A DNA stretch of 64,000 nucleotides, taken from the NCBI RefSeq assembly GCF_006345815.1, contig NZ_VCIG01000043.1:62001-126000 (forward strand), in the 5' to 3' direction. A model generated the notes under the pieces. The model did no database searches. It was not told the DNA's origin and saw only the letters and a list, made by a program, of their open reading frames with translations. Position 1 is the first letter of the stretch. Every line of letters begins with the position of its first letter. The stretch is from Ochrobactrum sp. CGA5 (lineage in GTDB: Bacteria; Pseudomonadota; Alphaproteobacteria; Rhizobiales; Rhizobiaceae). Below are positions 1 to 64,000 of the stretch, piece by piece. The position numbers and the translations under genes are program-made.

Positions 1-407
1 ACGGCCTGTCCGCCGGGGCGGATGATTATCTGCCCAAGCCGTTCGACCCCCGTGAGCTGACGCTCCGCATCAACAATATCCTGCGGCGTGGCGCTCCTCC
101 GGCGCAGCCGAAGATCGAACAGATCGTGTTCGGTCCCTATACTTTCTTCATCCCGCGTCGCGAGCTGAAAAAGGGCTCCGAAGCAATCAAGCTGACTGAT
201 CGCGAACAGGACATCATGGCGATCTTCGCAGAACGTGCCGGTGAAACGATCCCCCGCCACGAGCTGACCGGTCAGGATGGCGATGTCGGCGAGCGCACGA
301 TCGACGTCCAGATCAATCGTCTTCGCCGCAAGATCGAGCAGGACCCCGCCAATCCGATCTGGCTCCAGACTGTGCGCGGTATCGGCTATAAGCTCAGCAT
401 CGAATAG
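1..407 (+). CDS. OmpR-family response regulator, C-terminal part (cut by the left edge)
   Basis: The reading frame is open from base 3 to the stop at 405-407. The visible part begins in the receiver domain: GADDYLPKPFDPREL carries the conserved Lys of the KPF switch motif. A winged-helix trans_reg_C DNA-binding domain follows, with LTDREQDIMAIFAERAGETI and the recognition-helix segment ERTIDVQINRLRRKIE, ending in the usual GIGYKL. The phosphorylated Asp lies to the left of the window. It should be a phosphorelay output regulator paired with the sensor kinase that starts 208 bases downstream on the same strand. The regulon cannot be read from the sequence. Confidence 0.93.
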   Translation, partial: GLSAGADDYLPKPFDPRELTLRINNILRRGAPPAQPKIEQIVFGPYTFFIPRRELKKGSEAIKLTDREQDIMAIFAERAGETIPRHELTGQDGDVGERTIDVQINRLRRKIEQDPANPIWLQTVRGIGYKLSIE

Positions 408-614
408 CAACCATCGGCAATCAGGAATATCGCGATCAGAAAATGGTGTTTTCTCAAAACGCAGGGCGACGTGTACAAAAGTACAACCGCGATGTTGTTC
501 ATGGAAAACGCCATTTGCAGACAGCAATATTTCCGGCAGCGCATTCCCAGAAAAAGAGCGAAGCGGTGTGCGACGAGATGCGCAACCGTAAGTACTTAGG
601 GACGTTTTGACACG

Positions 615-1958
615 ATGAGATCGCCCTTGAGAAAGTTCTCCCGCTGGTTGGCGCGTATCATGCCGAAGGGGCTTTATGCGCGATCGCTGATTATCATCAT
701 TGCCCCGATGGTTTTGCTCCAGTCCGTGATCGCCTATGTATTCATGGAGCGTCACTGGCAGATGGTGACCGAACGACTGTCGACCGCCGTCGTGCGCGAT
801 ATTGCGGGCATCATCGACATTCTTGAAACCTATCCCCAAGAGCCGGGCTACGATAATCTCATCCGCATTGCGCAACAGCGGCTGGCGCTGAACATTTCGA
901 TCCTGCCGCCCGATCCACTGCCCCCTCCCGGACCAAAGCCCTTTTTCGCCATTCTCGATTACTTCCTCAGTGAAGAGATTACCCGCCAGATCAATCGCCC
1001 CTTCTGGGTGGACACAGTCGGCGATTCTGACCTCATCGAGATCAGGATCAAGCTTGAGGACAAGGTGTTGCGCGTCTTTGCCCGGCGCAGCCAGGCCTAT
1101 GCGTCCAATACGGGCATCTTCCTGACATGGATGGTCGGCACCGCGCTAGTTCTGTTGATTATCGCCATCGCCTTTCTGCGTAACCAGATCAAGCCGATCC
1201 AGCAGCTTGCCGAAGCGGCGGAAAGTTTCGGCAAGGGGCGCCCCATGCCCGAAGGGTTCCATCCGCGCGGGGCCGAGGAAGTACGACGCGCCGGCATTGC
1301 CTTCATCCAGATGCGCTCGCGCATCGAGCGCCAGATCGAGCAGCGCACAGCCATGCTTTCCGGCGTCAGCCACGACCTGCGCACCATCCTTACCCGCTTC
1401 AAGTTGCAGCTCGCGTTGACCGGCCACTCCATCGACACCGAGCCGCTCAATCAGGACATCGCCGACATGCAGACCATGCTCGAAGGCTATCTAGCCTTTG
1501 CGCGCGGCGAAGGTTCTGAGGAAGCGGCAAGCTACGACCTCACCAGGCTTTGCGAAAAACTGGAGCACGAGGCGCGCTTGCGCGAGCGCGGTTTCAAATA
1601 TCACATCGAAGGCAACAGCGAGGTCCATGTGCGCCCGAACGCCTTCTCGCGTTTGGTCAGCAATCTCGTATCGAATGCCTTCCGCCACGCGCAGAATGTC
1701 GAGCTTTCGATTTCGCACGTCGAGGGCTGGCTGAAAGTTATCGTGGACGATGATGGGCCGGGCATTCCCGAAGACCGCCGCGAAGACGTGTTCAAGCCTT
1801 TCGTCCGGCTGGACGAAGCGCGAACGCAGGATTCAGGCGGTACCGGCGGGCTGGGGCTTGCCATTGCACGCGATATTGCACGCAGCCATGGCGGCGACAT
1901 CACGCTGGAAGACGCCCCGACCGGAGGCTTACGCGCTATCATCAATATTCCGGCTTAA
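615..1958 (+). CDS. Membrane sensor histidine kinase (EnvZ-like HAMP/HisKA/HATPase_c)
   Basis: The 447-residue protein has two membrane segments, near residues 20-45 and 168-190, flanking a periplasmic sensor region of about 120 residues with a proline-rich stretch. A HAMP linker follows. The H-box SGVSHDLRTILTR carries the phospho-accepting His near residue 253. The ATPase domain shows an N-box (SNAFRHA, near 352), a G1 box (DDDGPGIPEDRR, near 378) and a G2 box (GTGGLGLAIARDIARSHGG, near 409). The architecture is that of the EnvZ class. It lies directly after the response regulator and is probably its partner. The 207-base gap between them holds no gene and may contain a separate promoter. 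The stimulus is unknown. Confidence 0.93.
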   Translation: MRSPLRKFSRWLARIMPKGLYARSLIIIIAPMVLLQSVIAYVFMERHWQMVTERLSTAVVRDIAGIIDILETYPQEPGYDNLIRIAQQRLALNISILPPDPLPPPGPKPFFAILDYFLSEEITRQINRPFWVDTVGDSDLIEIRIKLEDKVLRVFARRSQAYASNTGIFLTWMVGTALVLLIIAIAFLRNQIKPIQQLAEAAESFGKGRPMPEGFHPRGAEEVRRAGIAFIQMRSRIERQIEQRTAMLSGVSHDLRTILTRFKLQLALTGHSIDTEPLNQDIADMQTMLEGYLAFARGEGSEEAASYDLTRLCEKLEHEARLRERGFKYHIEGNSEVHVRPNAFSRLVSNLVSNAFRHAQNVELSISHVEGWLKVIVDDDGPGIPEDRREDVFKPFVRLDEARTQDSGGTGGLGLAIARDIARSHGGDITLEDAPTGGLRAIINIPA

Positions 1959-2070
1959 AGCGTTCTGGTTCTGTCAACCGGACGGGCTCGCCCTCTTCCG
2001 CAAGATGCCGTTTTCAACGGCTCATCAGAATGAGGGGCAACGCGGTCGCTTAACGCAAATTCTCATGCTT

Positions 2071-2418
2071 TTAATAAAGCTTACCACCATTCGGCACAGG
2101 CTTATCGATTGCTGCAAGAACCACTTCGCCATCTTCATCCGGCATGCCAAGCGTCAGCACTTCCGACATGAAGGGCCCGATCTGTCGCGGTGGGAAATTC
2201 ACTACAGCCATGATCTGTTTGCCGATCAATTGCTCTGGCGTGTAGTGCTTGGTGATCTGGGCTGACGATTTCCTGATTCCGATCTTTTCGCCGAAATCGA
2301 TCTTCAGCTTGAAGGCAGGCTTGCGCGCTTCGGGAAATGGCACAGCTTCCACGATGGTTCCGCTGCGGATATCGACCTTTTCGAAATCTGCCCAGGTGAT
2401 GGTGGTTGCTTCGCTCAT
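2071..2418 (-). CDS. csaA: CsaA-type tRNA-binding domain protein
   Basis: This is a 115-residue single-domain OB-fold protein of the CsaA/tRNA_bind family, usually 110-115 residues. Typical segments are [14 protein letters not shown] near the start, [15 protein letters not shown] in the middle, and [19 protein letters not shown] towards the C-terminus. Family members dimerise, bind tRNA and have been described as export-related chaperones; the physiological role remains uncertain. It lies downstream of the YbjN gene on the same strand, but an intrinsic terminator between them suggests separate transcription. Confidence 0.9.
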
Positions 2419-2454
2419 TCTTTCACTCCCCGGCCCTCATTCCCGGCCTCGCAG

Positions 2455-2476
2455 AAAACCCGGCGCGAGCGCCGGG
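2455..2476 (-). terminator. Intrinsic terminator after the YbjN gene
   Basis: A perfect 7-bp stem, CCCGGCG/CGCCGGG with a 4-base loop, occupies 2459-2476. Read on the minus strand it is followed directly by TTTTCTG. It sits between the YbjN stop and the csaA start. Confidence 0.7.
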
Positions 2477-2497
2477 GCACAGTTCAGTTAACGGAAG

Positions 2498-2998
2498 TCA
2501 GGCGCGACCCACGGTCTCGAACACCACGCTTTCCAGCGCTTCTCGCGCCGTGACACCCGACCAGACCACAAACTGGAAGGCCTGGAAATAGGCTTCGCAG
2601 GCCTCCAGCGCTGCCGACAGCAGCACCTCCACCTGACGGCTGGTCGGTTCCGCACCGCCTGCCAGCAGCAGCGACTGGCGATACATGATCGCGCCTTCCT
2701 GCTGCCAGAGATCGAAATGTCCCATCAGAAGCTTTTCATTGATGAGCGACAGCAGGCGCATGACTTCGTTCACACGTGGCTCTGCCACCTTGATGTCGAA
2801 TGCGCAGGCCAGATGCAGCGCCTCGAAATCCTCCATCCATGAAAACGAGATGTGATAGTCAGTCCAGTTGCCCGCAACCGAAATTGCGATTTCGTCGTCG
2901 CCAGTCCGCTCGAACGTCCAGTCGTTTGAATGCGCGACCTGTTCGATCACATCCACCGGATGCGCCTCACGTGCGAATTCAAGCTCAAGAAGGCTCAT
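2498..2998 (-). CDS. YbjN domain-containing protein
   Basis: The 166-residue cytosolic protein has no signal peptide or membrane segment. The pattern of hydrophobic beta-strands and the segment RVNEVMRLLSLINEKLLMGHFDLW match the YbjN family, which has the type III secretion chaperone-like fold and is near-universal in alphaproteobacteria. The molecular function is not established; in Escherichia coli YbjN affects motility and stress responses. The start ATG has AGGAAACGG just upstream. A strong 11-bp hairpin lies in the 5' leader (3016-3041), so translation or mRNA stability may be controlled there. Confidence 0.85.
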   Translation of the reverse strand: MSLLELEFAREAHPVDVIEQVAHSNDWTFERTGDDEIAISVAGNWTDYHISFSWMEDFEALHLACAFDIKVAEPRVNEVMRLLSLINEKLLMGHFDLWQQEGAIMYRQSLLLAGGAEPTSRQVEVLLSAALEACEAYFQAFQFVVWSGVTAREALESVVFETVGRA

Positions 2999-3428
2999 GT
3001 CCGTTTCCTGTTCTGGGAAGCATCTGCCCCCAGATGCTTCCTAATTCCCGGCGCGCAAGTCATTGCTCGCCCGTGCCAGCCACCGCGCAAGAACAAGCGC
3101 AGGAAAACAGGCACGAATTGATCGGTCGAGGAACCGGCATGCACATCGGCATGCAAGCGCCCCAATGGCACACGCACATACGCAACTGATACTGGAAAGC
3201 AGCCTGAAAGACGCGAAGCCTGATACTCAGCCCCCCCGCCGCCGCCTACATGACCACATTACGAATCATGTAGTGTTTTCAGTCTATTGATGCTGAATCT
3301 GAACGCCAGCCCCTTTTGAGCAAAGAGCCGTGAAAGCATGTGGAAATATACGGGGGACCGGCCGCGACCCTTGCCTTAACCGACTCTAAGACAAGGGTTT
3401 TTGCCACTTGCGGCCTGTTAATAAATAT
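2999..3428. other. 430-bp intergenic region with two inverted repeats
   Basis: No convincing gene is present; the short ORFs here have low-complexity His/Arg/Ala composition. The region holds the 11-bp hairpin described separately and an interrupted palindrome CTACATGA-N12-TCATGTAG at 3246-3273. That palindrome is a plausible dimeric-regulator site in the promoter zone of the YbjN gene. Confidence 0.5.
3016..3041 (-). promoter_or_regulatory. Perfect 11-bp hairpin in the leader of the YbjN gene
   Basis: GGAAGCATCTG, a CCCC loop, then CAGATGCTTCC form a perfect 11-bp stem ending about 17 bases before the YbjN start codon. There is no T-run on the minus strand, so it is unlikely to be a terminator. 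It could be a protein-binding operator or an mRNA-stabilising stem. Confidence 0.5.
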
Positions 3429-3749
3429 TCAGGGATTATTTTTGGATTTCGCCGAAGATGAAGCCGATTTTGCCGGTTTGGCGTCAGAATCAACTTCGAA
3501 TTTCGCAAGACGTGCTTCGAGAGCTTCGATTCTTGCCAGCAACGCGCTGCTCTCCGCACGCGCCTTGATTGCCATTTCGCGAACGACTTCGAAGTCTTCG
3601 CGCTGCACCACATCGAGCGTGTTGAGCACGCGTTCCCCCTGCGAACGCAATGCCGTCTCCACTTCACGGCGCACGCCCTGCGCAGCGCCCGCCGCATCCG
3701 TCACAAGCTTGGCGAGTTCATCAAGAACCCGGTTCTGTCCGCTGGTCAT
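3429..3749 (-). CDS. ubiK: UbiK-family accessory factor (BMFP domain)
   Basis: The protein has about 106 residues. The N-terminus carries an amphipathic segment, NRVLDELAKLVTDAAGAA. A C-terminal coiled coil follows (REDFEVVREMAIKARAESS, then ALLARIEALEARLAKF), ending in a Lys/Ser/Ala tail. This is the YqiC/UbiK (BMFP) signature. UbiK assists aerobic ubiquinone synthesis at the membrane in enterobacteria by binding UbiJ and lipids; the alphaproteobacterial homologue is inferred to do the same. ATG 3749 is chosen because AAGGA lies 9 bases upstream; ATG 3758 would put that motif right against the start codon. Confidence 0.82.
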   Translation of the reverse strand: MTSGQNRVLDELAKLVTDAAGAAQGVRREVETALRSQGERVLNTLDVVQREDFEVVREMAIKARAESSALLARIEALEARLAKFEVDSDAKPAKSASSSAKSKNNP

Positions 3750-3930
3750 GGCAATCATTCCTTATTTCCAGGAGAGACCTGTTGAAAACATAAATTTGAA
3801 ATAGGGCCGTCTCGGTTCCGATGCAAGCGCAGCTATAGAAAGTGATCGGGTTCGGCGCACTTGAATCGACAACCCTGGACCTCGTGAAAATAGCCGCCAC
3901 GGCAACCGTGAGTGTCCGTGGCGAATATAC

Positions 3931-3945
3931 TTAAGGCTGCCTTAA
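3931..3945. promoter_or_regulatory. Possible CtrA box (TTAA-N7-TTAA) upstream of lgt
   Basis: TTAAGGCTGCCTTAA matches the CtrA half-site pattern TTAA-N7-TTAA and is also a near-perfect palindrome. It lies about 110 bases before the lgt start. A 7-bp stem GCCACGG/CCGTGGC at 3896-3922 lies just upstream. CtrA binding is inferred from the motif alone. Confidence 0.35.
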
Positions 3946-4054
3946 GGGTACATGAGCACCCGAGGCGCAGCACAATGCGACTTGCAGCACGGCGGGAACA
4001 ACTTGACCACAACGGGTCGGTCCAGCATGTTCCGTCACAAAACGGAGTGATTTC

Positions 4055-4900
4055 ATGATTGAGACGTTGCTACCCGCATCGGCACTCGCTTTCCCAAATA
4101 TCGACCCGGTGATCTTCCGCGTCGGGCCGCTGGCAGTGCACTGGTACGGCCTCGGTTATGTGGTCGGCATCATGTTCGCCTGGTGGTACGGCAAGAAACT
4201 CCTGCGAAGCCACCGCCTTTGGGCCAACAACCAGCCGCCCATGGCACCGGAAACACTCGATGATTTCGTTATCTGGGCAGCGCTCGGCGTGGTGCTTGGC
4301 GGGCGCATTGGCTACGTGCTCTTCTATAATTTCTTTTATTATATCTCCAATCCGCTCGCCATTCCAGCGGTGTGGGATGGTGGCATGTCGTTTCACGGCG
4401 GCATTCTCGGCACAACGCTCGCCATGATCCTGTTTGCCCGCTCACGAGGCATCAACGTCTGGAGCATGTTCGACACGATCGCCGCCGGTGTACCAGTCGG
4501 GCTGGGCGTGGTGCGCGTCGCCAACTTCATCAATTCGGAACTCTGGGGCCGCGTCAGCGATGCGCCATGGGCGGTCTATTTCCCCAATGGCGGCCCGCTC
4601 CCGCGTCATCCAAGCCAGCTTTATGAAGCATTCCTTGAAGGCATAGTCCTTTTCTTTGTGCTGTTCCTTCTCGTCTGGTTCGGGCGCAAACTGAAGAAAC
4701 CCGGCTTCATTGCCGGCGCTTTCGTCACAGGCTACGGCCTCAGCCGCATCGCGGTCGAATTCTTCCGCGAGCCGGACGCTCAGCTTGGCTATCTCTTCGG
4801 CGGGTGGCTGACCATGGGCATGGTCCTCTCGGTGCCGATGGTGCTGATCGGGCTTTGGGCCGTCTGGCGTGCAAAGCGGGCTGCCGCAAAGAATGCCTGA
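4055..4900 (+). CDS. lgt: Prolipoprotein diacylglyceryl transferase
   Basis: The 281-residue multi-pass inner-membrane enzyme transfers diacylglycerol from phosphatidylglycerol to the lipobox cysteine of prolipoproteins, the first step of lipoprotein maturation. Recognisable family segments are [12 protein letters not shown] near the N-terminus, [13 protein letters not shown] in the middle, and the Lgt signature around [13 protein letters not shown], with the conserved [16 protein letters not shown] lies 8 bases before the ATG. The stop overlaps the next start by 8 bases (ATGCCTGA), so lgt and midA are probably translationally coupled. The lipoprotein at 8160 is a plausible substrate. Confidence 0.97.
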
Positions 4901-5984
4901 CCTCTCGCTGAAAGACCGGCTGAAACGCCTGATCGCCACTTCCGGGCCGATCAGCGTTGCCGATTATATGGCGGCCTGCCTCGGTGACCGCGAGGCAGGC
5001 TATTATACGACGCGCGAACCTTTCGGACGTGACGGCGATTTCATCACCGCGCCGGAAGTGAGCCAGATGTTCGGCGAACTGATCGGCATCTGGTGCGTCA
5101 GCGAATGGGATGCGCTGGGACGCCCGGAAAATACTGTGCTGTGCGAAATCGGGCCCGGTCGCGGCACGCTGATGAGCGACATGCTGCGCACTATCGACAG
5201 GCTTGCCCCGCAAATGCTGGGCCAAGCAAGGGTCGCCATGGTGGAAACCAGCCCGCGCCTTGTCGAGAGGCAAAAGGGGAAGCTGTCTGATGCGGGTGCG
5301 AAGATCGACTGGTTCGAGCGCTTTTCTGACATACCCGACGGCCCTTTGATCCTCGTTACCAACGAACTGTTCGATGCAATCCCGTTCCGGCAGTTCGTTA
5401 AGGTCAGTGGCCGCTTTGTCGAACGGATGATTGCACTGGACCAAAAAGACGATTTCCATTTCGTCAGCGGGCTGGGCGGCATCGATCCGGCGCTGTTACC
5501 TGCAAGCCATGCGGAAGCACCCGAAGGTGCGATTTTTGAAGCAGCCCCGGCGCGCACGGCCTTGATGCAGGAAATTGCCCGCCGTATAGCGACCGCGCGC
5601 GGCGCGGCACTCAACATCGACTACGGCCATTTGGAAGCCGGTTTCGGCGATACGCTGCAAGCCATGTTGAAACACGGGTTTGACGATGTATTCGCCAATC
5701 CGGGTGTGGCCGATCTTACCAGCCATGTCGATTTCGACAGCCTGAACAAGAGCGCACGGGCGACCGGCTGCAAGACCGGAATGATGACGCAGGGGGAATT
5801 TCTGCTCGCAATGGGCCTTCTTGATCGCGCCGGACGGCTCGGCGCAGGCAAGGACCTGGCGTTTCAGGAAAAAATCAAACAGGACGTCGAAAGACTGGCC
5901 GCACCCGATCAAATGGGAACCTTGTTCAAGGTTCTCGCATTAAGCGACAGACAGACGCGCCTCTATCCTTTCGCACCAGCCTGA
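4893..5984 (+). CDS. MidA/NDUFAF7-type class I SAM-dependent methyltransferase
   Basis: The protein has 363 residues from ATG 4893. The family signature is clear: [21 protein letters not shown] near the start, then [19 protein letters not shown], the SAM motif [16 protein letters not shown], and [15 protein letters not shown]. Mitochondrial NDUFAF7 methylates an arginine of NDUFS2 during complex I assembly; the bacterial role is inferred by homology. Upstream in-frame codons overlap lgt, so ATG 4893, embedded in the lgt stop, is the natural start. It forms an operon with lgt and probably pgeF. Confidence 0.93.
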
Positions 5985-6059
5985 CGTTTCCCTATCAGAA
6001 AGATTTTGACAAGCTGTCCCTCCTCCCCCACCATCCCGCCGTTTACGAAAGCCAACAAG

Positions 6060-6857
6060 ATGACAGATATGCCGCAACCGCTCCGCTCGCCTCTCCTTGA
6101 AAAGCCCGTCGGACAGAACGGGAAGCGGATTGCGCATGGCTTTTTCACCCGCAAGGGTGGTGTTTCCGATGGCATCTATATGGGCCTGAATGTCGGAAGC
6201 GGATCGAACGATGCGCCGGAAAAGGTTGCAGAGAACCGCCGTCGCGTTGCGACAAGCCTTGGCGTTGCGCCCGAGCATCTCATGACTGTACATCAGGTGC
6301 ATTCGCCCGATGTCCTCCATGTCACAGAACCGTTCAGCGCCCCACGTCCGAAGGCTGATGCAATGGTAACAAATGTGCCGGGCATCGCCATTGGCGCCCT
6401 CTCTGCCGATTGTGGGCCAGTGCTTTTTGCGGATCACGAAGCGGGGATCATCGGCTCCGCCCATGCGGGGTGGCGTGGCGCTTTTGGTGGCGTTCTTGAG
6501 AACACTATCGAAGCCATGATCGGTCTCGGCGCAAAGCGCGGGAATATCATTGCCGTTCTCGGACCGACTATAGGGCCGGAAAACTATGAAGTCGGCCCGG
6601 AATTCTATGCCGAATTCATCGGCAAAGATTCTGCCTACACCACCTATTTCCGGCCTTCCGACAAGCCCGACCACAAGCTGTTCGATCTGTGGACATTCAT
6701 TACCGACCGCCTGACAAAGGCTGGCGTGCGGGCAGAATCCCTTCGCCAGTGCACCTATGCCGATGAGGAACAGTTCTATTCCTACCGCCGCACAACCCAT
6801 CGCAATGAACCCGATTACGGGCGTCAGATTGCAGCGATTGCCATCATAGAAGACTAG
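6060..6857 (+). CDS. pgeF: Laccase-domain protein PgeF (YfiH/LACC1 family)
   Basis: About 265 residues from ATG 6060 (ATG 6069 is also possible). Zinc-ligand motifs of the family are present: TVHQVHSPDV, SADCGPVLFAD and GSAHAGWRGAFGG. Members were called polyphenol oxidases; biochemical work supports purine nucleoside phosphorylase/adenosine deaminase activity, and PgeF in E. coli helps correct misincorporation of L-Ser in peptidoglycan. It lies 75 bases after midA and 9 bases before the M24-fold gene, in the same orientation. Confidence 0.92.
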   Translation: MTDMPQPLRSPLLEKPVGQNGKRIAHGFFTRKGGVSDGIYMGLNVGSGSNDAPEKVAENRRRVATSLGVAPEHLMTVHQVHSPDVLHVTEPFSAPRPKADAMVTNVPGIAIGALSADCGPVLFADHEAGIIGSAHAGWRGAFGGVLENTIEAMIGLGAKRGNIIAVLGPTIGPENYEVGPEFYAEFIGKDSAYTTYFRPSDKPDHKLFDLWTFITDRLTKAGVRAESLRQCTYADEEQFYSYRRTTHRNEPDYGRQIAAIAIIED

Positions 6858-6866
6858 GAGAACCAC

Positions 6867-8018
6867 ATGGCCCTTCACTTCGAGCCGGAAGAATTCGCCG
6901 CACGTCGCGACCGTCTGACCTTGAAGATGGAGGAAGAAAAGCTGGATGCGCTTCTGCTTTTCGCACAGGAAAGCATGTACTGGCTGACCGGCTATGACAC
7001 ATTCGGCTTCTGCTTCTTCCAATGTCTCGTCGTGAAAGCCGACGGGTCGATGGTGCTGATGACGCGCTCCGCCGATCTTCGGCAGGCACGCCATACGTCG
7101 AACATCGAGAACATCGTCGTGTGGACCGACCGTGAGAATGCCAATCCGGCGTCCGACCTACGCAATATACTAACGGAACTCGACCTTCTCGGCAGCCGGA
7201 TCGGCATCGAATATCAGACCCACGGCCTTACCGGCGCTAATGCCCGCAAGCTGGACGAACAGTTGCAGAGCTTTGCCAAGCTTTACGACGCATCCGGCAT
7301 GGTGGATCGGTTGCGCCTTCTCAAAAGCCCTGCCGAAGTTGCCTGTGCCAAGCGCGCTGCTGAGCTGAGTGACGACGCGCTTGATGCTGCGGTGAAACTC
7401 ACCAAGGCAGGTGCCAGCGAGGCCGATATTCTGGCCGCTATGATGAGCGCCAATTTCGCGGGCGACGGCGATTATCCGGCGAACGAATATATCATCGGCT
7501 CGGGCAACGATGCCCTGCTTTGCCGCTACAAGTCCGGTCGGCGCAGGCTGAACAAGAACGATCAGCTCACGCTCGAATGGTCGGGCGTCTTCCGACACTA
7601 CCATGCGCCGATGATGCGCACGCTGATCATCGGAAAGCCGACCACGCATCATCTGGAACTCTATGCCGCCGCGCGCGAGGCATTGGAAGCCGTGGAAGCT
7701 GCGATGACGCCCGCCTCGACATTCGGCGACGTTTTCGACGCCCATGCGCGGACCATGGAAGCCCATGGTCTGACCCGCCACCGACTCAACGCCTGCGGCT
7801 ATTCGGTGGGCGCGCGTTTCACGCCATCATGGATGGACCCGCAGATGTTTTATGCCGGAAATCCGGAGAGCATCCAGCCGGATATGACGCTTTTCGCGCA
7901 TATGATCATCATGGATTCCGACACACAGACCGCCATGACGCTGGGTCAGACATATCTCACAACAAATGGGGCCGCTCAGCCATTATCCCGCCATTCTCTT
8001 GATATGATTGTAAAATGA
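6867..8018 (+). CDS. M24-fold (creatinase/prolidase-like) protein lacking the usual metal ligands
   Basis: The 383-residue protein has an N-terminal creatinase_N domain (LDALLLFAQESMYWLTGYDT) and a C-terminal pita-bread domain. The five metal ligands of true M24 aminopeptidases (Asp, Asp, His, Glu, Glu) are not found where expected. The first Asp pair is replaced by LTLEWSGVFRHYHAPMMRT, the HGIG region reads YSVGARF, and the Glu positions fall in LFAHMIIMDSD and TAMTLGQTY. This resembles metal-independent creatinase and ectoine-hydrolase (DoeA)-like members rather than Xaa-Pro peptidases. AGGAG precedes the ATG. Substrate unknown. Confidence 0.82.
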   Translation: MALHFEPEEFAARRDRLTLKMEEEKLDALLLFAQESMYWLTGYDTFGFCFFQCLVVKADGSMVLMTRSADLRQARHTSNIENIVVWTDRENANPASDLRNILTELDLLGSRIGIEYQTHGLTGANARKLDEQLQSFAKLYDASGMVDRLRLLKSPAEVACAKRAAELSDDALDAAVKLTKAGASEADILAAMMSANFAGDGDYPANEYIIGSGNDALLCRYKSGRRRLNKNDQLTLEWSGVFRHYHAPMMRTLIIGKPTTHHLELYAAAREALEAVEAAMTPASTFGDVFDAHARTMEAHGLTRHRLNACGYSVGARFTPSWMDPQMFYAGNPESIQPDMTLFAHMIIMDSDTQTAMTLGQTYLTTNGAAQPLSRHSLDMIVK

Positions 8019-8159
8019 GGCGCAATCGGTGATAAAACTGCCGCAAGCGCACACCGGAAACTGGAATGCGGTTTTCGGAAAAAATGTACGTCGAGAAAAA
8101 TCGATAGAATACTTTGAACTGAAAATGCCCTACCGCGGAGAACCCGCGCCTTCAGGAGC

Positions 8160-8756
8160 ATGAAACCGAACATGAACAAGGCACGTCTTTCAACGATGTT
8201 GTTGCTGGCTGGAGCGCTCACAAGCGTCCTTGCCGCGTGCAACAGCACCGAATCCGCTCTGAATGTACAAGGGAGCAATCAGGGGGCTGGCCAAACTGCT
8301 GCACCGGCGACGACGCGGGGCAGCCCTGCGACGGGTACAACACCCGCAGCCCCCACAGCAGCAGCGCCGCAGCGCAGTGCAGCGCTCAAGCCGGGCAAGT
8401 TGCACATTGCCCCGATAGTCGGTGCGCCGGTCAATGTGGTGACGCCCCTCACCCATCGTATGAATGATGACGCCAAGACGAAGGGCATCCAGCTTGCAGG
8501 CAATAACGATCCAAGCGCCGCCTACGTCATGAAGGGATATTTCTCCGTTCTGTCAGAAGATAACCAGACCACGGTGCTTTACGTCTGGGACGTTCTGGAT
8601 GCTTCGGGCAACCGCCTTCACCGGATACAGGGACAGGAGAAAGTTCCCGGTGCTGCCGCAGATTCATGGAGCGTGGTTCCGGCTTCCGCAATGCAGGCAA
8701 TCGCCGACCGCACCATGCAGGAATATTCAGCCTGGCTTGCGGCAAATCGCGCATAG
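8160..8756 (+). CDS. Probable lipoprotein, uncharacterised
   Basis: The product has 198 residues from ATG 8160, or 194 from ATG 8172. A short basic N-terminus is followed by a hydrophobic stretch and a lipobox-like LAAC (residues 23-26), so Cys 26 is the expected lipidation site. A low-complexity Ala/Thr/Pro/Gln linker follows to about residue 80, then a compact domain ending near residue 198 (YVMKGYFSVLSEDNQTTVLY, then a Trp-Asp strand). The pattern suggests an envelope-anchored domain with a flexible tether. I do not recognise the family. Confidence 0.85.
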   Translation: MKPNMNKARLSTMLLLAGALTSVLAACNSTESALNVQGSNQGAGQTAAPATTRGSPATGTTPAAPTAAAPQRSAALKPGKLHIAPIVGAPVNVVTPLTHRMNDDAKTKGIQLAGNNDPSAAYVMKGYFSVLSEDNQTTVLYVWDVLDASGNRLHRIQGQEKVPGAAADSWSVVPASAMQAIADRTMQEYSAWLAANRA

Positions 8757-9042
8757 AAACTTGCTTTGGCAGCAAAAGACTGAAATCTTTTGCTGAATCT
8801 GTTTTGCCTACTGTGGGAAAGCCGGTTTTCCGGCCTTTTTGCAGCAATTGTGTTTCCGAAGGCCTTGCAATGACGATGACTCTTTGCAATAGCCCCGGCA
8901 TCCGAAAGAACCTTGCAAGCTGCTGTACTTGATCCTGTCAGATAAGTACGCAGCTTTAAAGTTTTTGAGATTGTCCGTTACGACGGACTTTTGCGACAAC
9001 CAGACTGCAAACCGCGACCGCATCGGCGTCAGAGGCAAAAGA

Positions 9043-9975
9043 ATGAAACTTTTCGCAGGCAACTCCAACCGGGTTCTTGCCGAATCCGTTGCTCAGTATC
9101 TCAACATTCCGCTCGGTAAGGCCAGCGTCCGCCGCTTCGCCGATCAGGAAATCTTCGTGGAGATTCAGGAAAACGTACGCGGCGAAGACGTATTCGTTCT
9201 GCAATCGACTTCCTATCCGGCAAATGATCACCTGATGGAACTGCTCATCATGATCGATGCCTTCCGTCGCTCCTCGGCGCGTCGCATCACCGCCGTCCTG
9301 CCCTATTTCGGCTATGCCCGTCAGGATCGCAAGCCCGGTCCGCGCACGCCGATCTCGGCAAAGCTTGTCGCCAATCTCATCACCGAAGCCGGGGCCAATC
9401 GCGTTCTGACGCTCGACCTTCATGCCGGTCAGATTCAGGGCTTCTTCGATATCCCGACCGACAATCTCTATGCCGTTCCGGTCATTGCCCGCGATGTGAA
9501 GGCCAATTATGCCACCGGCAACTGCATGGTCGTTTCGCCTGACGTTGGCGGCGTGGTGCGTGCCCGTTCGCTCGCAAAGCGCATCGACGCGCAGCTCGCC
9601 ATCGTTGACAAGCGCCGTGAACGCCCAGGTGAATCGGAAGTCATGAACGTCATCGGCGACGTTTCCGGCAAGGACTGCCTGCTGTTCGACGACATCGTCG
9701 ATTCCGGCGGCACGCTCTGCAACGCAGCCGAAGCCCTGCTCAACAAGGGCGCGAAAAGCGTCACCGCCTACATTACGCATGGTGTTCTTTCCGGCGGTGC
9801 TGTTGCCCGTATCGCCTCGTCCAAGCTAAAGGAACTGGTCATCACCGATTCCATCCAGCCGACCACGGCAATCAACGATGCGCCGAATATCCGCGTTCTG
9901 TCGATCTCGGACCTGATTGGCGAAGCCATCGCCCGCACGGCAGCGGAAGAGTCGGTTTCGAGCCTGTTCGACTAA
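9043..9975 (+). CDS. prs: Ribose-phosphate pyrophosphokinase
   Basis: The 310-residue enzyme makes PRPP from ribose 5-phosphate and ATP, feeding purine, pyrimidine, His and Trp synthesis. MKLFAGNSN at 9043 is the usual start. The flexible loop/ATP region ([19 protein letters not shown]), the catalytic KRR stretch (VDKRRERPG) and the PRPP-binding motif ([20 protein letters not shown]) are all present. The 286-base gap upstream holds no gene and should contain the promoter. PRPP made here is used by Apt (17969-18514). Confidence 0.97.
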
Positions 9976-9977
9976 AA

Positions 9978-10023
9978 GCATGTCGCGGAAAAGTGGAAAC
10001 CGGTTTTCCCATCACGATATGCT
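9978..10023. repeat. Rhizobial-type palindromic intergenic repeat (copy 1)
   Basis: An imperfect palindrome starting GCATGTCGCGG and ending ATATGC carries the core AAAAGTGGAAACCGGTTTTC, identical to the core of the copy at 13560-13604. It lies between the convergent prs and chrA genes and could act as a bidirectional terminator. Elements of this form are dispersed in intergenic regions of Hyphomicrobiales genomes. Confidence 0.75.
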
Positions 10024-10029
10024 TGGAGC

Positions 10030-11328
10030 CTAGAATACCAGCCTGATGGCGATCCCGAAACATGCCGCCAGCAACAGCACGAGCGGCATGTTCAGTTTGA
10101 AGACGACAAGCAACAATGCCGCCGCGCCTGCGATCAGGACGGCGGCATTGTCTATTGTGCTCCAGACCGGAAGCGGCAATGTGAAAGGACCGGCGGCCTT
10201 CTCGACCACCTGCAAAAAGATCACATGCAGCGAGAACCACAGCGCCAAATTGGCAATCACGCCGACGACGGCGGCGGTGATCCCACCCATCATGGCAGAC
10301 AGCCAGCGCACCTGACGCAGCCGCTCGACGAATGGCGCGCCGGCCAGTATCCATAAAAAGCAGGGCACAAAGGTAAACCACAGCGCAATCAATCCGCCGG
10401 AAAAGCCCCCCGAAAGCGGCGGCAGGCCCGAGAGGTTCGCAGCACCCACAAAGCCCACGAAGACCAGCACGAGGATCAACGGCCCCGGCGTGGTTTCCGC
10501 CAGACCGAGTCCGGTCAGCATCTCGCCCGGCTTCATCCAGCCGAAATGCTCGACCGCCTGCTGCGCCGTATAGGACAGTGCCGCATAGGCCCCGCCAAAT
10601 GTCACCGCCGCCAGCTTTGAGAAAAACGCTGCTTCCTGCACAAAGACATGCCCTCCCCCAAAAACCAAGAAGAGCCCAAGCAGAGGCAAAAGCCACAGGC
10701 CGCCCCAGATAAGCGTCTGCTGCGTAAATTCACGCAAGGCACCGGGTGTCGCCTCGCCCAGAATTGTTGCTGTACTGCTCCCCTGAATGAGGTGCCGTAA
10801 TCCACCGGCGACAGCCGCAAGCAGGATGACAAGCGGAAAAGGCAGTTTCAGAAAGGCTATCGCAATGAAGGCCGAAATCGCCACCGCATAAGAAAAGCCC
10901 GAAGCCAATGTCCGTTTGGCCATACGATAGAGCGCTTCGAAAACTACCGCGAGAACAGCGGCCTTGAGGCCGAACAGTAGTCCGGCCACGATCTCGACAT
11001 GCCCGAAGGCGATATAAAGCGTAGACAATGCCAGCATGACAACAGCGCCGGGCAACACGAATAACAGTCCTGCCAGCAGGCCACCGCGCCAGCCTTTAAC
11101 CACCCAGCCGCAATAGGTCGCAAGCTGCATGGCTTCCGGCCCCGGCAGCAACATGCAGAAGTTCAGCGCATGGATCAGCCGCTCCTGATCCAACCATTTC
11201 TTCTCATCCACAAGGATGCGCTGCAACATGGCGATCTGCGCAGCAGGTCCACCAAACGATAGAACACCTATCTTGCCGAATGTCGTGAAAATTTCCCCGA
11301 AACCTGGCCGCTCTTCTAGCTCTGTCAC
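10030..11328 (-). CDS. chrA: Chromate efflux transporter ChrA (two-domain, long form)
   Basis: The 432-residue multi-pass membrane protein has the duplicated CHR structure. The N-terminal half begins FTTFGKIGVLSFGGPAAQIA and contains FCMLLPGPEAMQLATYCGW. The C-terminal half repeats the theme with FFSKLAAVTFGGAYAALSYT and GLGLAETTPGPLILVLVFVG. Members export chromate, using the proton gradient. The gene stands alone, convergent with prs and with no chrB regulator beside it, so it is probably a stand-alone efflux gene. Confidence 0.94.
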   Translation of the reverse strand: MTELEERPGFGEIFTTFGKIGVLSFGGPAAQIAMLQRILVDEKKWLDQERLIHALNFCMLLPGPEAMQLATYCGWVVKGWRGGLLAGLLFVLPGAVVMLALSTLYIAFGHVEIVAGLLFGLKAAVLAVVFEALYRMAKRTLASGFSYAVAISAFIAIAFLKLPFPLVILLAAVAGGLRHLIQGSSTATILGEATPGALREFTQQTLIWGGLWLLPLLGLFLVFGGGHVFVQEAAFFSKLAAVTFGGAYAALSYTAQQAVEHFGWMKPGEMLTGLGLAETTPGPLILVLVFVGFVGAANLSGLPPLSGGFSGGLIALWFTFVPCFLWILAGAPFVERLRQVRWLSAMMGGITAAVVGVIANLALWFSLHVIFLQVVEKAAGPFTLPLPVWSTIDNAAVLIAGAAALLLVVFKLNMPLVLLLAACFGIAIRLVF

Positions 11329-11412
11329 GTGACCGTCCTGATTGATTCCATCACAAGCTGTCGTCGATGATCATTGCAGGTTCATGACAGTTATCACAGG
11401 CAACACCTTGTT

Positions 11413-12957
11413 TTACTCGGCGGCTGCACCCTCTTCCGCCAGATCATCCGGCGCATTCGGGTCGCCCGGTGCAGTCTCACAGCCGAGGTCAGGGAAATTG
11501 ACGATGCGCAGTCCCTTGAAATCATTGCGGACAACCAGAAGCCCTCGCTCTTCAAAATAAGTCAGCAGACGCCGTGCGCGGCTGAACGAATGCGTGCCAT
11601 AGGCACGTGCAAGCGCCGCATCGGACGGACAAGGGGCGCCAGTCACCGCCGCCTGCGCCACAATCAGGAACACGCCCTGTACGTCATCGGTGAGGCTTTC
11701 CGAGAGAGCAAGCGCCTGCTGCCACGTCTCGCCGCTTGCAACATCGCCTTCGATACTGGCCTGCGCCACTGCCAGCCTGCGCCGGAACGCTGGCAGCGCC
11801 AATGGCTCGCCTGGCACGCGATGGATGCGGCAGCGCACAAGAAAGTCCTGATAAAGAACCGCGACCGATCGGAACGAGGCTTCTGGATCATCAACAATCT
11901 CGCGCATGACCTTTTCAAGAAGCTCATCGCGTTCGGCTTCCACAATGCCCGGAAACAAAGGTTCCTGTGCGAGTTCGGCTTCGGGCTTGGGTTTTGCCAC
12001 CTGCGCCAGGATTTCCGACGTCGATGGCGGCGGCGGGGGCGGTGGCGCTCTGCGCACGGGGGTGCGGATTTCCTGCGGCGCTGGCGTGAAGATGAGATCG
12101 AGCGGATCTTCCGGCGCATCGGGCAGCGGCATCAGCTTGGGCGAAGAAGACCGCGCCGAGGTTTCCACTTTGCCAATCTTGATCGGCAAAGGGCGGCGCG
12201 ACAATGCAGGGCCAAGCGCCACGAAATGTCCACGCTGCAAATCGCGGAACATTTCAGCTTGGCGGCGCTCCATGCCCAGAAGATCGGCTGCGCGGGCCAT
12301 GTCGATGTCAAGGAATGTGCGCCCCATGAGGAAGTTGGAGGCTTCAGCGGCAACGTTCTTGGCAAGCTTCGCCAGTCGCTGCGTGGCGATGACACCCGCT
12401 AGCCCGCGTTTTCGTCCGCGACACATGAGATTGGTCATTGCCCCCAGCGACAGCTTACGGGCTTCATCCGACACTTCGCCAGCGGCAGCAGGCGCAAAAA
12501 GCTGCGCCTCATCCACGACCACGAGCATCGGATACCAATAGTCGCGCTCGGCATCGAAAAGGCCACCGAGAAAAGCCGCGGCTGAGCGCATCTGCTGCTC
12601 GACGTCGAGACCTTCCAGATTAAGCACCACCGAAACGCGGTGCTGACGAATGCGTCCAGCGATACGGGTCAGCTCGGCCTCGGTGCGGGCGGCATCGACA
12701 ACAACATGGCCGTAAACATCGGCCAGCGTGACGAAATCGCCTTCGGGATCGACGATGCATTGCTGCACCCATTGCGCGCTCTGTTCCAGAAGGCGGCGCA
12801 GAAGATGCGACTTGCCGGAGCCGGAATTGCCCTGCACAAGCAGACGTGTGGCGAGAAGCTCCTCAAGATCAAGCATGGCCTGCTTGCCACCGCCAAGCGC
12901 TGCCGCCGAGGCAGAACCGCTTCCCGTGACAGAACCCATGTCGATACCGACCTGCAT
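11413..12957 (-). CDS. HerA/DUF87-type ATPase with C-terminal extension
   Basis: The 514-residue P-loop ATPase has Walker A GNSGSGKS at residues 43-50 and Walker B MLVVVDEAQ near 144-152. GVIATQRLAKLAKNVAAEASN matches the sensor/arginine region of HerA-like ATPases. After about residue 265 come a Pro-rich linker and a helical C-terminal region. No NurA-type nuclease is adjacent. Start ATG 12957 is chosen because AAGGAGG lies 4 bases upstream; upstream in-frame codons have nothing comparable. It may act in DNA translocation or repair, or be a widespread alphaproteobacterial ATPase of unknown role. Confidence 0.85.
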   Translation of the reverse strand: MQVGIDMGSVTGSGSASAAALGGGKQAMLDLEELLATRLLVQGNSGSGKSHLLRRLLEQSAQWVQQCIVDPEGDFVTLADVYGHVVVDAARTEAELTRIAGRIRQHRVSVVLNLEGLDVEQQMRSAAAFLGGLFDAERDYWYPMLVVVDEAQLFAPAAAGEVSDEARKLSLGAMTNLMCRGRKRGLAGVIATQRLAKLAKNVAAEASNFLMGRTFLDIDMARAADLLGMERRQAEMFRDLQRGHFVALGPALSRRPLPIKIGKVETSARSSSPKLMPLPDAPEDPLDLIFTPAPQEIRTPVRRAPPPPPPPSTSEILAQVAKPKPEAELAQEPLFPGIVEAERDELLEKVMREIVDDPEASFRSVAVLYQDFLVRCRIHRVPGEPLALPAFRRRLAVAQASIEGDVASGETWQQALALSESLTDDVQGVFLIVAQAAVTGAPCPSDAALARAYGTHSFSRARRLLTYFEERGLLVVRNDFKGLRIVNFPDLGCETAPGDPNAPDDLAEEGAAAE

Positions 12958-13228
12958 CTCGCCTCCTTGATTCAACATTACAGGAACAGACGACTCGCGC
13001 AGAAAACCCGCCAGTCGATCAGGCACCCGCTTAACACTTTTGCGGCTGTCATTGCCACCCGTTAAGACAAATGCCCACAGATGCCGGGCAGTAGATTGCA
13101 ACCTGAAGTTTTGATAGCAATCCTGTCAGGGGGCAAAAGCAGCTAGCGTCCAGCAAGCGGGCGCGTCGGGGAGGATGAGCCGCTCCGACCGTGGCAAAGG
13201 CTTTGCCCTCTATTCGGAGGTGAATTGA

Positions 13229-13318
13229 ATGTGGTTAATCCCCATCATATTCACGCTTAGATTAAAGAAAACCCGCACCGGCTGGCAAGCTACAGTGCGG
13301 GTACAGCTCTTTATCTGA
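13229..13318 (+). CDS. Candidate 29-residue small protein (possible type I toxin)
   Basis: An ORF of 29 codons starts with ATG 13229, five bases after GGAGGTGA, an almost complete anti-16S match. The peptide begins MWLIPIIFTLRLKKTR: a short hydrophobic stretch followed by basic residues, and it ends in VRVQLFI. The leader upstream can fold into several stems, for example GGCAAAG/CTTTGCC near 13193-13207. The 3' half is covered by a convergent antisense RNA (13262-13352). Size, composition and layout resemble type I toxins. I do not recognise a known family, and translation is inferred from the ribosome binding site only. Confidence 0.5.
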   Translation: MWLIPIIFTLRLKKTRTGWQATVRVQLFI

Positions 13319-13352
13319 GTACACGTTAGCTGGAGTTCACGCTTCAGCTACC
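13262..13352 (-). ncRNA. Candidate antisense sRNA over the 3' half of the small ORF
   Basis: Read on the minus strand there is a start region near 13352, a hairpin of TAGCTGAAG with CTCCAGCTA around a 6-base loop (13350-13327), an unstructured stretch, then an intrinsic terminator. The terminator is a perfect 8-bp stem ACCCGCAC/GTGCGGGT (13302-13271) followed by TTTCTTTAA. Length would be about 85-90 nt. Two stem-loops and a promoter at the right distance make transcription likely. It may be an antitoxin for the small ORF or an independent trans-acting sRNA. Confidence 0.6.
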
Positions 13353-13358
13353 GATCCG

Positions 13359-13387
13359 AATATAGGCCATCGGGATCACTTTTCCAA
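13359..13387 (-). promoter_or_regulatory. Sigma-70-like promoter for the antisense sRNA
   Basis: On the minus strand: TTGGAA (13387-13382), a 17-base spacer, then TATATT (13364-13359). The -10 matches consensus at 5 of 6 positions and the -35 at 4 of 6. Predicted initiation is near 13352. Confidence 0.55.
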
Positions 13388-13559
13388 CTATCGCCCGTCA
13401 GCCTCCGTGTGAGGCAAACCCAAAAAACTTGCACCGCCGCGCGCTATGCTCTATAGCACCGCCATCCGCGTAGACACCCTTGGAGGCAACGCGGAATGGA
13501 GCGGTCCGGTCTTTCACCTTGTGACAGACGATACGGGCTGTTTCATGTCGTTTGTTGAA

Positions 13560-13604
13560 GCATGGTCCCGAAAAGTGGAAACCGGTTTTCGGACAAGATC
13601 ATGC
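13560..13604. repeat. Rhizobial-type palindromic intergenic repeat (copy 2)
   Basis: A palindrome beginning GCATGGTCCCG and ending GATCATGC shares the core AAAAGTGGAAACCGGTTTTC with the copy at 9978-10023. It lies 49 bases before rplY, in its probable 5' leader. Confidence 0.75.
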
Positions 13605-13652
13605 GCAGATTATACAGCGGGCGACACTCCAGTAACATCGAAAGGAAATGCC

Positions 13653-14276
13653 ATGAGCGAGACTTACGTGCTCAAGGCCGATCTGCGTACCCGGGTTGGT
13701 AAGGGGTCCTCCCGCGAACTGCGTCGCAACGGCCAGATTCCTGCAGTCATCTATGGCGACAAGCAGGAACCCCTCGCAATCGCTGTCTCCTACAAGGAGA
13801 TCTTCTACAAGATTCATGGCGGTGGCTTTAAGACCACTGTTGCCACGATCGAAGTGGACGGCAAGAAGATTCAGGTCCTCCCGAAGGACTACCAGCTGGA
13901 TCCGGTCCGTGACTTCCCGCAGCATGTCGACTTCCTGCGCGTTTCCGCGAAGTCGGTCGTCCACGTAAATGTTCCGGTTCACTTCAAAAACGAAGAAGCA
14001 GCTCCGGGCATCAAGCGCGGTGGCGTTCTCAACATCGTTCGTCACGACGTTGAACTTATCGTTCCGGCCAATGCAATCCCGGAAGCGCTTGAAATTGACC
14101 TGACCGGTCTTGAGATCGGCGACTCGGTTCACATTTCGGCCGTTAAGCTGCCAAAGGGCGCAACGCCCGCCATTCAGGATCGCGACTTCACCATCGCCAC
14201 CATTGCTGCTCCTGCCGGCCTGAAGTCGGAAGAAAACGCAGAAGGCGCTGCAGAAGAAGCCAAGGACGGCGAATAA
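13653..14276 (+). CDS. rplY: 50S ribosomal protein L25 (Ctc/TL5 long form)
   Basis: The 207-residue protein binds 5S rRNA. The N-terminal L25 domain begins [20 protein letters not shown] and includes REL with [10 protein letters not shown]; the C-terminal TL5/Ctc beta domain (near residues 95-190) contains [20 protein letters not shown]. The Glu/Ala-rich acidic tail is typical of alphaproteobacterial members. ATG 13653 is preceded by AAAGGAA. The gene lies 30 bases before pth, the usual rplY-pth arrangement. Confidence 0.96.
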
Positions 14277-14306
14277 TCGCTTGCCGCATTTTGGGGGCTC
14301 TGAACC

Positions 14307-15059
14307 ATGCTGCTCATCGCAGGTCTTGGCAATCCGGGCCCCAAATATGCGCATAACCGGCACAATATCGGTTTCATGGCGGCGGATGAAATATTCCGCC
14401 GCCATCGCTTTTCCAACTGGCAGAAGAAGTTTCAGGCCGAAATCGCCGACGGTGTGATTGATGGTGAAAAGGTTCTGCTGGTCAAACCACAGACTTTCAT
14501 GAACCTCTCGGGACAGTCTATCGGCGAGGCCATGCGCTTCTACAAGCTGGCACCTGCCGATCTCGTCGTGATCTATGACGAATTGGACCTTGTTCCGGGC
14601 AAGCTGCGCATCAAGACCGGCGGCGGCTCAGGCGGACATAACGGCATCAAATCCATCGACGCGCATTTGCAGTCCTTCCCCGGCGGCCTGAATTATCGTC
14701 GTATGCGTCTTGGCATCGGCCATCCAGGTGCGAAGGAACTCGTGCATAATTACGTCCTCGGCGATTTCGCCAAGGCCGACAATGAATGGCTGGACACGCT
14801 TCTGGGCGCTGTCGCCGACAATGCCGCGATGCTCGCCAAGGGCGAGGACAACAGTTTCATGAATCGCGTTGCGCTGGCCATGGGCGACGGCAATCAGCGG
14901 CCAAGCGGATTCAAGGCTGACCCTGCACAGATGGAAAAGGCGCCGCCCAAGGCACAAAGCCATATCCGTCAGGCCCGGCAGAACCAGAAAAAACCGAACA
15001 TTCCTGAAAGCGGTCCTATGGCCGAGATGCTGAAAAAGCTGCTGGGCAAAAAAGACTAA
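14307..15059 (+). CDS. pth: Peptidyl-tRNA hydrolase
   Basis: The 250-residue enzyme releases tRNA from prematurely dropped-off peptidyl-tRNA. The N-terminus [20 protein letters not shown] contains the conserved Asn and catalytic His of the GNPG..TRHN motif; [14 protein letters not shown] and [19 protein letters not shown] follow, as does [11 protein letters not shown]-terminal Lys/Pro/Gln-rich tail of about 55 residues extends beyond the E. coli enzyme and is common in this order. It is co-oriented with rplY and ychF. Confidence 0.97.
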
Positions 15060-15149
15060 GCACCACACGCCTGCTTGCCGCCTCTTGACGCTTCACACCT
15101 CAATGTCGCATAGCGACGGTAATTCCATTCTAGTCTGACAGGTACGATC

Positions 15150-16253
15150 ATGGGTTTCAAATGCGGCATCGTCGGTCTGCCAAATGTTGGCAAGTCGACG
15201 CTTTTCAACGCGCTGACCAAAACGGCCGCAGCACAGGCCGCGAACTATCCGTTCTGCACCATCGAGCCGAACACGGGCGAAGTGGCGGTTCCTGATCCGC
15301 GCCAGAGCGAGATTGCCAAAATCGCAGGTTCGAAAGAAATCATCCCGACCCGCATCAACTTCGTTGACATTGCTGGTCTCGTCCGCGGCGCATCGAAGGG
15401 CGAAGGTCTTGGCAACCAATTCCTCGCCAATATTCGCGAAGTCGACGCCATTGTGCATGTACTGCGCTGCTTCGAGGACGACGATATCACCCATGTCGAA
15501 GGCCGCATCGATCCCGTATCAGACGCCCAGACGGTCGAAACCGAGCTGATGCTGTCGGACCTCGAAAGCATCGAGCGCCGCATCGTTCAGATCCGCAAGC
15601 GCGCGACGGGCAAAGACAAGGAGGCCCTCACCATTCTGCCGGTGATGGAAAAGGCGCTGGAGCTGCTCCAGAATGGCCAGCCTGTCCGTCTGATGCTGGC
15701 GGACATTTCGCCGGAAGACCTTCTGACGCTGAAGGGCCTGAACCTTCTTACGTCCAAGCCGGTTCTCTATGTCTGCAACGTCGCAGAAAGCGATGCCGCC
15801 AACGGCAACGAATACAGCGCGGCCGTCGACAAGATGGCCCAGGAACAAGGTGCCCAGACGGTCATCATCTCCGCTGCAATCGAAGCGGAAGTGGCACAGC
15901 TCCCCGATGAGGAAGCCAAGGAATATCTGGAAAGCATGGACCTTGAAGAACCGGGTCTCGACCGTCTGATCCGTGCCGGTTACAAGCTTCTCGACCTCAT
16001 CACCTATTTCACTGCCGGACCGAAGGAAACCCGCGCCTGGACCATCAAGCGCGGCACCAAGGCTCCGGGTGCAGCCGGTGTCATCCACACCGATTTCGAG
16101 CGCGGCTTTATCCGCGCCCAGACCATCGCCTATGAAGACTACGTCAAATACAATGGCGAAGTCGGAGCGAAGGAAGCTGGCAAGGCCAGGGACGAAGGCA
16201 AGGAATACATCGTCCATGACGGCGATGTGATGCTGTTCCGTTTCAATACCTGA
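15150..16253 (+). CDS. ychF: Redox-regulated ATPase/GTPase YchF
   Basis: The 367-residue Obg-family protein has P-loop GLPNVGKSTLFNALT near residue 8, the YPFCTIEPN switch region, and a Walker B-like FVDIAGLVRGASKGEGLGNQ. A coiled-coil insert lies near residues 130-200. A C-terminal TGS domain begins at TYFTAGPKETRAWTIKRGT and ends with the conserved VHDGDVMLFRFN. YchF/OLA1 prefers ATP and binds ribosomes. It is the last gene of the rplY-pth-ychF set and is followed by a good intrinsic terminator. Confidence 0.97.
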   Translation: MGFKCGIVGLPNVGKSTLFNALTKTAAAQAANYPFCTIEPNTGEVAVPDPRQSEIAKIAGSKEIIPTRINFVDIAGLVRGASKGEGLGNQFLANIREVDAIVHVLRCFEDDDITHVEGRIDPVSDAQTVETELMLSDLESIERRIVQIRKRATGKDKEALTILPVMEKALELLQNGQPVRLMLADISPEDLLTLKGLNLLTSKPVLYVCNVAESDAANGNEYSAAVDKMAQEQGAQTVIISAAIEAEVAQLPDEEAKEYLESMDLEEPGLDRLIRAGYKLLDLITYFTAGPKETRAWTIKRGTKAPGAAGVIHTDFERGFIRAQTIAYEDYVKYNGEVGAKEAGKARDEGKEYIVHDGDVMLFRFNT

Positions 16254-16261
16254 TACGATCA

Positions 16262-16290
16262 GGCCGCCCAAAACCGGCGGCCTTTTCTTT
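16262..16290 (+). terminator. Intrinsic terminator after ychF
   Basis: The stem GGCCGCC/GGCGGCC (16262-16268 with 16276-16282) has a 7-base loop and is followed by TTTTCTTTTT. It ends the rplY-pth-ychF unit just before the first MaoC gene. Confidence 0.85.
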
Positions 16291-16314
16291 TTGTGTCTTT
16301 GGAGGAGATCGAGG

Positions 16315-16800
16315 GTGAGCAAGCCTTTGCCAAAATATGCTTATGAGGATATGGAACCGGGAATGACCCTTCCCTTCGGTCCTCGTACGATCAGCAAGGA
16401 AGAAATCATCGAATTTGCCAGCGAGTTCGATCCGCAGCCATTCCATCTTGACGAGGAAGCAGGCAAGGCAAGCGTGCTGGGCGGGCTGGCCGCCTCAGGC
16501 TGGCAAACTGCATCTCTCATCATGCGCATGGTCTGCGATGCCTACCTCACAAACTCGACTTCACAAGGTGGTCCCGGCGTCGAATTCACGCGCTGGAAGC
16601 GCCCCGTGCTCGCGGGCGATACGCTGAATGGCGTGACAACGATCAAGGACAAGCGCATTTCAAAATCGCGCCCGGCAATCGGGCTGGTAACGTTCCATCA
16701 TGAGCTGTTCAATCAGCGCGGCGAAAGCGTTTGCGAAATGCAACATCCGTGCATGATGCTGCGCCGCTATTGCGAGGCGACAGCGGGAGGAGCGTCATGA
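16315..16800 (+). CDS. MaoC-like hotdog dehydratase, subunit 1
   Basis: The protein has 161 residues from GTG 16315, which has GGAGGAG 7 bases upstream. The MaoC signature is FASEFDPQPFHLDEEAGKAS followed by GGLAASGWQTASL, with the hydratase Asp and His. A single hotdog domain is present. Family members hydrate enoyl-CoA or related acyl thioesters. The gene overlaps the next MaoC gene by four bases (ATGA), so the two are probably made together and could form a heterodimer. The substrate is not evident. Confidence 0.88.
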   Translation: MSKPLPKYAYEDMEPGMTLPFGPRTISKEEIIEFASEFDPQPFHLDEEAGKASVLGGLAASGWQTASLIMRMVCDAYLTNSTSQGGPGVEFTRWKRPVLAGDTLNGVTTIKDKRISKSRPAIGLVTFHHELFNQRGESVCEMQHPCMMLRRYCEATAGGAS

Positions 16801-17270
16801 GTTTCCTGGAAGAAAATCTCGGACAGAACCTGGTCATCGGCAGCTATACGTTTACTGCCGAGGAAATCGTCAATTTCGCTCGAAAGTATGATCCGCAGCC
16901 GTTCCATCTGGATGCCGACGCAGCAAAGAAGAGCGTCTTCGGTGGGCTATGCGCTTCCGGCTGGCACACCACGGCAGTGTTCATGAAGCTCAATGTCGCT
17001 TCCATCGTGCAGGCGACGAAGGAAGCTTTGAAACGCGGCGAAACACCGCCGACATTTGGACCCTCGCCGGGCTTTGAAAACCTCAAATGGGCGAAGCCCG
17101 TTTATGCCGGGGATACGATCACCTACCGGCGCCGGGTCCATGCCATCAGGCCACTCGCTTCCCGTCCCGGTTGGTCCATGCTGACCATGACGACAAGCGC
17201 CCATAACCAGAATGGCGAAGAGGTGCTGTCCTTCGACAATGCCGCGATGGTGAAACTGCCAGAACGGTAA
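16797..17270 (+). CDS. MaoC-like hotdog dehydratase, subunit 2
   Basis: The protein has 157 residues from ATG 16797 inside the stop of the previous gene. FARKYDPQPFHLDADAAKKSVFGG carries the D-x(4)-H hydratase motif, followed by GGLCASGWHTTAVFMK. It is clearly a paralogue of its neighbour, implying tandem duplication. Both copies keep the catalytic residues, unlike some MaoC pairs in which one copy is degenerate. The stop abuts that of the convergent PfpI-like gene. Confidence 0.88.
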   Translation: MSFLEENLGQNLVIGSYTFTAEEIVNFARKYDPQPFHLDADAAKKSVFGGLCASGWHTTAVFMKLNVASIVQATKEALKRGETPPTFGPSPGFENLKWAKPVYAGDTITYRRRVHAIRPLASRPGWSMLTMTTSAHNQNGEEVLSFDNAAMVKLPER

Positions 17271-17948
17271 TCAGTCTCGCTTCCAGCCCGAAAAAATTGC
17301 CTCCCTCGCCGCTCTGGATGCGGCGAGACGTTCACGGCCCCGCTCCAAAACCTCCGCGCGAGCTTCGTTGGGCGTCCCTGACTTGAACGGTGGTGAGGGA
17401 GCGTATTCGAGCGTCAATTGAACAGTTTCCGCTTCTGTTTGTCCGAATAGCTCTTCGAGGATAGACAAACCAAAATCTATACCGGACGTTACACCACCGG
17501 CGGTAATGACATTTCCGTCTCGAACAACGCGCGCCTCGGTTGCTATCGCCCCAAAGTGCTCTAGAAAATCCATGGCATTCCAATGCGTTGTCGTCCTTCG
17601 CCCCTTAAGCAGTCCGGCTGCGCCGAGAACCAATGCGCCTGTGCAGACAGAGGTTACATACCGCGCGCGCTGCGCTTGCTGCCTGACGAAATCCAGCACA
17701 ACGTCATCCGTCAGCAGCGGGTTCACCCCGCCGCCAGGAATACAGATCACGTCAAGTTGCGGACAATCATCAAAAGTCGCCGTCGGTATGAAGGTGAGCC
17801 CCGATGAGGACGTGACCGGATTGCGATCCTTCCAGATCAGGTGAACGTCAGCCCCTTCTGCCGACGAAAAAACTTCATAAGGTCCTGTCAGATCGAGTTG
17901 CTGAATGGAGGGAAAAACCAGAAGTCCAAACGACAAAGCCACAATCAA
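17271..17948 (-). CDS. DJ-1/PfpI family protein, isonitrile hydratase-like
   Basis: The 225-residue protein has the class I glutamine amidotransferase-like fold. The nucleophile elbow is SVCTGALVLGAAGLLKG, with Cys in the AxC[ST]G position. LLVFPSIQQLDLTGPYEVFS near the N-terminus and VICIPGGGVNPLL fit the family, and TTHWNAMDFL and GGVTSGIDFGLSI match isonitrile hydratase (InhA of Pseudomonas) and related GATase1 proteins. Substrate is not known. It is convergent with the MaoC pair and lies 20 bases downstream of apt on the same strand. Confidence 0.85.
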   Translation of the reverse strand: MIVALSFGLLVFPSIQQLDLTGPYEVFSSAEGADVHLIWKDRNPVTSSSGLTFIPTATFDDCPQLDVICIPGGGVNPLLTDDVVLDFVRQQAQRARYVTSVCTGALVLGAAGLLKGRRTTTHWNAMDFLEHFGAIATEARVVRDGNVITAGGVTSGIDFGLSILEELFGQTEAETVQLTLEYAPSPPFKSGTPNEARAEVLERGRERLAASRAAREAIFSGWKRD

Positions 17949-17968
17949 TATCCCTTATGATATCTGTC

Positions 17969-18514
17969 TTAGTCGCCTTCAAAGGCCACGAGAGTCCGCA
18001 CCGGGACCCCGAGCGCTTCGAGCTTCTTGCGCCCGCCGAGATCGGGCAGATCGATGATGAAACAGGCAGCGACAATGTCCGCACCCATCTGAAGCAGAAG
18101 TTTCGCCGCCGCTTCCGCCGTTCCGCCTGTAGCGATCAGATCGTCCACCAGAATGATCCGCTCGCCCTTTTCAATCGCATCGCGGTGCATTTCCATTTCA
18201 TCAATGCCGTATTCAAGGCTGTAGGCGATGCGCACCGTATCGCGCGGCAGTTTGCCCTTCTTGCGGATCGGCACAAAGCCTGCCGAAAGCTGATGTGCAA
18301 TTGCGCCGCCCAGAATGAAGCCGCGTGCTTCTATACCGGCTACCTTGTCGACCTTGTTGCCTGCATAGGGATAGACCAGCTCATCGACGGCACGACGGAA
18401 TGCCTGTGCATCGCCCATAAGCGTCGTCACGTCACGGAACTGGACGCCGGGCTTCGGATAATCCGGAATGGTGCGGATCGCATCCTTCAAGCTGGCTTTA
18501 AATCCGGATTCCAT
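17969..18514 (-). CDS. apt: Adenine phosphoribosyltransferase
   Basis: The 181-residue salvage enzyme makes AMP from adenine and PRPP. The family features are [15 protein letters not shown] near residue 18, [17 protein letters not shown], and the PRPP-binding motif [19 protein letters not shown] near residue 122. AAAGGA lies upstream of the ATG. A TTCAGGC-N-GCCTGAA palindrome sits directly before that ribosome binding site. Confidence 0.96.
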
Positions 18515-18524
18515 TTTCCATCCT

Positions 18525-18539
18525 TTCAGGCGGCCTGAA
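18525..18539. promoter_or_regulatory. 7-bp palindrome in the apt leader
   Basis: TTCAGGC-G-GCCTGAA is a perfect inverted repeat immediately upstream of the apt ribosome binding site. It could be an operator. The one-base spacing makes an RNA hairpin unlikely. Confidence 0.35.
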
Positions 18540-18710
18540 GGCCGGTCAGATTAATCAAGGCAAAGTTGGGGCAAAGCTCCTTTACACCCTCAAACGAGCA
18601 AATTGCAAAAGAAACTGCCCATCTTCGCCAGAAACATTACGGCGACGCGCCGTCACTTTCATGGCTTAAGTGTGGCAGCCGCAAGGATTACCCCTCCTCC
18701 GCACCGCAAA

Positions 18711-18736
18711 TAAAAATGGGCGCCTACGGCGCCCAT
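18711..18736 (-). terminator. Intrinsic terminator of the petABC operon
   Basis: A perfect 9-bp stem ATGGGCGCC/GGCGCCCAT with a 3-base loop lies 25 bases after the petC stop. It is followed on the minus strand by TTTTTATTT. Confidence 0.85.
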
Positions 18737-18760
18737 TCGCAAATTCATAATGATCCGTTG

Positions 18761-19645
18761 TCAGTGTTTGACATCCGACCAGATGGAACGCTTGGCAACG
18801 TAAACCAGCCCGGCAAAGAGGATCAGGAATACCAGAACACGGAAACCGGTTCGCTTGCGCTCTTCCAGATGCGGTTCTGCAGCCCACATCAGGAAAGCCG
18901 AAACGTCACGTGCATACTGATCCACCGTCTGCGGCGAGCCGTCGTCATAGGTGACTTGATCGTCGCTCAGCGGCTTTGCCATGGCCAGCGACTTGCCAGC
19001 GATGAAGTATGGATTGTAGTGCGTGCCTTCGGCAATATGCATACCCGCTGGTGGCTGTTCGTCGTAACCGGTCAGCAGGGAATGGATGTAATCCGGGCCA
19101 GCCTCGTTATACTGCGTGAATATATCGAAGATGAATGTCGGAAAGCCCCGTTCGACGCCGCGGGCCTTCGCGATCAGCGAGAAGTCCGGAGGAGCTGCCC
19201 CGTTGTTCGCGGCTGCAGCTGCGGCTGCGTTCGGGAATGGCGCCGGAAAGTGATCTGTCGGAAGCGCCTTGCGGGTGAACATTTCGCCATCCGCATTCGG
19301 GCCGTCCTGCACTTCATATTCAGCGGCAAATGCCTTGACCTGTTCCGGCGAGTAACCGAGGTCTTCCAGCGTACGGAAGGCCACCAGATTCATCGAGTGA
19401 CACGCCGAGCAGACTTCCTTGTAGACCTTCAGGCCACGCTGAAGCTGGCCCTTGTCATAGGTTCCGAACGGACCAGCAAAGCTCCACTTTTCCTGCTTGG
19501 GATGGTGGATCGGAAAATGTGCGGGTTCCGCGGCATTACCGCCTTCCTCAGCCGAGGCAAGGCCCACCGAACCGGCGAAGGCAATACCAAGCGCAACCAG
19601 CGGAGCAATGCCGAAGGCAGCGAAATTCTTGAGGATGTTTTTCAT
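18761..19645 (-). CDS. petC: Cytochrome c1 of the bc1 complex
   Basis: About 294 residues from ATG 19645 (AAGGA eight bases upstream; ATG 19660 is an alternative). A signal peptide ends near ASAEEG. The heme c site is CSACHSMN (CxxCH), and the axial Met region lies in the C-terminal half. A single C-terminal membrane anchor (FRVLVFLILFAGLVYVAKR) holds it in the inner membrane. It passes electrons from the Rieske centre to a soluble or membrane cytochrome c. Last gene of petABC. Confidence 0.96.
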   Translation of the reverse strand: MKNILKNFAAFGIAPLVALGIAFAGSVGLASAEEGGNAAEPAHFPIHHPKQEKWSFAGPFGTYDKGQLQRGLKVYKEVCSACHSMNLVAFRTLEDLGYSPEQVKAFAAEYEVQDGPNADGEMFTRKALPTDHFPAPFPNAAAAAAANNGAAPPDFSLIAKARGVERGFPTFIFDIFTQYNEAGPDYIHSLLTGYDEQPPAGMHIAEGTHYNPYFIAGKSLAMAKPLSDDQVTYDDGSPQTVDQYARDVSAFLMWAAEPHLEERKRTGFRVLVFLILFAGLVYVAKRSIWSDVKH

Positions 19646-19673
19646 TGTGACGTCCTTCATCTCTCTCGCTGGT

Positions 19674-20969
19674 TCAGCCCCGAGTTTCAACAGGGATTTC
19701 CACTGGGGCAATCTCGGCCTTACCGCTCTTCTCCAGAACCGCCTCGGTGATCGAGTTCGGCAAACGCTTCGGCGTTTCGATCAGGCCGATAACCGGCATG
19801 ATGATGATGAAGAATGCAAAGTAGTAGAGCGTACCCAGCTGCGCCATGAAGACGTAGGAACCTTCCGCAGGACGCGAACCCAACCAGCCGAGGAAGATGG
19901 CGTTGATCACAAACAGCCAGAAGAACAGCTTGAACCACGGACGATAGACAGCCGAACGAACCTTCGATGTATCGAGCCAAGGTACGACGAAGAGGATCGC
20001 GATCGAACCGAACATGGTCAGCACGCCGCCGAGCTTCGAATCGATCGGACCGATATTGAAGGTGATGGCGCGCAACATCGCGTAGAACGGCAGGAAGTAC
20101 CATTCAGGAACAATGTGGGCAGGCGTCTTGAGGGAATCGGCCGGAATATAGTTATCCGGATGGCCGAGGAAGTTCGGCATATAGAAGATGAAGTAGGCAA
20201 AGAACACGAAGAAGACGAGCGCGCCGAAAGCGTCCTTGATGGTCGCATAAGGCGTGAACGGCAGCGTATCGGTCTTGGACTTGACTTCAATGCCTGTCGG
20301 ATTGGTCTGACCCGTCACATGCAGCGCCCAGACGTGCAGGATGACGACACCCGCGATCATGAACGGCAGCAGATAGTGCAGCGAGAAGAAGCGGTTGAGC
20401 GTCGGATTGTCAACCGCAAAACCACCCAGCAGCAATTGCTGGATCGGCTCGCCGATGATCGGGAAAGCCGTGAAGAAGCCCGTGATAACCGTGGCACCCC
20501 AGAAGGACATCTGCCCCCATGGCAGCACGTAGCCCATGAAAGCGGTTGCCATCATGAGAAGGAAGATCACCACGCCCAGAATCCATAAAAGCTCGCGCGG
20601 CGCCTTGTAGGAACCGTAATAAAGGCCGCGGGCGATATGGAGATAGACGGCGATAAAGAAGAAGGATGCACCGTTTGAGTGCATGTAGCGCAGCAACCAA
20701 CCGGAGTTGACGTCACGCATGATCTTTTCGACGGAATTGAAAGCAATCCCCGTATCAGCAGCATAATGCATTGCCAGCACAATGCCGGTAACGATCTGCG
20801 AAATGAGCATGAAGCTCAGAATGCCACCGAAGGTGTACATGTAGTTCAGGTTACGCGGCGTCGGATAGGCCACGAAAGAATCATAGACGAGACGCGGCAA
20901 GGGAAGCCGTTCGTCCACCCATTTTTCGATGCCGGTCTTCGGCGTGTATGTGGAGTGTCCACCACTCAT
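19674..20969 (-). CDS. petB: Cytochrome b of the bc1 complex
   Basis: About 431 residues from ATG 20969, with GGAGAG just upstream. Eight predicted membrane helices; the N-terminal block with [20 protein letters not shown] contains one pair of heme-ligating His residues, and the [16 protein letters not shown] Qo-region motif follows. The conserved PEWY sequence of the Qo site is present ([14 protein letters not shown]). It carries hemes bL and bH and both quinone sites. It lies between petA and petC with short gaps. Confidence 0.97.
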
Positions 20970-20990
20970 GTCTTCTCTCCCCAAGACCTG

Positions 20991-21554
20991 TTAGCCGATC
21001 CTGATGACCGTATCGGAAGTGAATGCATATTGCGGGATGTGCATGTTTTCCGGCGCCGGGCCACTGCGAATACGCCCGGCAGTGTCATAGGTCGAGCCAT
21101 GGCATGGGCAGAACCAGCCACCGAAAGAACCGGATTCACCAAGCGGCACGCAACCCAGATGGGTACATACACCGATCATCACCAGCCAGTTTTCCTTGCC
21201 TTCGCCTGCCGAGCGGGCGAGATCGGTCGCCTGCGCGTCCGAAGCAAGGTTGGCATTGCGCGCGATCGGATCCTTGAGATCACCAAGAGCAGTTGTCTTG
21301 GCATCCTCAACTTCCTTGGCGGAGCGGTTACGGATGAAAACCGGCTTACCACGCCATTTAACAGTCAATGATGCTCCTTCCGTCAAGGACGAAACATCAA
21401 CCTCGATGGACGCAGCCGCGAGTGTCGAAGCGTCCGGACGCATCTGGTCGATAAACGGCCAGGCCAGTCCGCCAACTCCGACGACACCGGCCATTCCCGT
21501 CGCAATATACAAAAAATCACGCCGTGTCGGCTCAGCCGTGTCGTGTGCGCTCAC
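20991..21554 (-). CDS. petA: Rieske iron-sulfur protein of the bc1 complex
   Basis: About 187 residues. The N-terminus carries a Tat-type motif TRRDFLYIATGMAGVVG forming the single membrane anchor. The 2Fe-2S ligand boxes are CTHLGCVPLG and CPCHGSTYDTAGR. GTG 21554 is preferred over the in-frame TTG 21572, because AAGGA lies 8 bases before the GTG. First gene of petABC; the electron acceptor from ubiquinol is this protein. Confidence 0.96.
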   Translation of the reverse strand: MSAHDTAEPTRRDFLYIATGMAGVVGVGGLAWPFIDQMRPDASTLAAASIEVDVSSLTEGASLTVKWRGKPVFIRNRSAKEVEDAKTTALGDLKDPIARNANLASDAQATDLARSAGEGKENWLVMIGVCTHLGCVPLGESGSFGGWFCPCHGSTYDTAGRIRSGPAPENMHIPQYAFTSDTVIRIG

Positions 21555-22062
21555 GTGCCAATTCCTTTTCAACCTGCATGTTCAATTGAACTCTCCCCTC
21601 GTCCTCTTTTGCACTTGCGCAAAAGTAGTCCTGCAAGTGCTCACAGGACGAAATTCCCTCCATTTCACTATCCGGTTTATGCGTGTAAAAATCGCTTGTC
21701 CAGACACCAAGCCCTTATGACGGCACGATGTCGCAGGCGGATTTGCCTACTCAATTCAGGGAATGCATGGCAAAGCGATAACAGACCAAAGGCAGCGCAA
21801 AGCCTTCAACTTTCGCCGCTTCGCCATTTGAAACCACGGACTGGTGGACCCAAAGCCCTGCACTGATAGCGCCACGGACAGCTATCACATCCCTTTCATG
21901 AGGCCGTTTCAGATTTCCTGAATGGCATCCGAACCACCGAATCGGAACCGGGAGCATCAACCAGCGGCACCCGGCTCGTCGAAAGGAACGCTGCCGGACT
22001 GGTTCACGGAAGGAAGGGCAAACCCAACGCCCGAAGGGGCCACCAGCAGCATTCTTCCACCC
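21555..22062. other. About 0.5 kb without a gene: petABC promoter region
   Basis: No convincing gene; the 69-codon minus-strand ORF at 21751-21960 has no family features or good ribosome binding site. A CTTTTGC/GCAAAAG stem with a 6-base loop at 21606-21625 lies in the petA leader. Weak -35/-10 pairs exist on the minus strand but none stands out. Confidence 0.45.
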
Positions 22063-23919
22063 CTACTCTACCAGAGCATCCTCTGAACTGTCATCGAAGC
22101 CGAGGAAGCCGCCGGACTGTCGGGCCCACAGACTTGCATAAATGCCGCCGAGCGCCACAAGCTCCTCATGCGTGCCGTCTTCCACGATACGCCCCTTGTC
22201 CATAACCACGAGGCGATCCAGTGCTGCAATGGTGGAAAGGCGGTGCGCGATGGCGATCACGGTCTTGCCTTCCATCAACGTGTTGAGGCTGTCCTGAATG
22301 GCCGCCTCGACTTCCGAATCGAGCGCCGAGGTGGCCTCGTCCAGAATGAGAATCGGCGCATCCTTGAGCATCACACGTGCAATGGCAATGCGCTGGCGCT
22401 GCCCGCCCGAAAGCTTGACCCCGCGTTCGCCGACATGCGCATCCAGCCCCTGCCGCCCCTTCGGGTCGGTCAGAAGCGGAATGAACTGGTCGGCCTGCGC
22501 AAGCCGGATTGCCTGCTGCAACATTTCTTCTGTCGCATCCGGTCGCCCATACATGATGTTCTCGCGGACCGAACGGTGCAGCAGCGACGTATCTTGTGTC
22601 ACCATGCCGATATTGGCGCGAAGCGAATCCTGCGTGACCTCAGAAATGTCCTGCCCATCGATCAGAATGCGGCCCTTCTCCAGATCGTAGAAGCGCAACA
22701 GCAGATTGACCAGCGTGGATTTGCCAGCACCGGAACGTCCGACGAGACCAACTTTCTGGCCAGGCCGGATGTGGAGCGTAAGGTCCTCGATGACGCCTTT
22801 GCCCTTGCCATAATGGAAGCCGATCCTGTCGAAATCGAGCTTGCCTTTGGTCACCTGCAATGCCGGCGCATTGGGAACGTCCACAACCTCATGCGAGCGC
22901 GCAATCGTCGTGATGCCATCTTCCACCGTGCCGATATTCTCGAACAACGCAGACATTTCCCACATGATCCACTGCGACATGCCGTTGAGCCGCAGCACCA
23001 GACCGATGCCAACGGCAACAGCTCCCACGGAGATCGCTTGGTTCATCCAAAGCTGGATGCCGATTGCGCCCACAGCAAACAACAGGATGCAGTTCGCCAT
23101 ATAGAGCGTGAAATGGAACATCGTCACCAGACGCATCTGTCGATGCACAGTGCCGAGGAAACCATCAAGGCTTTCCTTCACATATGATTCTTCCCGGCTG
23201 GAATGCGAGAATAGCTTTACGGTGGCGATATTGGTGTAACTGTCGACAATACGTCCGGTCATCGACGAACGCGCATCGGCCTGCTGTTCCGAAATCGTGC
23301 GCAGGCGCGGAATGAAGACACGCAACAAAACGATGTAAACGAGTAACCAAACGGCAAACGGGATCATCAGAACAAGATCTGCAGACGCTGCAATGAACAG
23401 AGTACCCGCGAAATAGACGATGACATAGTTCAGCACATCCAGAAGCTTCATCACCGTTTCACGAACAGCGAGAGCAGTCTGCATCAGTTTGGTGGAGATA
23501 CGTCCGGCAAATTCGTCCTGGAAGAATGCCATCGACTGGCGGATCAGATAACGGTGCATCAGCCAGCGCACACGCATTGGATAATTGCCGAGCAATGTCT
23601 GATGGATCAGCAGCGAATGGATCAGCACCACGCCCGGCAGACCAATCAGGACGACGCCCGCAATCAGGGCGAGCCGCCAGCCTTCATTGCTGAGGAAAGT
23701 CTCACGCGACTGGTGTGAAAGCCAATCGACAATGTTGCCCATGAAGGCAAAAAGCGAAACTTCGATCACGGCGATGAGCGTTGTGAAAATCGCCATGCCG
23801 ATGATCCACGGCCAGGCACCGCGTGTATAATAAAGGCAAAAGGCTACGAGTCCGCGCGGGGGTTCGCGCGGCGGCTCTTCGGGATAGGCTTCGAGTCGTT
23901 TTTCAAACCATCTAAACAT
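22063..23919 (-). CDS. ABC exporter, fused membrane and ATPase domains
   Basis: The 618-residue half-transporter has an N-terminal six-helix membrane domain (to about residue 340) and a C-terminal ATPase with Walker A GRSGAGKSTLVNLLLRFYD, Q-loop region MVTQDTSLLHRSVREN, signature LSGGQRQRIAIARVML, Walker B ILILDEATSALD and H-loop AHRLSTIAALD. This is the ABCB/MsbA-like exporter class, acting as a dimer. ATG 23919 follows AAGGTG, whereas the upstream in-frame region has no protein-like character. The substrate is not evident. Confidence 0.93.
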   Translation of the reverse strand: MFRWFEKRLEAYPEEPPREPPRGLVAFCLYYTRGAWPWIIGMAIFTTLIAVIEVSLFAFMGNIVDWLSHQSRETFLSNEGWRLALIAGVVLIGLPGVVLIHSLLIHQTLLGNYPMRVRWLMHRYLIRQSMAFFQDEFAGRISTKLMQTALAVRETVMKLLDVLNYVIVYFAGTLFIAASADLVLMIPFAVWLLVYIVLLRVFIPRLRTISEQQADARSSMTGRIVDSYTNIATVKLFSHSSREESYVKESLDGFLGTVHRQMRLVTMFHFTLYMANCILLFAVGAIGIQLWMNQAISVGAVAVGIGLVLRLNGMSQWIMWEMSALFENIGTVEDGITTIARSHEVVDVPNAPALQVTKGKLDFDRIGFHYGKGKGVIEDLTLHIRPGQKVGLVGRSGAGKSTLVNLLLRFYDLEKGRILIDGQDISEVTQDSLRANIGMVTQDTSLLHRSVRENIMYGRPDATEEMLQQAIRLAQADQFIPLLTDPKGRQGLDAHVGERGVKLSGGQRQRIAIARVMLKDAPILILDEATSALDSEVEAAIQDSLNTLMEGKTVIAIAHRLSTIAALDRLVVMDKGRIVEDGTHEELVALGGIYASLWARQSGGFLGFDDSSEDALVE

Positions 23920-24089
23920 GGTGCACCTTTTAGGTGGTCCCGGGAGACTTGCCAAGACGGAAGAGGAACAAAACAAGAATATTTCTACAGATGCATTCCG
24001 TAGAAATAACAACACCGGAGCTGTTGATGTTCCGGTTATTGCCGCCTTCGGCGCTTGCGGCGATAAGCATTTCGCGTTACCCGCTTCAT

Positions 24090-24569
24090 ATGGAACTGCG
24101 CGTCGCACTTTACCAGCCGGACATTCCCGGCAACACGGGAACGATCCTGCGTATGGCCGCCTGCCTCGGCTTCGCGGTCGACCTCATCGAGCCTGCCGGA
24201 TTCGACGTTTCCGACCGCTCCCTCAAGCGCGCCGGAATGGACTATCTGGAGCAGGCCGCCCTCACCCGCCATGCGGATTGGCGCCACTTCGCAGACTGGC
24301 GACAGCAAGCCGGACGCCGCATCGTTTTGCTGTCCACCAAGGCCGCGATCCCCTACACGGATTATCAGTTTCAGGAAAATGACATTCTGCTTTTCGGGCG
24401 TGAGTCGTCCGGCGTCCCCGACGCTGTTCACGATTCCGCTGATGCACGACTTCTGATCCCGATGATGCCCGGTGCGAGATCGCTAAATCTTGCGGTTTCG
24501 GTCGCGATGACGGCGGGCGAAGCTCTGCGACAGCGGAGGGAAAGACGCGATTCCCTCCAGCAGGAATAA
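24090..24569 (+). CDS. trmL: tRNA (cytidine/uridine-2'-O)-methyltransferase TrmL
   Basis: The 159-residue SPOUT methyltransferase 2'-O-methylates the wobble base 34 of tRNA-Leu. The family features are ELRVALYQPDIPGNTGTI at the start, LLFGRESSGVPD in the middle, and the SAM-binding knot MPGARSLNLAVSVAMTAGEA near residues 130-148. The start at ATG 24090 gives the family length; upstream codons are the shadow of the divergent ABC exporter promoter. Confidence 0.95.
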   Translation: MELRVALYQPDIPGNTGTILRMAACLGFAVDLIEPAGFDVSDRSLKRAGMDYLEQAALTRHADWRHFADWRQQAGRRIVLLSTKAAIPYTDYQFQENDILLFGRESSGVPDAVHDSADARLLIPMMPGARSLNLAVSVAMTAGEALRQRRERRDSLQQE

Positions 24570-24650
24570 ACTATCCAAGATTACGCCTTGCGAAGGGGCC
24601 GGCTTCGCAAGGCATCCCTCCCCATCCGGTCTGAAAGGCTCGCTTCATCC

Positions 24651-25688
24651 ATGAACCTGTCCGTTCGCACCATCGCTCTCGCTGCCTCTGCCGCTTCCCT
24701 GCTGGCGAGCGCTCCGGCCTTTGCCAAACAGGCTTCCCCCATCGCGCCCAAGGTGATGGTCATCACCATGTTTGGCGAAGAAGCCAAGCCATGGCTTGAA
24801 GGCGAAAAATTCACGCAGAAGATCAACCTGCCGGGCCTGAGCCCCGAGTATCCAGAGATCGACTGCACGGCCGAAGGCCTTTGCCATATGACGACGGCCA
24901 TGGGTTTCGCCAATGCCGCGAGCGCGACGGCGGCTTTGGCGTTGAGCGACAAGTTCGATCTCAGCCACACCTATTTCCTGATCGCCGGCATCGCCGGTGT
25001 TGATCCCAAGCACGGCACGCTGGGATCGGCGCATTGGGCAAAATATTCCATCGATGCCAATCTGAACCACCGCATCGACATTCGTGAAGCACCGGAAGGC
25101 TGGCACACGGACTTTTTCGGCCTCGGCGCGGCAAAGCCCGATGAAAAACCGAAATGGGCTGCTGGCACGGAAGTCTTTGAACTCAACAGCAAGCTTGCTG
25201 ATTATGCACTGGCAACGACCAAGAACGTAGAGCTTCTCGATAGCGACGCAGCCAAGGAATATCGCAAGCACTACACTGAAGACGCTGCGACTGGCGCTCC
25301 AAAGGTCACGATCTGCGATACGGCTTCGGGCGATACCTACTGGCATGGTGCGAAGCTCGGCGAGGCCATGGCCGAATGGGCCAAACTTGTAACCGATGGC
25401 AAGGCCGACTACTGCACTTCGCAAATGGAAGACAATGCTACGTTGACCGCACTGAAACGTGGTTCCGAAGCTGGCAAGCTCGATTTCAACCGCATCGCCT
25501 TGCTGCGCACCGCCTCGAACTTCGACCGTCAGAGCAAGGACCAGACCGCGGCTGAATCGCTTGCCGCAAATTCCGGCGGTTTCCCGCTCGCGACGACCAA
25601 CGCCTATCGCGTCGGCAAGGCCTACGCAGACAGCATCATTCAGAACTGGAATGCATGGGAAAAGGCACCGCAGACCGCGGCCCACTAA
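24651..25688 (+). CDS. Periplasmic purine nucleoside permease (NUP) family protein
   Basis: The 345-residue protein has an N-terminal signal peptide (about residues 1-25, ending SAPAFAKQ). The mature part has NUP-family segments such as KVMVITMFGEEAKPWL, CHMTTAMGFANAASATAALAL, FLIAGIAGVDPKHGTLGSAHW and GGFPLATTNAYRVGKAYADS. Family members resemble nucleoside phosphorylases and are linked to purine nucleoside uptake; a periplasmic location is inferred from the signal peptide. It is followed by a strong terminator. Confidence 0.88.
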   Translation: MNLSVRTIALAASAASLLASAPAFAKQASPIAPKVMVITMFGEEAKPWLEGEKFTQKINLPGLSPEYPEIDCTAEGLCHMTTAMGFANAASATAALALSDKFDLSHTYFLIAGIAGVDPKHGTLGSAHWAKYSIDANLNHRIDIREAPEGWHTDFFGLGAAKPDEKPKWAAGTEVFELNSKLADYALATTKNVELLDSDAAKEYRKHYTEDAATGAPKVTICDTASGDTYWHGAKLGEAMAEWAKLVTDGKADYCTSQMEDNATLTALKRGSEAGKLDFNRIALLRTASNFDRQSKDQTAAESLAANSGGFPLATTNAYRVGKAYADSIIQNWNAWEKAPQTAAH

Positions 25689-25718
25689 GCCCGTAATGGA
25701 ATAACAATTCAAACATGG

Positions 25719-25746
25719 AAGGCGCCCACTGGGCGCCTTTCTTCAA
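25719..25746 (+). terminator. Intrinsic terminator after the NUP gene
   Basis: A perfect 9-bp stem AAGGCGCCC/GGGCGCCTT with a 3-base ACT loop, followed by TCTTC. It lies 30 bases after the NUP stop. Confidence 0.75.
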
Positions 25747-25799
25747 TCTCTAATCTGAATCCTATTTCAAGGCTTTGACCGTCACGATTAAAGCATTGC

Positions 25800-26072
25800 T
25801 CAATCCGCAGTGGCCAGCCGGCGCATGGTGAACTCAATCACATCGTCAGGGCGTTCGCACCAGCTTTCGATTTCAGTCCAGTAGGCAGCTTTCGGAAAAG
25901 TCTCGAACCATTCGCGTGCTTTTTCGCGGGCCTCCGGCCTCGGCAGGGTGAATGTCTCGCGAACAAAACCGTCGCGCGGCATACGGCTTTGCTTCAAGCC
26001 TTTCTGGGTGCGACTCTTCTGCAGCTGCTTACGCAAGCCTTCGAGCGGCGGACGGGGCGGTGCTGTTGTCAT
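25800..26072 (-). CDS. Small basic protein, uncharacterised
   Basis: About 90 residues from ATG 26072, which has GGAGG 8 bases upstream. The N-terminal third is Arg/Lys/Pro-rich. The C-terminal part has Trp/Phe-rich helices (EKAREWFETFPKAAYWTEIE, then a further Trp). Probably soluble, possibly nucleic-acid or protein binding. I do not recognise a named family; similar small ORFs next to hemF would support it. It is divergent from hemF. Confidence 0.7.
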   Translation of the reverse strand: MTTAPPRPPLEGLRKQLQKSRTQKGLKQSRMPRDGFVRETFTLPRPEAREKAREWFETFPKAAYWTEIESWCERPDDVIEFTMRRLATAD

Positions 26073-26107
26073 GCGTTTGCCTCCAAACCCTGAGTAGAGA
26101 AAGATAG

Positions 26108-27208
<1,101 letters not shown>

Positions 27209-27217
27209 CAGTCATGA

Positions 27218-27241
27218 AAAGGGCCGGGAAACCGGCCCTTT
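27218..27241. terminator. Bidirectional terminator between hemF and the GNAT gene
   Basis: A perfect 10-bp stem AAAGGGCCGG/CCGGCCCTTT with a GAAA loop. Short T-runs occur in both directions (TTTGTATT and TTTTC), so it can end both convergent transcripts. Confidence 0.75.
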
Positions 27242-27244
27242 GTA

Positions 27245-27739
27245 TTATGAATCAAATGCCGCATGATAGGCGACATCGCCTTCCGGCATGTCTGGCCCGA
27301 AGGCCAGACATTGGAAATATTCCGCGGGCACACCGGGCAGCTTCAACCGCGCTTCGGCCTTGAAGCCGAAGCGCACATAATAGCCGGGATTACCGAGAAG
27401 GACGCAGCCTTTGGCGCCTTCCTGCCGCAGAATAGCAAGGCCCTCGCGGATAAGCATTCCGCCGATCCCCTCACCTTGCCGGTCAGGACGAACCGAGAGC
27501 GGGCCTAGCCCATACCAACCCTTGTCCTCGCCGCCAATCAGAACCGGTGAGAAGGCGACGTGCCCCAGAACTTCGCCTTTGTCTTCAGCAACCAGTGACA
27601 AGGTGAGCGCCTTTGCAGCACGAAGCGCATCGACGATCTCCCCTTCCTTCTGGTTGCTATAAGCCACGGTACGGAATGCCTCGTCCGTCACCTGACGGAT
27701 TGCATCGGCGTCTTCAGACATCTCCTTGCGAATATGCAT
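27245..27739 (-). CDS. GNAT N-acetyltransferase, YjhQ-like (possible antitoxin)
   Basis: The 164-residue GNAT protein starts at ATG 27739, with AAGGAG six bases upstream. The acetyl-CoA loop is VRPDRQGEGIGGMLIREGLA (Q/RxxGxG/A), and GNPGYYVRFGFKAEARLKL closes the fold. It follows the YjhX-like toxin gene by 11 bases in the same direction. In E. coli the YjhX/TopAI toxin is paired with YjhQ, a GNAT-fold antitoxin, so this gene is the likely partner. A free-standing acetyltransferase cannot be excluded. Confidence 0.85.
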   Translation of the reverse strand: MHIRKEMSEDADAIRQVTDEAFRTVAYSNQKEGEIVDALRAAKALTLSLVAEDKGEVLGHVAFSPVLIGGEDKGWYGLGPLSVRPDRQGEGIGGMLIREGLAILRQEGAKGCVLLGNPGYYVRFGFKAEARLKLPGVPAEYFQCLAFGPDMPEGDVAYHAAFDS

Positions 27740-27750
27740 GACGCTCTCCT

Positions 27751-28005
27751 TCACCGGTTGTTGAGCTGAGCGCGAACATTTTCGCGCCCTTTGAACGAGA
27801 TGCGATAAGGGCTGCCCATTCGGGATTCGATCAGTCTCTTGCGGCGTAATTGCTGGAAAACTGCCATCGTGCAATCAGAAAGCAGATAGCCTTCACGGGT
27901 AAAGCATTCGATTCCGCAGATACGTCCGTCTTCGCGCAGATGGCGGATGTAGCCGCCCTGCGCCAGCACGTGCAAGACGCGCTGTTCCATGCGTGAGATA
28001 TTCAT
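27751..28005 (-). CDS. YjhX/TopAI family protein (topoisomerase I inhibitor toxin)
   Basis: This 84-residue protein matches the YjhX (UPF0386) family throughout: [38 protein letters not shown] and [20 protein letters not shown], ending [11 protein letters not shown]-like. E. coli YjhX (TopAI) binds topoisomerase I and blocks DNA relaxation; YjhQ neutralises it. The ribosome binding site is weak (AGG 11 bases from ATG), consistent with tight control, and a GGATGG/CCATCC hairpin lies in the leader. Whether this copy is toxic is unknown. Confidence 0.88.
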
Positions 28006-28051
28006 TGTTGTTCATGCCTGGATGGAAACCATGACAAGCACCAGCTCTCGC

Positions 28052-28067
28052 GGATGGCGAACCATCC
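28052..28067 (-). promoter_or_regulatory. Hairpin in the topAI-like leader
   Basis: On the minus strand GGATGG-TTCG-CCATCC is a 6-bp stem with a TTCG tetraloop, about 47 bases before the start codon. The region could carry translational control, as described for the E. coli topAI leader. Confidence 0.35.
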
Positions 28068-28235
28068 ACGGCCAATGCCGTTTCCGCTCCTGAACACTGC
28101 ACTATGAGACGCTCTCGGCGCCTTCCATATTGTGCAGCTAGTTCGGAACGATCAAAGGCCTCCTACAATCTCCAGCATCAACAATTCCTCTTCATGAGAT
28201 TCTCGCCCCTTAAAAGCAGCGCGGCAAGAACACAA

Positions 28236-28258
28236 AACGGGAGGGCGATAAGCCCTCC
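28236..28258 (-). terminator. Intrinsic terminator after the LpxO-like gene
   Basis: A 7-bp stem GGAGGGC/GCCCTCC with a 5-base loop (28240-28258), followed on the minus strand by CGTTTTGT. It lies about 40 bases after the hydroxylase stop. Confidence 0.65.
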
Positions 28259-28296
28259 TGCTCATTTACAAACACGACGTACCAGTGTCAAATCGT

Positions 28297-29133
28297 TCAG
28301 GTTTTCGGCTGGTTGCGAAGCTTTTCCGCCTCCGCGTAGAATTTCTTTTCCCACTCATTGTGGTTATCGAGGCCTTCCTTGATGAAAGGCGTGAAGATGG
28401 CGAGATTCATGAGGCACCAGTTGATGAACCGTGCCGGGAACTTCAAGGGCTTGACGAAATCGACAAACAGTACGACCCGCGTCTTGTCAGTGTGGTTCCA
28501 TGCTTCATGCTCATAGGCATCGTCGAAAATCAGCACCTTGCCTTCCTGCCAATGACAGACTTGTTTGTCCACGCGAATGGCTAGCTGGTCGTTGGGCTCC
28601 GGCACGATGAGGCCGAGATGCAGGCGCAAAACGCCATTATAAGGCCCACGATGCGGTGGTAGATGCTTGCCCGGCTCGAAGATAGAGAACATCGCTGTCG
28701 TGAGGCCAGGAATCTTGTTGACGATACGCCAGGTTTCTGGACAGGCTTTGATGTTCTGCTCCGACTTCACACCGAAACCGAGCAGGAAGAACGTCTTCCA
28801 GCGATTATCGGTCGAGATCGTCTTCACATCGGTGGAAATATCCTGAAAGGAAGGCAACTCGCTCTGGCGCAGAAGAATCTTGTCCAGCTCCTTGCGGATC
28901 GCCGGCCATTCCTTCTCGATCTCAGCAGCCCAAGGGAAGGTCGCGTTGTCATAGACCGGCGGATTGCCAAGCTTGGCATATTTCAGATTGAGACCTTCGG
29001 CCCAGGATACGATCCCCATGAAGAAACGGGTGATCCGGCTCGGCCGATCCATGGCGGCGATGCCTTCGGTACCAAACTTCTGCTTCGGATCGGTAGCTGC
29101 CTTGTCTTGTATCGATGTATCTGGGTTGGACAT
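28297..29133 (-). CDS. Aspartyl/asparaginyl beta-hydroxylase family, LpxO-like lipid A hydroxylase
   Basis: The 278-residue Fe(II)/2-oxoglutarate oxygenase contains FEPGKHLPPHRGPYNGVLRL and HLGLIVPEP, the first metal His and 2OG region, and LIFDDAYEHEAWNHTDKTRV, with the distal His and Arg. Length and motif spacing fit LpxO, which hydroxylates the lipid A secondary acyl chain. ATG 29133 is preferred over the in-frame TTG 29148. Lipid A modification is inferred; substrate specificity cannot be fixed from the sequence. Confidence 0.85.
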   Translation of the reverse strand: MSNPDTSIQDKAATDPKQKFGTEGIAAMDRPSRITRFFMGIVSWAEGLNLKYAKLGNPPVYDNATFPWAAEIEKEWPAIRKELDKILLRQSELPSFQDISTDVKTISTDNRWKTFFLLGFGVKSEQNIKACPETWRIVNKIPGLTTAMFSIFEPGKHLPPHRGPYNGVLRLHLGLIVPEPNDQLAIRVDKQVCHWQEGKVLIFDDAYEHEAWNHTDKTRVVLFVDFVKPLKFPARFINWCLMNLAIFTPFIKEGLDNHNEWEKKFYAEAEKLRNQPKT

Positions 29134-29373
29134 CTTATGTTCTTTCAAAACGCGCGCTAGAAATTTTCATTGCCTGTCTTGGGCGTATTTCCCGCCAAAA
29201 TCGGTTCCCCTTTCGGGCAACATGCTTCAGCTATAAAGCGATGAAACTACGGCTGAAATTTGCAAACAAGCCATGGGCTATTCATTTTCAGGGTATTTCC
29301 GATAAAAGTGAAACACGGTTCTGTGTTCGGAAATGCCGGAGAAAAAGCGGTGAGGGTCCGCACCCCGGAACCG

Positions 29374-29400
29374 AACCACGCTAACCACGCTAACCACGCT
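29374..29400. repeat. 9-bp tandem repeat (three copies) over the CCA-transferase stop
   Basis: AACCACGCT occurs three times in a row at 29374-29400. The stop codon of the CCA-adding enzyme (29390-29392) falls inside the second copy. Slippage would add or delete nine bases around the gene end. Confidence 0.85.
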
Positions 29401-30649
29401 CAAGTTTGTCCAGAAGCGCGCTACGGTCAAGGCTAAAACCGGAGTCAATCCAGAAAGTTTCAAGCGACCGCAAGGTCTCTCCGAGACCAGGGCCTTTTTT
29501 CAAACCCAACGCCAGGAGATCACTGCCTGTGACGGGAAAAACAGGGGCATCGTAATGCTCTGCAGATTCCAGAAGACGTGCGAAGCCACCGGCGCGGATC
29601 ATCGCACCATCACTGCCCGCAGCATCCGCCCGCGCTGCCGCATAGGCCAGACGGATGCGGTCAAGCACAGCCTGCTTGCTGCCGCGATAGAGGGTCTTTC
29701 TCAACGCTTGTTCTGACAGCTCCGGCTTGACCGCATCGGCCCGCGCCCAGGCTTCAAGCCGCGCCCTTTCCGCATTGGACATTCTCAAGCGCTTGCCCAT
29801 CTCTTCCATCCGCACGCTGTCGGGCGGAATGATGCTCTCAAGCCGCAGCAGCGGATCAGGTTGCCAGCCGAGATCGGCCTCTGTCCGCACCAGCCCATGA
29901 ATGGCGTCGATACCCCATTTCTCGCTTTCAGGCAGAATGAGGTTCAGCACGCCAGCCTGCCGCATCCACAAGAGTGCGCGCGACGGATCGGGAGCGGACA
30001 GGAGCTTCTTCAATTCCGACCACACCCGTTCGGCGGAAAGCTGTGAGAGGCCGTCCTTCAACCGAGCGCTGGCCCGCAATCCCTCGCCCTCGGGCCGTCC
30101 CGAACCATACCAGGCAAAAAACCGGAAAAAGCGCAGGATGCGCAAGTAATCCTCGCGAATCCGCTGTTCCGCATCGCCAATGAAGCGCAGCGTCCGGGTT
30201 TCAATATCGCCAAGACCGCCGACATCATCGATAACAGTACCATCGACCGTCACATAAAGCGCATTGATAGTGAAGTCCCGCCGTTCGGCATCAGCTTTCC
30301 AGTCAGTCCCGAATACAACTTTGGCATGGCGGCCATTGGTTTCAACATCCTGGCGCAGTGTCGTGACCTCAAACGGATGTCCCTGCACGACGACGGTGAC
30401 TGTGCCATGCTCAATACCGGTCGGAACCGGCTTGAAACCGGCTTCCGTAGCAAGCCGCACGGTTTCCTCCGGCAGGTGCGTCGTCGCCAGATCAACATCG
30501 CTCACCTTGGTGCCGAGCAGCGTATTGCGCACCGCGCCGCCCACGACGCGCGCCTCGCCGCCATCACGGTTCAGCGCCTTGAACAGGGCTTGCAACGGCT
30601 TTGCCTTCAGCCAATCTGCCTTGCCGGAAATATTCATACTCTCGCTCAA
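29390..30649 (-). CDS. cca: CCA tRNA nucleotidyltransferase
   Basis: Up to 419 residues. The class II polymerase-beta fold begins RVVGGAVRNTLLGTKVSDVD, with the DxD catalytic pair (VDLATT), and is followed by GTDWKADAERRDFTINALY and RIREDYLRILRFFRFFAWYG. It adds CCA to tRNA 3' ends. The start is uncertain: TTG 30649 overlaps the Nudix stop by four bases and has AAAGG upstream; ATG 30637 is the alternative. The C-terminus ends within the nine-base tandem repeat. Operon with the Nudix and DUF1285 genes. Confidence 0.93.
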   Translation of the reverse strand: MSESMNISGKADWLKAKPLQALFKALNRDGGEARVVGGAVRNTLLGTKVSDVDLATTHLPEETVRLATEAGFKPVPTGIEHGTVTVVVQGHPFEVTTLRQDVETNGRHAKVVFGTDWKADAERRDFTINALYVTVDGTVIDDVGGLGDIETRTLRFIGDAEQRIREDYLRILRFFRFFAWYGSGRPEGEGLRASARLKDGLSQLSAERVWSELKKLLSAPDPSRALLWMRQAGVLNLILPESEKWGIDAIHGLVRTEADLGWQPDPLLRLESIIPPDSVRMEEMGKRLRMSNAERARLEAWARADAVKPELSEQALRKTLYRGSKQAVLDRIRLAYAAARADAAGSDGAMIRAGGFARLLESAEHYDAPVFPVTGSDLLALGLKKGPGLGETLRSLETFWIDSGFSLDRSALLDKLERG

Positions 30650-31269
30650 ACGTAGAGCCTTTCATAAAGTCCGCGAATAATACCGGCGGTTGCCCCCCAG
30701 ATGAATCGCTCGTGATAGGGCATGGCGTAATAGAAGCGTTCCTTGCCGTTGAACAACCTGCTTTCACGGCGGTGATTGGCCGGATTCATCAGGAAGGAAA
30801 GCGGTACCTCGAAAATATCGGCCACCTCGTCCGGGTTTGGATACACGTCAAACGGAGTTTGCACCACTGCCAGAATGGGCGTGATCGAAAAACCGCTGCC
30901 AGTGAGATAACGCGGCAGATTGCCGATAATCTCGGCGCGATCCGCCGCAAGCCCGATTTCCTCATTCGCCTCGCGAAGCGCCGCCCGTTCTGCCGTGCCA
31001 TCCTCCGGGTCGATCGCGCCGCCCGGAAAGGCAATCTGGCCGGAATGCTTGCGCAAAGTATCAGTACGTTGGGTCAAGAGCAGCGTGGCTTCCGAACCAC
31101 GATCCACAACCGGTACCAGTACAGCCGCATCGCGCATCTTCGCGGTCACCATGGCCTGCGTGAAATCGGGATTGAGCAAATGATCGCCTGTTACCGCATC
31201 GTGGTCCGGGTGCCATTGCCGAACCCGCTCGGCAAAATCACCGGCTGAAAAGGCTGGGAATTCATTCAT
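30646..31269 (-). CDS. Nudix hydrolase, CoA pyrophosphatase-like
   Basis: The 207-residue protein has a Nudix box GGAIDPEDGTAERAALREAN followed by EEIGL, near residue 90. LLTQRTDTLRKHSGQIAFPGG in front is typical of the CoA/ADP-ribose pyrophosphatase (NudL-like, COG0494) group. It hydrolyses a nucleotide diphosphate linked to another moiety. The start overlaps the DUF1285 stop by four bases, implying coupled translation. Confidence 0.88.
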   Translation of the reverse strand: MNEFPAFSAGDFAERVRQWHPDHDAVTGDHLLNPDFTQAMVTAKMRDAAVLVPVVDRGSEATLLLTQRTDTLRKHSGQIAFPGGAIDPEDGTAERAALREANEEIGLAADRAEIIGNLPRYLTGSGFSITPILAVVQTPFDVYPNPDEVADIFEVPLSFLMNPANHRRESRLFNGKERFYYAMPYHERFIWGATAGIIRGLYERLYV

Positions 31270-31943
31270 TGAAGAGCAGCCTCCAGTGCGTCATACGCCA
31301 TCATCGGAAAGACCACGCCACCCGAGCGAACGGCAAATGTCGGCACGCCGTCGATTTCGATTTCCTCGCCCAGCGCCACCAGATCATACATGACGGCACG
31401 TGCGATAAGCGCCTCCAGCCTTCCACGAACCAGCACATAGGGCTTGAGACCACCAGTTGACTGCTCAATCACGAAGCGCAAGGGATGCTGCGCATCGACG
31501 GTCACCACGTCACCCACATTGGTGCGGAAAGTCAGCACCTGCGCCTCGCCTGCGCCCGAGACTTCCATTTCAACCGCTATGAAAGGGGCATCTTCCACAC
31601 GGATCCCAACCTTTTCAACCGGCGTGACGAGATAGGTCTTACCGTCATCATCCTTGCGCAGCACGGTCGAGAAGAGCCGCACAAGCTGTTTGCGGCCAAT
31701 CGGCGTACCCATGTAGAACCATGTGCCATCCGCCTTGATCTCCATATCAAGGTCGCCGCAAAAGTCGGGATTCCAGCGCTCTACCGGTGGAATTCCGCGC
31801 TCTTTCGTCGCCGGTCCGCTTTGTGCATCGGCATGGGCGCGTGCGATCAGTGCCTCCAGTCCACCGGTCATTCCAACATCACGCCCCATATTCAACAGGG
31901 ATTCGTGCAGCGCGTCTTTGCCTTCAGGGGTGCTTTTTATCAT
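31266..31943 (-). CDS. DUF1285 domain-containing protein
   Basis: The 225-residue soluble protein has the DUF1285 pattern: PPVERWNPDFCGDLDMEIKADG, WFYMGTPIGRKQLVRLFSTVL and YLVTPVEKVGIRVEDAPF. The structure is known but no activity is established. First gene of a compact minus-strand operon with a Nudix hydrolase and the CCA-adding enzyme. It is divergent from the MoxR gene. Confidence 0.85.
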   Translation of the reverse strand: MIKSTPEGKDALHESLLNMGRDVGMTGGLEALIARAHADAQSGPATKERGIPPVERWNPDFCGDLDMEIKADGTWFYMGTPIGRKQLVRLFSTVLRKDDDGKTYLVTPVEKVGIRVEDAPFIAVEMEVSGAGEAQVLTFRTNVGDVVTVDAQHPLRFVIEQSTGGLKPYVLVRGRLEALIARAVMYDLVALGEEIEIDGVPTFAVRSGGVVFPMMAYDALEAALQ

Positions 31944-32069
31944 CCGACTCGGTTATTCCTGCGCAAATAGATCCAAAGCCATGAAATAGTCACCCTTTCA
32001 CGGCTTGTCAGTATTATATGCGATTTATGAGGCAGTTCCGCCAGAGCGGTCACACATTGCGAGGTTCCC

Positions 32070-33077
32070 ATGAGTGTCGTCATCACGCCTGAAACCGCCA
32101 ACTCCGAACAGATCGTCGCGGAGGCCGAACGGGCGCTCGCAGACATTGCCCGCATCAAGGAAGGCGTTGGGACTGTGATCTTCGGCCAGGAAAATGTGAT
32201 CGAGCGCGCACTCGTCGCCGTTCTGGCTGGCGGACACGCATTGCTTGTCGGCGTACCGGGCCTCGCCAAGACCAAGCTGGTCGAAACGTTGGGCACCGTG
32301 CTCGGGCTCTCCGGCCAGCGTATCCAGTTCACGCCCGACCTGATGCCCTCCGACATCATCGGTTCGGAAGTGATGGAACAGGACGCTGACGGACGCCGTT
32401 CGTTCCGTTACCTCAAGGGCCCGATCTTCGCGCAGCTTCTGATGGCAGACGAGATCAACCGCGCTTCGCCGCGCACCCAGTCCGCATTGCTTCAGGCGAT
32501 GCAGGAATATCATGTGACCGTTGCCGGCCAGCGCTACGATCTTCCTGCACCTTTTCATGTGCTGGCAACCCAGAACCCGCTGGAGCAGGAAGGCACCTAT
32601 CCGCTACCGGAAGCCCAGCTCGACCGCTTCCTCATGCAGATCGACATTCTCTATCCAGAACTGGATGCAGAGCGCCGCATTCTTCTGGAGACAACTGGCG
32701 TTTCCGAAGCCAAGGCCTATGAGATCATCAACGCCGAACGGCTGATCGAAATGCAGTCATTGGTGCGACGGATGCCGGTGTCCGAAAGCGTCGTGGAAGC
32801 AATCCTCAAGCTGGTACGTTCTGCCCGCCCGGACGCCGATAACGACCATGCGAAGAAACATATTGCCTGGGGCCCAGGCCCGCGCGCCAGCCAGGCATTG
32901 ATGCTGTGCGCCCGCGCCCGCGCACTCTATGAGGGCCGCCTCGCGCCTTCGGTGGATGACGTGAAGGCGCTGGCCGAGCCAGTCCTTCAGCACCGCATGG
33001 CGCTCAATTTTGCTGCGCGCGCCGATGGCATGCATATTCGTGACGTCATCGCAAATCTGGTAAAGGCTGCTGTCTGA
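32070..33077 (+). CDS. MoxR-type AAA+ ATPase
   Basis: The 335-residue protein has Walker A GVPGLAKTKLVETLG near residue 65, Walker B LLMADEINRASPRTQSALLQ, and the MoxR-specific AMQEYHVTVAG and LATQNPLEQEGTYPLPEAQL segments. MoxR proteins act as chaperones that mature partner proteins carrying DUF58/VWA domains. It is the first gene of a four-gene cluster; its stop (TGA) overlaps the start of the next gene by one base. Confidence 0.95.
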   Translation: MSVVITPETANSEQIVAEAERALADIARIKEGVGTVIFGQENVIERALVAVLAGGHALLVGVPGLAKTKLVETLGTVLGLSGQRIQFTPDLMPSDIIGSEVMEQDADGRRSFRYLKGPIFAQLLMADEINRASPRTQSALLQAMQEYHVTVAGQRYDLPAPFHVLATQNPLEQEGTYPLPEAQLDRFLMQIDILYPELDAERRILLETTGVSEAKAYEIINAERLIEMQSLVRRMPVSESVVEAILKLVRSARPDADNDHAKKHIAWGPGPRASQALMLCARARALYEGRLAPSVDDVKALAEPVLQHRMALNFAARADGMHIRDVIANLVKAAV

Positions 33078-33979
33078 TGGTCATTGGCGCAGAAGTTTCC
33101 ACCGCAGATCGCAAGGAGACACTTGCTCGCGCCCGTGCGCGGGCAGCGGCCATTCCCGATCTGCTGGTTGAAGCACAGCGCGTAGTCAACACCGTCATGA
33201 ACGGCTGGCACGGACGGCGCAAACGCGGTCCCGGCGAAAATTTCTGGCAGTTCCGGCCCTATGTAGACGGGGAATCCTTTGCCCGCATCGACTGGCGGCG
33301 CTCCGCGCGCGACGATCATACCTATGTCCGCGACCGCGAATGGGAATCCGCCCATACGGTCTGGCTATGGTGCGATCTCTCGCCTTCAATGCTCTATCGC
33401 TCGCAACTCGCGCCCGTTTCAAAGGAAGCGCGTTCGCTTGTACTGACGCTCGCCCTTGCCGAGCTTCTCTCGCGCTCCGGCGAACGCATTGCCTTTCCGG
33501 CGCTGATCCAGCCTTTTTCTGCTCGCAACGGCGCGGAACGTTTGGCGGGCGCGCTGATGCACGAAACACCGGTTGCAGCATTGCCAGACATTGGCCAGAT
33601 TCGCCGGTTTTCCGAAGTCGTCCTCGTATCGGATTTCCTGCATCCGTTCAATGAACTGACCGATTTTCTTAACCGTCTGGCGCAGCGCGGTGTCCGCGCG
33701 CATCTTGTGGAAGTTGCCGATCCGGCGGAAGAAACATTCCCCTATTTCGGCCGCACCGAGTTCCGCGATCCGGAAACCGGCACCACGCTTGTCGCCGGGC
33801 GCGCAGAAACCTATGCGGACGACTATCGCCGCCTCTATACGGCCCGTCGTGAAACCCTTTCGGATTTCTGCAAGCGGCTTGGCTGGAGCTATACGGTCCA
33901 CCGAACAGACAGGCCGACAGCAGAAGCGCTGGCACGCCTGCATGATGCCCTCAGCACAACGGGGAGTGCGGGCGCATGA
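33077..33979 (+). CDS. DUF58 domain protein, MoxR partner
   Basis: The 300-residue soluble protein has the DUF58 signature WRRSARDDHTYVRDREWE with GENFWQFRPYVDGESFARID in front. A degenerate von Willebrand A-like fold follows (VWLWCDLSPSMLYRSQ, MIDAS-like D-x-S). DUF58 proteins accompany MoxR ATPases in nearly every genome that has them. ATG overlaps the MoxR stop, and the C-terminus overlaps the next start by four bases. Confidence 0.93.
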   Translation: MVIGAEVSTADRKETLARARARAAAIPDLLVEAQRVVNTVMNGWHGRRKRGPGENFWQFRPYVDGESFARIDWRRSARDDHTYVRDREWESAHTVWLWCDLSPSMLYRSQLAPVSKEARSLVLTLALAELLSRSGERIAFPALIQPFSARNGAERLAGALMHETPVAALPDIGQIRRFSEVVLVSDFLHPFNELTDFLNRLAQRGVRAHLVEVADPAEETFPYFGRTEFRDPETGTTLVAGRAETYADDYRRLYTARRETLSDFCKRLGWSYTVHRTDRPTAEALARLHDALSTTGSAGA

Positions 33980-36843
33980 ATTTTCTGCCTTTCGCCTTCG
34001 GTTCGCCACTTATACTCGCAGGACTGATCGCCCTGCCGGTCATCTGGTGGCTTTTGCGCTTGACGCCACCGCGTCCGCAGGAGGAAACCTTTCCGCCGCT
34101 TCGCATTCTGGCACAGGTTTTCAAGCGCGAGGAAGTCCCTTCAAAAAGCCCATGGTGGATGACGCTGCTGCGCCTGCTCATCGCCGCACTCGTCATTCTC
34201 GCGCTTGCCTCGCCCGTCTGGAATCCGCGTCCGGTCGCACTGTCCGGCGATGAACCGCTCGCTATCGTCATCGATAATGGCTGGGCCTCCGCCGAGGACT
34301 GGCAACAGCGGGTCAATGCCGCCGAGAAACTCATCTCCGATGCCGAGGGCAGCGACGCGCCAATCTACATCATGGGTTCGGCAGAACCGGCCAATGCCGA
34401 AATCGGCCCCTATGACGGCAAACGCGCTGCCGAGCGCCTGCAGGCACTGGAACCACGCCCCGTACCTGTTGACCGCAAGTCGGCAATGGAACGGCTGGCA
34501 TCAGCCCTGCCTGCGGATGCAAAGGTCCGGCTGGCCTTCATGAGCGATGGGCTGGCATCGCGAGAAGATGCGGAAACCTTTGCAGAACTCGACAAGTCGG
34601 GACATCTCGCTTCGGTTCTCTGGTATGGCGCGGACCTGAGCCGTACTTTCGCGCTGACGGGCATAGACAACAAAGCTGACAGTCTGGAAGCGTTTGCCAT
34701 CCGCCCGGAAGGCGTGTCGGCTCCGCGCACGCTGACCGCCGCTGCCTATGACGACAAGGGGCGCCGCATCGCGGAAGCGCCGCTTTCCTTCGCGCTTGGA
34801 AGTGCTGAAGGTACGGCACGGTTCAACCTGCCGGTGGAGCTTCGCAATGATTTCCGCGTGATCCGCGTGGATGGCATCGAACAGGCAGGTGCAACACGGC
34901 TGATCGATGCGGGCTCGGAACGGCGCACGGTCGGACTTATCGCCAGCGGCGACGGTGATCTGGCGCAGCCGTTGCTCTCGCCGCTGCACTATATTTCTCG
35001 TGCCCTGTCGCCTTATGTCAATCTGATCGAACCGCGCTCCGCCGACCTTCTCGAATCCGTGCCGGATGTGCTGGATGCAAAGCCGTCGATCCTCATCATG
35101 GCCGATATTGGCACGCTGCCACAGCCTGTCACCGAACAGCTTGCCAAATGGATCGAGAACGGCGGTACGCTGGTGCGGTTCGCAGGCCCACGCCTCGCCG
35201 GCGCGAGCGACAATGATCCGCTTCTGCCCGTGAAATTGCGCAAGGGCGAACGCGCGCTTGGGGGCACGCTGTCCTGGTCAGAACCGCAAAAGCTGCGTAT
35301 TTTCCCGGAGAATGGACCTTTCGCCGGTCTGGCCATCCCCGACGATGTGACCATCACCCGGCAGGTTCTTGCCGAGCCTTCGTTCGACCTCAACGACAAG
35401 GCTTACGCTGTTCTACAGGACGGGACACCACTTGTGACCGGCGAACGGCGTGGACGTGGCAACATCGTATTGTTCCATATCTCTCCCGACGCGAGCTGGT
35501 CGAGCTTGCCCATTTCGGGTTCATTCGTGGAAATGTTGCGCCGCATCGTTTCGCTGTCACAGAGAAGCGGCGCGCAGGAAAAGCAGGCTTCAGTCTCGTT
35601 TCCTCCGTACCAGCTCCTTTCGGCTTCGGGCACCCTGACCCCGCCTACATCCGAAGCAAAGCCGCTGATCGTCGAAAAGAACGAGCAGCCCAGCGTCAGC
35701 ATCAACACGCCACCGGGTTTCTATGGCAATGAGGACGGCTTGAAAGCGCTCAACATCTTCGAAGGTGCAAACATCAGGCTGCAACCGATTGCCCAGCCAA
35801 CGCTGTCCGTCGGAATAACGCCTGCCTCCTATACATCGGACCAGTCGGTTCCACTGGCAGGGCCATTCTTCGCTGCTGCGACGATGCTTCTCGCGCTTGA
35901 CACGCTTTTGATGCTGTGGCTGCGCGGCGCCTTCCGCCGCCGCATGAAAGTGCGCGCCAAGACAGTGGGGATAGCTGTTCTGCTGGCCGCTTCCCTCACC
36001 TTCAATCTTCTTCCTTCCGGGTTGGACGAGGCGCAAGCACAATCCCAACCTAAAGTTCCAGAACAGGTGCATGACGACAGCAAGCCGGGAGACGAGGCGA
36101 TCATCAATTCCGTCTCGCAGACGCATCTTGCCTATGTCATCACCGGAAACGCCCAGACCGACGACATTAGCAAGGCAGGAATGCGGGGCTTAAGCTTCGC
36201 GCTGATGGACAAGACAGCGCTCGAACCGGGCGATCCTATCGGTGTTGATCCTGCAAAGGACGAACTGGCCTTTTATCCGCTGATTTACTGGCCTATCGAC
36301 CCCGATGCACCGATGCCGAGCCCGGAAGCAATTGCCAAGGTCGATGCCTATATGCAGCAGGGCGGCACTGTGCTTTTCGACACGCGCGACCAATTGCAGG
36401 CCGGAGCAAGCCTCGATCCATCCGCCTCCCCTGCCAACCAGCGTCTGCGTGCCATTTTGGACGGCATGAACGTTCCGCCGCTGGAACCCGTGCCTGACGA
36501 TCATGTGCTGACCAAATCCTTCTTCATAATGCCGGATTTTCCGGGGCGCTATGATGGAAGCCCACTTTGGGTCGAGGCCTCGACCCCGAATGCTTCGCCC
36601 CACGAGCGTCCCGTGCGCACCGGCGACGGCGTGACGCCGATCATGATCACGGCCAATGATTTCGCAGGCGCATGGGCCGTGGATGAACAAGGCAATCCGC
36701 TGCTTCCGACCGTGCCGAACGATCCGATGCAGCGCATCTACGCCATCCGTGGCGGTGTAAACATCGTGATGTATATGCTGACCGGCAACTACAAATCCGA
36801 TCAGGTCCACGCCAAGGACCTCATTGAGCGGTTGGGGAACTAG
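33976..36843 (+). CDS. BatA-like membrane protein with C-terminal DUF4159
   Basis: The 955-residue protein has an N-terminal BatA region with two helices (PLILAGLIALPVIWWLLRLT, then LLRLLIAALVILALASP), a long periplasmic-like section with repeated beta-rich segments, a further membrane segment near residue 635 (FFAAATMLLALDTLLMLWL), and a C-terminal DUF4159 domain from about residue 705 (THLAYVITGN, FYPLIYWPIDP). It is coupled to DUF58 by an ATGA overlap. The function is inferred to be envelope-related, together with the MoxR partner. Confidence 0.9.
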   Translation: MNFLPFAFGSPLILAGLIALPVIWWLLRLTPPRPQEETFPPLRILAQVFKREEVPSKSPWWMTLLRLLIAALVILALASPVWNPRPVALSGDEPLAIVIDNGWASAEDWQQRVNAAEKLISDAEGSDAPIYIMGSAEPANAEIGPYDGKRAAERLQALEPRPVPVDRKSAMERLASALPADAKVRLAFMSDGLASREDAETFAELDKSGHLASVLWYGADLSRTFALTGIDNKADSLEAFAIRPEGVSAPRTLTAAAYDDKGRRIAEAPLSFALGSAEGTARFNLPVELRNDFRVIRVDGIEQAGATRLIDAGSERRTVGLIASGDGDLAQPLLSPLHYISRALSPYVNLIEPRSADLLESVPDVLDAKPSILIMADIGTLPQPVTEQLAKWIENGGTLVRFAGPRLAGASDNDPLLPVKLRKGERALGGTLSWSEPQKLRIFPENGPFAGLAIPDDVTITRQVLAEPSFDLNDKAYAVLQDGTPLVTGERRGRGNIVLFHISPDASWSSLPISGSFVEMLRRIVSLSQRSGAQEKQASVSFPPYQLLSASGTLTPPTSEAKPLIVEKNEQPSVSINTPPGFYGNEDGLKALNIFEGANIRLQPIAQPTLSVGITPASYTSDQSVPLAGPFFAAATMLLALDTLLMLWLRGAFRRRMKVRAKTVGIAVLLAASLTFNLLPSGLDEAQAQSQPKVPEQVHDDSKPGDEAIINSVSQTHLAYVITGNAQTDDISKAGMRGLSFALMDKTALEPGDPIGVDPAKDELAFYPLIYWPIDPDAPMPSPEAIAKVDAYMQQGGTVLFDTRDQLQAGASLDPSASPANQRLRAILDGMNVPPLEPVPDDHVLTKSFFIMPDFPGRYDGSPLWVEASTPNASPHERPVRTGDGVTPIMITANDFAGAWAVDEQGNPLLPTVPNDPMQRIYAIRGGVNIVMYMLTGNYKSDQVHAKDLIERLGN

Positions 36844-36924
36844 CGTGATGTTTTCCAACAGTATCTCCGATTCCCGGTCTTGTTTTCCCCTCATCTTGAA
36901 CGCGAACGACGGTAGGAGGTGAGA

Positions 36925-39000
36925 ATGAATATCGAATTCGAACCGTTCCTCTCCACACCGTGGCTGATCGCCATTCTCCTACCGCTGGTGTTGCTGGTTC
37001 TGGCCACGATCGCATTGCGGATGCGTGGCGGACTGATCCGCTTTCTGGCTGCGGCAGCGCTTGCACTTGCTCTTTTCAATCCTGTTATCATCAATGAAGA
37101 ACGCGAACCGCTGAAAAGCGTGGTCTCAGTGATCGTGGATCGCAGCCAGAGCCAGGAACTAGGCGGCCGCCGTACCGACACGGATGCCACCTTGAAAGCG
37201 GTACAGGATCAACTTGCGACCATGCCGCAGTTTGAAACCCGCATTGTGGAAGTAGGCAAGCCCGGCGAAAACGAAGACGGTTATGCAACCCGGCTTTTCG
37301 GTCCGCTGGCGCGTTCGCTTCTCGATGTGCCGCCATCGCGCGTTGCAGGTGCGATCATGATTACCGACGGTCAGGTCCATGATATTCCCGCCAGCAAGAG
37401 TGCGCTCGGCTTCGATGCGCCGCTGCACGCGCTTGTGACAGGCAAACCGGATGAATTCGACCGCCGTATCCGTTTCAACAAGGCGCCGCGCTATGGCATC
37501 AGCGGCAAGCCGCTCGAGATGTCGTTTACAGTGATCGACGAAGGAAAAAGCCTCGGCAGTCCGGCGCCGGTCGAAATCCGCGTCAATGGCAAAACTGTCA
37601 GCACGGAAGAAGCGCAGGTCGGCAGGGAAACACCCATAACCATCACCCTGCCTCGCGCCGGTGTGAACATTGTCGAAGTCGCCACGCCAGTGCTTCCCGG
37701 TGAAGTAACGGACGCCAACAATCGCGCTGTCGCAACCGTAGACGGCATTCGCGAGAACCTGCGCGTTCTGCTCGTCTCCGGTGAGCCACACAACGGCGAA
37801 CGCACATGGCGCAACCTGCTGAAATCCGATGCTGCCGTCGATCTCGTTCACTTCACCATTTTGCGCCCGCCGGAAAAGCAGGATGGTACACCGATCAACG
37901 AATTGTCGCTGATCGCTTTCCCGACGCGTGAACTCTTCGTAGACAAGGTCAACGAGTTCGACCTCATCATTCTCGACCGTTACCAGCACCGCGATGTGCT
38001 GCCGCTCCTCTATTATGATTACATTGCGCAATATGTGGAGAATGGCGGCGCCTTGCTGGTGGCAGCAGGCCCGGAATATGCAGGCGAAATGTCGATTGCC
38101 CGCACGCCGCTTTATAGCGCCCTGCCCGCCATGCCCACCGGTGCAGTGACAGAAAAGGCGTTCTATCCGCGTCTCACGACTGTTGGAAAACGCCACCCTG
38201 TCACGCGTGGTCTCGACGGCAGCGATCAGGAGCCGCCACACTGGAGCCGCTGGTTCCGCACCATCGACATCACCGCGCCACAGGGCGAAACGGTGATGAG
38301 CGGCGCGGACAACAAGCCGTTGCTCGTTCTCAACCGCGTCGGAAAAGGCCGTGTTGGCATGTTCCTCTCCGATCAGGGCTGGCTTTGGGCACGCGGCTTC
38401 GAGGGCGGTGGCCCCTATGCTTCACTCTATCGCCGTATCGCCCACTGGCTGATGCAGGAGCCCGAACTGGAGGAAGAGGCGCTCACCGCCTCCGGCAATG
38501 GCCGCATCCTTTCCATCCGCCGCCAGACCATGGGCGACAATCCGGGTGTTGCAACCGTCACCACTCCATCCGGCAAGGAATTGCAGGTCAATCTTGCGCA
38601 AAGCAAGCCGGGTCTGTTTGAAGGTTCATTGCAGACGGATGAGATCGGCATCTTCCGGGTGAAGAATAGTGATCTGGAAGCACTGGCCCATGTGGGGCCG
38701 ATTGATGCGCCGGAATTCGCAGACAGCATCTCCACGGCCGATCGCCTGAAGCCGCTCGCTGACGCGACCGGAGGCTCGGTTCATCGGGTGCGGGCAAGCG
38801 CCGGAAGTTCGATCCGGGTTCCTACAATCACCGCCATCAGCGGCAACCGTAACGCCAGCGGTAATGACTGGATTGGCCTGCGTGAAACCGCAGATACACA
38901 GTTGAAAAGTGTCAACCGCCTGCCTCTGTTCTCCGGCTTCCTGGCGCTTGGCCTGCTGCTCTTCGTCTTTGGCGGCATGTGGTATCGTGAAGGGAGGTAA
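36925..39000 (+). CDS. Large membrane protein with glutamine amidotransferase-like domain
   Basis: The 691-residue protein begins at ATG 36925, with TAGGAGGTGA directly upstream. Two N-terminal helices (WLIAILLPLVLLVLATIALR and LIRFLAAAALALALFNP) precede a VWA-like segment (VSVIVDRSQSQELGG) and a GATase1-like region (EFDLIILDRYQHRDVLPLLY). A final helix lies near residue 675 (SGFLALGLLLFVFGGMWYR). It closes the MoxR cluster, 81 bases after the BatA-like gene. The catalytic Cys of true amidotransferases is not apparent. Confidence 0.85.
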   Translation: MNIEFEPFLSTPWLIAILLPLVLLVLATIALRMRGGLIRFLAAAALALALFNPVIINEEREPLKSVVSVIVDRSQSQELGGRRTDTDATLKAVQDQLATMPQFETRIVEVGKPGENEDGYATRLFGPLARSLLDVPPSRVAGAIMITDGQVHDIPASKSALGFDAPLHALVTGKPDEFDRRIRFNKAPRYGISGKPLEMSFTVIDEGKSLGSPAPVEIRVNGKTVSTEEAQVGRETPITITLPRAGVNIVEVATPVLPGEVTDANNRAVATVDGIRENLRVLLVSGEPHNGERTWRNLLKSDAAVDLVHFTILRPPEKQDGTPINELSLIAFPTRELFVDKVNEFDLIILDRYQHRDVLPLLYYDYIAQYVENGGALLVAAGPEYAGEMSIARTPLYSALPAMPTGAVTEKAFYPRLTTVGKRHPVTRGLDGSDQEPPHWSRWFRTIDITAPQGETVMSGADNKPLLVLNRVGKGRVGMFLSDQGWLWARGFEGGGPYASLYRRIAHWLMQEPELEEEALTASGNGRILSIRRQTMGDNPGVATVTTPSGKELQVNLAQSKPGLFEGSLQTDEIGIFRVKNSDLEALAHVGPIDAPEFADSISTADRLKPLADATGGSVHRVRASAGSSIRVPTITAISGNRNASGNDWIGLRETADTQLKSVNRLPLFSGFLALGLLLFVFGGMWYREGR

Positions 39001-39028
39001 GCCCGCCCCGATCATTCTCACCTCTTGT

Positions 39029-39058
39029 CCTCATCCTGAGCCTGTCGAAGTATCAGGG
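39029..39058. repeat. Dispersed intergenic palindrome
   Basis: CCTCATCCTGAGCCTGTCGA followed by AGTATCAGGG carries the inverted pair CCTGA/TCAGG. Elements of this form recur between genes in many alphaproteobacteria. It separates the MoxR-cluster end from the convergent GNAT gene. Confidence 0.6.
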
Positions 39059-39067
39059 TAAGATCAA

Positions 39068-39610
39068 TCAGGCCTGGTTGGCATGGCGCACGATGCCGCT
39101 GACGCCGTTCAGCGCGCCCGGCGCGAGTTCGCAGGCGAGCATCCGGCGCGGATCGACCGGCGCTGGCATGAGCATGGAACCCGGTGCCACCATCTTGAAA
39201 CCGAACGTGCCGTAATAGGGTTCGTCGCCGACGAGGACAACCAGCTTGTGGCCAGCCTTCCGGGCTGCCTCCAGCGACATGCGCATCAGATTGCCGCCGA
39301 TGCCCCGCTTTTTCCATTCCGGCCTGACGGCAAGCGGTCCGAGCAAAAGCGCGGGCGTCTTGCCGATGACAACCGGCGTCTGCCGCACAGACCCGACGAC
39401 AATCCCGCCCATCAACGCCACAAAGGAAAGATCGAGAGTGTGCGGACCGCCTTCACGGATGAAATGCGCGGCGCGCGTAAACCGTCCCGGTCCGAAGGCT
39501 TCCGCGTTAATGGCTTCAATTTCAATGTCGTGCGCCGGGCATTCCTGCGCATAGGTCAGTTCAAGCTGCTGCATGGGCTTAAGATCGCAATAGGAGAAGT
39601 CGGGGACCAT
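39068..39610 (-). CDS. GNAT family N-acetyltransferase
   Basis: About 180 residues. The acetyl-CoA loop is VRPEWKKRGIGGNLMRMSLE, preceded by LLLGPLAV and followed by VVLVGDEPYYGTFGFKMVAP. The start is unclear: ATG 39610, ATG 39574 and TTG 39652 are in frame and none has a good ribosome binding site. Substrate unknown. Convergent with the MoxR cluster. Confidence 0.82.
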   Translation of the reverse strand: MVPDFSYCDLKPMQQLELTYAQECPAHDIEIEAINAEAFGPGRFTRAAHFIREGGPHTLDLSFVALMGGIVVGSVRQTPVVIGKTPALLLGPLAVRPEWKKRGIGGNLMRMSLEAARKAGHKLVVLVGDEPYYGTFGFKMVAPGSMLMPAPVDPRRMLACELAPGALNGVSGIVRHANQA

Positions 39611-39876
39611 CAGGTCAATGGAATGCGTTCCGTGCGTTTTGGCACGGTCCAAGTTTCATCGTCGGATGAAAAGCATTTCCATTACAGCGTTCTCCCAGGC
39701 GGCATGACGACCGCAATCTGGAAGGTGCATTACACCAAAATGGACAGAGATCAAGCCTGTTTTTTCAAAATGGCGGAAATGACTGTTCTTTTTGGCACCG
39801 TTACGCACTGTTCACGGCTTGCGATCCTGCAAAATGGCGCTCCTCGACCTATTCTCTTTCCAAAAGGAGAAATCTC

Positions 39877-40893
39877 ATGGGACTTCTGGTCGATGGCAAG
39901 TGGCACGATGTCTGGTACGACACCGAAAGCACGAAAGGCCGTTTTGAACGGTCAAAATCGCAATTCCGCAACTGGGTAACTGCAGACGGCAGCCCCGGCC
40001 CAACCGGCGAAAGCGGCTTCAAGGCCGAACCTGGCCGCTATCATCTCTATGTTTCCTACGCCTGTCCGTGGGCACATCGCACGCTGATCTTCCGCGCGCT
40101 GAAAGGGCTGGAGAAAGTAATTTCCGTCTCGGTCGTGGATTATCTGATGGCGGAAGAAGGCTGGACCTTCTACGGCACGACCGGCAGCACAGGCGATGCG
40201 CTTTACGGCTCAAAACGTCTTCATGAAATCTACACCCGCGCTGATCCGAATTATTCCGGTCGCGTGACCGTTCCCGTTCTGTGGGACAAGCGGCGCCAGA
40301 CGATTGTTTCCAACGAATCGTCGGAAATCATTCGCATGCTCAATACAGCCTTCAACGAATTCGGTGATGCTTCGCTCGACTTCTATCCAGAAGCGCTGCG
40401 CGGCGAAATCAATGCGCTCAATGATTTTATCTACCCCAATATCAACAACGGGGTTTATCGCGCCGGGTTCGCCACGACGCAGGAAGCTTATGAGGAAGCG
40501 TTCGGGCAACTGTTCGCAGCACTTGATACGCTTGAGGACCGTCTTTCGCGGCAGCGCTATCTGACCGGCGAACGCCTGACCGAAGCCGACTGGCGGCTGT
40601 TCACGACACTGTTGCGCTTCGACCCGGTTTATGTCGGTCATTTCAAGTGCAATCTGCACCGGATTGCCGATTACCCGAACCTGTGGAACTACACGCGCGA
40701 GCTCTACCAGGTGCCAGGCGTGGCCGCGACTGTGAACATGGAGCACATCAAGGGCCATTACTATCGCAGCCACAAGACGATCAACCCGACCGGCGTTGTG
40801 CCGCTCGGACCGGAGATCGACTTCTCCGCACCTCATGAGCGGGATCGTTTCCCTATAGCATTTCCAGCAAAAGCGCGAAGCGATCTTGCGTAA
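39877..40893 (+). CDS. Glutathionyl-hydroquinone reductase (YqjG/ECM4 family GST)
   Basis: The 338-residue xi-class glutathione transferase contains the active-site motif YVSYACPWAHRTLIFRALKG near residue 57, with Cys of CPWA, then VPVLWDKRRQTIVSNESSEI and the C-terminal helical domain. It reduces glutathionyl-hydroquinones. AAAGGAG precedes the ATG. The last dozen residues (FPAKARSDLA) are encoded by a dispersed intergenic repeat, so the natural end has been replaced. Confidence 0.9.
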   Translation: MGLLVDGKWHDVWYDTESTKGRFERSKSQFRNWVTADGSPGPTGESGFKAEPGRYHLYVSYACPWAHRTLIFRALKGLEKVISVSVVDYLMAEEGWTFYGTTGSTGDALYGSKRLHEIYTRADPNYSGRVTVPVLWDKRRQTIVSNESSEIIRMLNTAFNEFGDASLDFYPEALRGEINALNDFIYPNINNGVYRAGFATTQEAYEEAFGQLFAALDTLEDRLSRQRYLTGERLTEADWRLFTTLLRFDPVYVGHFKCNLHRIADYPNLWNYTRELYQVPGVAATVNMEHIKGHYYRSHKTINPTGVVPLGPEIDFSAPHERDRFPIAFPAKARSDLA

Positions 40894-40950
40894 AAACAAA
40901 AAGATAGAGCATTTCCAACGTTTCGGTTCAAACTGGACATGTTCTATGGC
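40856..40950. repeat. Dispersed rhizobial-type repeat supplying the GST gene end
   Basis: The sequence TAGCATTTCCAGCAAAAGCG, followed by CGAAGCGATCTTGCG and a T/A-rich part, is the reverse complement relative of 57530-57596 (TTTACGCA, then TTTGCTGGAAATGC). A second block (AGCATTTCCAACGTTTCGGTT) follows. The stop codon of the preceding gene lies inside it. Confidence 0.65.
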
Positions 40951-41026
40951 CTGATCGGATGAACTGCGTTCTTCCTGCAACACTATTGGTGGAACATCAG
41001 CACTTTCTCAAATCTCAAGTGCCCCT

Positions 41027-41040
41027 TTGATTTCGATCAA
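41027..41040. promoter_or_regulatory. Perfect FNR/FixK box upstream of ompW
   Basis: TTGATTTCGATCAA matches the consensus TTGAT-N4-ATCAA at every defined position. It lies 79 bases before the ompW start. With a class II arrangement transcription would start near 41075. Confidence 0.6.
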
Positions 41041-41118
41041 TGGGGCGTTTCCTTGCGTGGTCCAGATTGCACGCATCACTACGTTCCCAAGACCGACCAC
41101 GACTTAAGGAGAGAGAAG

Positions 41119-41802
41119 ATGAACCGCTTCATGAGTGGATTGCTGGCCGCGACCGCGCTGACCTTCACCGTACCGGCTGCATTTGCTGCGGATGCCATCG
41201 TAGCACAGCCCGCTTCAGAAATTCAGGCTGTGCCGGAAGCCCTGTCTCCATGGCAGATTCGTGTTCGCGCGCTCGGCGTCATCCCCCAGAATTCCGGCTA
41301 TGTGAACGGCGTTTCGGGTTCGGATCTCGACTACTCCAAGTCGATCACGCCTGAACTCGATATCACCTATTATTTCACCGACAATTTTGCCGCCGAACTC
41401 ATTCTCGGCACGACCTATGCCAATATCAACGGTGCCGGCTCAATCGACGGGCTGGGCAAAATCGGCAAGGCATGGATTCTGCCGCCCACCCTCACTATGC
41501 AATATCACTTTACTAATTTCGGCGCCTTCAAGCCTTACGTCGGAGCGGGCGTCAACTACACCATGTTCTACAATCAGGATGCGACAGGCGTTGAATACCT
41601 CAAGGTCAAAAATGCATTCGGCGGCGCGCTGCAAATCGGCTTCGACTACATGCTCAACGAGCATTGGGGCGTGAATTTTGACGTCAAGAAGCTGTTCCTG
41701 GAACCCAAGTTCGACGCCACCCTGATCGGCGGCACGGAAGTCAGCGGCAAAGCCAAGCTCAATCCATGGCTTATCGGTACGGGCGTCACCTACCGGTTCT
41801 AA
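41119..41802 (+). CDS. ompW: OmpW family outer membrane protein
   Basis: The 227-residue protein has a signal peptide ending at FAAD (about residue 23), then beta-strands typical of an eight-stranded barrel: PWQIRVRALGVIPQNSGYVN, DITYYFTDNFAAELILGTTY, TMQYHFTNFGAFKPYVGAGV and WGVNFDVKKLFLEP, ending in a C-terminal Phe (TYRF). OmpW forms a small hydrophobic channel. AAGGAGAG precedes the ATG 41119. An FNR/FixK box lies upstream. Confidence 0.93.
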   Translation: MNRFMSGLLAATALTFTVPAAFAADAIVAQPASEIQAVPEALSPWQIRVRALGVIPQNSGYVNGVSGSDLDYSKSITPELDITYYFTDNFAAELILGTTYANINGAGSIDGLGKIGKAWILPPTLTMQYHFTNFGAFKPYVGAGVNYTMFYNQDATGVEYLKVKNAFGGALQIGFDYMLNEHWGVNFDVKKLFLEPKFDATLIGGTEVSGKAKLNPWLIGTGVTYRF

Positions 41803-41840
41803 AATTCCGAATGTCACGGTGGAGGCGCGGCAGCGTGCCT

Positions 41841-42296
41841 TCACCAATTGGGCAACGGCTCCAAATCGTGAAGCGCTTCCTGCAAGCGCCGCTTCGTCGA
41901 GGGCGTCGTTCCCTCCGGTAAACTGTCGAGGGTAAAAAAGCCGCACTCCGCTATTTCGCGGTCAGGCAAACGCGGCGCTGTCTGCTCGAATTGCTTGCAC
42001 ACATAAAGCGCCACATGATCGCGCGGCGATGCATGAGCGTTTTTGTAAAGCGCGAAAAGCCGTGGCGCACCCTTCAGCACAATATTGCACTCTTCGCGCA
42101 ACTCCTTTTCCAGCGCCTGCCCGAAGGTCTCGCCGCGTTCGACCCCTCCGCCCGGCAATTGCCATCCGGGCACATAGGTATGCCTGACAAGGAAAACGGA
42201 ATTCTTCTTTTCATCAAAGACAATTGCTCTGACACCCAACGTCATCGGGCGTCGTATCAGAAAATAAGTATGAAATATGAAATGACGAAAACGCAT
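41841..42296 (-). CDS. Nudix hydrolase
   Basis: The 151-residue protein has a Nudix box GGGVERGETFGQALEKELREE followed by CNI, in which the usual Arg is Lys and the last Gly is Asn. The preceding GWQLPGG is typical. The N-terminus is short and Arg/Phe-rich. It should hydrolyse a nucleoside diphosphate derivative; substrate unknown. Convergent with ompW. Confidence 0.85.
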   Translation of the reverse strand: MRFRHFIFHTYFLIRRPMTLGVRAIVFDEKKNSVFLVRHTYVPGWQLPGGGVERGETFGQALEKELREECNIVLKGAPRLFALYKNAHASPRDHVALYVCKQFEQTAPRLPDREIAECGFFTLDSLPEGTTPSTKRRLQEALHDLEPLPNW

Positions 42297-42393
42297 ACCG
42301 TCTCTCCGCGAGGCAATATACCTCTATCCAAAACAGCAATGACATCAACAAAAAGTCGCTAAACAGGTTTCGGTTTCACGCATTATCCAGTAA

Positions 42394-43305
42394 ATGGGCC
42401 TTATGTTTCGCCTCGCCCATATCTCTGATATACACCTTTCGCCCCTGCCGCGCGTACGATATCGCGAATTGGCATCGAAGCGTATTACCGGCTATATCAA
42501 CTGGCTGCGCAATCGCAAAAACGCGATGCATGGAACAGTTCTGGACACTCTCATCAGCGACATGCAGGCGCAAACGCCGGATCATATTGCAGTGACGGGT
42601 GATCTCGTCAATCTGGCGCTCAATCTTGAGATCGATATTGCCTATGACTGGCTGTCCAGATTGGGCAACCCGGACGATGTCTCGGTCGTTCCGGGCAATC
42701 ATGATGCTTATGTTCCGGGCGCGCTCGACAAGGCGTGCCGGAAATGGGAACCATGGATGCGCGGCGACGCCATCGACAACAAGGGCAACCGCCCGCGATT
42801 TCCCTATATGCGCGTGCGTGGACCCGTTGCATTGATCGGTGTGTCGTCAGCGCGGGCGACGGCCCCCTTTATGGCGAGCGGTGATTTCCGATCTGCACAG
42901 GGCAAGCGTCTGGCCGCAATGCTGGATGAAGCCGGTGCGCGCGGGCTCTTCCGCGTTGTAATGATCCATCACCCGCCGATCTATGGCGCGACGCCTGCCC
43001 ATAAGCGGCTCTATGGCATTCGCCGTTTCCAGAAGATCATACGCAAGCATGGGACGGAACTGGTTCTTCACGGCCATACGCATCAGATCACACATTACGA
43101 GATCGAGGGGCCAAATGGCCAGATTCCAGTTATCAGCGTGCCGTCAGCGAGCCAGAATTTCGGCGGCCACAAGCCCGCTGCCCGCTATAATATATTCAAT
43201 ATCGATAAGCGGCCTGGTGGCGAATGGTCCTGCCTGATGGAAGAGCACGGCGTCTCTGATGCAAGCGAGAAAATAACGAAGCTCAACGAGCGCATTCTTT
43301 ATTAA
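42394..43305 (+). CDS. Calcineurin-like metallophosphoesterase
   Basis: The 303-residue protein has all five metal-binding motifs: HISDIHL, GDLVN, GNHD, the His in VVMIHHPP, and HGHTH. The class III cyclic-nucleotide-phosphodiesterase-like group (COG1409) is the best match. It starts at ATG 42394 or 42403; neither has a strong ribosome binding site. The leader contains ACGCATTATCCA, also seen in the repeat at 57530. Substrate unknown. Confidence 0.88.
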   Translation: MGLMFRLAHISDIHLSPLPRVRYRELASKRITGYINWLRNRKNAMHGTVLDTLISDMQAQTPDHIAVTGDLVNLALNLEIDIAYDWLSRLGNPDDVSVVPGNHDAYVPGALDKACRKWEPWMRGDAIDNKGNRPRFPYMRVRGPVALIGVSSARATAPFMASGDFRSAQGKRLAAMLDEAGARGLFRVVMIHHPPIYGATPAHKRLYGIRRFQKIIRKHGTELVLHGHTHQITHYEIEGPNGQIPVISVPSASQNFGGHKPAARYNIFNIDKRPGGEWSCLMEEHGVSDASEKITKLNERILY

Positions 43306-43316
43306 CTCTATAACAA

Positions 43317-43338
43317 AAACGGCGCCGAAGCGCCGTTT
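43317..43338. terminator. Bidirectional terminator between the phosphoesterase gene and leuA
   Basis: A perfect 9-bp stem AAACGGCGC/GCGCCGTTT with a CGAA loop. Read in + direction it is followed by CTATTCTG; on the minus strand by TTGTTATAG. It serves both convergent genes. Confidence 0.7.
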
Positions 43339-43357
43339 CTATTCTGTTTGCGTTGTC

Positions 43358-45079
43358 TCACTTGCCAATAACGCGGTTGGCGGCCGATACGATGGCTTCC
43401 AGTGAAGCGCTGACAATATTGTCATTGATACCGGCGCCGAACAGCTTGCCGCCTGGATGAGCCATTTCGACGTAAGAGATGGCCGAAGCGTCCGAACCCT
43501 GCTGTAGTGAATGTTCGGAATAGTCGACAACCGACATCTTCACACCGAGATATTTGGAAAGCGCGTCGACAAAACCGTCAATCGGTCCCGTTCCCTTGCC
43601 CTCGATGTTCTTGGTCACGCCGTTATCAGTGATTTCGGCGGTCAGGATGCGGCGGCCCTTCTGTTCGGGATCGGGCATGGTGTGGTGATCCACGAACTTG
43701 ATGCGGGCATCGGGCTGCGTCACATAAAGCTGCTGGAACTCGTCGTGAATGCGCTTCGACGGCAGTTCCTTGCCTTCCTCATCGGTGATGTTCTGGACGA
43801 TCTCGCGGAACTCAACCTGAAGGTTGCGTGGCAGGTTCAAGCCGTAATCCGCCTGCAGAATGTAGGCGATACCGCCCTTGCCCGACTGGGAGTTGATGCG
43901 GATGATCGCTTCATAGGAACGGCCCACATCCTGTGGGTCAATTGGCAGATAGGGCACTTCCCAGATCGGAGAGTTGGCCGAGCGACGCGCCTTCATGCCC
44001 TTGTTGATCGCATCCTGATGCGAGCCGGAGAAAGCAGTATAGACCAGCTCGCCGACATAAGGATGACGCTCGGCAATCTTCAACTGGTTCGAATATTCAT
44101 AGACTTCCTTCATCCGGTTGATGTCGGAGCAGTCCAGTTCGGGGTCCACGCCCTGCGTGTACATATTGAGCGCCAACGTCACCACATCCACATTGCCGGT
44201 ACGCTCGCCGTTGCCGAACAGCGTGCCTTCAACACGGTCCGCACCGGCCATCAAGCCCAGCTCGGTTGCGGCGATGCCTGTTCCACGGTCGTTATGTGGG
44301 TGCAGCGAGATAATCAGGTTCTCACGATTATCGAGATTGCGGCACATCCATTCGATCTGGTCGGCATAAATGTTCGGCGTGTTCATCTCCACCGTCGAAG
44401 GCAGATTGACGATCAGCTTGTTGTCTGCGGTCGGCTTTACGATCTCAATGACCGCATTGCAGATTTCCAAAGCCACATCCAGCTCGGTGCCGGTAAAGCT
44501 TTCCGGCGAATACTGGAAACGGTAGCCACCGCCCGCTTTCGCGGCCATATCCATAATCATCTTGGCGGCGTCAGTCGCGATCTGCTTGATACCGCCGACA
44601 TCCTTGGCGAAGACTACGCGGCGCTGCAATTCACTGGTGGAGTTGTAGAAATGAATGATCGGCGATTTCGCGCCTTCCAGCGCCTCGAAGGTGCGCGTGA
44701 TCAGTTCGGGACGGCACTGGACCAGAACCTGCAAATCCACTTCGTCAGGGACGTTACCCTGTTCGATGGCCCAGCGGCAGAAGTCGAAATCCGTCTGCGA
44801 CGCGGACGGAAAACCGATTTCGATCTCAGGAAAACCCATTTCGATCAGCAGGCGGAACATGCGCTCCTTGCGGTCATGCCCCATGGGATCGATCAAGGCT
44901 TGATTGCCGTCACGCAGATCGACCGAGCACCAGATCGGTGCCTTTTCAATACGCTTGGACGGCCAGGTGCGATCATCAAGCTGCGGAACCGGGAAAGGCG
45001 AATATTTGCTGCCTGCTACGGGCATGCCTTTACGCTCGGAGACGGATTGTGATTGCGGCGCGGCAATAGACTGATTCAT
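43358..45079 (-). CDS. leuA: 2-isopropylmalate synthase
   Basis: The 573-residue enzyme makes 2-isopropylmalate from 2-ketoisovalerate and acetyl-CoA, the first step of leucine synthesis. The catalytic barrel contains CSVDLRDGNQALIDPMG near residue 51 and ISLHPHNDRGTGIAATELG (HxH metal site); the C-terminal LeuA regulatory domain, about residues 430-570, gives leucine feedback. Class LeuA type 2. GGGAGG lies 9 bases before the ATG. A Leu-rich leader ORF (45204-45326) and a hairpin lie upstream, consistent with attenuation. Confidence 0.97.
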   Translation of the reverse strand: MNQSIAAPQSQSVSERKGMPVAGSKYSPFPVPQLDDRTWPSKRIEKAPIWCSVDLRDGNQALIDPMGHDRKERMFRLLIEMGFPEIEIGFPSASQTDFDFCRWAIEQGNVPDEVDLQVLVQCRPELITRTFEALEGAKSPIIHFYNSTSELQRRVVFAKDVGGIKQIATDAAKMIMDMAAKAGGGYRFQYSPESFTGTELDVALEICNAVIEIVKPTADNKLIVNLPSTVEMNTPNIYADQIEWMCRNLDNRENLIISLHPHNDRGTGIAATELGLMAGADRVEGTLFGNGERTGNVDVVTLALNMYTQGVDPELDCSDINRMKEVYEYSNQLKIAERHPYVGELVYTAFSGSHQDAINKGMKARRSANSPIWEVPYLPIDPQDVGRSYEAIIRINSQSGKGGIAYILQADYGLNLPRNLQVEFREIVQNITDEEGKELPSKRIHDEFQQLYVTQPDARIKFVDHHTMPDPEQKGRRILTAEITDNGVTKNIEGKGTGPIDGFVDALSKYLGVKMSVVDYSEHSLQQGSDASAISYVEMAHPGGKLFGAGINDNIVSASLEAIVSAANRVIGK

Positions 45080-45156
45080 TTTCGTTTCCTCCCGGCTTTC
45101 GACGGGTTCAAACCGTCAAGCGCGGACACTACTGATCGATTAAAAGGGTTTTCTGG

Positions 45157-45204
45157 AAAGGAGCACAGGCCTGCGACCGGAGATCGACCGCCGGACGCTC
45201 CTTT
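45157..45204 (-). promoter_or_regulatory. Hairpin between the Leu-rich leader ORF and leuA
   Basis: AAAGGAGC (45204-45197 on the minus strand) pairs with GCTCCTTT (45164-45157), enclosing smaller CCGG pairs. Its 5' arm begins in the leader stop codon, where a stalled ribosome would block folding. No good T-run follows, so it may not be a classical terminator. Confidence 0.4.
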
Positions 45205-45326
45205 CAGCGAGCCCGGCGATCGCCGCTAAGGCCGAGGGTAAGAAGCGAGTTTAGAACGCAAACATCAACGCGCGCGCCGAAGGCCGCTGCGGAATGTTCC
45301 AATGATGTTGCGCTTGTTATCGTCAT
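45204..45326 (-). CDS. Leu-rich leader peptide upstream of leuA
   Basis: A 40-codon ORF from ATG 45326. The C-terminal part contains VLNSLLTLGLSGDRRAR: five Leu codons in nine (CTA, CTT, CTT, CTC, CTT). No ribosome binding site precedes the ATG, but a promoter (TTGCAC-N17-TAAAAG) ends 8 bases before it, so the message may be leaderless, as proposed for trpL in Sinorhizobium. It probably senses leucyl-tRNA to control leuA. Confidence 0.45.
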   Translation of the reverse strand: MTITSATSLEHSAAAFGARVDVCVLNSLLTLGLSGDRRAR

Positions 45327-45334
45327 GAGAAAAG

Positions 45335-45363
45335 CTTTTACACGCGAGATTTGTACTGTGCAA
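45335..45363 (-). promoter_or_regulatory. Probable promoter of the leuA leader
   Basis: On the minus strand: TTGCAC (45363-45358), 17-base spacer, TAAAAG (45340-45335). The ATG of the leader ORF follows 8 bases later. The geometry mirrors the trpL promoter. Confidence 0.4.
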
Positions 45364-45376
45364 GACAGTATTTTAT

Positions 45377-46285
45377 TCAGGCGAACGGCACCGCGCTGGT
45401 TCCCGGCGGCAGCTTTGCCTCATCTTCCGGTTCGACATGGATAACCACGTGCGCGCTGTCGATCTCCTTCTTCACGGCCTCTTCAATACGGTCGCAAATC
45501 GCATGGGCATCGCCAACACTCATATCCGCCGCAACGACCAGATGAAACTCGATGAAGGTGACACGGCCCGCAATACGTGTCTTCAGGTCATGAACCTCGA
45601 TAGCGCCACCCGCGTTGGAAGAAATGACATCTCGAATGCGCATTTCCTCGGTAGGCTCGACACCAATATCCATCAACCCCTGTATCGAGGAATTGATGAC
45701 GCCCCACCCCTGCCAGAGAATGTTGATTGCCACCAGAATGGCGAGCAGTGGATCAAGTATGGCCCAACCGGTCACAATAGCACCAACAAGCCCCACCAGA
45801 ACACCAACGGAGGTGAACACATCCGTCATGATGTGCTTGCCGTCCGCTTCAAGCGCAGGTGAGCGGGACTTGCGACCAGTGCGAATCAACAATGATGCCC
45901 ATAAGCCGTTTATGGCAGCGGCCGCCGTGTTGATACCGAGACCCAGCCAAGGTTCATTGAGCATCCGCGGCGTTTGAAGCGCAAACCAAGCCTCGCGGAA
46001 AATCAGAAGTGCTGCAACCGTGATCAGAACGCCTTCCACGACAGCCGAGATATATTCGGCCTTATGGTGCCCGAAGGGGTGATTGTTGTCGGCGGGCAAA
46101 TGGCTGACACGAATAGCCCACCATGCGCCGATTGCAGCGATCACATTGACGATGGATTCCAGCGCATCCGAGTAAAGAGCCACGGAGCCTGTGAGCGCGT
46201 AGGCCAGATATTTCAGACCCATCACACCGAAAGCAATGGGAATAGACCAAGCGGCAAGCCGCCGAACCTTTGCACTCGCGTCCAT
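45377..46285 (-). CDS. Cation diffusion facilitator transporter
   Basis: The 302-residue protein has six predicted membrane segments. Metal-site motifs are DALESIVNVIAA (TM2), HPFGHHKAEYISA (HxxxD-like loop) and DALESI/HIMTDVFTSVGVLVGL in TM5. A cytosolic C-terminal domain ends the protein (DAHAICDRIEEAVKKEI, HVEPEDE). It exports divalent cations such as Zn, Fe or Mn by proton antiport; the metal cannot be told. Its stop overlaps the leuA promoter zone. Confidence 0.93.
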   Translation of the reverse strand: MDASAKVRRLAAWSIPIAFGVMGLKYLAYALTGSVALYSDALESIVNVIAAIGAWWAIRVSHLPADNNHPFGHHKAEYISAVVEGVLITVAALLIFREAWFALQTPRMLNEPWLGLGINTAAAAINGLWASLLIRTGRKSRSPALEADGKHIMTDVFTSVGVLVGLVGAIVTGWAILDPLLAILVAINILWQGWGVINSSIQGLMDIGVEPTEEMRIRDVISSNAGGAIEVHDLKTRIAGRVTFIEFHLVVAADMSVGDAHAICDRIEEAVKKEIDSAHVVIHVEPEDEAKLPPGTSAVPFA

Positions 46286-46548
46286 GATGAACCTTTGATT
46301 GTCTTTATCTTGTCCCGAAACCGGGGCGGGCCAACTGTTGGCCCCTCACGCATTGGCTTGAACGTGGGACGAATCCGCAACGTATGTGGCATGTGCAGCA
46401 GCAATTCACAGCCGTTCTATACCCCAGAAAGGCAAAACTTCGTACCCTATTTTTTACGTTCGCGCATTTAATTTTCTCCTGCAAATGCAAGGCATTACAG
46501 TTGCAAATGAGTTGCCAAAGCAGGCAATGGGCACACATCGAAAAAGCA

Positions 46549-46584
46549 TAAAAAAACCAGCCGCAGCGATAGCTGTGGCTGGTT
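46549..46584 (-). terminator. Intrinsic terminator after trpE(G)
   Basis: A 13-bp stem (one G-T pair), AACCAGCCGCAGC with GCTGTGGCTGGTT, GATA loop (46555-46584), followed on the minus strand by TTTTTTATG. Confidence 0.85.
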
Positions 46585-46609
46585 CGACATAGGAACGAAG
46601 CACGTTCGA

Positions 46610-48805
46610 TCAGTAGTTGGTGCGGCGCGCCTTGTTCTTACCCGCCAGATGCGTGACCACATTCTCGATCATGCGCATTCCGGCATTGTGGCCGAGCGTC
46701 ATGATGGATTCCGGGTGGAACTGAACGGCGGCGACCGGCTCACGCTTGTGCTCGAAAGCCATGATGACACCATCTTCCGTTTCCGCCGTCACTAGGAAAT
46801 CATCCGGCAGGCGTTCTGGATCGGCGAAGATCGAATGATAACGCCCGACCGTCACTTCCTTTGGCAGGCCAGAGAATATACGCTCGGGCTTCGACACGCG
46901 GATGCGCGACGGCTTGCCGTGCATCGGGATACGTAATTGGCGCAGCGTGCCGCCATAGGCTTCGGCCAGCGCCTGCAACCCAAGACAGACACCGAAGATC
47001 GGCAGCTCTCGCTTGCGCGCCTTATCGATGGTCGCCTTGCAATCGAAATCCTGCGGCGTACCCGGTCCGGGTGAAAGGACCACGAGGTCCGGCTTGACCC
47101 GATCGAACACGTCATCGCCAACGGGCGAACGCACTGTCGCGACCGTAGCGCCCGTCTGGCGAAAATAATTGGCAAGTGTGTGCACGAAGGAATCTTCATG
47201 ATCGACCAGCAGGATAGAAATCCCCTCGCCCACCTTCGCCGCCACGCGCTCTTCGGCAATATGATTGCTCTTCTGTGCATCGCGCACAGCCGCAATCATC
47301 GCGGATGCCTTCAATTCGGTTTCCGCTTCTTCTTCTTCGGGGTTGGAATCGAACAGAAGCGTTGCACCGGCGCGGATTTCTGCCACACCATCCTTCACGC
47401 GGATGGTGCGCAGCGTCAGTCCCGTATTCATGTCGCCGTTGAAATGCATCATTCCTATGGCGCCGCCGTACCAGGCGCGCGGACTGCGTTCGTTTTCCTC
47501 AAGGAAACGCATCGCCCAAAGCTTCGGCGCGCCGGTGACCGTCACAGCCCACGCATGACTGAGGAAACCATCGAAGGCGTCCATGCCGTCACGAAGGCGC
47601 CCTTCAATATGATCGACCGTATGGATCAGGCGTGAATACATCTCGATCTGGCGGCGACCGATGACGCGGACCGAGCCAGGCTCACAGACACGGCTCTTGT
47701 CGTTACGGTCCACATCCGAACACATGGTCAGCTCGGATTCGTCTTTCTTGGAATTCAACAGCTTCAGAATCTGTTCCGAATCCGAAATTGCATCATCGCC
47801 GCGCTTGATCGTTCCAGAGATCGGGCAGGTTTCGATACGCCGCCCATTGACCCGCACGAACATTTCCGGCGAGGCGCCGACAAGATATTCGTTGTCCCCT
47901 AGATTGATAAAGAACGAATAGGGCGACGGATTGATCGTCTTCAACCGGCGGAAGATTTCCGATGGCGCCGTGTGACAGCGCTCATAGAAAGTCTGGCCCG
48001 GAACCACTTCAAAGAGGTCCCCGCGCTTGAAGCTTTCCTTGGCTCGCTCTACGAGTTTAGCATATTCGCCCGGATTGTGATCGCCGCGCGCAGCCTTGGC
48101 TTCTGACGGCTTGAATGCCTGGGCTGGCGTAGCCCGTGCAAGACCATGTGTGGAAGAACCGCCGCAGGTGAATTCATAGCGATCCACCCATGCACGCGCC
48201 GAATAATGGTCCGCGACGAAGATTTCATCGGGTATGAACAGCACCAGATCACGCTGATCGTCGGGGCGCTTCAGCTTGTACTCAACGGGATCGAACTGGA
48301 ACGCCAGATCGTAGCCGAAGGCACCGTAAAGACCAAGATTGGCATCCTCTTCGGAGAAGAACAGGCCGACAATCGCCCGCAAAACGGTAAAAACCGAAGG
48401 CATGCGCGAGCGCTCTTCCTCGGTGAAGGTTCCGCTTGGCTCGGCGATGGTCAGCTCGATACGGCTTTCCTCAGCCTTATCGATCGCAACTTCGGAAAGA
48501 GCCTTTATCGTATCCAGGATAGGCCGCAGCAGAATGATCCCGCGGGCATTCAGCGCTTCGATGCGCATGCTGCGAGCGCGCGAGGTGATGACCACGGGAG
48601 GATCCACAATAGCCGTGTCCCATCGCGTATAACGCCCCGGATACTCGTAATTTGACGAAAACACCGCACCGCGCCGTTCGTTCAGAGCATCAATATAAGT
48701 CTCGATCGCACCTTTATAGGCCGTAAGGTGGCGCACCCGCTCGACGACAATACCGCCTGCCGTCTCGTGCCGGAATATCTCGCTATCCGCAATCTTCGCA
48801 TTCAT
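46610..48805 (-). CDS. trpE(G): Fused anthranilate synthase TrpE(G)
   Basis: The 731-residue fusion of the chorismate-binding TrpE part (residues to about 500; [28 protein letters not shown] and [13 protein letters not shown]) and a class I glutamine amidotransferase (about 525-725). The amidotransferase has the nucleophile in [16 protein letters not shown] (Cys near 607) and [11 protein letters not shown]. It makes anthranilate from chorismate and glutamine. The fusion is characteristic of rhizobia and Brucella. Expression is attenuated through trpL. Confidence 0.97.
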
Positions 48806-48880
48806 GATCGGCTATCCCAAATCTTAGTTGCTTCCGAATATTTCCAGAACCCGGTTGCCGCCGGTCTTATTCAAACAGCC

Positions 48881-48915
48881 AAACAAAAAGGCCGCCCGGA
48901 TAATCCCAGCGGCCT
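48881..48915 (-). terminator. trp attenuator terminator
   Basis: AGGCCGC/GCGGCCT (48889-48895 with 48909-48915) form a 7-bp stem followed on the minus strand by TTTTTGTTT. It lies 42 bases after the trpL stop and 76 bases before trpE(G). Attenuation through the Trp-codon leader is the established mechanism for this arrangement in Sinorhizobium. Confidence 0.9.
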
Positions 48916-48956
48916 GTTTCCTAAACGCAATTGCACAAACGCCTGCGTGGCCGCTT

Positions 48957-49007
48957 TTAGCGGACCCACCACCAACCATTGATGACGATATTGCGCGAAA
49001 TGTTCAT
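48957..49007 (-). CDS. trpL: trp leader peptide (Trp-Trp-Trp)
   Basis: Peptide MNISRNIVINGWWWVR (16 residues) has three consecutive Trp codons, so ribosome stalling at low Trp-tRNA favours the antiterminator. An in-frame ATG six bases upstream (49013) exists. A promoter TTGCAA-N17-TAACAG ends exactly 7 bases before ATG 49007, so transcription should begin at the A of the ATG and the mRNA would be leaderless, as shown for Sinorhizobium meliloti trpL, where the leader RNA and peptide also act in trans. Confidence 0.85.
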   Translation of the reverse strand: MNISRNIVINGWWWVR

Positions 49008-49014
49008 GGACATA

Positions 49015-49043
49015 CTGTTACCGTTCAATGAGTCCACTTGCAA
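49015..49043 (-). promoter_or_regulatory. Promoter of trpL-trpE(G)
   Basis: On the minus strand TTGCAA (49043-49038), 17-base spacer, TAACAG (49020-49015). The start codon at 49007 lies where transcription should begin. Confidence 0.55.
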
Positions 49044-49107
49044 CCGGAAAATTCGACCGGCGAAGCGTGAAATCGCGCCATCTTCGGAACGAAGTTCCAG
49101 CAGCTTT

Positions 49108-49251
49108 CAAAAGAAAACCCGGACAGTTTGAAGCTGTCCGGGTTTTCCTCAGAAGCGGGATGAACGAAACGGAAGGATTGGGACAATTCCTCCATATCCG
49201 GGTCGCCCACCCCATATACAATTTTTACGTGCAGTATAACTTTCAGTATAC
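49108..49251 (-). ncRNA. Candidate sRNA between trpL and lrp (possible AbcR/ar15 family)
   Basis: A perfect 13-bp hairpin AAAACCCGGACAG/CTGTCCGGGTTTT (49114-49146) sits between the divergent trpL and lrp genes, where neither gene needs a terminator. On the minus strand it ends in TTTTCTTTT. Upstream lies TTGCAA-N18-TAATAT (49287-49258), giving a transcript of about 140 nt with two TCCC motifs in the body. The AbcR (ar15) sRNAs of rhizobia are found next to an lrp-type gene, so that family is the first guess. The 5' end is uncertain. Confidence 0.5.
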
Positions 49252-49481
49252 GCAGCAATATTACCAAAGGTTGTATATTAATTGCAACCTATAGTTGCCG
49301 TTTGCATTTATGCAGACTTTTCAGCAGCATTCATCCGAAAAGTCGAAAAAAATGTAGGACCACCCAACAAGTTTCGTCTTGCGTCGAGAGCCGATTTCGG
49401 ATTGATTTCCGTGGCAACTCAAATACATATGCAAAATTCAAGAACAGAGCCGTCACATATAAACGGCCATTGGGGACACTG

Positions 49482-49943
49482 ATGAAAAATCTCGATGCGA
49501 TGGACAGGAGTATTTTGCGCGCCCTTCAGGAGAATGGACGCCTGACCAATACCGAACTGGCCGATCGCATAAATCTCTCGCAGACAGCCACCGCCGAACG
49601 CGTCAAGCGACTGACCCGGGAAGGTTATATTCTCGGCTATTCGGCAAGGCTCTCACCCAAGATGCTCGACAGGGCCATGCTGGTCTTCATTGAGATCAAA
49701 CTGGACCGTACAACGCCGGAAGTCTTCGAGACCTTCTCGACCTTCACCCGCAACAATCCCGACATTCTAGAATGCCACATGGTTGCCGGCGGCTTCGATT
49801 ATCTGGTCAAAGCCCGTGTATCCGATATGGATCACTATCGGCGCTTCCTTTCGGAGGCGCTTCTTTCTTTGCCCGGCGTGCGGGAATCGCACACCTACGC
49901 CGTGATGGAGGAAGTGAAAGAGACGGCCTGTATCGCTGTATAA
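49482..49943 (+). CDS. lrp: Lrp/AsnC family transcriptional regulator
   Basis: The 153-residue protein has an N-terminal winged HTH (LDAMDRSILRALQENGRLTN and LADRINLSQTATAERVKRL) and a C-terminal RAM/AsnC ligand-binding domain (MLVFIEIKLDRTTPEVFE, ILECHMVAGGFDYLVKARV). It binds DNA as a multimer and responds to amino acids. ATG 49482 is the natural start. Divergent from trpL and the candidate sRNA. Confidence 0.94.
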   Translation: MKNLDAMDRSILRALQENGRLTNTELADRINLSQTATAERVKRLTREGYILGYSARLSPKMLDRAMLVFIEIKLDRTTPEVFETFSTFTRNNPDILECHMVAGGFDYLVKARVSDMDHYRRFLSEALLSLPGVRESHTYAVMEEVKETACIAV

Positions 49944-50040
49944 CAGGGTTTAACGCACGATAAATCCCCCCACATCGTTGTTGTCAACTGAATGGCAGCA
50001 ACGACCTCCCTGCTTTCACTTCGGCCTTGCAATCAATCTA

Positions 50041-50060
50041 TTGCGGGTATATACCCGCAA
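50041..50060. promoter_or_regulatory. Perfect 20-bp palindrome before the MarR gene
   Basis: TTGCGGGTATATACCCGCAA is a perfect inverted repeat, one base before the ATG of the MarR-type gene. It is a strong operator candidate for autoregulation. A related half-site, GCATACCCGCTA, lies near 50508-50519, before the MFS gene. It occupies the ribosome-binding-site zone, so the gene may be read from a leaderless or weakly initiated message. Confidence 0.65.
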
Positions 50061-50061
50061 C

Positions 50062-50463
50062 ATGCCTCATCCTTGTTTCTGTATCCTTCTGCGTCAGGCA
50101 GCCCGCAAGACATCAAGCATCTATGACAATGCGCTGGCTCCGCTTGGCATTAATGTTTCGCAGTTCAGTACGCTGCGGAAAATACGCCGTGCTGGCTCCA
50201 TTTCACTGACGGAACTTGCACATCTATCCGAGCTGGATCGTTCGACAATGGGTCGCAATGTGAAGGTTCTGCAGCGCATGGGCCTGATCGAGCCGGCGGC
50301 CAGCGAAGACCACCGTGAGACCAGCGTTGCGCTGACGGCTGAAGGTCGCCATCTCGTGGAGCGAGGCGCTCCGCTCTGGAATCAGGCGCAAGAAGAAATC
50401 GAAACTCGGCTGGGAAAGGAAGGCGTAGAGCAATTGCAAAACCTTCTTCGCAGTCTCGATTGA
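50062..50463 (+). CDS. MarR family transcriptional regulator
   Basis: About 133 residues from ATG 50062. The winged-helix core reads SQFSTLRKIRRAGSISLTEL, DRSTMGRNVKVLQRMGLIEP and the beta-wing SEDHRETSVALTAEGRHLVE. Dimeric repressors of this family release DNA on binding phenolic or oxidised ligands. A perfect palindrome directly abuts the start. It lies 125 bases before the co-oriented MFS transporter, its likely target. Confidence 0.9.
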   Translation: MPHPCFCILLRQAARKTSSIYDNALAPLGINVSQFSTLRKIRRAGSISLTELAHLSELDRSTMGRNVKVLQRMGLIEPAASEDHRETSVALTAEGRHLVERGAPLWNQAQEEIETRLGKEGVEQLQNLLRSLD

Positions 50464-50588
50464 TCGGGTATCAAACACCCCTTGACCGAAAACAATGACC
50501 TGAAGCCGCATACCCGCTATGGAGCGATCGGCTTCGCCATCAAACCCGTGGCTGGCCAATAGCTAGCTTGAACCAGAAAGCGCTGAAG

Positions 50589-51881
50589 ATGATTTCTGCC
50601 CGCCTTGCCAGCTTTCTCGACCAGAGAAACATCCATTACGGATGGATCGTCGCCGCCATAACTTTCCTGACCATGCTGGCGACAGCCGCCGCTATGGGGT
50701 CAGCAGGCATCCTGATCGAACCGCTCCAGCGTGAATTCGGCTGGACGAATGCGAACATCTCCTTCGCAATGGCGCTTCGCCTCGTGCTTTTCGGCCTGAT
50801 GGGACCGTTTGCGGCAGCGTTCATGAACCAGTTCGGCCTGCGCCGGGTGGTTGCAGCCGCCCTCATCATGATTTCGACTGGCCTCGTCGGTTCCATTTTC
50901 ATGACCGAGGAATGGCAAATGGTTGCGCTTTGGGGTGTCGTGATCGGTCTTGGCACCGGTATGACGGCGCTGGTCCTCGGTGCGACGGTCGCAGCACGCT
51001 GGTTTGAAAAGCGGCGCGGCCTTGTCGTTGGTCTGATGACGGCCAGCAACGCCACCGGCCAGCTGGTCTTCATGCCGATCCTCGCCAGCGTCAGCCAGAC
51101 GATCGGCTGGCGCACATCGCTCACCATCGTCATCTGTTTCCTTGTTGCAGCCCTTGTGCTGGTTCTCGCTTTGATGCGCGATCACCCGGCGGATATCGGG
51201 CTGAAGCCTTACGGTCGCACCGCACCGCTTCCGGCTCCTGAGCCCCGGAAGAGCCTTGGCGCCATGCTGGCTTCGCCGCTCGTCACCTTGCGCGAAGTGT
51301 CTTCAACCGCAACTTTCTGGGTCCTTTTCCTGACCTTCTTCGTCTGCGGCTTCTCCACGAACGGCCTGATTCAAACGCACTGGATCACGCTTTGCGGTGA
51401 TTTCGGCATTGCGCCAGTCGGTGCGGCGGGCATTCTCGCCGTGATTGGCGCATTCGACCTGATCGGCACCATCATGTCCGGCTGGCTGTCCGACCGATTC
51501 GACAATCGCTGGCTCCTGTTCTGGTTCTATGCACTGCGCGGCCTATCCTTGGTCTATCTGACTTTTACCGACTTCACCGTTTACGAACTGGCACTGTTCG
51601 CCGTCTTTTACGGTCTGGACTGGGTGGCGACCGTGCCGCCGACCGTCAAGCTTGCCGCCGAGCGTTTTGGCCCGGAGAAAGCTGGCCTTGTCTTTGGCTG
51701 GGTCTTCACCGGCCATCAGATCGGCGCAGCGGCCGCAGCCGCCTTCGCGGGGCTCGTGCGCACCGACTATGACAGCTACACCCCGGCCCTGATCCTTGCG
51801 GGCGCAATGTGCTTTGCCGCCGCCGCCATGGTCTTCATCATCAACCGCCCTGCCGCAAGACCTGCCTTGCAGGCATCATGA
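50589..51881 (+). CDS. MFS transporter
   Basis: About 430 residues from ATG 50589 (TTG 50568 is also in frame). Twelve predicted membrane helices; HYGWIVAAITFLTMLATAA is the first, and motif A-like GWLSDRFDNRW lies in the second half. It resembles oxalate/monocarboxylate-type MFS proteins (OFA/MCT-like) with FAMALRLVLFGLMGPFAAAF. The final six bases overlap the end of the convergent EamA gene. Substrate unknown; probably controlled by the MarR regulator upstream. Confidence 0.88.
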   Translation: MISARLASFLDQRNIHYGWIVAAITFLTMLATAAAMGSAGILIEPLQREFGWTNANISFAMALRLVLFGLMGPFAAAFMNQFGLRRVVAAALIMISTGLVGSIFMTEEWQMVALWGVVIGLGTGMTALVLGATVAARWFEKRRGLVVGLMTASNATGQLVFMPILASVSQTIGWRTSLTIVICFLVAALVLVLALMRDHPADIGLKPYGRTAPLPAPEPRKSLGAMLASPLVTLREVSSTATFWVLFLTFFVCGFSTNGLIQTHWITLCGDFGIAPVGAAGILAVIGAFDLIGTIMSGWLSDRFDNRWLLFWFYALRGLSLVYLTFTDFTVYELALFAVFYGLDWVATVPPTVKLAAERFGPEKAGLVFGWVFTGHQIGAAAAAAFAGLVRTDYDSYTPALILAGAMCFAAAAMVFIINRPAARPALQAS

Positions 51882-52799
51882 GGCGGCAGGTTTTTTGCCC
51901 TTCCTGTTCAGCGCCAGCACGCCGAGGCTGATCAGGAAGGCGGCGAGCGTGTCGGTCCAGCCCGGCACTTCGCCAAGCAAGACAAGCGCCAGAACCAGAG
52001 TGATGACAGGGATCAGCGCCGATAGTGCTGCCCCTGCCGCCGTTCCCAGCAAGACGACAGCACGGTTGAAGGCAAAGACGCCAAAGGCCGAGGTAAGTAC
52101 GCCCTGATAGAAACCTTGCAGGGCAATATCCCCCCAAGATGTCGCGCCAAGTCCCTTGGGCAGAAAGATCATATAGATCGGCAAATAGACGATTGCCGAG
52201 GTGACAGCTGCGACGGCAGTCGCATGCAGCCCGTCCATTCCCTTCCTGCGAAACACCATGACATAGACCGCCCACACCAGTGCTGCGACGAAAAAGAAAA
52301 GGTGCCCGAGCATTTCCGATCCGCCCAGTTGCGACAGCCCCGCGATCAGCAGGGCACCGATCAGGATCAGCACGACCCCGCACCATCGCGACGGCGCCAG
52401 ACGCTCGTTGAGAAGCGCCGTACCGAGAATAGCAACAATCACGGTCATCAGTCCCGGAATCAGCGCTGCCGCGTGTGACGCCGGAGCATATTGCAGGCCC
52501 CAGGTGGTCACAAGCGCATAGGGAACGCCGGCACCGGAAGCCAGAAGCACGAAGCCGAGGGGACCAAGCTTGCGAAAGCCAAACCCTTTCATAAGAACAA
52601 CCGGCAGCAGCACGAACCCTGCCACGCCAAAGCGCAGGGCAATGATGTCGAAAGGCGTCAATGCGGTCTTGAACCCGAAACGGGTCAGGACAAACGAACC
52701 AGACCAGACCAGCACCCCGGACAGCCCCCAAGCTAGACCGCGTATGGTGTCGGAAATCGAGCTCGTCGGGGTGGTTTCGGTAATTGCTGTCATGGTCAC
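51876..52799 (-). CDS. EamA (DMT) family transporter
   Basis: The 307-residue protein has ten predicted membrane segments in two EamA repeats: first GLAWGLSGVLVWSGSFVLTR, second LFFFVAALVWAVYVMVFRRK, with GVPYALVTTWGLQYAPASHA between them and ending LAAFLISLGVLALNRKGKKP. Members export amino acids or metabolites. It is divergent from the LysR gene, which may regulate it. Confidence 0.9.
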   Translation of the reverse strand: MTMTAITETTPTSSISDTIRGLAWGLSGVLVWSGSFVLTRFGFKTALTPFDIIALRFGVAGFVLLPVVLMKGFGFRKLGPLGFVLLASGAGVPYALVTTWGLQYAPASHAAALIPGLMTVIVAILGTALLNERLAPSRWCGVVLILIGALLIAGLSQLGGSEMLGHLFFFVAALVWAVYVMVFRRKGMDGLHATAVAAVTSAIVYLPIYMIFLPKGLGATSWGDIALQGFYQGVLTSAFGVFAFNRAVVLLGTAAGAALSALIPVITLVLALVLLGEVPGWTDTLAAFLISLGVLALNRKGKKPAAS

Positions 52800-52889
52800 T
52801 CACTGCAGGATAAAGAAAGAGCGCAGACTATTGCACCCCTGGCATGGGCGAGCGCCACGGATAAGCAAGATATGAGATATTAGAGTTTC

Positions 52890-53768
52890 TTATGCCGCGC
52901 GACTTCTGGCCGCCACTGCTATATCGCAGAACCTTTCGACCAGATGCCTGACCGGGCTGTCGGCCCGGAAAACAATATAGACCGTGCGGAACGTCGGCGG
53001 ATCGAGGCGGCGGGCCCGCAATCCATGCAGATCGGCACCCGGCAGGCTGATTTCTGACAAAAGCGTCGTGCCGATGCCATGCCGCACCATTTCCAGCACC
53101 GTGGCCACATCGCGGGTGCGCACCTGCTCGCTGCGCATTTCGCCATCGCCATGAATAATCCGGTCGATAATCATTTCGCAGCCAGCCGCCGCGATCAACT
53201 GGTGGTTCCGCAGGTCCCTGGCGGCGATCGTGTCATTGCGCATAAAGGGATCGTCGCGTCGTCCGACCACGACAAGTTCTTCGCGAACAACTTCCCGTAC
53301 TTCAAGCTCGGGCGTTGGCAACGATGTAATGCCAAGATCGGCAATACCATCACGCACCCAAAGGCTAACCTCGTCGTGTCCGCCCTCAAACCCGCTAAGA
53401 TCGATGCCGGGATAGAGCCGCTGAAACCTCTTGCGCAAATCAGGCAAAACATATTCAAGCTGGCTTGGAATTGCCGCCACGCGCAGCCGCTCGGGCACGC
53501 CGGAAGCGCTGCATCGTGCCTGTAGCTCGATCCGCTCGATGGCTGCAAGGGCGGTCCTGGCATCGGCAAGGATCGATTGCCCGAACGCCGTCAGGACGGC
53601 GCCATCGCGCTTTCGCGCCAGCACATCAACCCCGAGGATTTTTTCCAGCGTAGCAATCGACTGACTGGCTCCCGATTGCGTAAGCCGCAAGCGCCGCGCG
53701 GCAGCACCGACACTCCCGGTTTCAGCGACAGCTTCAAGCAGACGTAACTGGACCAGACTGATCTTCAT
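52890..53768 (-). CDS. LysR family transcriptional regulator
   Basis: The 292-residue protein has an N-terminal HTH (QLRLLEAVAETGSVGAAARR, LRLTQSGASQSIATLEKILG) and a C-terminal periplasmic-binding-like effector domain. It resembles the usual LysR length and layout. It lies next to the EamA transporter in the same orientation (EamA downstream, 90 bases apart), suggesting it controls that gene; the ligand is unknown. Confidence 0.93.
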   Translation of the reverse strand: MKISLVQLRLLEAVAETGSVGAAARRLRLTQSGASQSIATLEKILGVDVLARKRDGAVLTAFGQSILADARTALAAIERIELQARCSASGVPERLRVAAIPSQLEYVLPDLRKRFQRLYPGIDLSGFEGGHDEVSLWVRDGIADLGITSLPTPELEVREVVREELVVVGRRDDPFMRNDTIAARDLRNHQLIAAAGCEMIIDRIIHGDGEMRSEQVRTRDVATVLEMVRHGIGTTLLSEISLPGADLHGLRARRLDPPTFRTVYIVFRADSPVRHLVERFCDIAVAARSRAA

Positions 53769-53796
53769 CGCTTTGGTTCCGGGTTTTCTTTCCGGC

Positions 53797-54768
53797 TCAA
53801 TCTTTCATCAGCGCATCGCCCCAGTCGGCGCGACGCGCCCAACGGAACAGATCCCCATCACGCTTGGTCAGGAGACGTTCTTCTGCCCTACCATCGTCCT
53901 TGCAGAGTTTAACCGAAACTTTGCCGCCGCCAACCCGCGTCGGGGCAATGACACGCGCTTCCACACCCTCGATCGCCTCGCGCACCGCAGCGAGATAGAT
54001 GAACTTCTCATCCTCCCACGGCACTTCGGCTTCCTTGGTCAAACGATGAATGCGCGAACGTGCAACGCGACGCGAAAAATGGCACCAGTCGGGCTCGACA
54101 AGCGGACAATCGAACTGGTGCGGACAGGGAGCCGCAATGACTGCACCTTCTGCAACAAGCGCGCGCCGCACATCGAGGATGCGCTGCCAGCCTGCCGGGG
54201 TGCCAGGTTCCACGATCACCAACATTTGCCTCGCCGACGCCCACAAGCGCGCGATCAGTGCCTGCCGCTTCTCAGGCGCAAGTTCGTCAAGCACGTAGGC
54301 AATGGTCACGAGATCTGCGTACGGAAAATCGAGTTTCTCCCGAACCACATCTCCTGCCCGCCAGTTGAGGTGAGACAGACCGCTCCTTTGCGAAAGATCG
54401 CTGCCCACGGCTCTGATTGCGGGACTTGCCTCGACCATGGTTGCGGATTGAAGCGTCGGCCAGCACTGCTTCGCCGCCCAAAGCGCGGTTCCCGGCCCGG
54501 CCCCAACGTCGAGCAGAGATTGCGGCGCGAAATCGGGACAGACCTCGGCAGCGCTGTCCAGACTGGCACGAACCGCCGCATAGGTTGCAGGCAGGCGAGC
54601 CGCCAGATAGGCTTTTGCTGCAAGATCATCGGAAATGTGCATGCGTCCGTCCCGCGTTTCAGCGCGGTAACGGCGCGAAAGCATTTCAGATGCGCGCTTC
54701 AGGTCGGCCAATGCCACGCCCTCTAGCGCAGCATCCACCGCCTGCCGCAAGGAAGCTGGCAGTTCCAT
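53797..54768 (-). CDS. Rsm22-like class I methyltransferase
   Basis: The 323-residue protein has a SAM motif SLLDVGAGPGTALWAAKQCW near residue 86 and DLVTIAYVLDEL later. The Rsm22-specific Cys set is present: APCPHQFDCPLVEPDWCHFS gives a Cys-rich iron-sulfur type site. Rsm22 (METTL17 in mitochondria) associates with the small ribosomal subunit during assembly. The bacterial role is inferred to be ribosome-related. It is 6 bases from the DUF2333 gene. Confidence 0.87.
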   Translation of the reverse strand: MELPASLRQAVDAALEGVALADLKRASEMLSRRYRAETRDGRMHISDDLAAKAYLAARLPATYAAVRASLDSAAEVCPDFAPQSLLDVGAGPGTALWAAKQCWPTLQSATMVEASPAIRAVGSDLSQRSGLSHLNWRAGDVVREKLDFPYADLVTIAYVLDELAPEKRQALIARLWASARQMLVIVEPGTPAGWQRILDVRRALVAEGAVIAAPCPHQFDCPLVEPDWCHFSRRVARSRIHRLTKEAEVPWEDEKFIYLAAVREAIEGVEARVIAPTRVGGGKVSVKLCKDDGRAEERLLTKRDGDLFRWARRADWGDALMKD

Positions 54769-54774
54769 TACCGG

Positions 54775-55998
54775 TCAGCGCTCCAGAACCTGCTTCACAT
54801 CGACCAGATTGGAGCGGACACGAAGAATGTAGAAGCCCATTGTGGTCAGGTGCGATGGCGTGAACCAGGCATCGGGGCTGCCATTGGAAACGATGAAGGG
54901 CTGCATGTCGAGTGCCGCGCGCATCTGCTTTTCCATCTCGTCCCAAACACCGTCGAGGTGCTTTTCAGCCAGAACACCGCGGAAATCTGAATGAGCGGCG
55001 CGCAACAGGCCGTAATAGGCATAGAGCTGACCATAGGCGAACCAGAAGCGGTCGTCAGCACGTGTGTCGAACCAGCCAGCGTGGTAATTCTCGGCGCGGT
55101 CTTTGAGGATGGCCGAAGTCGAACCGAGGTCACTTGCGATACGGTCGACAAACTGGATCAGATTGTCGGCGCGGGCATCGAAGGTCGCCTGACAATTTTC
55201 AAGCCGCCCGTTGAAGGCACGCAGATCCTTGATCGCCGAACGGTAATAGCTCGGCGTCGGCGTCTTCGGACCGAACGGGCTCAGGCCGAAATACCAGGAA
55301 TCTTCGGCAAATTGCAGATTGCCGCGCGCCTTTTGCAGATCGCCGTCGATCTGCGACGTGCCGCGCAGACGGCCAATATTGTCGACGAGTTCAATCGCAG
55401 TACGGCGTACCGCAGCATTGATGCCGCGCTGGAACGACGCCTTGTTGTCGAGGAATGGCGTGCGATCCCAGTCCAGCCCGAAAAGACCGAGCTTGTAGAG
55501 AAGCATGGAGGAAATCCACGCATTCTGGTTGACATTGAAGTCGGTGAGATCGGCGGCGACTTCGGCGATGGCCGAACGGGAACATTTGCGCGCCGAAGAC
55601 GACAATTGCGCGGCCTGAACCGGCTGATTCGCAGATGCTTCATTGCCAGTCTGACTGGTTTCGGATGTGGCGGCAGGCTGTTCCACGGGTGCTGCGGTGG
55701 ACGGTGCTTCAACAGGGGCGGTATCCGCTTTCACCTCTTCACCAGGCGTGGTCGCATCCTGATAGCTGTACTTGGCCGGATAGTCAGGATCGAAATTTGT
55801 CCATACCTGAGTCTGCCAGATGAAATAGACGTAAAGGCCGCCAAGACCGATCACGACGACCCCAACCGCAACTTTCCACAAAATTCCGAGCCGCAGGAAA
55901 AGCCGCCACAATCCGCCGAGCGGAATGGCAATCAGGCGAGCGAGTGCCGCGATGAAACGGCCCAGGAAGGAAAAAGCGCCCTTTACTGCATTCCACAC
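54775..55998 (-). CDS. DUF2333 family membrane-anchored protein
   Basis: The 407-residue protein starts at GTG 55998, with AAGGAAGG about 9 bases upstream. One membrane anchor (WKVAVGVVVIGLGGLYVYFI) near residue 40-62 is followed by a low-complexity Ala/Glu/Thr/Pro linker (about 85-125) and a periplasmic helical domain (SAIAEVAADLTDFNVNQNAW, DRFWFAYGQLYAYYGLLRA). The DUF2333 family has no established activity. Confidence 0.85.
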   Translation of the reverse strand: MWNAVKGAFSFLGRFIAALARLIAIPLGGLWRLFLRLGILWKVAVGVVVIGLGGLYVYFIWQTQVWTNFDPDYPAKYSYQDATTPGEEVKADTAPVEAPSTAAPVEQPAATSETSQTGNEASANQPVQAAQLSSSARKCSRSAIAEVAADLTDFNVNQNAWISSMLLYKLGLFGLDWDRTPFLDNKASFQRGINAAVRRTAIELVDNIGRLRGTSQIDGDLQKARGNLQFAEDSWYFGLSPFGPKTPTPSYYRSAIKDLRAFNGRLENCQATFDARADNLIQFVDRIASDLGSTSAILKDRAENYHAGWFDTRADDRFWFAYGQLYAYYGLLRAAHSDFRGVLAEKHLDGVWDEMEKQMRAALDMQPFIVSNGSPDAWFTPSHLTTMGFYILRVRSNLVDVKQVLER

Positions 55999-56492
55999 TG
56001 TAAATAATCCTTCCTTTTACCCGAAATTCCGGGTTTTCCACCGCTTATGCGTCGCCTACGGACCTATGCATCGCAAGTCCTATCCGCAACCAGCCATATC
56101 TCAAAAAGCTTCCAGCTCTCAAATAGAGTGTGCTCATCTTTTCGACAACCTCGAAGCCCCATCCAACTGATTTTATCCGTCATTTTCCGCGGATAGGGTT
56201 GAATCCCGAGGGCCGATCCGTAACATGGCGCCAACTCGCTTCGGCCAAATGCGTGGCAATCCTGCCCGTTTCCCCTTGGCCGTCGGTTCCGGAAAATGAT
56301 GAGCGACGAACAGCTTCAAGGCAGTTTCAAGTCTGGTGTGAAACGGTTTTCCGCCAGAAACTGCGGCCAACGTCGCAATCGAGAACATTTTCGCCGCTAT
56401 GGTACTTGAATGGCGCAATCTTTGGTGTTTGCTAAAGCTGGAACCGGAAAAATAATCAATCCGTCAAAACGGCCCGGTAAATGGAGAGAACA
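55999..56492. other. About 0.5 kb without a gene: choXWV promoter region
   Basis: The ORFs here have no family features. The region lies between divergent DUF2333 and choX and should hold the promoter of the choline operon. I see no repeat or clear operator. Confidence 0.45.
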
Positions 56493-57461
56493 ATGAAGTC
56501 CGTATCGACCTATATGCTTACGCTTGCCTTGGGTGGGCTAGCCACGGGAACGGCAATGCTGGGCGCATCTACACCCAGTTTCGCCGCTGAACCGGAAAGC
56601 TGCTCGACAGTCCGCTTCTCGGATGTCGGCTGGACCGATATCACCTCCACGACAGCGGTGGCGACCGAAATCCTGAAAGGTCTCGGCTACAAGACAGATA
56701 TCAAGGTTCTCTCCGTGCCGGTAACCTATGCGTCGCTGAGCAAAAAGGACATCGACGTGTTCCTCGGCTACTGGAACCCGTCGATGACCGCCGATCTCCA
56801 GCCCTATCTGGACAACAAGACCGTCGAAACGCTGCGCACCAATCTGACCGGAGCGAAATATACGCTTGCAGTGCCTAAATACGCCTATGACGAAGGCCTG
56901 AAGGATTTCAAGGACATCGCCAAGTTCAAGGACAAGCTTGGCGGCAAAATCTACGGCATTGAGCCGGGCAATGACGGCAATCGTCTGATTCTCGACATGA
57001 TTAACAAGGATGCATTCGGTCTCAAGTCGTTCGAACTCGCGGAATCGTCCGAACAGGGCATGCTGGCGCAGGTGGCGCGCAGCATCAAGAGCAAAGAGCC
57101 GGTCGTGTTCCTGGCATGGGAGCCGCACCCCATGAACAAGCGTTTCGAAATCGCTTACCTAACCGGCGGCGATGATTTCTTCGGCCCCAATCTCGGCGGC
57201 GCCAAGGTCGAAACCAATGTCCGCTCCGGCTACGCACAGGAATGCCCGAATGTCGGCAAGTTCCTAACCAATCTTGAATTCAAGCTCGATATCGAAAACG
57301 ACATCATGGGCAAGATTCTCGATGATGGCGAAGAACCGTCAAAGGCTGCAACCGACTGGCTGAAAGCCAATCCGGGAGCACTAGACCAATGGCTCGCCGG
57401 TGTAACGACCGTCGACGGCAAGGAAGGCCTGCCAGCCGTCAAGGCCGCGCTTGGCCTTTAA
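56493..57461 (+). CDS. choX: Choline ABC transporter substrate-binding protein
   Basis: The 322-residue periplasmic protein has a signal peptide ending PSFAAEP. The mature protein has the ChoX/ProX pattern: VRFSDVGWTDITSTTAVATE, FLGYWNPSMTADLQPYL, and FLAWEPHPMNKRFEI. These Trp residues correspond to the aromatic box that holds the trimethylammonium group in S. meliloti ChoX. GGAGAG precedes ATG 56493. First gene of choXWV. Confidence 0.95.
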   Translation: MKSVSTYMLTLALGGLATGTAMLGASTPSFAAEPESCSTVRFSDVGWTDITSTTAVATEILKGLGYKTDIKVLSVPVTYASLSKKDIDVFLGYWNPSMTADLQPYLDNKTVETLRTNLTGAKYTLAVPKYAYDEGLKDFKDIAKFKDKLGGKIYGIEPGNDGNRLILDMINKDAFGLKSFELAESSEQGMLAQVARSIKSKEPVVFLAWEPHPMNKRFEIAYLTGGDDFFGPNLGGAKVETNVRSGYAQECPNVGKFLTNLEFKLDIENDIMGKILDDGEEPSKAATDWLKANPGALDQWLAGVTTVDGKEGLPAVKAALGL

Positions 57462-57529
57462 TCCCGACACGTTACCGGACTGCGACGAACACGGCCCGGT
57501 AACTTCAGGGATGCCCGCATCTTTTTCTT

Positions 57530-57596
57530 TTTTTACGCATTATCCAACGCAAAACCGCATCGCACCTTTGCTGGAAATGCACTAGCACGCAGCAGG
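57530..57596. repeat. Dispersed repeat between choX and choW
   Basis: The sequence TTTTTTTACGCATTATCCAA, followed by CGCAAAACCGCATCGCACC and TTTGCTGGAAATGCACTAG, is the inverted relative of 40856-40899. It lies in the 146-base gap of the cho operon, and may terminate part of the choX mRNA. Confidence 0.6.
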
Positions 57597-57607
57597 AGAC
57601 TTGATCG

Positions 57608-58444
57608 TTGAACTGGCTGACGGATTATAAGATTCCTGTCGGACCGACCGCCAAATCTGTGGTGGACTGGCTGACGGACAATATGGGCGGTTTTTTCGAT
57701 ACCTTGGCCGCCGTCATGCAAAGCCTCATTGACGGGCTGCTTTTTATTCTCAAATTTCCGCATCCACTACTTCTGATCGCCATTTTCGCTGTCATCGCGT
57801 GGTTCATCCAGCGTCGTATCTCTGTGGTCGTTCTGACTGTGATCGGCTTCCTGTTCATTATCAATCAGGGCTACTGGGATCGCACACTTGAAACCCTGAC
57901 CCTTGTTCTGTCGGCCTGCTTTCTCTGTATGGCAATCGGTGTACCGATCGGTATTGCCGCAGCCCATCGTCCAACGCTCTACGCCGCGATGCGTCCGGTC
58001 CTCGACCTGATGCAGACCCTGCCAACATTTGTATACCTCATCCCGGCCATCGTCTTCTTCGGCATCGGGATGGTGCCTGGCCTGCTTGCAACGGCAATCT
58101 TTGTTCTACCCGCGCCTGTACGCCTGACGCATCTCGGCATATCGTCGACACCGTCATCGCTGATCGAGGCGGGTGAAGCGTTCGGGGCGTCGCGATCACA
58201 GCTCTTGTGGAAAATCGAACTACCCTATGCCATGCCGCAAATCCTCGCCGGGCTGACCCAGACGATCATGCTTTCGCTTTCGATGGTGGTCATCGCAGCA
58301 CTTGTCGGAGCTGATGGACTCGGTGTGCCAGTTGTCCGGGCGCTGAACTCAGTCAATACCGCCCTTGGCTTCGAGGCGGGACTTGTCATCGTCGTGGTCG
58401 CCATCGTGCTCGACCGTATCTTCCGCGCCGGACGCGAGAAATAG
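57608..58444 (+). CDS. choW: Choline ABC transporter permease
   Basis: The 278-residue protein starts at TTG 57608, with GGAG 10 bases upstream; MNWLTDYKIPVGP is the family's usual N-terminus. It has a BPD_transp_1 domain with the EAA loop EAGEAFGASRSQLLWKIELP. Six or so helices. It forms the membrane channel for choline import. Confidence 0.93.
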   Translation: MNWLTDYKIPVGPTAKSVVDWLTDNMGGFFDTLAAVMQSLIDGLLFILKFPHPLLLIAIFAVIAWFIQRRISVVVLTVIGFLFIINQGYWDRTLETLTLVLSACFLCMAIGVPIGIAAAHRPTLYAAMRPVLDLMQTLPTFVYLIPAIVFFGIGMVPGLLATAIFVLPAPVRLTHLGISSTPSSLIEAGEAFGASRSQLLWKIELPYAMPQILAGLTQTIMLSLSMVVIAALVGADGLGVPVVRALNSVNTALGFEAGLVIVVVAIVLDRIFRAGREK

Positions 58445-58454
58445 GAGCAGGCGG

Positions 58455-59507
58455 ATGACCATTATCGCACTCGAAGACGTCTGCATCATCTTCGGCAAGA
58501 ATGTTGATGACGCACTTGCTCTTGCGGATCGCGGCGACAGCCGCTCCCAGATTCAGGCGGAAACCGATCTCGTTCTAGGCGTCCACAACTGTACGCTCAA
58601 CATCGAAGAAGGCGAGATACTCGTTCTGATGGGGCTCTCTGGCTCTGGAAAATCAACACTTCTTCGCGCAATCAACCGGCTTAATCCGATTTCGCGCGGC
58701 CGTGTTCTCGTACGGGACGGCGAGCGCGCTATCGACGTCGGCAAGGCCGATCGCGGAACCCTTCGCCATCTGCGCACCGAACTCGTCTCCATGGTGTTTC
58801 AGCAGTTCGGCCTGCTGCCGTGGCGCACAGTCGAAGAAAATGTCGCTTTCGGCCTGGAAATTTCCGGCATGGGTAGGGAAGAGCGTCTTACCAAGGCCCG
58901 CGACCAGCTTGAACTTGTGGGTTTGCAGGATTGGGCTGGGCGCAAGGTCGGAGAACTTTCCGGCGGCATGCAGCAACGCGTCGGACTTGCCCGTGCTTTT
59001 GCAACCGGTGCGCCGATCCTGCTGATGGACGAGCCGTTTTCAGCGCTTGATCCGTTGATCCGCACCCGGCTGCAGGACGAATTGCTGGCCTTCCAGTCGC
59101 GCCTGAAGAAAACCATCGTCTTTGTCAGCCACGATCTTGATGAAGCTATGAAAATTGGCAATCGCATCGCCATTATGGAAGGCGGGCGTATCGTTCAGTG
59201 CGGCACACCACAGGAAATTCTTCTCCATCCCGCCGACGACTATGTCACAGACTTCGTTGCGCATATGAACCCTCTCGGCGTGCTTCGGGCAGGCGACATC
59301 ATGGTACCCTTTGACCGCAATGCTGCGCCACGTCCTTTTGCAGCAACCGCCCGGCGCGAAACGCTGGTGCGAGAGCTGATGAATGCCGTGGCAGATAGCA
59401 GCGGGGATGTCGGCATTATTGAAAACGGCGCCATCATCGGCAAGATCGCAGCAGATGACATTGTGCGCGCGCTCGCCTGGCACCAGCAACGCGGAACACA
59501 AGTCTAA
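58455..59507 (+). CDS. choV: Choline ABC transporter ATP-binding protein
   Basis: The 350-residue ATPase starts at ATG 58455. Walker A GLSGSGKSTLLRAINRL, Q-loop VFQQFGLLPWRTVEENV, signature LSGGMQQRVGLARAF, Walker B ILLMDEPFSALDPL and H-loop FVSHDLDEA. A C-terminal CBS-like tail (PFAATARRETLVRELMNAVA) is of the ProV/OpuA kind. It powers choline uptake. A terminator follows. Confidence 0.95.
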   Translation: MTIIALEDVCIIFGKNVDDALALADRGDSRSQIQAETDLVLGVHNCTLNIEEGEILVLMGLSGSGKSTLLRAINRLNPISRGRVLVRDGERAIDVGKADRGTLRHLRTELVSMVFQQFGLLPWRTVEENVAFGLEISGMGREERLTKARDQLELVGLQDWAGRKVGELSGGMQQRVGLARAFATGAPILLMDEPFSALDPLIRTRLQDELLAFQSRLKKTIVFVSHDLDEAMKIGNRIAIMEGGRIVQCGTPQEILLHPADDYVTDFVAHMNPLGVLRAGDIMVPFDRNAAPRPFAATARRETLVRELMNAVADSSGDVGIIENGAIIGKIAADDIVRALAWHQQRGTQV

Positions 59508-59582
59508 AACAAAGCCCGCGAGCCGCATTTGCCGGCCTTTCGTTTCGATACGATAGGCTTATGCAAAGAAAACGCACAAACA

Positions 59583-59614
59583 AAAACCGCACATTTCCAT
59601 GTGCGGTTTTATGT
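59583..59614 (+). terminator. Intrinsic terminator after choV
   Basis: A perfect 12-bp stem AAAACCGCACAT/ATGTGCGGTTTT with a TTCC loop (59583-59610), followed by ATGTTT. It may also serve the minus-strand dpp operon, since TTTTTGTTTG follows in that direction. Confidence 0.85.
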
Positions 59615-59638
59615 TTCTAAGCCGAGTCCAGATAGCGG

Positions 59639-60487
59639 TCAGCTATCCGCGGCTTGCCTGGCAGCGGCACGGGCTTCCACACGAGCCTTGATTGCATTGA
59701 CATCGGCACGCGGCGTCGCAGCAAAGAGCTTCTTCGTATAATCGTGCTGCGGATTGGTGAAAACATCGTCCCGCGAACCGTATTCAACCACCTCGCCGAA
59801 GTACATCACCATCACCTCGTCGGCGATGTAGCGCACCACCGAAAGGTCGTGGCTGATGAAGACATAGGTGAGGCCGAACTCTTCCTGCAGGTCAGATAGC
59901 AGATTAAGCACCTGCGCCTGCACCGACAGATCGAGCGCAGAAACCGGCTCGTCGAGAATCAGCAGCTTCGGATTGAGCATCAGCGCGCGCGCAATGGCGA
60001 TACGCTGGCGCTGGCCGCCCGAGAACATGTGCGGATAGCGGTTGAAGTGCTCGCGACCAAGACCAACCTTCAACAGCATCTGCATCGCCTTGGCGCGCCG
60101 CTCTTCCGCCGACATGTTGGTGTTGAGCAGGAGCGGTTCCGCGAGAACGTCACCGATCTTCTGGCGCGGATTGAGCGAGCCATAAGGATTCTGGAACACG
60201 ATCTGCACCTTCTGACGCATCTCAGGCGTCAGGCCATCGCGAGCGATGTTCACATCCGTGCCACCGATAGTCAGTTCACCGGAAGTCTGCGGATCGATCA
60301 TGGTTAGAATGCGGGCTAGCGTTGACTTGCCGCAACCCGATTCACCGACAATCGCCAGCGTCTTGCCCTTCTCCACCTTGAAGCTCACGCCCTTGACGGC
60401 ATGAACCACTTTTGGCTTGCCGAACAGGCCACCGCCGACATGATAATCGCGCTTGATATCGCGCGCCTCGAGAACAATCTCGCTCAT
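59639..60487 (-). CDS. dppF: Peptide ABC transporter ATP-binding protein DppF
   Basis: The 282-residue ATPase has Walker A GESGCGKSTLARILTMID, Q-loop VFQNPYGSLNPRQKIGDV, signature FSGGQRQRIAIARAL, Walker B LLILDEPVSALDLSVQ. It starts at ATG 60487, sharing one base with the dppD stop; GTG 60490 is the alternative. Last gene of dppABCDF. Confidence 0.93.
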   Translation of the reverse strand: MSEIVLEARDIKRDYHVGGGLFGKPKVVHAVKGVSFKVEKGKTLAIVGESGCGKSTLARILTMIDPQTSGELTIGGTDVNIARDGLTPEMRQKVQIVFQNPYGSLNPRQKIGDVLAEPLLLNTNMSAEERRAKAMQMLLKVGLGREHFNRYPHMFSGGQRQRIAIARALMLNPKLLILDEPVSALDLSVQAQVLNLLSDLQEEFGLTYVFISHDLSVVRYIADEVMVMYFGEVVEYGSRDDVFTNPQHDYTKKLFAATPRADVNAIKARVEARAAARQAADS

Positions 60488-61335
60488 CACGCTTCTCCCG
60501 CACCATTATTTTCAAAGACGAAATCGGACACCGTTGGAAGACGGTCGCCGGTCGCATTCTCCGGTAGAGCCGAGAGCAGCGCACGGGTGTAAGGATGCTT
60601 GGGCGCGGAAAACAGCGACAGCACGTCAGCGTCCTCCATTTTGTGGCCCTTGTACTGCACGATCACACGATCCGCCGTTTCAGCCACAACGCCCATATCA
60701 TGGGTAATCATGATGAGCCCCATGCCGTGTTCCACCTGAAGCCGCATCAGCAGATCGAGAATCTGCTTCTGGATTGTCACGTCGAGAGCTGTCGTCGGCT
60801 CATCGGCAATGAGGAGCTTGGGGTTGCATGCAATCGCGATTGCGATCATGACGCGCTGGCACTGGCCACCCGACATTTGATGCGGGAAGCTTTTCAGGCG
60901 TTCCGCTGCATCACGGATGCCGACCAGTTCCAGAAGCTCAATAGCACGGGCACGGCTGGCCGAGCCGTTCATGCCAATGTGCTGCTTCAGCACTTCCTCA
61001 AGCTGATAACCCACTGTGAAGCACGGATTGAGGCTCGCAACCGGCTCCTGAAAGATCATCGAAATGTCGCGTCCGATGATCTTGCGGCGATCCTTGTCGG
61101 ACATCGCCTGCAAGTCCTTGCCATCAAAGGTCATGGTGTCTGCGGTAACAGTTGCTGTCTTGGGCAGAAGACCCATGACAGCGAGCATACCGACCGACTT
61201 GCCCGAACCAGACTCGCCGACAATCGCAAGCACTTCGCCCTTGTCGACGGTGATGTCGATGCCGTCCACCGCCTTGAAGGGTCCTGTCGAGGTATCGAAA
61301 GAAACCGAAAGGTTCCTGATTTCAAGCAGAGCCAT
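60487..61335 (-). CDS. dppD: Peptide ABC transporter ATP-binding protein DppD
   Basis: The 282-residue ATPase has Walker [20 protein letters not shown]-loop [18 protein letters not shown], signature [15 protein letters not shown], and Walker [17 protein letters not shown]. An oligopeptide-family C-terminal region follows ([13 protein letters not shown]). It pairs with DppF. The gap to dppC is three bases. Confidence 0.93.
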
Positions 61336-61338
61336 TGA

Positions 61339-62247
61339 TCAGCTCCTCTTCAGTTTCGGGTCAAGCGCATCGCGCAGGCCGTCGCCGATCAGATTGATGG
61401 CGAGAACAGTGATCAGGATCGCAAGGCCGGGGAACGTAACGATCCACCAGGCGCTCAGGATGAACTCACGCGCTTCGGCAAGCATCGTACCCCATTCTGG
61501 CGTTGGCGGCTGTGCGCCCATGCCGAGGAAGCCCAGCGCTGCCACGTCGAGAATGGCGTTGGAAAACGACATCGTCGCCTGCACCACGAGGGGCGCGAGA
61601 CAGTTCGGCAGGATGGTCTTGAACATGAGGCGCAACTTGCTTGCGCCGGCAAGCTTGGCCGCGGTCACATATTCGCGTTCCTTTTCCGCCATCACGGCAG
61701 CGCGGGTGAGACGCGAGAAGTGCGGCAGCAGGACCAGCGTGATCGCCAGAACGGCATTGATCAGGCCCGGCCCAAGGATCGCCACCAGAACCAGCGCCAG
61801 CAGCAGCGACGGGAATGCCAGGATAACGTCCATGATGCGCATGAACACCGTATCGACGCCGCCACCGAAATAGCCGGTGATAAGGCCGATGGTGATGCCG
61901 AGGCACATCGAAATGATGACGATGACGAAGCCGACAAGCAGCGAATATTGCGAACCGTAAATCAGGCGGGACAGGATATCACGTCCGACCGCATCCGTTC
62001 CCAGGAGGAACTGCGTCGAGCCGCCGTTTTCCCAGAATGGCGGGACCTTCACGAATTCACGGAACTGTTCCGTGGGATCATGCGGCGCAATGAGCGGAGC
62101 AAAGATTGCAACCAGAATGATCGCGAGGAATACAAAAAGACCGATTACAGCGCCGCGATTGACGCTGAAATAAAACCAGAAATCCTTCAGCGCGCGCATC
62201 TTGCCAATGTCGTTCGCGGCTTCCGGCTGAATAGCTGAGTGTGTCAT
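61339..62247 (-). CDS. dppC: Peptide ABC transporter permease DppC
   Basis: The 302-residue permease has six helices and the oppBC loop LAGASKLRLMFKTILPNCLA, with an N-terminal extension typical of DppC/OppC (OppC_N). LLGTDAVGRDILSRLIYGSQ is also typical. It forms the channel with DppB. Confidence 0.93.
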   Translation of the reverse strand: MTHSAIQPEAANDIGKMRALKDFWFYFSVNRGAVIGLFVFLAIILVAIFAPLIAPHDPTEQFREFVKVPPFWENGGSTQFLLGTDAVGRDILSRLIYGSQYSLLVGFVIVIISMCLGITIGLITGYFGGGVDTVFMRIMDVILAFPSLLLALVLVAILGPGLINAVLAITLVLLPHFSRLTRAAVMAEKEREYVTAAKLAGASKLRLMFKTILPNCLAPLVVQATMSFSNAILDVAALGFLGMGAQPPTPEWGTMLAEAREFILSAWWIVTFPGLAILITVLAINLIGDGLRDALDPKLKRS

Positions 62248-62254
62248 GATACCC

Positions 62255-63262
62255 TCACTTATGCCGGATACGCGGATTGATCAGACCGTACAGCAGATCG
62301 ACCACCAGATTGACCACCATGATAATGGCGGCAATCAGCAGCAGACCGCTCTGCACGACCGGATAGTCGCGGCGGAAAATGGAATCGAGCATCCATTTTC
62401 CGATGCCAGGCCAGGAGAAGATGCTCTCCGTCAGGATCGCACCGGCCATCAGTACACCGACCTGCAAGCCGATGGTCGTGATGACTGGGATCATGGCGTT
62501 GCGCAGCGCGTGAATGCCCACGACGCGACGCGTCGGCAGACCCTTGGCGCGGGCGGTGCGCACATAGTCCTCACCCAGCACTTCCAGCATCGCCGAGCGC
62601 GTCTGGCGCGCAATGACCGCGAGCGGAATGGTCGCCAGCACGATGGTCGGCAGGATGAGATGCGAGACCGCCGAAAGGAACGCGCCCTTCTGGTCCGACA
62701 TCAGGCTGTCGATCAGCATGAAACCCGTCACCGACGGAAAGTAATACAGGAGCGAAATGCGGCCTGAAACCGGCGTCCACTGCAAAATGCCCGAGAAGAA
62801 GATGATGAGCAAAAGCGCCCACCAGAAAATCGGCATTGAGTAGCCAACCAGCGAAATGCCCATGAGCCCCTGATCGAACCAGGAACCGCGCTTGACGGCG
62901 GCGATGACGCCTGCCGGAATGCCAAGGCAGATCGCCACAATGATCGCGCAGATCGACAGCTCTACCGTGGCTGGAAACAGCGTGAAAAATTCAACGAGAA
63001 CAGGCTTCTTGGTCACCAGAGACTGGCCAAAATCGCCGTGCAGCAGGTTCCAGACATAATCCAGATATTGCTGCCAGATGGGGCGGTCAAAGCCGAGCTG
63101 CGCCATCAGTTCAGCATGGCGTTCCGGGCTGACGCCGCGCTCGCCTGCCATCAGCAGGACGGGATCGCCGGGCAGTACCCGGACGAAAGCGAAAGCAACG
63201 ATCGTGATGCCAATGAAGGTCGGCACCAGATAGATGAGTTTGTTCAATATAAAACGAAACAT
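62255..63262 (-). CDS. dppB: Peptide ABC transporter permease DppB
   Basis: The 335-residue permease begins at ATG 63262 (MFRFILNKLIYLVPTFIG), the usual DppB start; upstream codons belong to the intergenic hairpin. It has the DppB/OppB loop (EDYVRTARAKGLPTRRVVGI). It lies 61 bases after dppA, with a hairpin between them. Confidence 0.94.
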   Translation of the reverse strand: MFRFILNKLIYLVPTFIGITIVAFAFVRVLPGDPVLLMAGERGVSPERHAELMAQLGFDRPIWQQYLDYVWNLLHGDFGQSLVTKKPVLVEFFTLFPATVELSICAIIVAICLGIPAGVIAAVKRGSWFDQGLMGISLVGYSMPIFWWALLLIIFFSGILQWTPVSGRISLLYYFPSVTGFMLIDSLMSDQKGAFLSAVSHLILPTIVLATIPLAVIARQTRSAMLEVLGEDYVRTARAKGLPTRRVVGIHALRNAMIPVITTIGLQVGVLMAGAILTESIFSWPGIGKWMLDSIFRRDYPVVQSGLLLIAAIIMVVNLVVDLLYGLINPRIRHK

Positions 63263-63275
63263 ACAAAAACTCCGA

Positions 63276-63304
63276 CCGGGTGCGGAGGAACCCTCCACAC
63301 CCGG
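63276..63304 (-). promoter_or_regulatory. Intercistronic hairpin between dppA and dppB
   Basis: CCGGGTGCGGAGG pairs with CCTCCACACCCGG (12 of 13 positions) around a 3-base loop. No T-run on the minus strand. It could stabilise dppA mRNA relative to the transport genes, as is common for periplasmic binding proteins. Confidence 0.6.
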
Positions 63305-63323
63305 CCGCTGGTGTTGTCAGACT

Positions 63324-64000
63324 TTACTCGGAGATATCGACATCTTCGAAGCGATAGTCGCCAAGCGGGCTCTGCTTGAAGCCCGTAACCTTGGCCGACA
63401 TCGGCACAAAGACCGTCGAGTGGGCAAGCGTATTCCAAGGAGCCTGCTCCTTGAAGATCACCTGCGCTTCTTCGTAAAGCTTGGTGCGCTCTTCCTGGCT
63501 GGTCGAAACCTTGGCTTTCTGGATCAAGTCTTCGAACGGCTTGTAGCACCACTGGGCACGGTTGTTGGAACCGACGCCAGCGCAGCCGAGAAGCGTACCC
63601 ATGAAGTTGTCCGGATCGCCATTGTCGCCGGTCCAGCCGAGGATAACTGAACCATCACGGTCCTTGTCGGATGACTTCTTGAGGTATTCACCCCATTCCA
63701 TCGAAACGATTTCGGCGCTGACGCCAACCTTGGCCAGATCCGCCTGCATGAGTTCAGCGGTACGACGTGCATTCGGCATGTAAGGACGGCTGACAGGCAT
63801 CGCCCACAGCTTCATCTTGAGATCCTTGACGCCAGCGGCTTCGAGAGCCTTCTTGGCTGCTTCCGGATCGTACTTGTCATCCTCGACCTTGTCGTTATAG
63901 CCCCACATTGTTGGCGGGATCGGGTTCTTGGCAACCTGGCCCTGCCCTTGGAACACGGCATCAACGATGGCCTGCTTGTTGATGGCCTGGTTCAGCGCCT
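63324..64000 (-). CDS. dppA: Dipeptide-binding protein DppA, C-terminal part (cut by the right edge)
   Basis: About 225 residues are visible, continuing past the window edge without a start. ALNQAINKQAIVDAVFQGQG belongs to the SBP_bac_5 family, and the tail LGDYRFEDVDISE ends it. The segment EWGEYLKKSSDKDRDGSVIL matches the typical peptide-binding domain. It supplies dipeptides to DppBCDF; the first gene of the operon. Confidence 0.93.
   Translation of the reverse strand, partial: ALNQAINKQAIVDAVFQGQGQVAKNPIPPTMWGYNDKVEDDKYDPEAAKKALEAAGVKDLKMKLWAMPVSRPYMPNARRTAELMQADLAKVGVSAEIVSMEWGEYLKKSSDKDRDGSVILGWTGDNGDPDNFMGTLLGCAGVGSNNRAQWCYKPFEDLIQKAKVSTSQEERTKLYEEAQVIFKEQAPWNTLAHSTVFVPMSAKVTGFKQSPLGDYRFEDVDISE

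What the first reader, a model, noticed from the sequence alone, without database searches (positions are those of the whole stretch)
13140..13390. Small ORF with a convergent antisense RNA: candidate type I toxin-antitoxin locus
A 29-codon ORF (13229-13318) follows a near-perfect Shine-Dalgarno (GGAGGTGA) and a leader with stems. Its peptide starts MWLIPIIFTLRLKKTR, hydrophobic then basic. On the opposite strand a TTGGAA-N17-TATATT promoter points at it, and a terminator (ACCCGCAC/GTGCGGGT then TTTCTTT) lies inside the 3' half of the ORF. The gap in which it lies (12958-13652) holds no longer gene. The arrangement fits toxin mRNA plus antisense antitoxin. The peptide and the RNA do not match any family I recognise, so it may be undescribed. 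The alternative is a conserved trans-acting sRNA with a chance ORF opposite.
Basis: partly seen in the sequence, partly recalled or inferred. Interest (0 to 1): 0.8.

Follow-up and report, generated by a model that had tools for sequence, protein, structure and literature searches.

The report
Undescribed type I toxin-antitoxin-like peptide module
A tiny gene and an RNA running against it turn out to be one copy of a widespread, mobile and apparently undescribed family in root-nodule bacteria and their relatives, built like a self-poison kept silent by its own folded message and an antisense RNA; whether the peptide is really poisonous has not been shown.

Summary
The 29-codon ORF, its Shine-Dalgarno (SD) and the opposing promoter and terminator are one copy of a dispersed module on chromosomes, plasmids and phages of Hyphomicrobiales: matches in 71 of 297 genomes drawn from the family, 21 of 397 from the order, 1 of 289 from the class (each including the window genome). 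Genomes hold up to 13 matches, some in tandem. Nine of ten aligned relatives' sites were compared; nine are empty here. In 71 non-redundant and 23 held-out copies both strands show selected structure. The + RNA has a four-stem leader, a start-codon hairpin, a 3' hairpin and a 3' element pairing with the SD. The - RNA (about 91 nt) has a positioned promoter and a terminator inside the ORF. The ORF is under purifying selection (dN/dS 0.39 in codons 2-12). The peptide looks like a cationic amphipathic beta-hairpin, not a membrane helix. No Rfam, Pfam or NCBIfam family matched credibly. Best reading: a new type I toxin-antitoxin-like family controlled like hok/Sok and aapA/IsoA, with an unusual toxin fold. 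Transcription and toxicity are inferred, not shown.

The parts
13091..13415 (.). Whole module (approximate ends): present here, absent at the same site in relatives
   Evidence: of ten relatives' sites aligned, L190 is filled and nine (L191, L192, L193, L200, L201, L203, L205, L207, L213) are empty; in the closest empty ones the shared sequence ...GATGCCGGGCA (ends 13090) is followed after about 20 unalignable bases by AAAAAACTTGC (from about 13422).
13125..13221 (+). Structured 5' leader, four stems, conserved AGCA(G)
   Evidence: Covariance model R1 hit G000:C37:75125-75221, 89 bits; 21 of 23 pairs with changes on both sides, covariation score 0.540 vs 0.252 shuffled, 0 of 500 shuffles as high (29 copies); AGCA invariant or nearly so in 29 copies.
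13216..13223 (+). Shine-Dalgarno GGAGGTGA
   Evidence: SD-like word in 128 of 133 distinct copies.
13211..13218 (+). 5' arm of the long-range helix (TATTCGGA) covering the SD
   Evidence: MFE fold; covariation.
13220..13254 (+). Start-codon hairpin (GTGAAT/ATTCAC) enclosing ATG 13229
   Evidence: MFE fold; own arms beat permuted arms, 0 of 5000 (50 of 71 copies used) and 4 of 5000 (14 of 23 hold-out copies used), control arm 818 and 701 of 5000.
13229..13318 (+). ORF, 29 aa MWLIPIIFTLRLKKTRTGWQATVRVQLFI, candidate toxin
   Evidence: frame-specific purifying selection; profile hit E 1.6e-15.
13264..13302 (-). Intrinsic terminator of the antisense RNA, inside the ORF
   Evidence: Stem 13271-13278/13295-13302; pairs that are G-U only on the - strand 28, only on the + strand 5 (71 copies), 18 and 3 in 23 hold-out copies; 4 or more T in 8 after the stem on the - side in 82 of 91 copies, on the + side in 23.
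13325..13352 (+). 3' hairpin H2 after the stop codon (one mismatch, T13326/C13351, in this copy)
   Evidence: Core stem G-U on + strand 75, A.C 2 in 71 copies; 18 and 0 in 23 hold-out copies; GAAA loops in 22 of 71.
13355..13362 (+). Anti-SD 3' arm TCCGAATA
   Evidence: Pairs with 13211-13218 in the MFE; in 67 of 90 copies the MFE pairs the SD with sequence 3' of the stop.
13264..13352 (-). Predicted antisense RNA (about 89 nt), candidate antitoxin
   Evidence: From promoter and terminator positions; median estimate over 91 copies 91 nt. Transcription not observed.
13359..13387 (-). Antisense promoter TTGGAA-N17-TATATT
   Evidence: 85 of 94 copies aligned on GGAGT show TT(G/T), 17 bases, TATATT with little conservation between; the best -10 hexamer starts at the same base in 40 of 85.

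Best explanation
This is a mobile type I toxin-antitoxin-like module. The + strand gives a small mRNA: a structured leader, an SD, a 29-aa cationic beta-hairpin peptide and a 3' hairpin. The finished mRNA folds back: its 3' end pairs with the SD and a local hairpin covers the start codon, so the full-length message is silent. A separate promoter downstream fires an about 90-nt antisense RNA on the - strand, complementary to the 3' hairpin and the second half of the ORF, which stops at a terminator inside the ORF. The duplex would be cut or would block translation. If the antisense RNA is lost (for example when the carrier plasmid or phage is lost), trimming of the 3' end would free the SD, and the peptide would be made and arrest the cell. 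Supported by comparative data: the structures of both RNAs and their strands, the antisense promoter, coding of the peptide, mobility and multicopy spread. Inferred: transcription, 3' trimming, duplex cleavage, toxicity and its target.
For: Coding: dN/dS 0.39 in codons 2-12, pN/pS 0.45 (bootstrap 0.36-0.56), lower than in the other frames. mRNA structure: leader covariation; H2 core selected on the + strand; SD:anti-SD own pairing -10.29 vs -9.31 permuted, 0 of 5000, hold-out 35 of 5000, and better than with the 3' arms of the five nearest relatives, p 0.0014; start-codon hairpin. Antisense RNA: terminator pairs valid only on the - strand 28 against 5, 18 against 3 in hold-out, T-run, positioned promoter. 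One unit: in 20 chosen genomes 97 of 99 leader hits have the peptide directly downstream, median gap 7 nt, and four genomes chosen for lacking the peptide have no leader; in 35 genus genomes all 26 leader hits are followed by a peptide hit, 23 within 15 bases and three 100-200 bases away in copies with insertions or decay. Mobility: plasmids, phages, 8 viral contigs, empty sites, tandem copies. Beta-hairpin: residue pattern and AlphaFold of a homologue, strands 3-13 and 20-30, pLDDT 79, pTM 0.30.
Against: No expression or toxicity data. The peptide lacks the alpha-helical membrane segment that a review gives to the characterised membrane-associated type I toxins (PMC8309996, passages): maximal 17-residue hydropathy 1.19; the same review notes that RalR and SymE, cytosolic type I toxins, lack it too. 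No conserved + strand promoter was found and no + strand terminator by scan. An uncapped count of the H2 stem showed no strand bias (94 against 81); the bias appeared when the stem core was counted, a choice made after seeing the data and then tested on held-out copies. Folding energy of the terminator region did not favour the - strand (29 of 71, p 0.23). 23 of 90 copies do not pair SD with the 3' UTR in the MFE, and the AUG is paired locally in 60 of 90. The SD pairing is better than with nearest relatives' arms in only 58 of 94 copies. Codons 2-12 lie partly in the start-codon hairpin, so RNA structure also constrains them. The antisense RNA reaches H2 and the edge of the anti-SD but not the SD, so it must act by cleavage or against elongating ribosomes.
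Confidence: 0.78

Rival explanations
1. A translated, antisense-controlled small peptide that is not a self-toxin: for example a phage- or plasmid-encoded regulator, superinfection-exclusion or host-takeover peptide that needs tight silencing.
For: The anatomy fits any tightly silenced small mRNA; copies lie in phages and plasmids; the peptide does not resemble known membrane type I toxins.
Against: Tandem arrays, chromosomal copies in unrelated contexts, and SD fold-back plus antisense RNA are the usual signs of type I TA loci. Five decayed copies in the genus keep only the part from residue 8-11 onward; of the three of these in the alignment, two (L011, L029) keep H2 and the antisense -10 and one (L027) does not, and detection favours the C-terminal motif, so this point is weak.
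Confidence: 0.17
2. A conserved trans-acting sRNA on the - strand with a chance ORF opposite.
For: The - strand promoter and terminator are conserved.
Against: Frame-specific purifying selection, SD in 128 and ATG in 129 of 133 copies, + strand leader and H2 structures.
Confidence: 0.02
3. A leader or attenuator controlling rplY or another neighbour.
For: rplY lies about 335 bases downstream.
Against: Absent at this site in nine of ten relatives aligned, all with rplY in place; copies sit in other contexts.
Confidence: 0.01

Closest known systems
hok/Sok (plasmid R1 and chromosomal homologues)
   Same: Small peptide mRNA whose folded full-length form hides the SD and needs 3' processing; antisense RNA; plasmid and chromosomal copies, several of the latter inactivated by insertion elements (passages of PMC6733600; the rest recalled).
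   Different: Hok is a membrane peptide and has an overlapping mok frame (recalled); here a 29-aa beta-hairpin, a four-stem leader, and an antisense RNA that starts in the 3' UTR and ends inside the ORF. No Rfam, Pfam or NCBIfam match.
aapA/IsoA of Helicobacter pylori
   Same: About 30-aa toxin, several copies per chromosome, long-distance 5'-3' pairing that sequesters the SD, transient SD-sequestering hairpins, 3' truncation needed for translation, cis antisense RNA (passages of PMC6733600).
   Different: AapA1 has an alpha-helical transmembrane segment (passages of PMC8309996); other bacteria; no large conserved leader domain is known to me there (recalled).
Ldr/Rdl, Ibs/Sib and other tandem chromosomal type I loci
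   Same: Short ORFs in repeated loci with antisense RNAs (recalled).
   Different: LdrD and IbsC are alpha-helical (passages of PMC8309996); different RNA anatomy (recalled).

Membership tests
Type I toxin-antitoxin systems (general) | Small protein-coding mRNA, peptide under about 60 aa | tested here: met
   29 aa; frame-specific dN/dS 0.39; SD in 128 of 133 copies. Translation itself is inferred from selection.
Type I toxin-antitoxin systems (general) | Antitoxin is an antisense RNA to the toxin mRNA | tested here: inconclusive
   Promoter and terminator on the opposite strand conserved and selected; no transcript data available.
Type I toxin-antitoxin systems (general) | Peptide is toxic and the RNA counteracts it | not testable with these tools
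   Needs an expression experiment.
hok/aapA mode of control | 3' end of the mRNA pairs with the SD region | tested here: met
   0 of 5000 permutations, hold-out 35 of 5000, nearest-relative control p 0.0014; MFE shows it in 67 of 90 copies.
hok/aapA mode of control | Activation by 3' end trimming | not testable with these tools
   Needs RNA end mapping.
Membrane-associated type I toxins (Hok, TisB, Ldr, Ibs, Fst, AapA) | Hydrophobic alpha-helical transmembrane segment | tested here: not met
   Max 17-aa hydropathy 1.19, 0 of 91 peptides at 1.6 (recalled threshold) or more; beta moment exceeds alpha moment in 84 (first half) and 91 (second half) of 91; beta-hairpin model of homologue L062.
Any Rfam, Pfam, NCBIfam, PADLOC, PHROG or PDB entry | Profile or sequence match to RNA or peptide | tested here: not met
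   Rfam: none at gathering score, weak hits overlapping modules only to MIR1432, RF_site5 (L034) and CsrC (L036), far below their gathering scores. Pfam: 0 of 15, best E 0.035 in 2 of 46. NCBIfam best E 4.4, 15 members. PADLOC none of 46. PHROG unnamed families, best E 0.011 and 0.015. PDB none.

The most novel reading that the evidence does not exclude
A new class of type I TA: the toxin is a cationic amphipathic beta-hairpin rather than a membrane helix, and its mRNA begins with an aptamer-like four-stem RNA domain, found almost only in front of this peptide in the 55 genome searches made with its model, that may sense a signal or protein and gate release. The family would be a leading RNA-controlled addiction and phage-exclusion module of Hyphomicrobiales plasmids, phages and chromosomes.
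Probability: 0.4. Interest if true: 0.87.

Novelty: new variant of a known kind. Interest (0 to 1): 0.74.

Why it matters
In the held library only five papers contain both 'type I toxin-antitoxin' and a word beginning 'rhizobi', with one or two uses of each (listing), so a family present in 31 of 109 sampled genera of one bacterial family would fill a gap. It would offer a beta-hairpin toxin fold and a new conserved RNA domain to study, and explain small intergenic islands that annotation misses: no listed feature under 38 of 39 best plasmid places (PLSDB's gene table is incomplete) and under 12 of 18 phage places, with four of the other six being probable chance hits at E 10. It would also give plasmid and phage biologists working on rhizobia a testable addiction module.

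Tried and rejected
Trans-acting sRNA only: rejected by coding and + strand structure tests. Rfam BASRCI408 and BASRCI27: sub-threshold hits at 13546-13616 and 13560-13604, a repeat outside the module. repABC ctRNA: considered because some plasmid copies lie near rep or partition genes (0.6 kb upstream of repC in L035; downstream of a ParB/RepB-family gene in L033 and L036); set aside because no such gene is annotated in the stretches shown of L031, L032, L034 and L037 or at the window site, and the one weak ctRNA_p42d hit (L062 2309-2344, E 0.63) lies upstream of the module. SmelA075/SmelA099 (PMC3927594, sections 18 and 20 and passages): multicopy Rhizobiales sRNAs, but with CCUCCUCCC hairpins, not this family. 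Small-protein papers: PMC10117765 (passages) has no word beginning 'toxin' or 'toxic' in its main text; PMC5521070 (passages) includes S. meliloti but the passages name no such peptide; no supplement was looked at. Six heptamers of the peptide occur in 0 papers of the library. A conserved + strand promoter was sought and not found (one search failed for too little upstream sequence). MFE comparison of the terminator between strands was not informative. An uncapped H2 pair count gave no bias. Class-level search gave only the window genome.

Rows dropped: one search aligned 26 of 30 loci (L016, L017 weak; L025, L026 second pieces of other copies). Searches used 71 copies after limits on score and length (125 of 133) and redundancy. 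One search used the 114 copies of 29 aa, 53 pairs. Searches used 85 of 94. One search used 91 of 94. One search used 50 of 71 and 14 of 23. One search aligned 64 of the 80 leaders, which were picked for AGCAG. One search aligned 10 of 30 loci. One search does not list all its matches.

Full report
What is there. The ORF 13229-13318 (29 codons), its SD 13216-13223, the minus-strand promoter 13387-13359 and the minus-strand terminator 13302-13264 are present as described. The region 13115-13362 folds on the + strand with z -5.44 against shuffles. Nothing in Rfam, Pfam, NCBIfam, PADLOC or the PDB matches credibly; two unnamed PHROG families match weakly (best E 0.011 and 0.015).

A dispersed family. 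A DNA search of 60 genomes (the window's own included) found 33 places in 17 genomes, up to five per genome and at different loci; some places are pieces of one copy. Translated searches found the peptide on plasmids of Sinorhizobium, Agrobacterium, Roseibium, Ochrobactrum, Ancylobacter and others (39 records at E up to 10, of which 38 cover 80% or more of the peptide), in phages of Ochrobactrum and Rhizobium (18 records at E up to 10; the four Escherichia and Salmonella phage hits at E 10 are probably chance), in 8 viral contigs and in 21 loci of named genomes, among them Falsochrobactrum, Ochrobactrum and Brucella species, Phyllobacterium, Gellertiella and Labrenzia. Profile searches gave 71 of 297 genomes and 31 of 109 genera in the family (E up to 0.01), 21 of 397 genomes drawn from the order (E up to 1e-4) and 1 of 289, the window's own, drawn from the class. 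The rates are not directly comparable because profiles and E limits differ. The window genome holds one copy. The species was not identified; its relatives place it in the Brucella/Ochrobactrum group. Some copies stand in tandem, 300-400 bases apart (L044; several genomes) or 1.1-1.3 kb apart (L024, L033).

Gain or loss at this site. Of ten relatives' sites aligned, one is filled and nine are empty. Three of the empty ones (L191, L192, L193) are 99% identical to the window over the 321 bases searched at the start of rplY, and there the flanks meet within about 20 bases. The unit here is therefore about 13091-13415 and includes the leader, the ORF and the antisense promoter.

The peptide is selected. 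In 53 independent pairs from 114 copies of 29 aa, dN/dS is 0.39 in codons 2-12, essentially outside the antisense RNA, and 0.71 and 2.30 in the two other frames; for codons 2-29 the values are 0.47, 1.02 and 1.60. Codons 2-9 also lie in the start-codon hairpin, so RNA structure adds its own constraint there. Residues alternate hydrophobic/polar on both sides of an invariant TR in a basic turn followed by W; net charge averages +4.7; no 17-residue stretch exceeds a hydropathy of 1.19 (91 peptides, picked for having TR). AlphaFold of the 31-aa homologue L062 gives a two-strand hairpin (3-13, 20-30), mean pLDDT 79.1, pTM 0.30.

The + strand RNA. The leader forms a four-stem domain ending just before the SD: 90.3% of cells paired against 75.8% in shuffles, and 111 cells with changes on both sides against 28.3 (29 copies; structure, so it leans towards these sequences). 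A covariance model of the leader, searched without reference to the peptide, hit 26 places in 16 of 35 genus genomes; each is followed by a peptide hit, 23 within 15 bases and three 100-200 bases away in copies with insertions or decay (G004, G006, G029); three of the 29 peptide hits there, all decayed, have no leader. In 20 chosen genomes (16 with known peptides, four without) it hit 99 places, of which 97 have the peptide within 140 bases on the same strand, median gap 7, while 8 of 105 peptide hits lack a leader; the four negative genomes gave neither. Some of these copies helped to build the model. After the stop codon comes a hairpin (H2). Counted in the stem core, G-U pairs on the + strand outnumber A.C by 75 to 2 in 71 copies and 18 to 0 in 23 held-out copies; folding energy favours the + strand in 52 of 71; 22 of 71 loops are GAAA. 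An earlier count that let the stem run on gave 94 to 81, no bias. The next bases, usually ACTCC, pair with the SD. Own pairings are stronger than permuted ones (0 of 5000; hold-out 35 of 5000). Permutation ignores relatedness; a comparison with the 3' arms of the five nearest relatives also favours the own arm (58 of 94 copies, p 0.0014). The MFE of 67 of 90 copies pairs the SD with sequence after the stop. A hairpin around the start codon also covaries (0 of 5000, hold-out 4 of 5000, control arms 818 and 701 of 5000; nearest-relative test 62 of 94, p 2.4e-5).

The - strand RNA. The terminator stem lies in codons 15-25 of the ORF. Non-Watson-Crick pairs in it are G-U on the - strand 28 times and on the + strand 5 times, 18 and 3 in the hold-out; a T-run follows on the - side in 82 of 91 copies and on the + side in 23. 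Folding energies of this stretch do not differ between strands. Downstream of H2 the aligned copies show TT(G/T), 17 bases, TATATT reading towards the ORF, with little conservation between; the best -10 hexamer starts at the same base in 40 of 85 and four bases further in 15 (85 of 94 copies). The RNA would be about 91 nt.

Mechanism. The parts match hok/Sok and aapA/IsoA: a silent, folded full-length mRNA whose 3' end hides the SD, and an antisense RNA (PMC6733600, passages read). I infer that 3' trimming activates the mRNA and that the antisense RNA leads to cleavage or blocks translation. It is complementary to H2 and the second half of the ORF, not to the SD. Toxicity is inferred from this architecture and from the mobile, multicopy distribution. 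Five decayed copies in the genus keep only residues from about 8-11 onward; of the three of these in the alignment, L011 and L029 keep H2 and the antisense -10, and L027 does not. Detection favours the C-terminal motif, so this is weak support for retention of the antitoxin side.

What is not known. No transcript was observed, no + strand promoter is conserved in position, and the mRNA's 3' end is not defined. The leader's conserved unpaired bases (AGCA before the second stem, GAT in the third stem) look like a binding site, but nothing here shows a ligand or protein.

Literature. In the listings returned by nine searches of the held library (several list only the best part of their hits) I saw no description of this peptide or of a type I TA family in these bacteria; subscription papers and supplements were not searched. 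[quoted passage not shown] The present peptide fits neither description by sequence.

Noticed in passing
window 13445-13520: Hairpin CCGCGTAGACACCCTTGGAGGCAACGCGG about 150 bases before rplY is nearly invariant in the relatives aligned, with a compensatory CCACGT/ACGTGG in L207; a candidate bL25 (rplY) mRNA leader without a credible Rfam match.
   Followed up: partly
window 13559-13604: Palindromic repeat (CCCGAAAAGTGG...CCGGTTTTCGGACAAGATCATGC) matching parts of the Rfam Brucella sRNA families BASRCI408 and BASRCI27 below threshold; its dispersed nature is recalled, not tested.
   Followed up: no
L012, L029, L011: Copies with insertions in the leader or ORF (L012, L029) or with the 5' half replaced (L011); H2 and the antisense -10 are kept in all three.
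   Followed up: partly
G323:C6, G126:C2, G275:C18, G334:C33, G141:C1: Tandem arrays of three or more modules with a period of about 300-370 bases; up to 13 matches per genome.
   Followed up: partly
G129:C1:265456-265648: A single module (leader and peptide hit) in a 1.9-Mb one-contig genome of the same family, much smaller than the other carriers listed.
   Followed up: no
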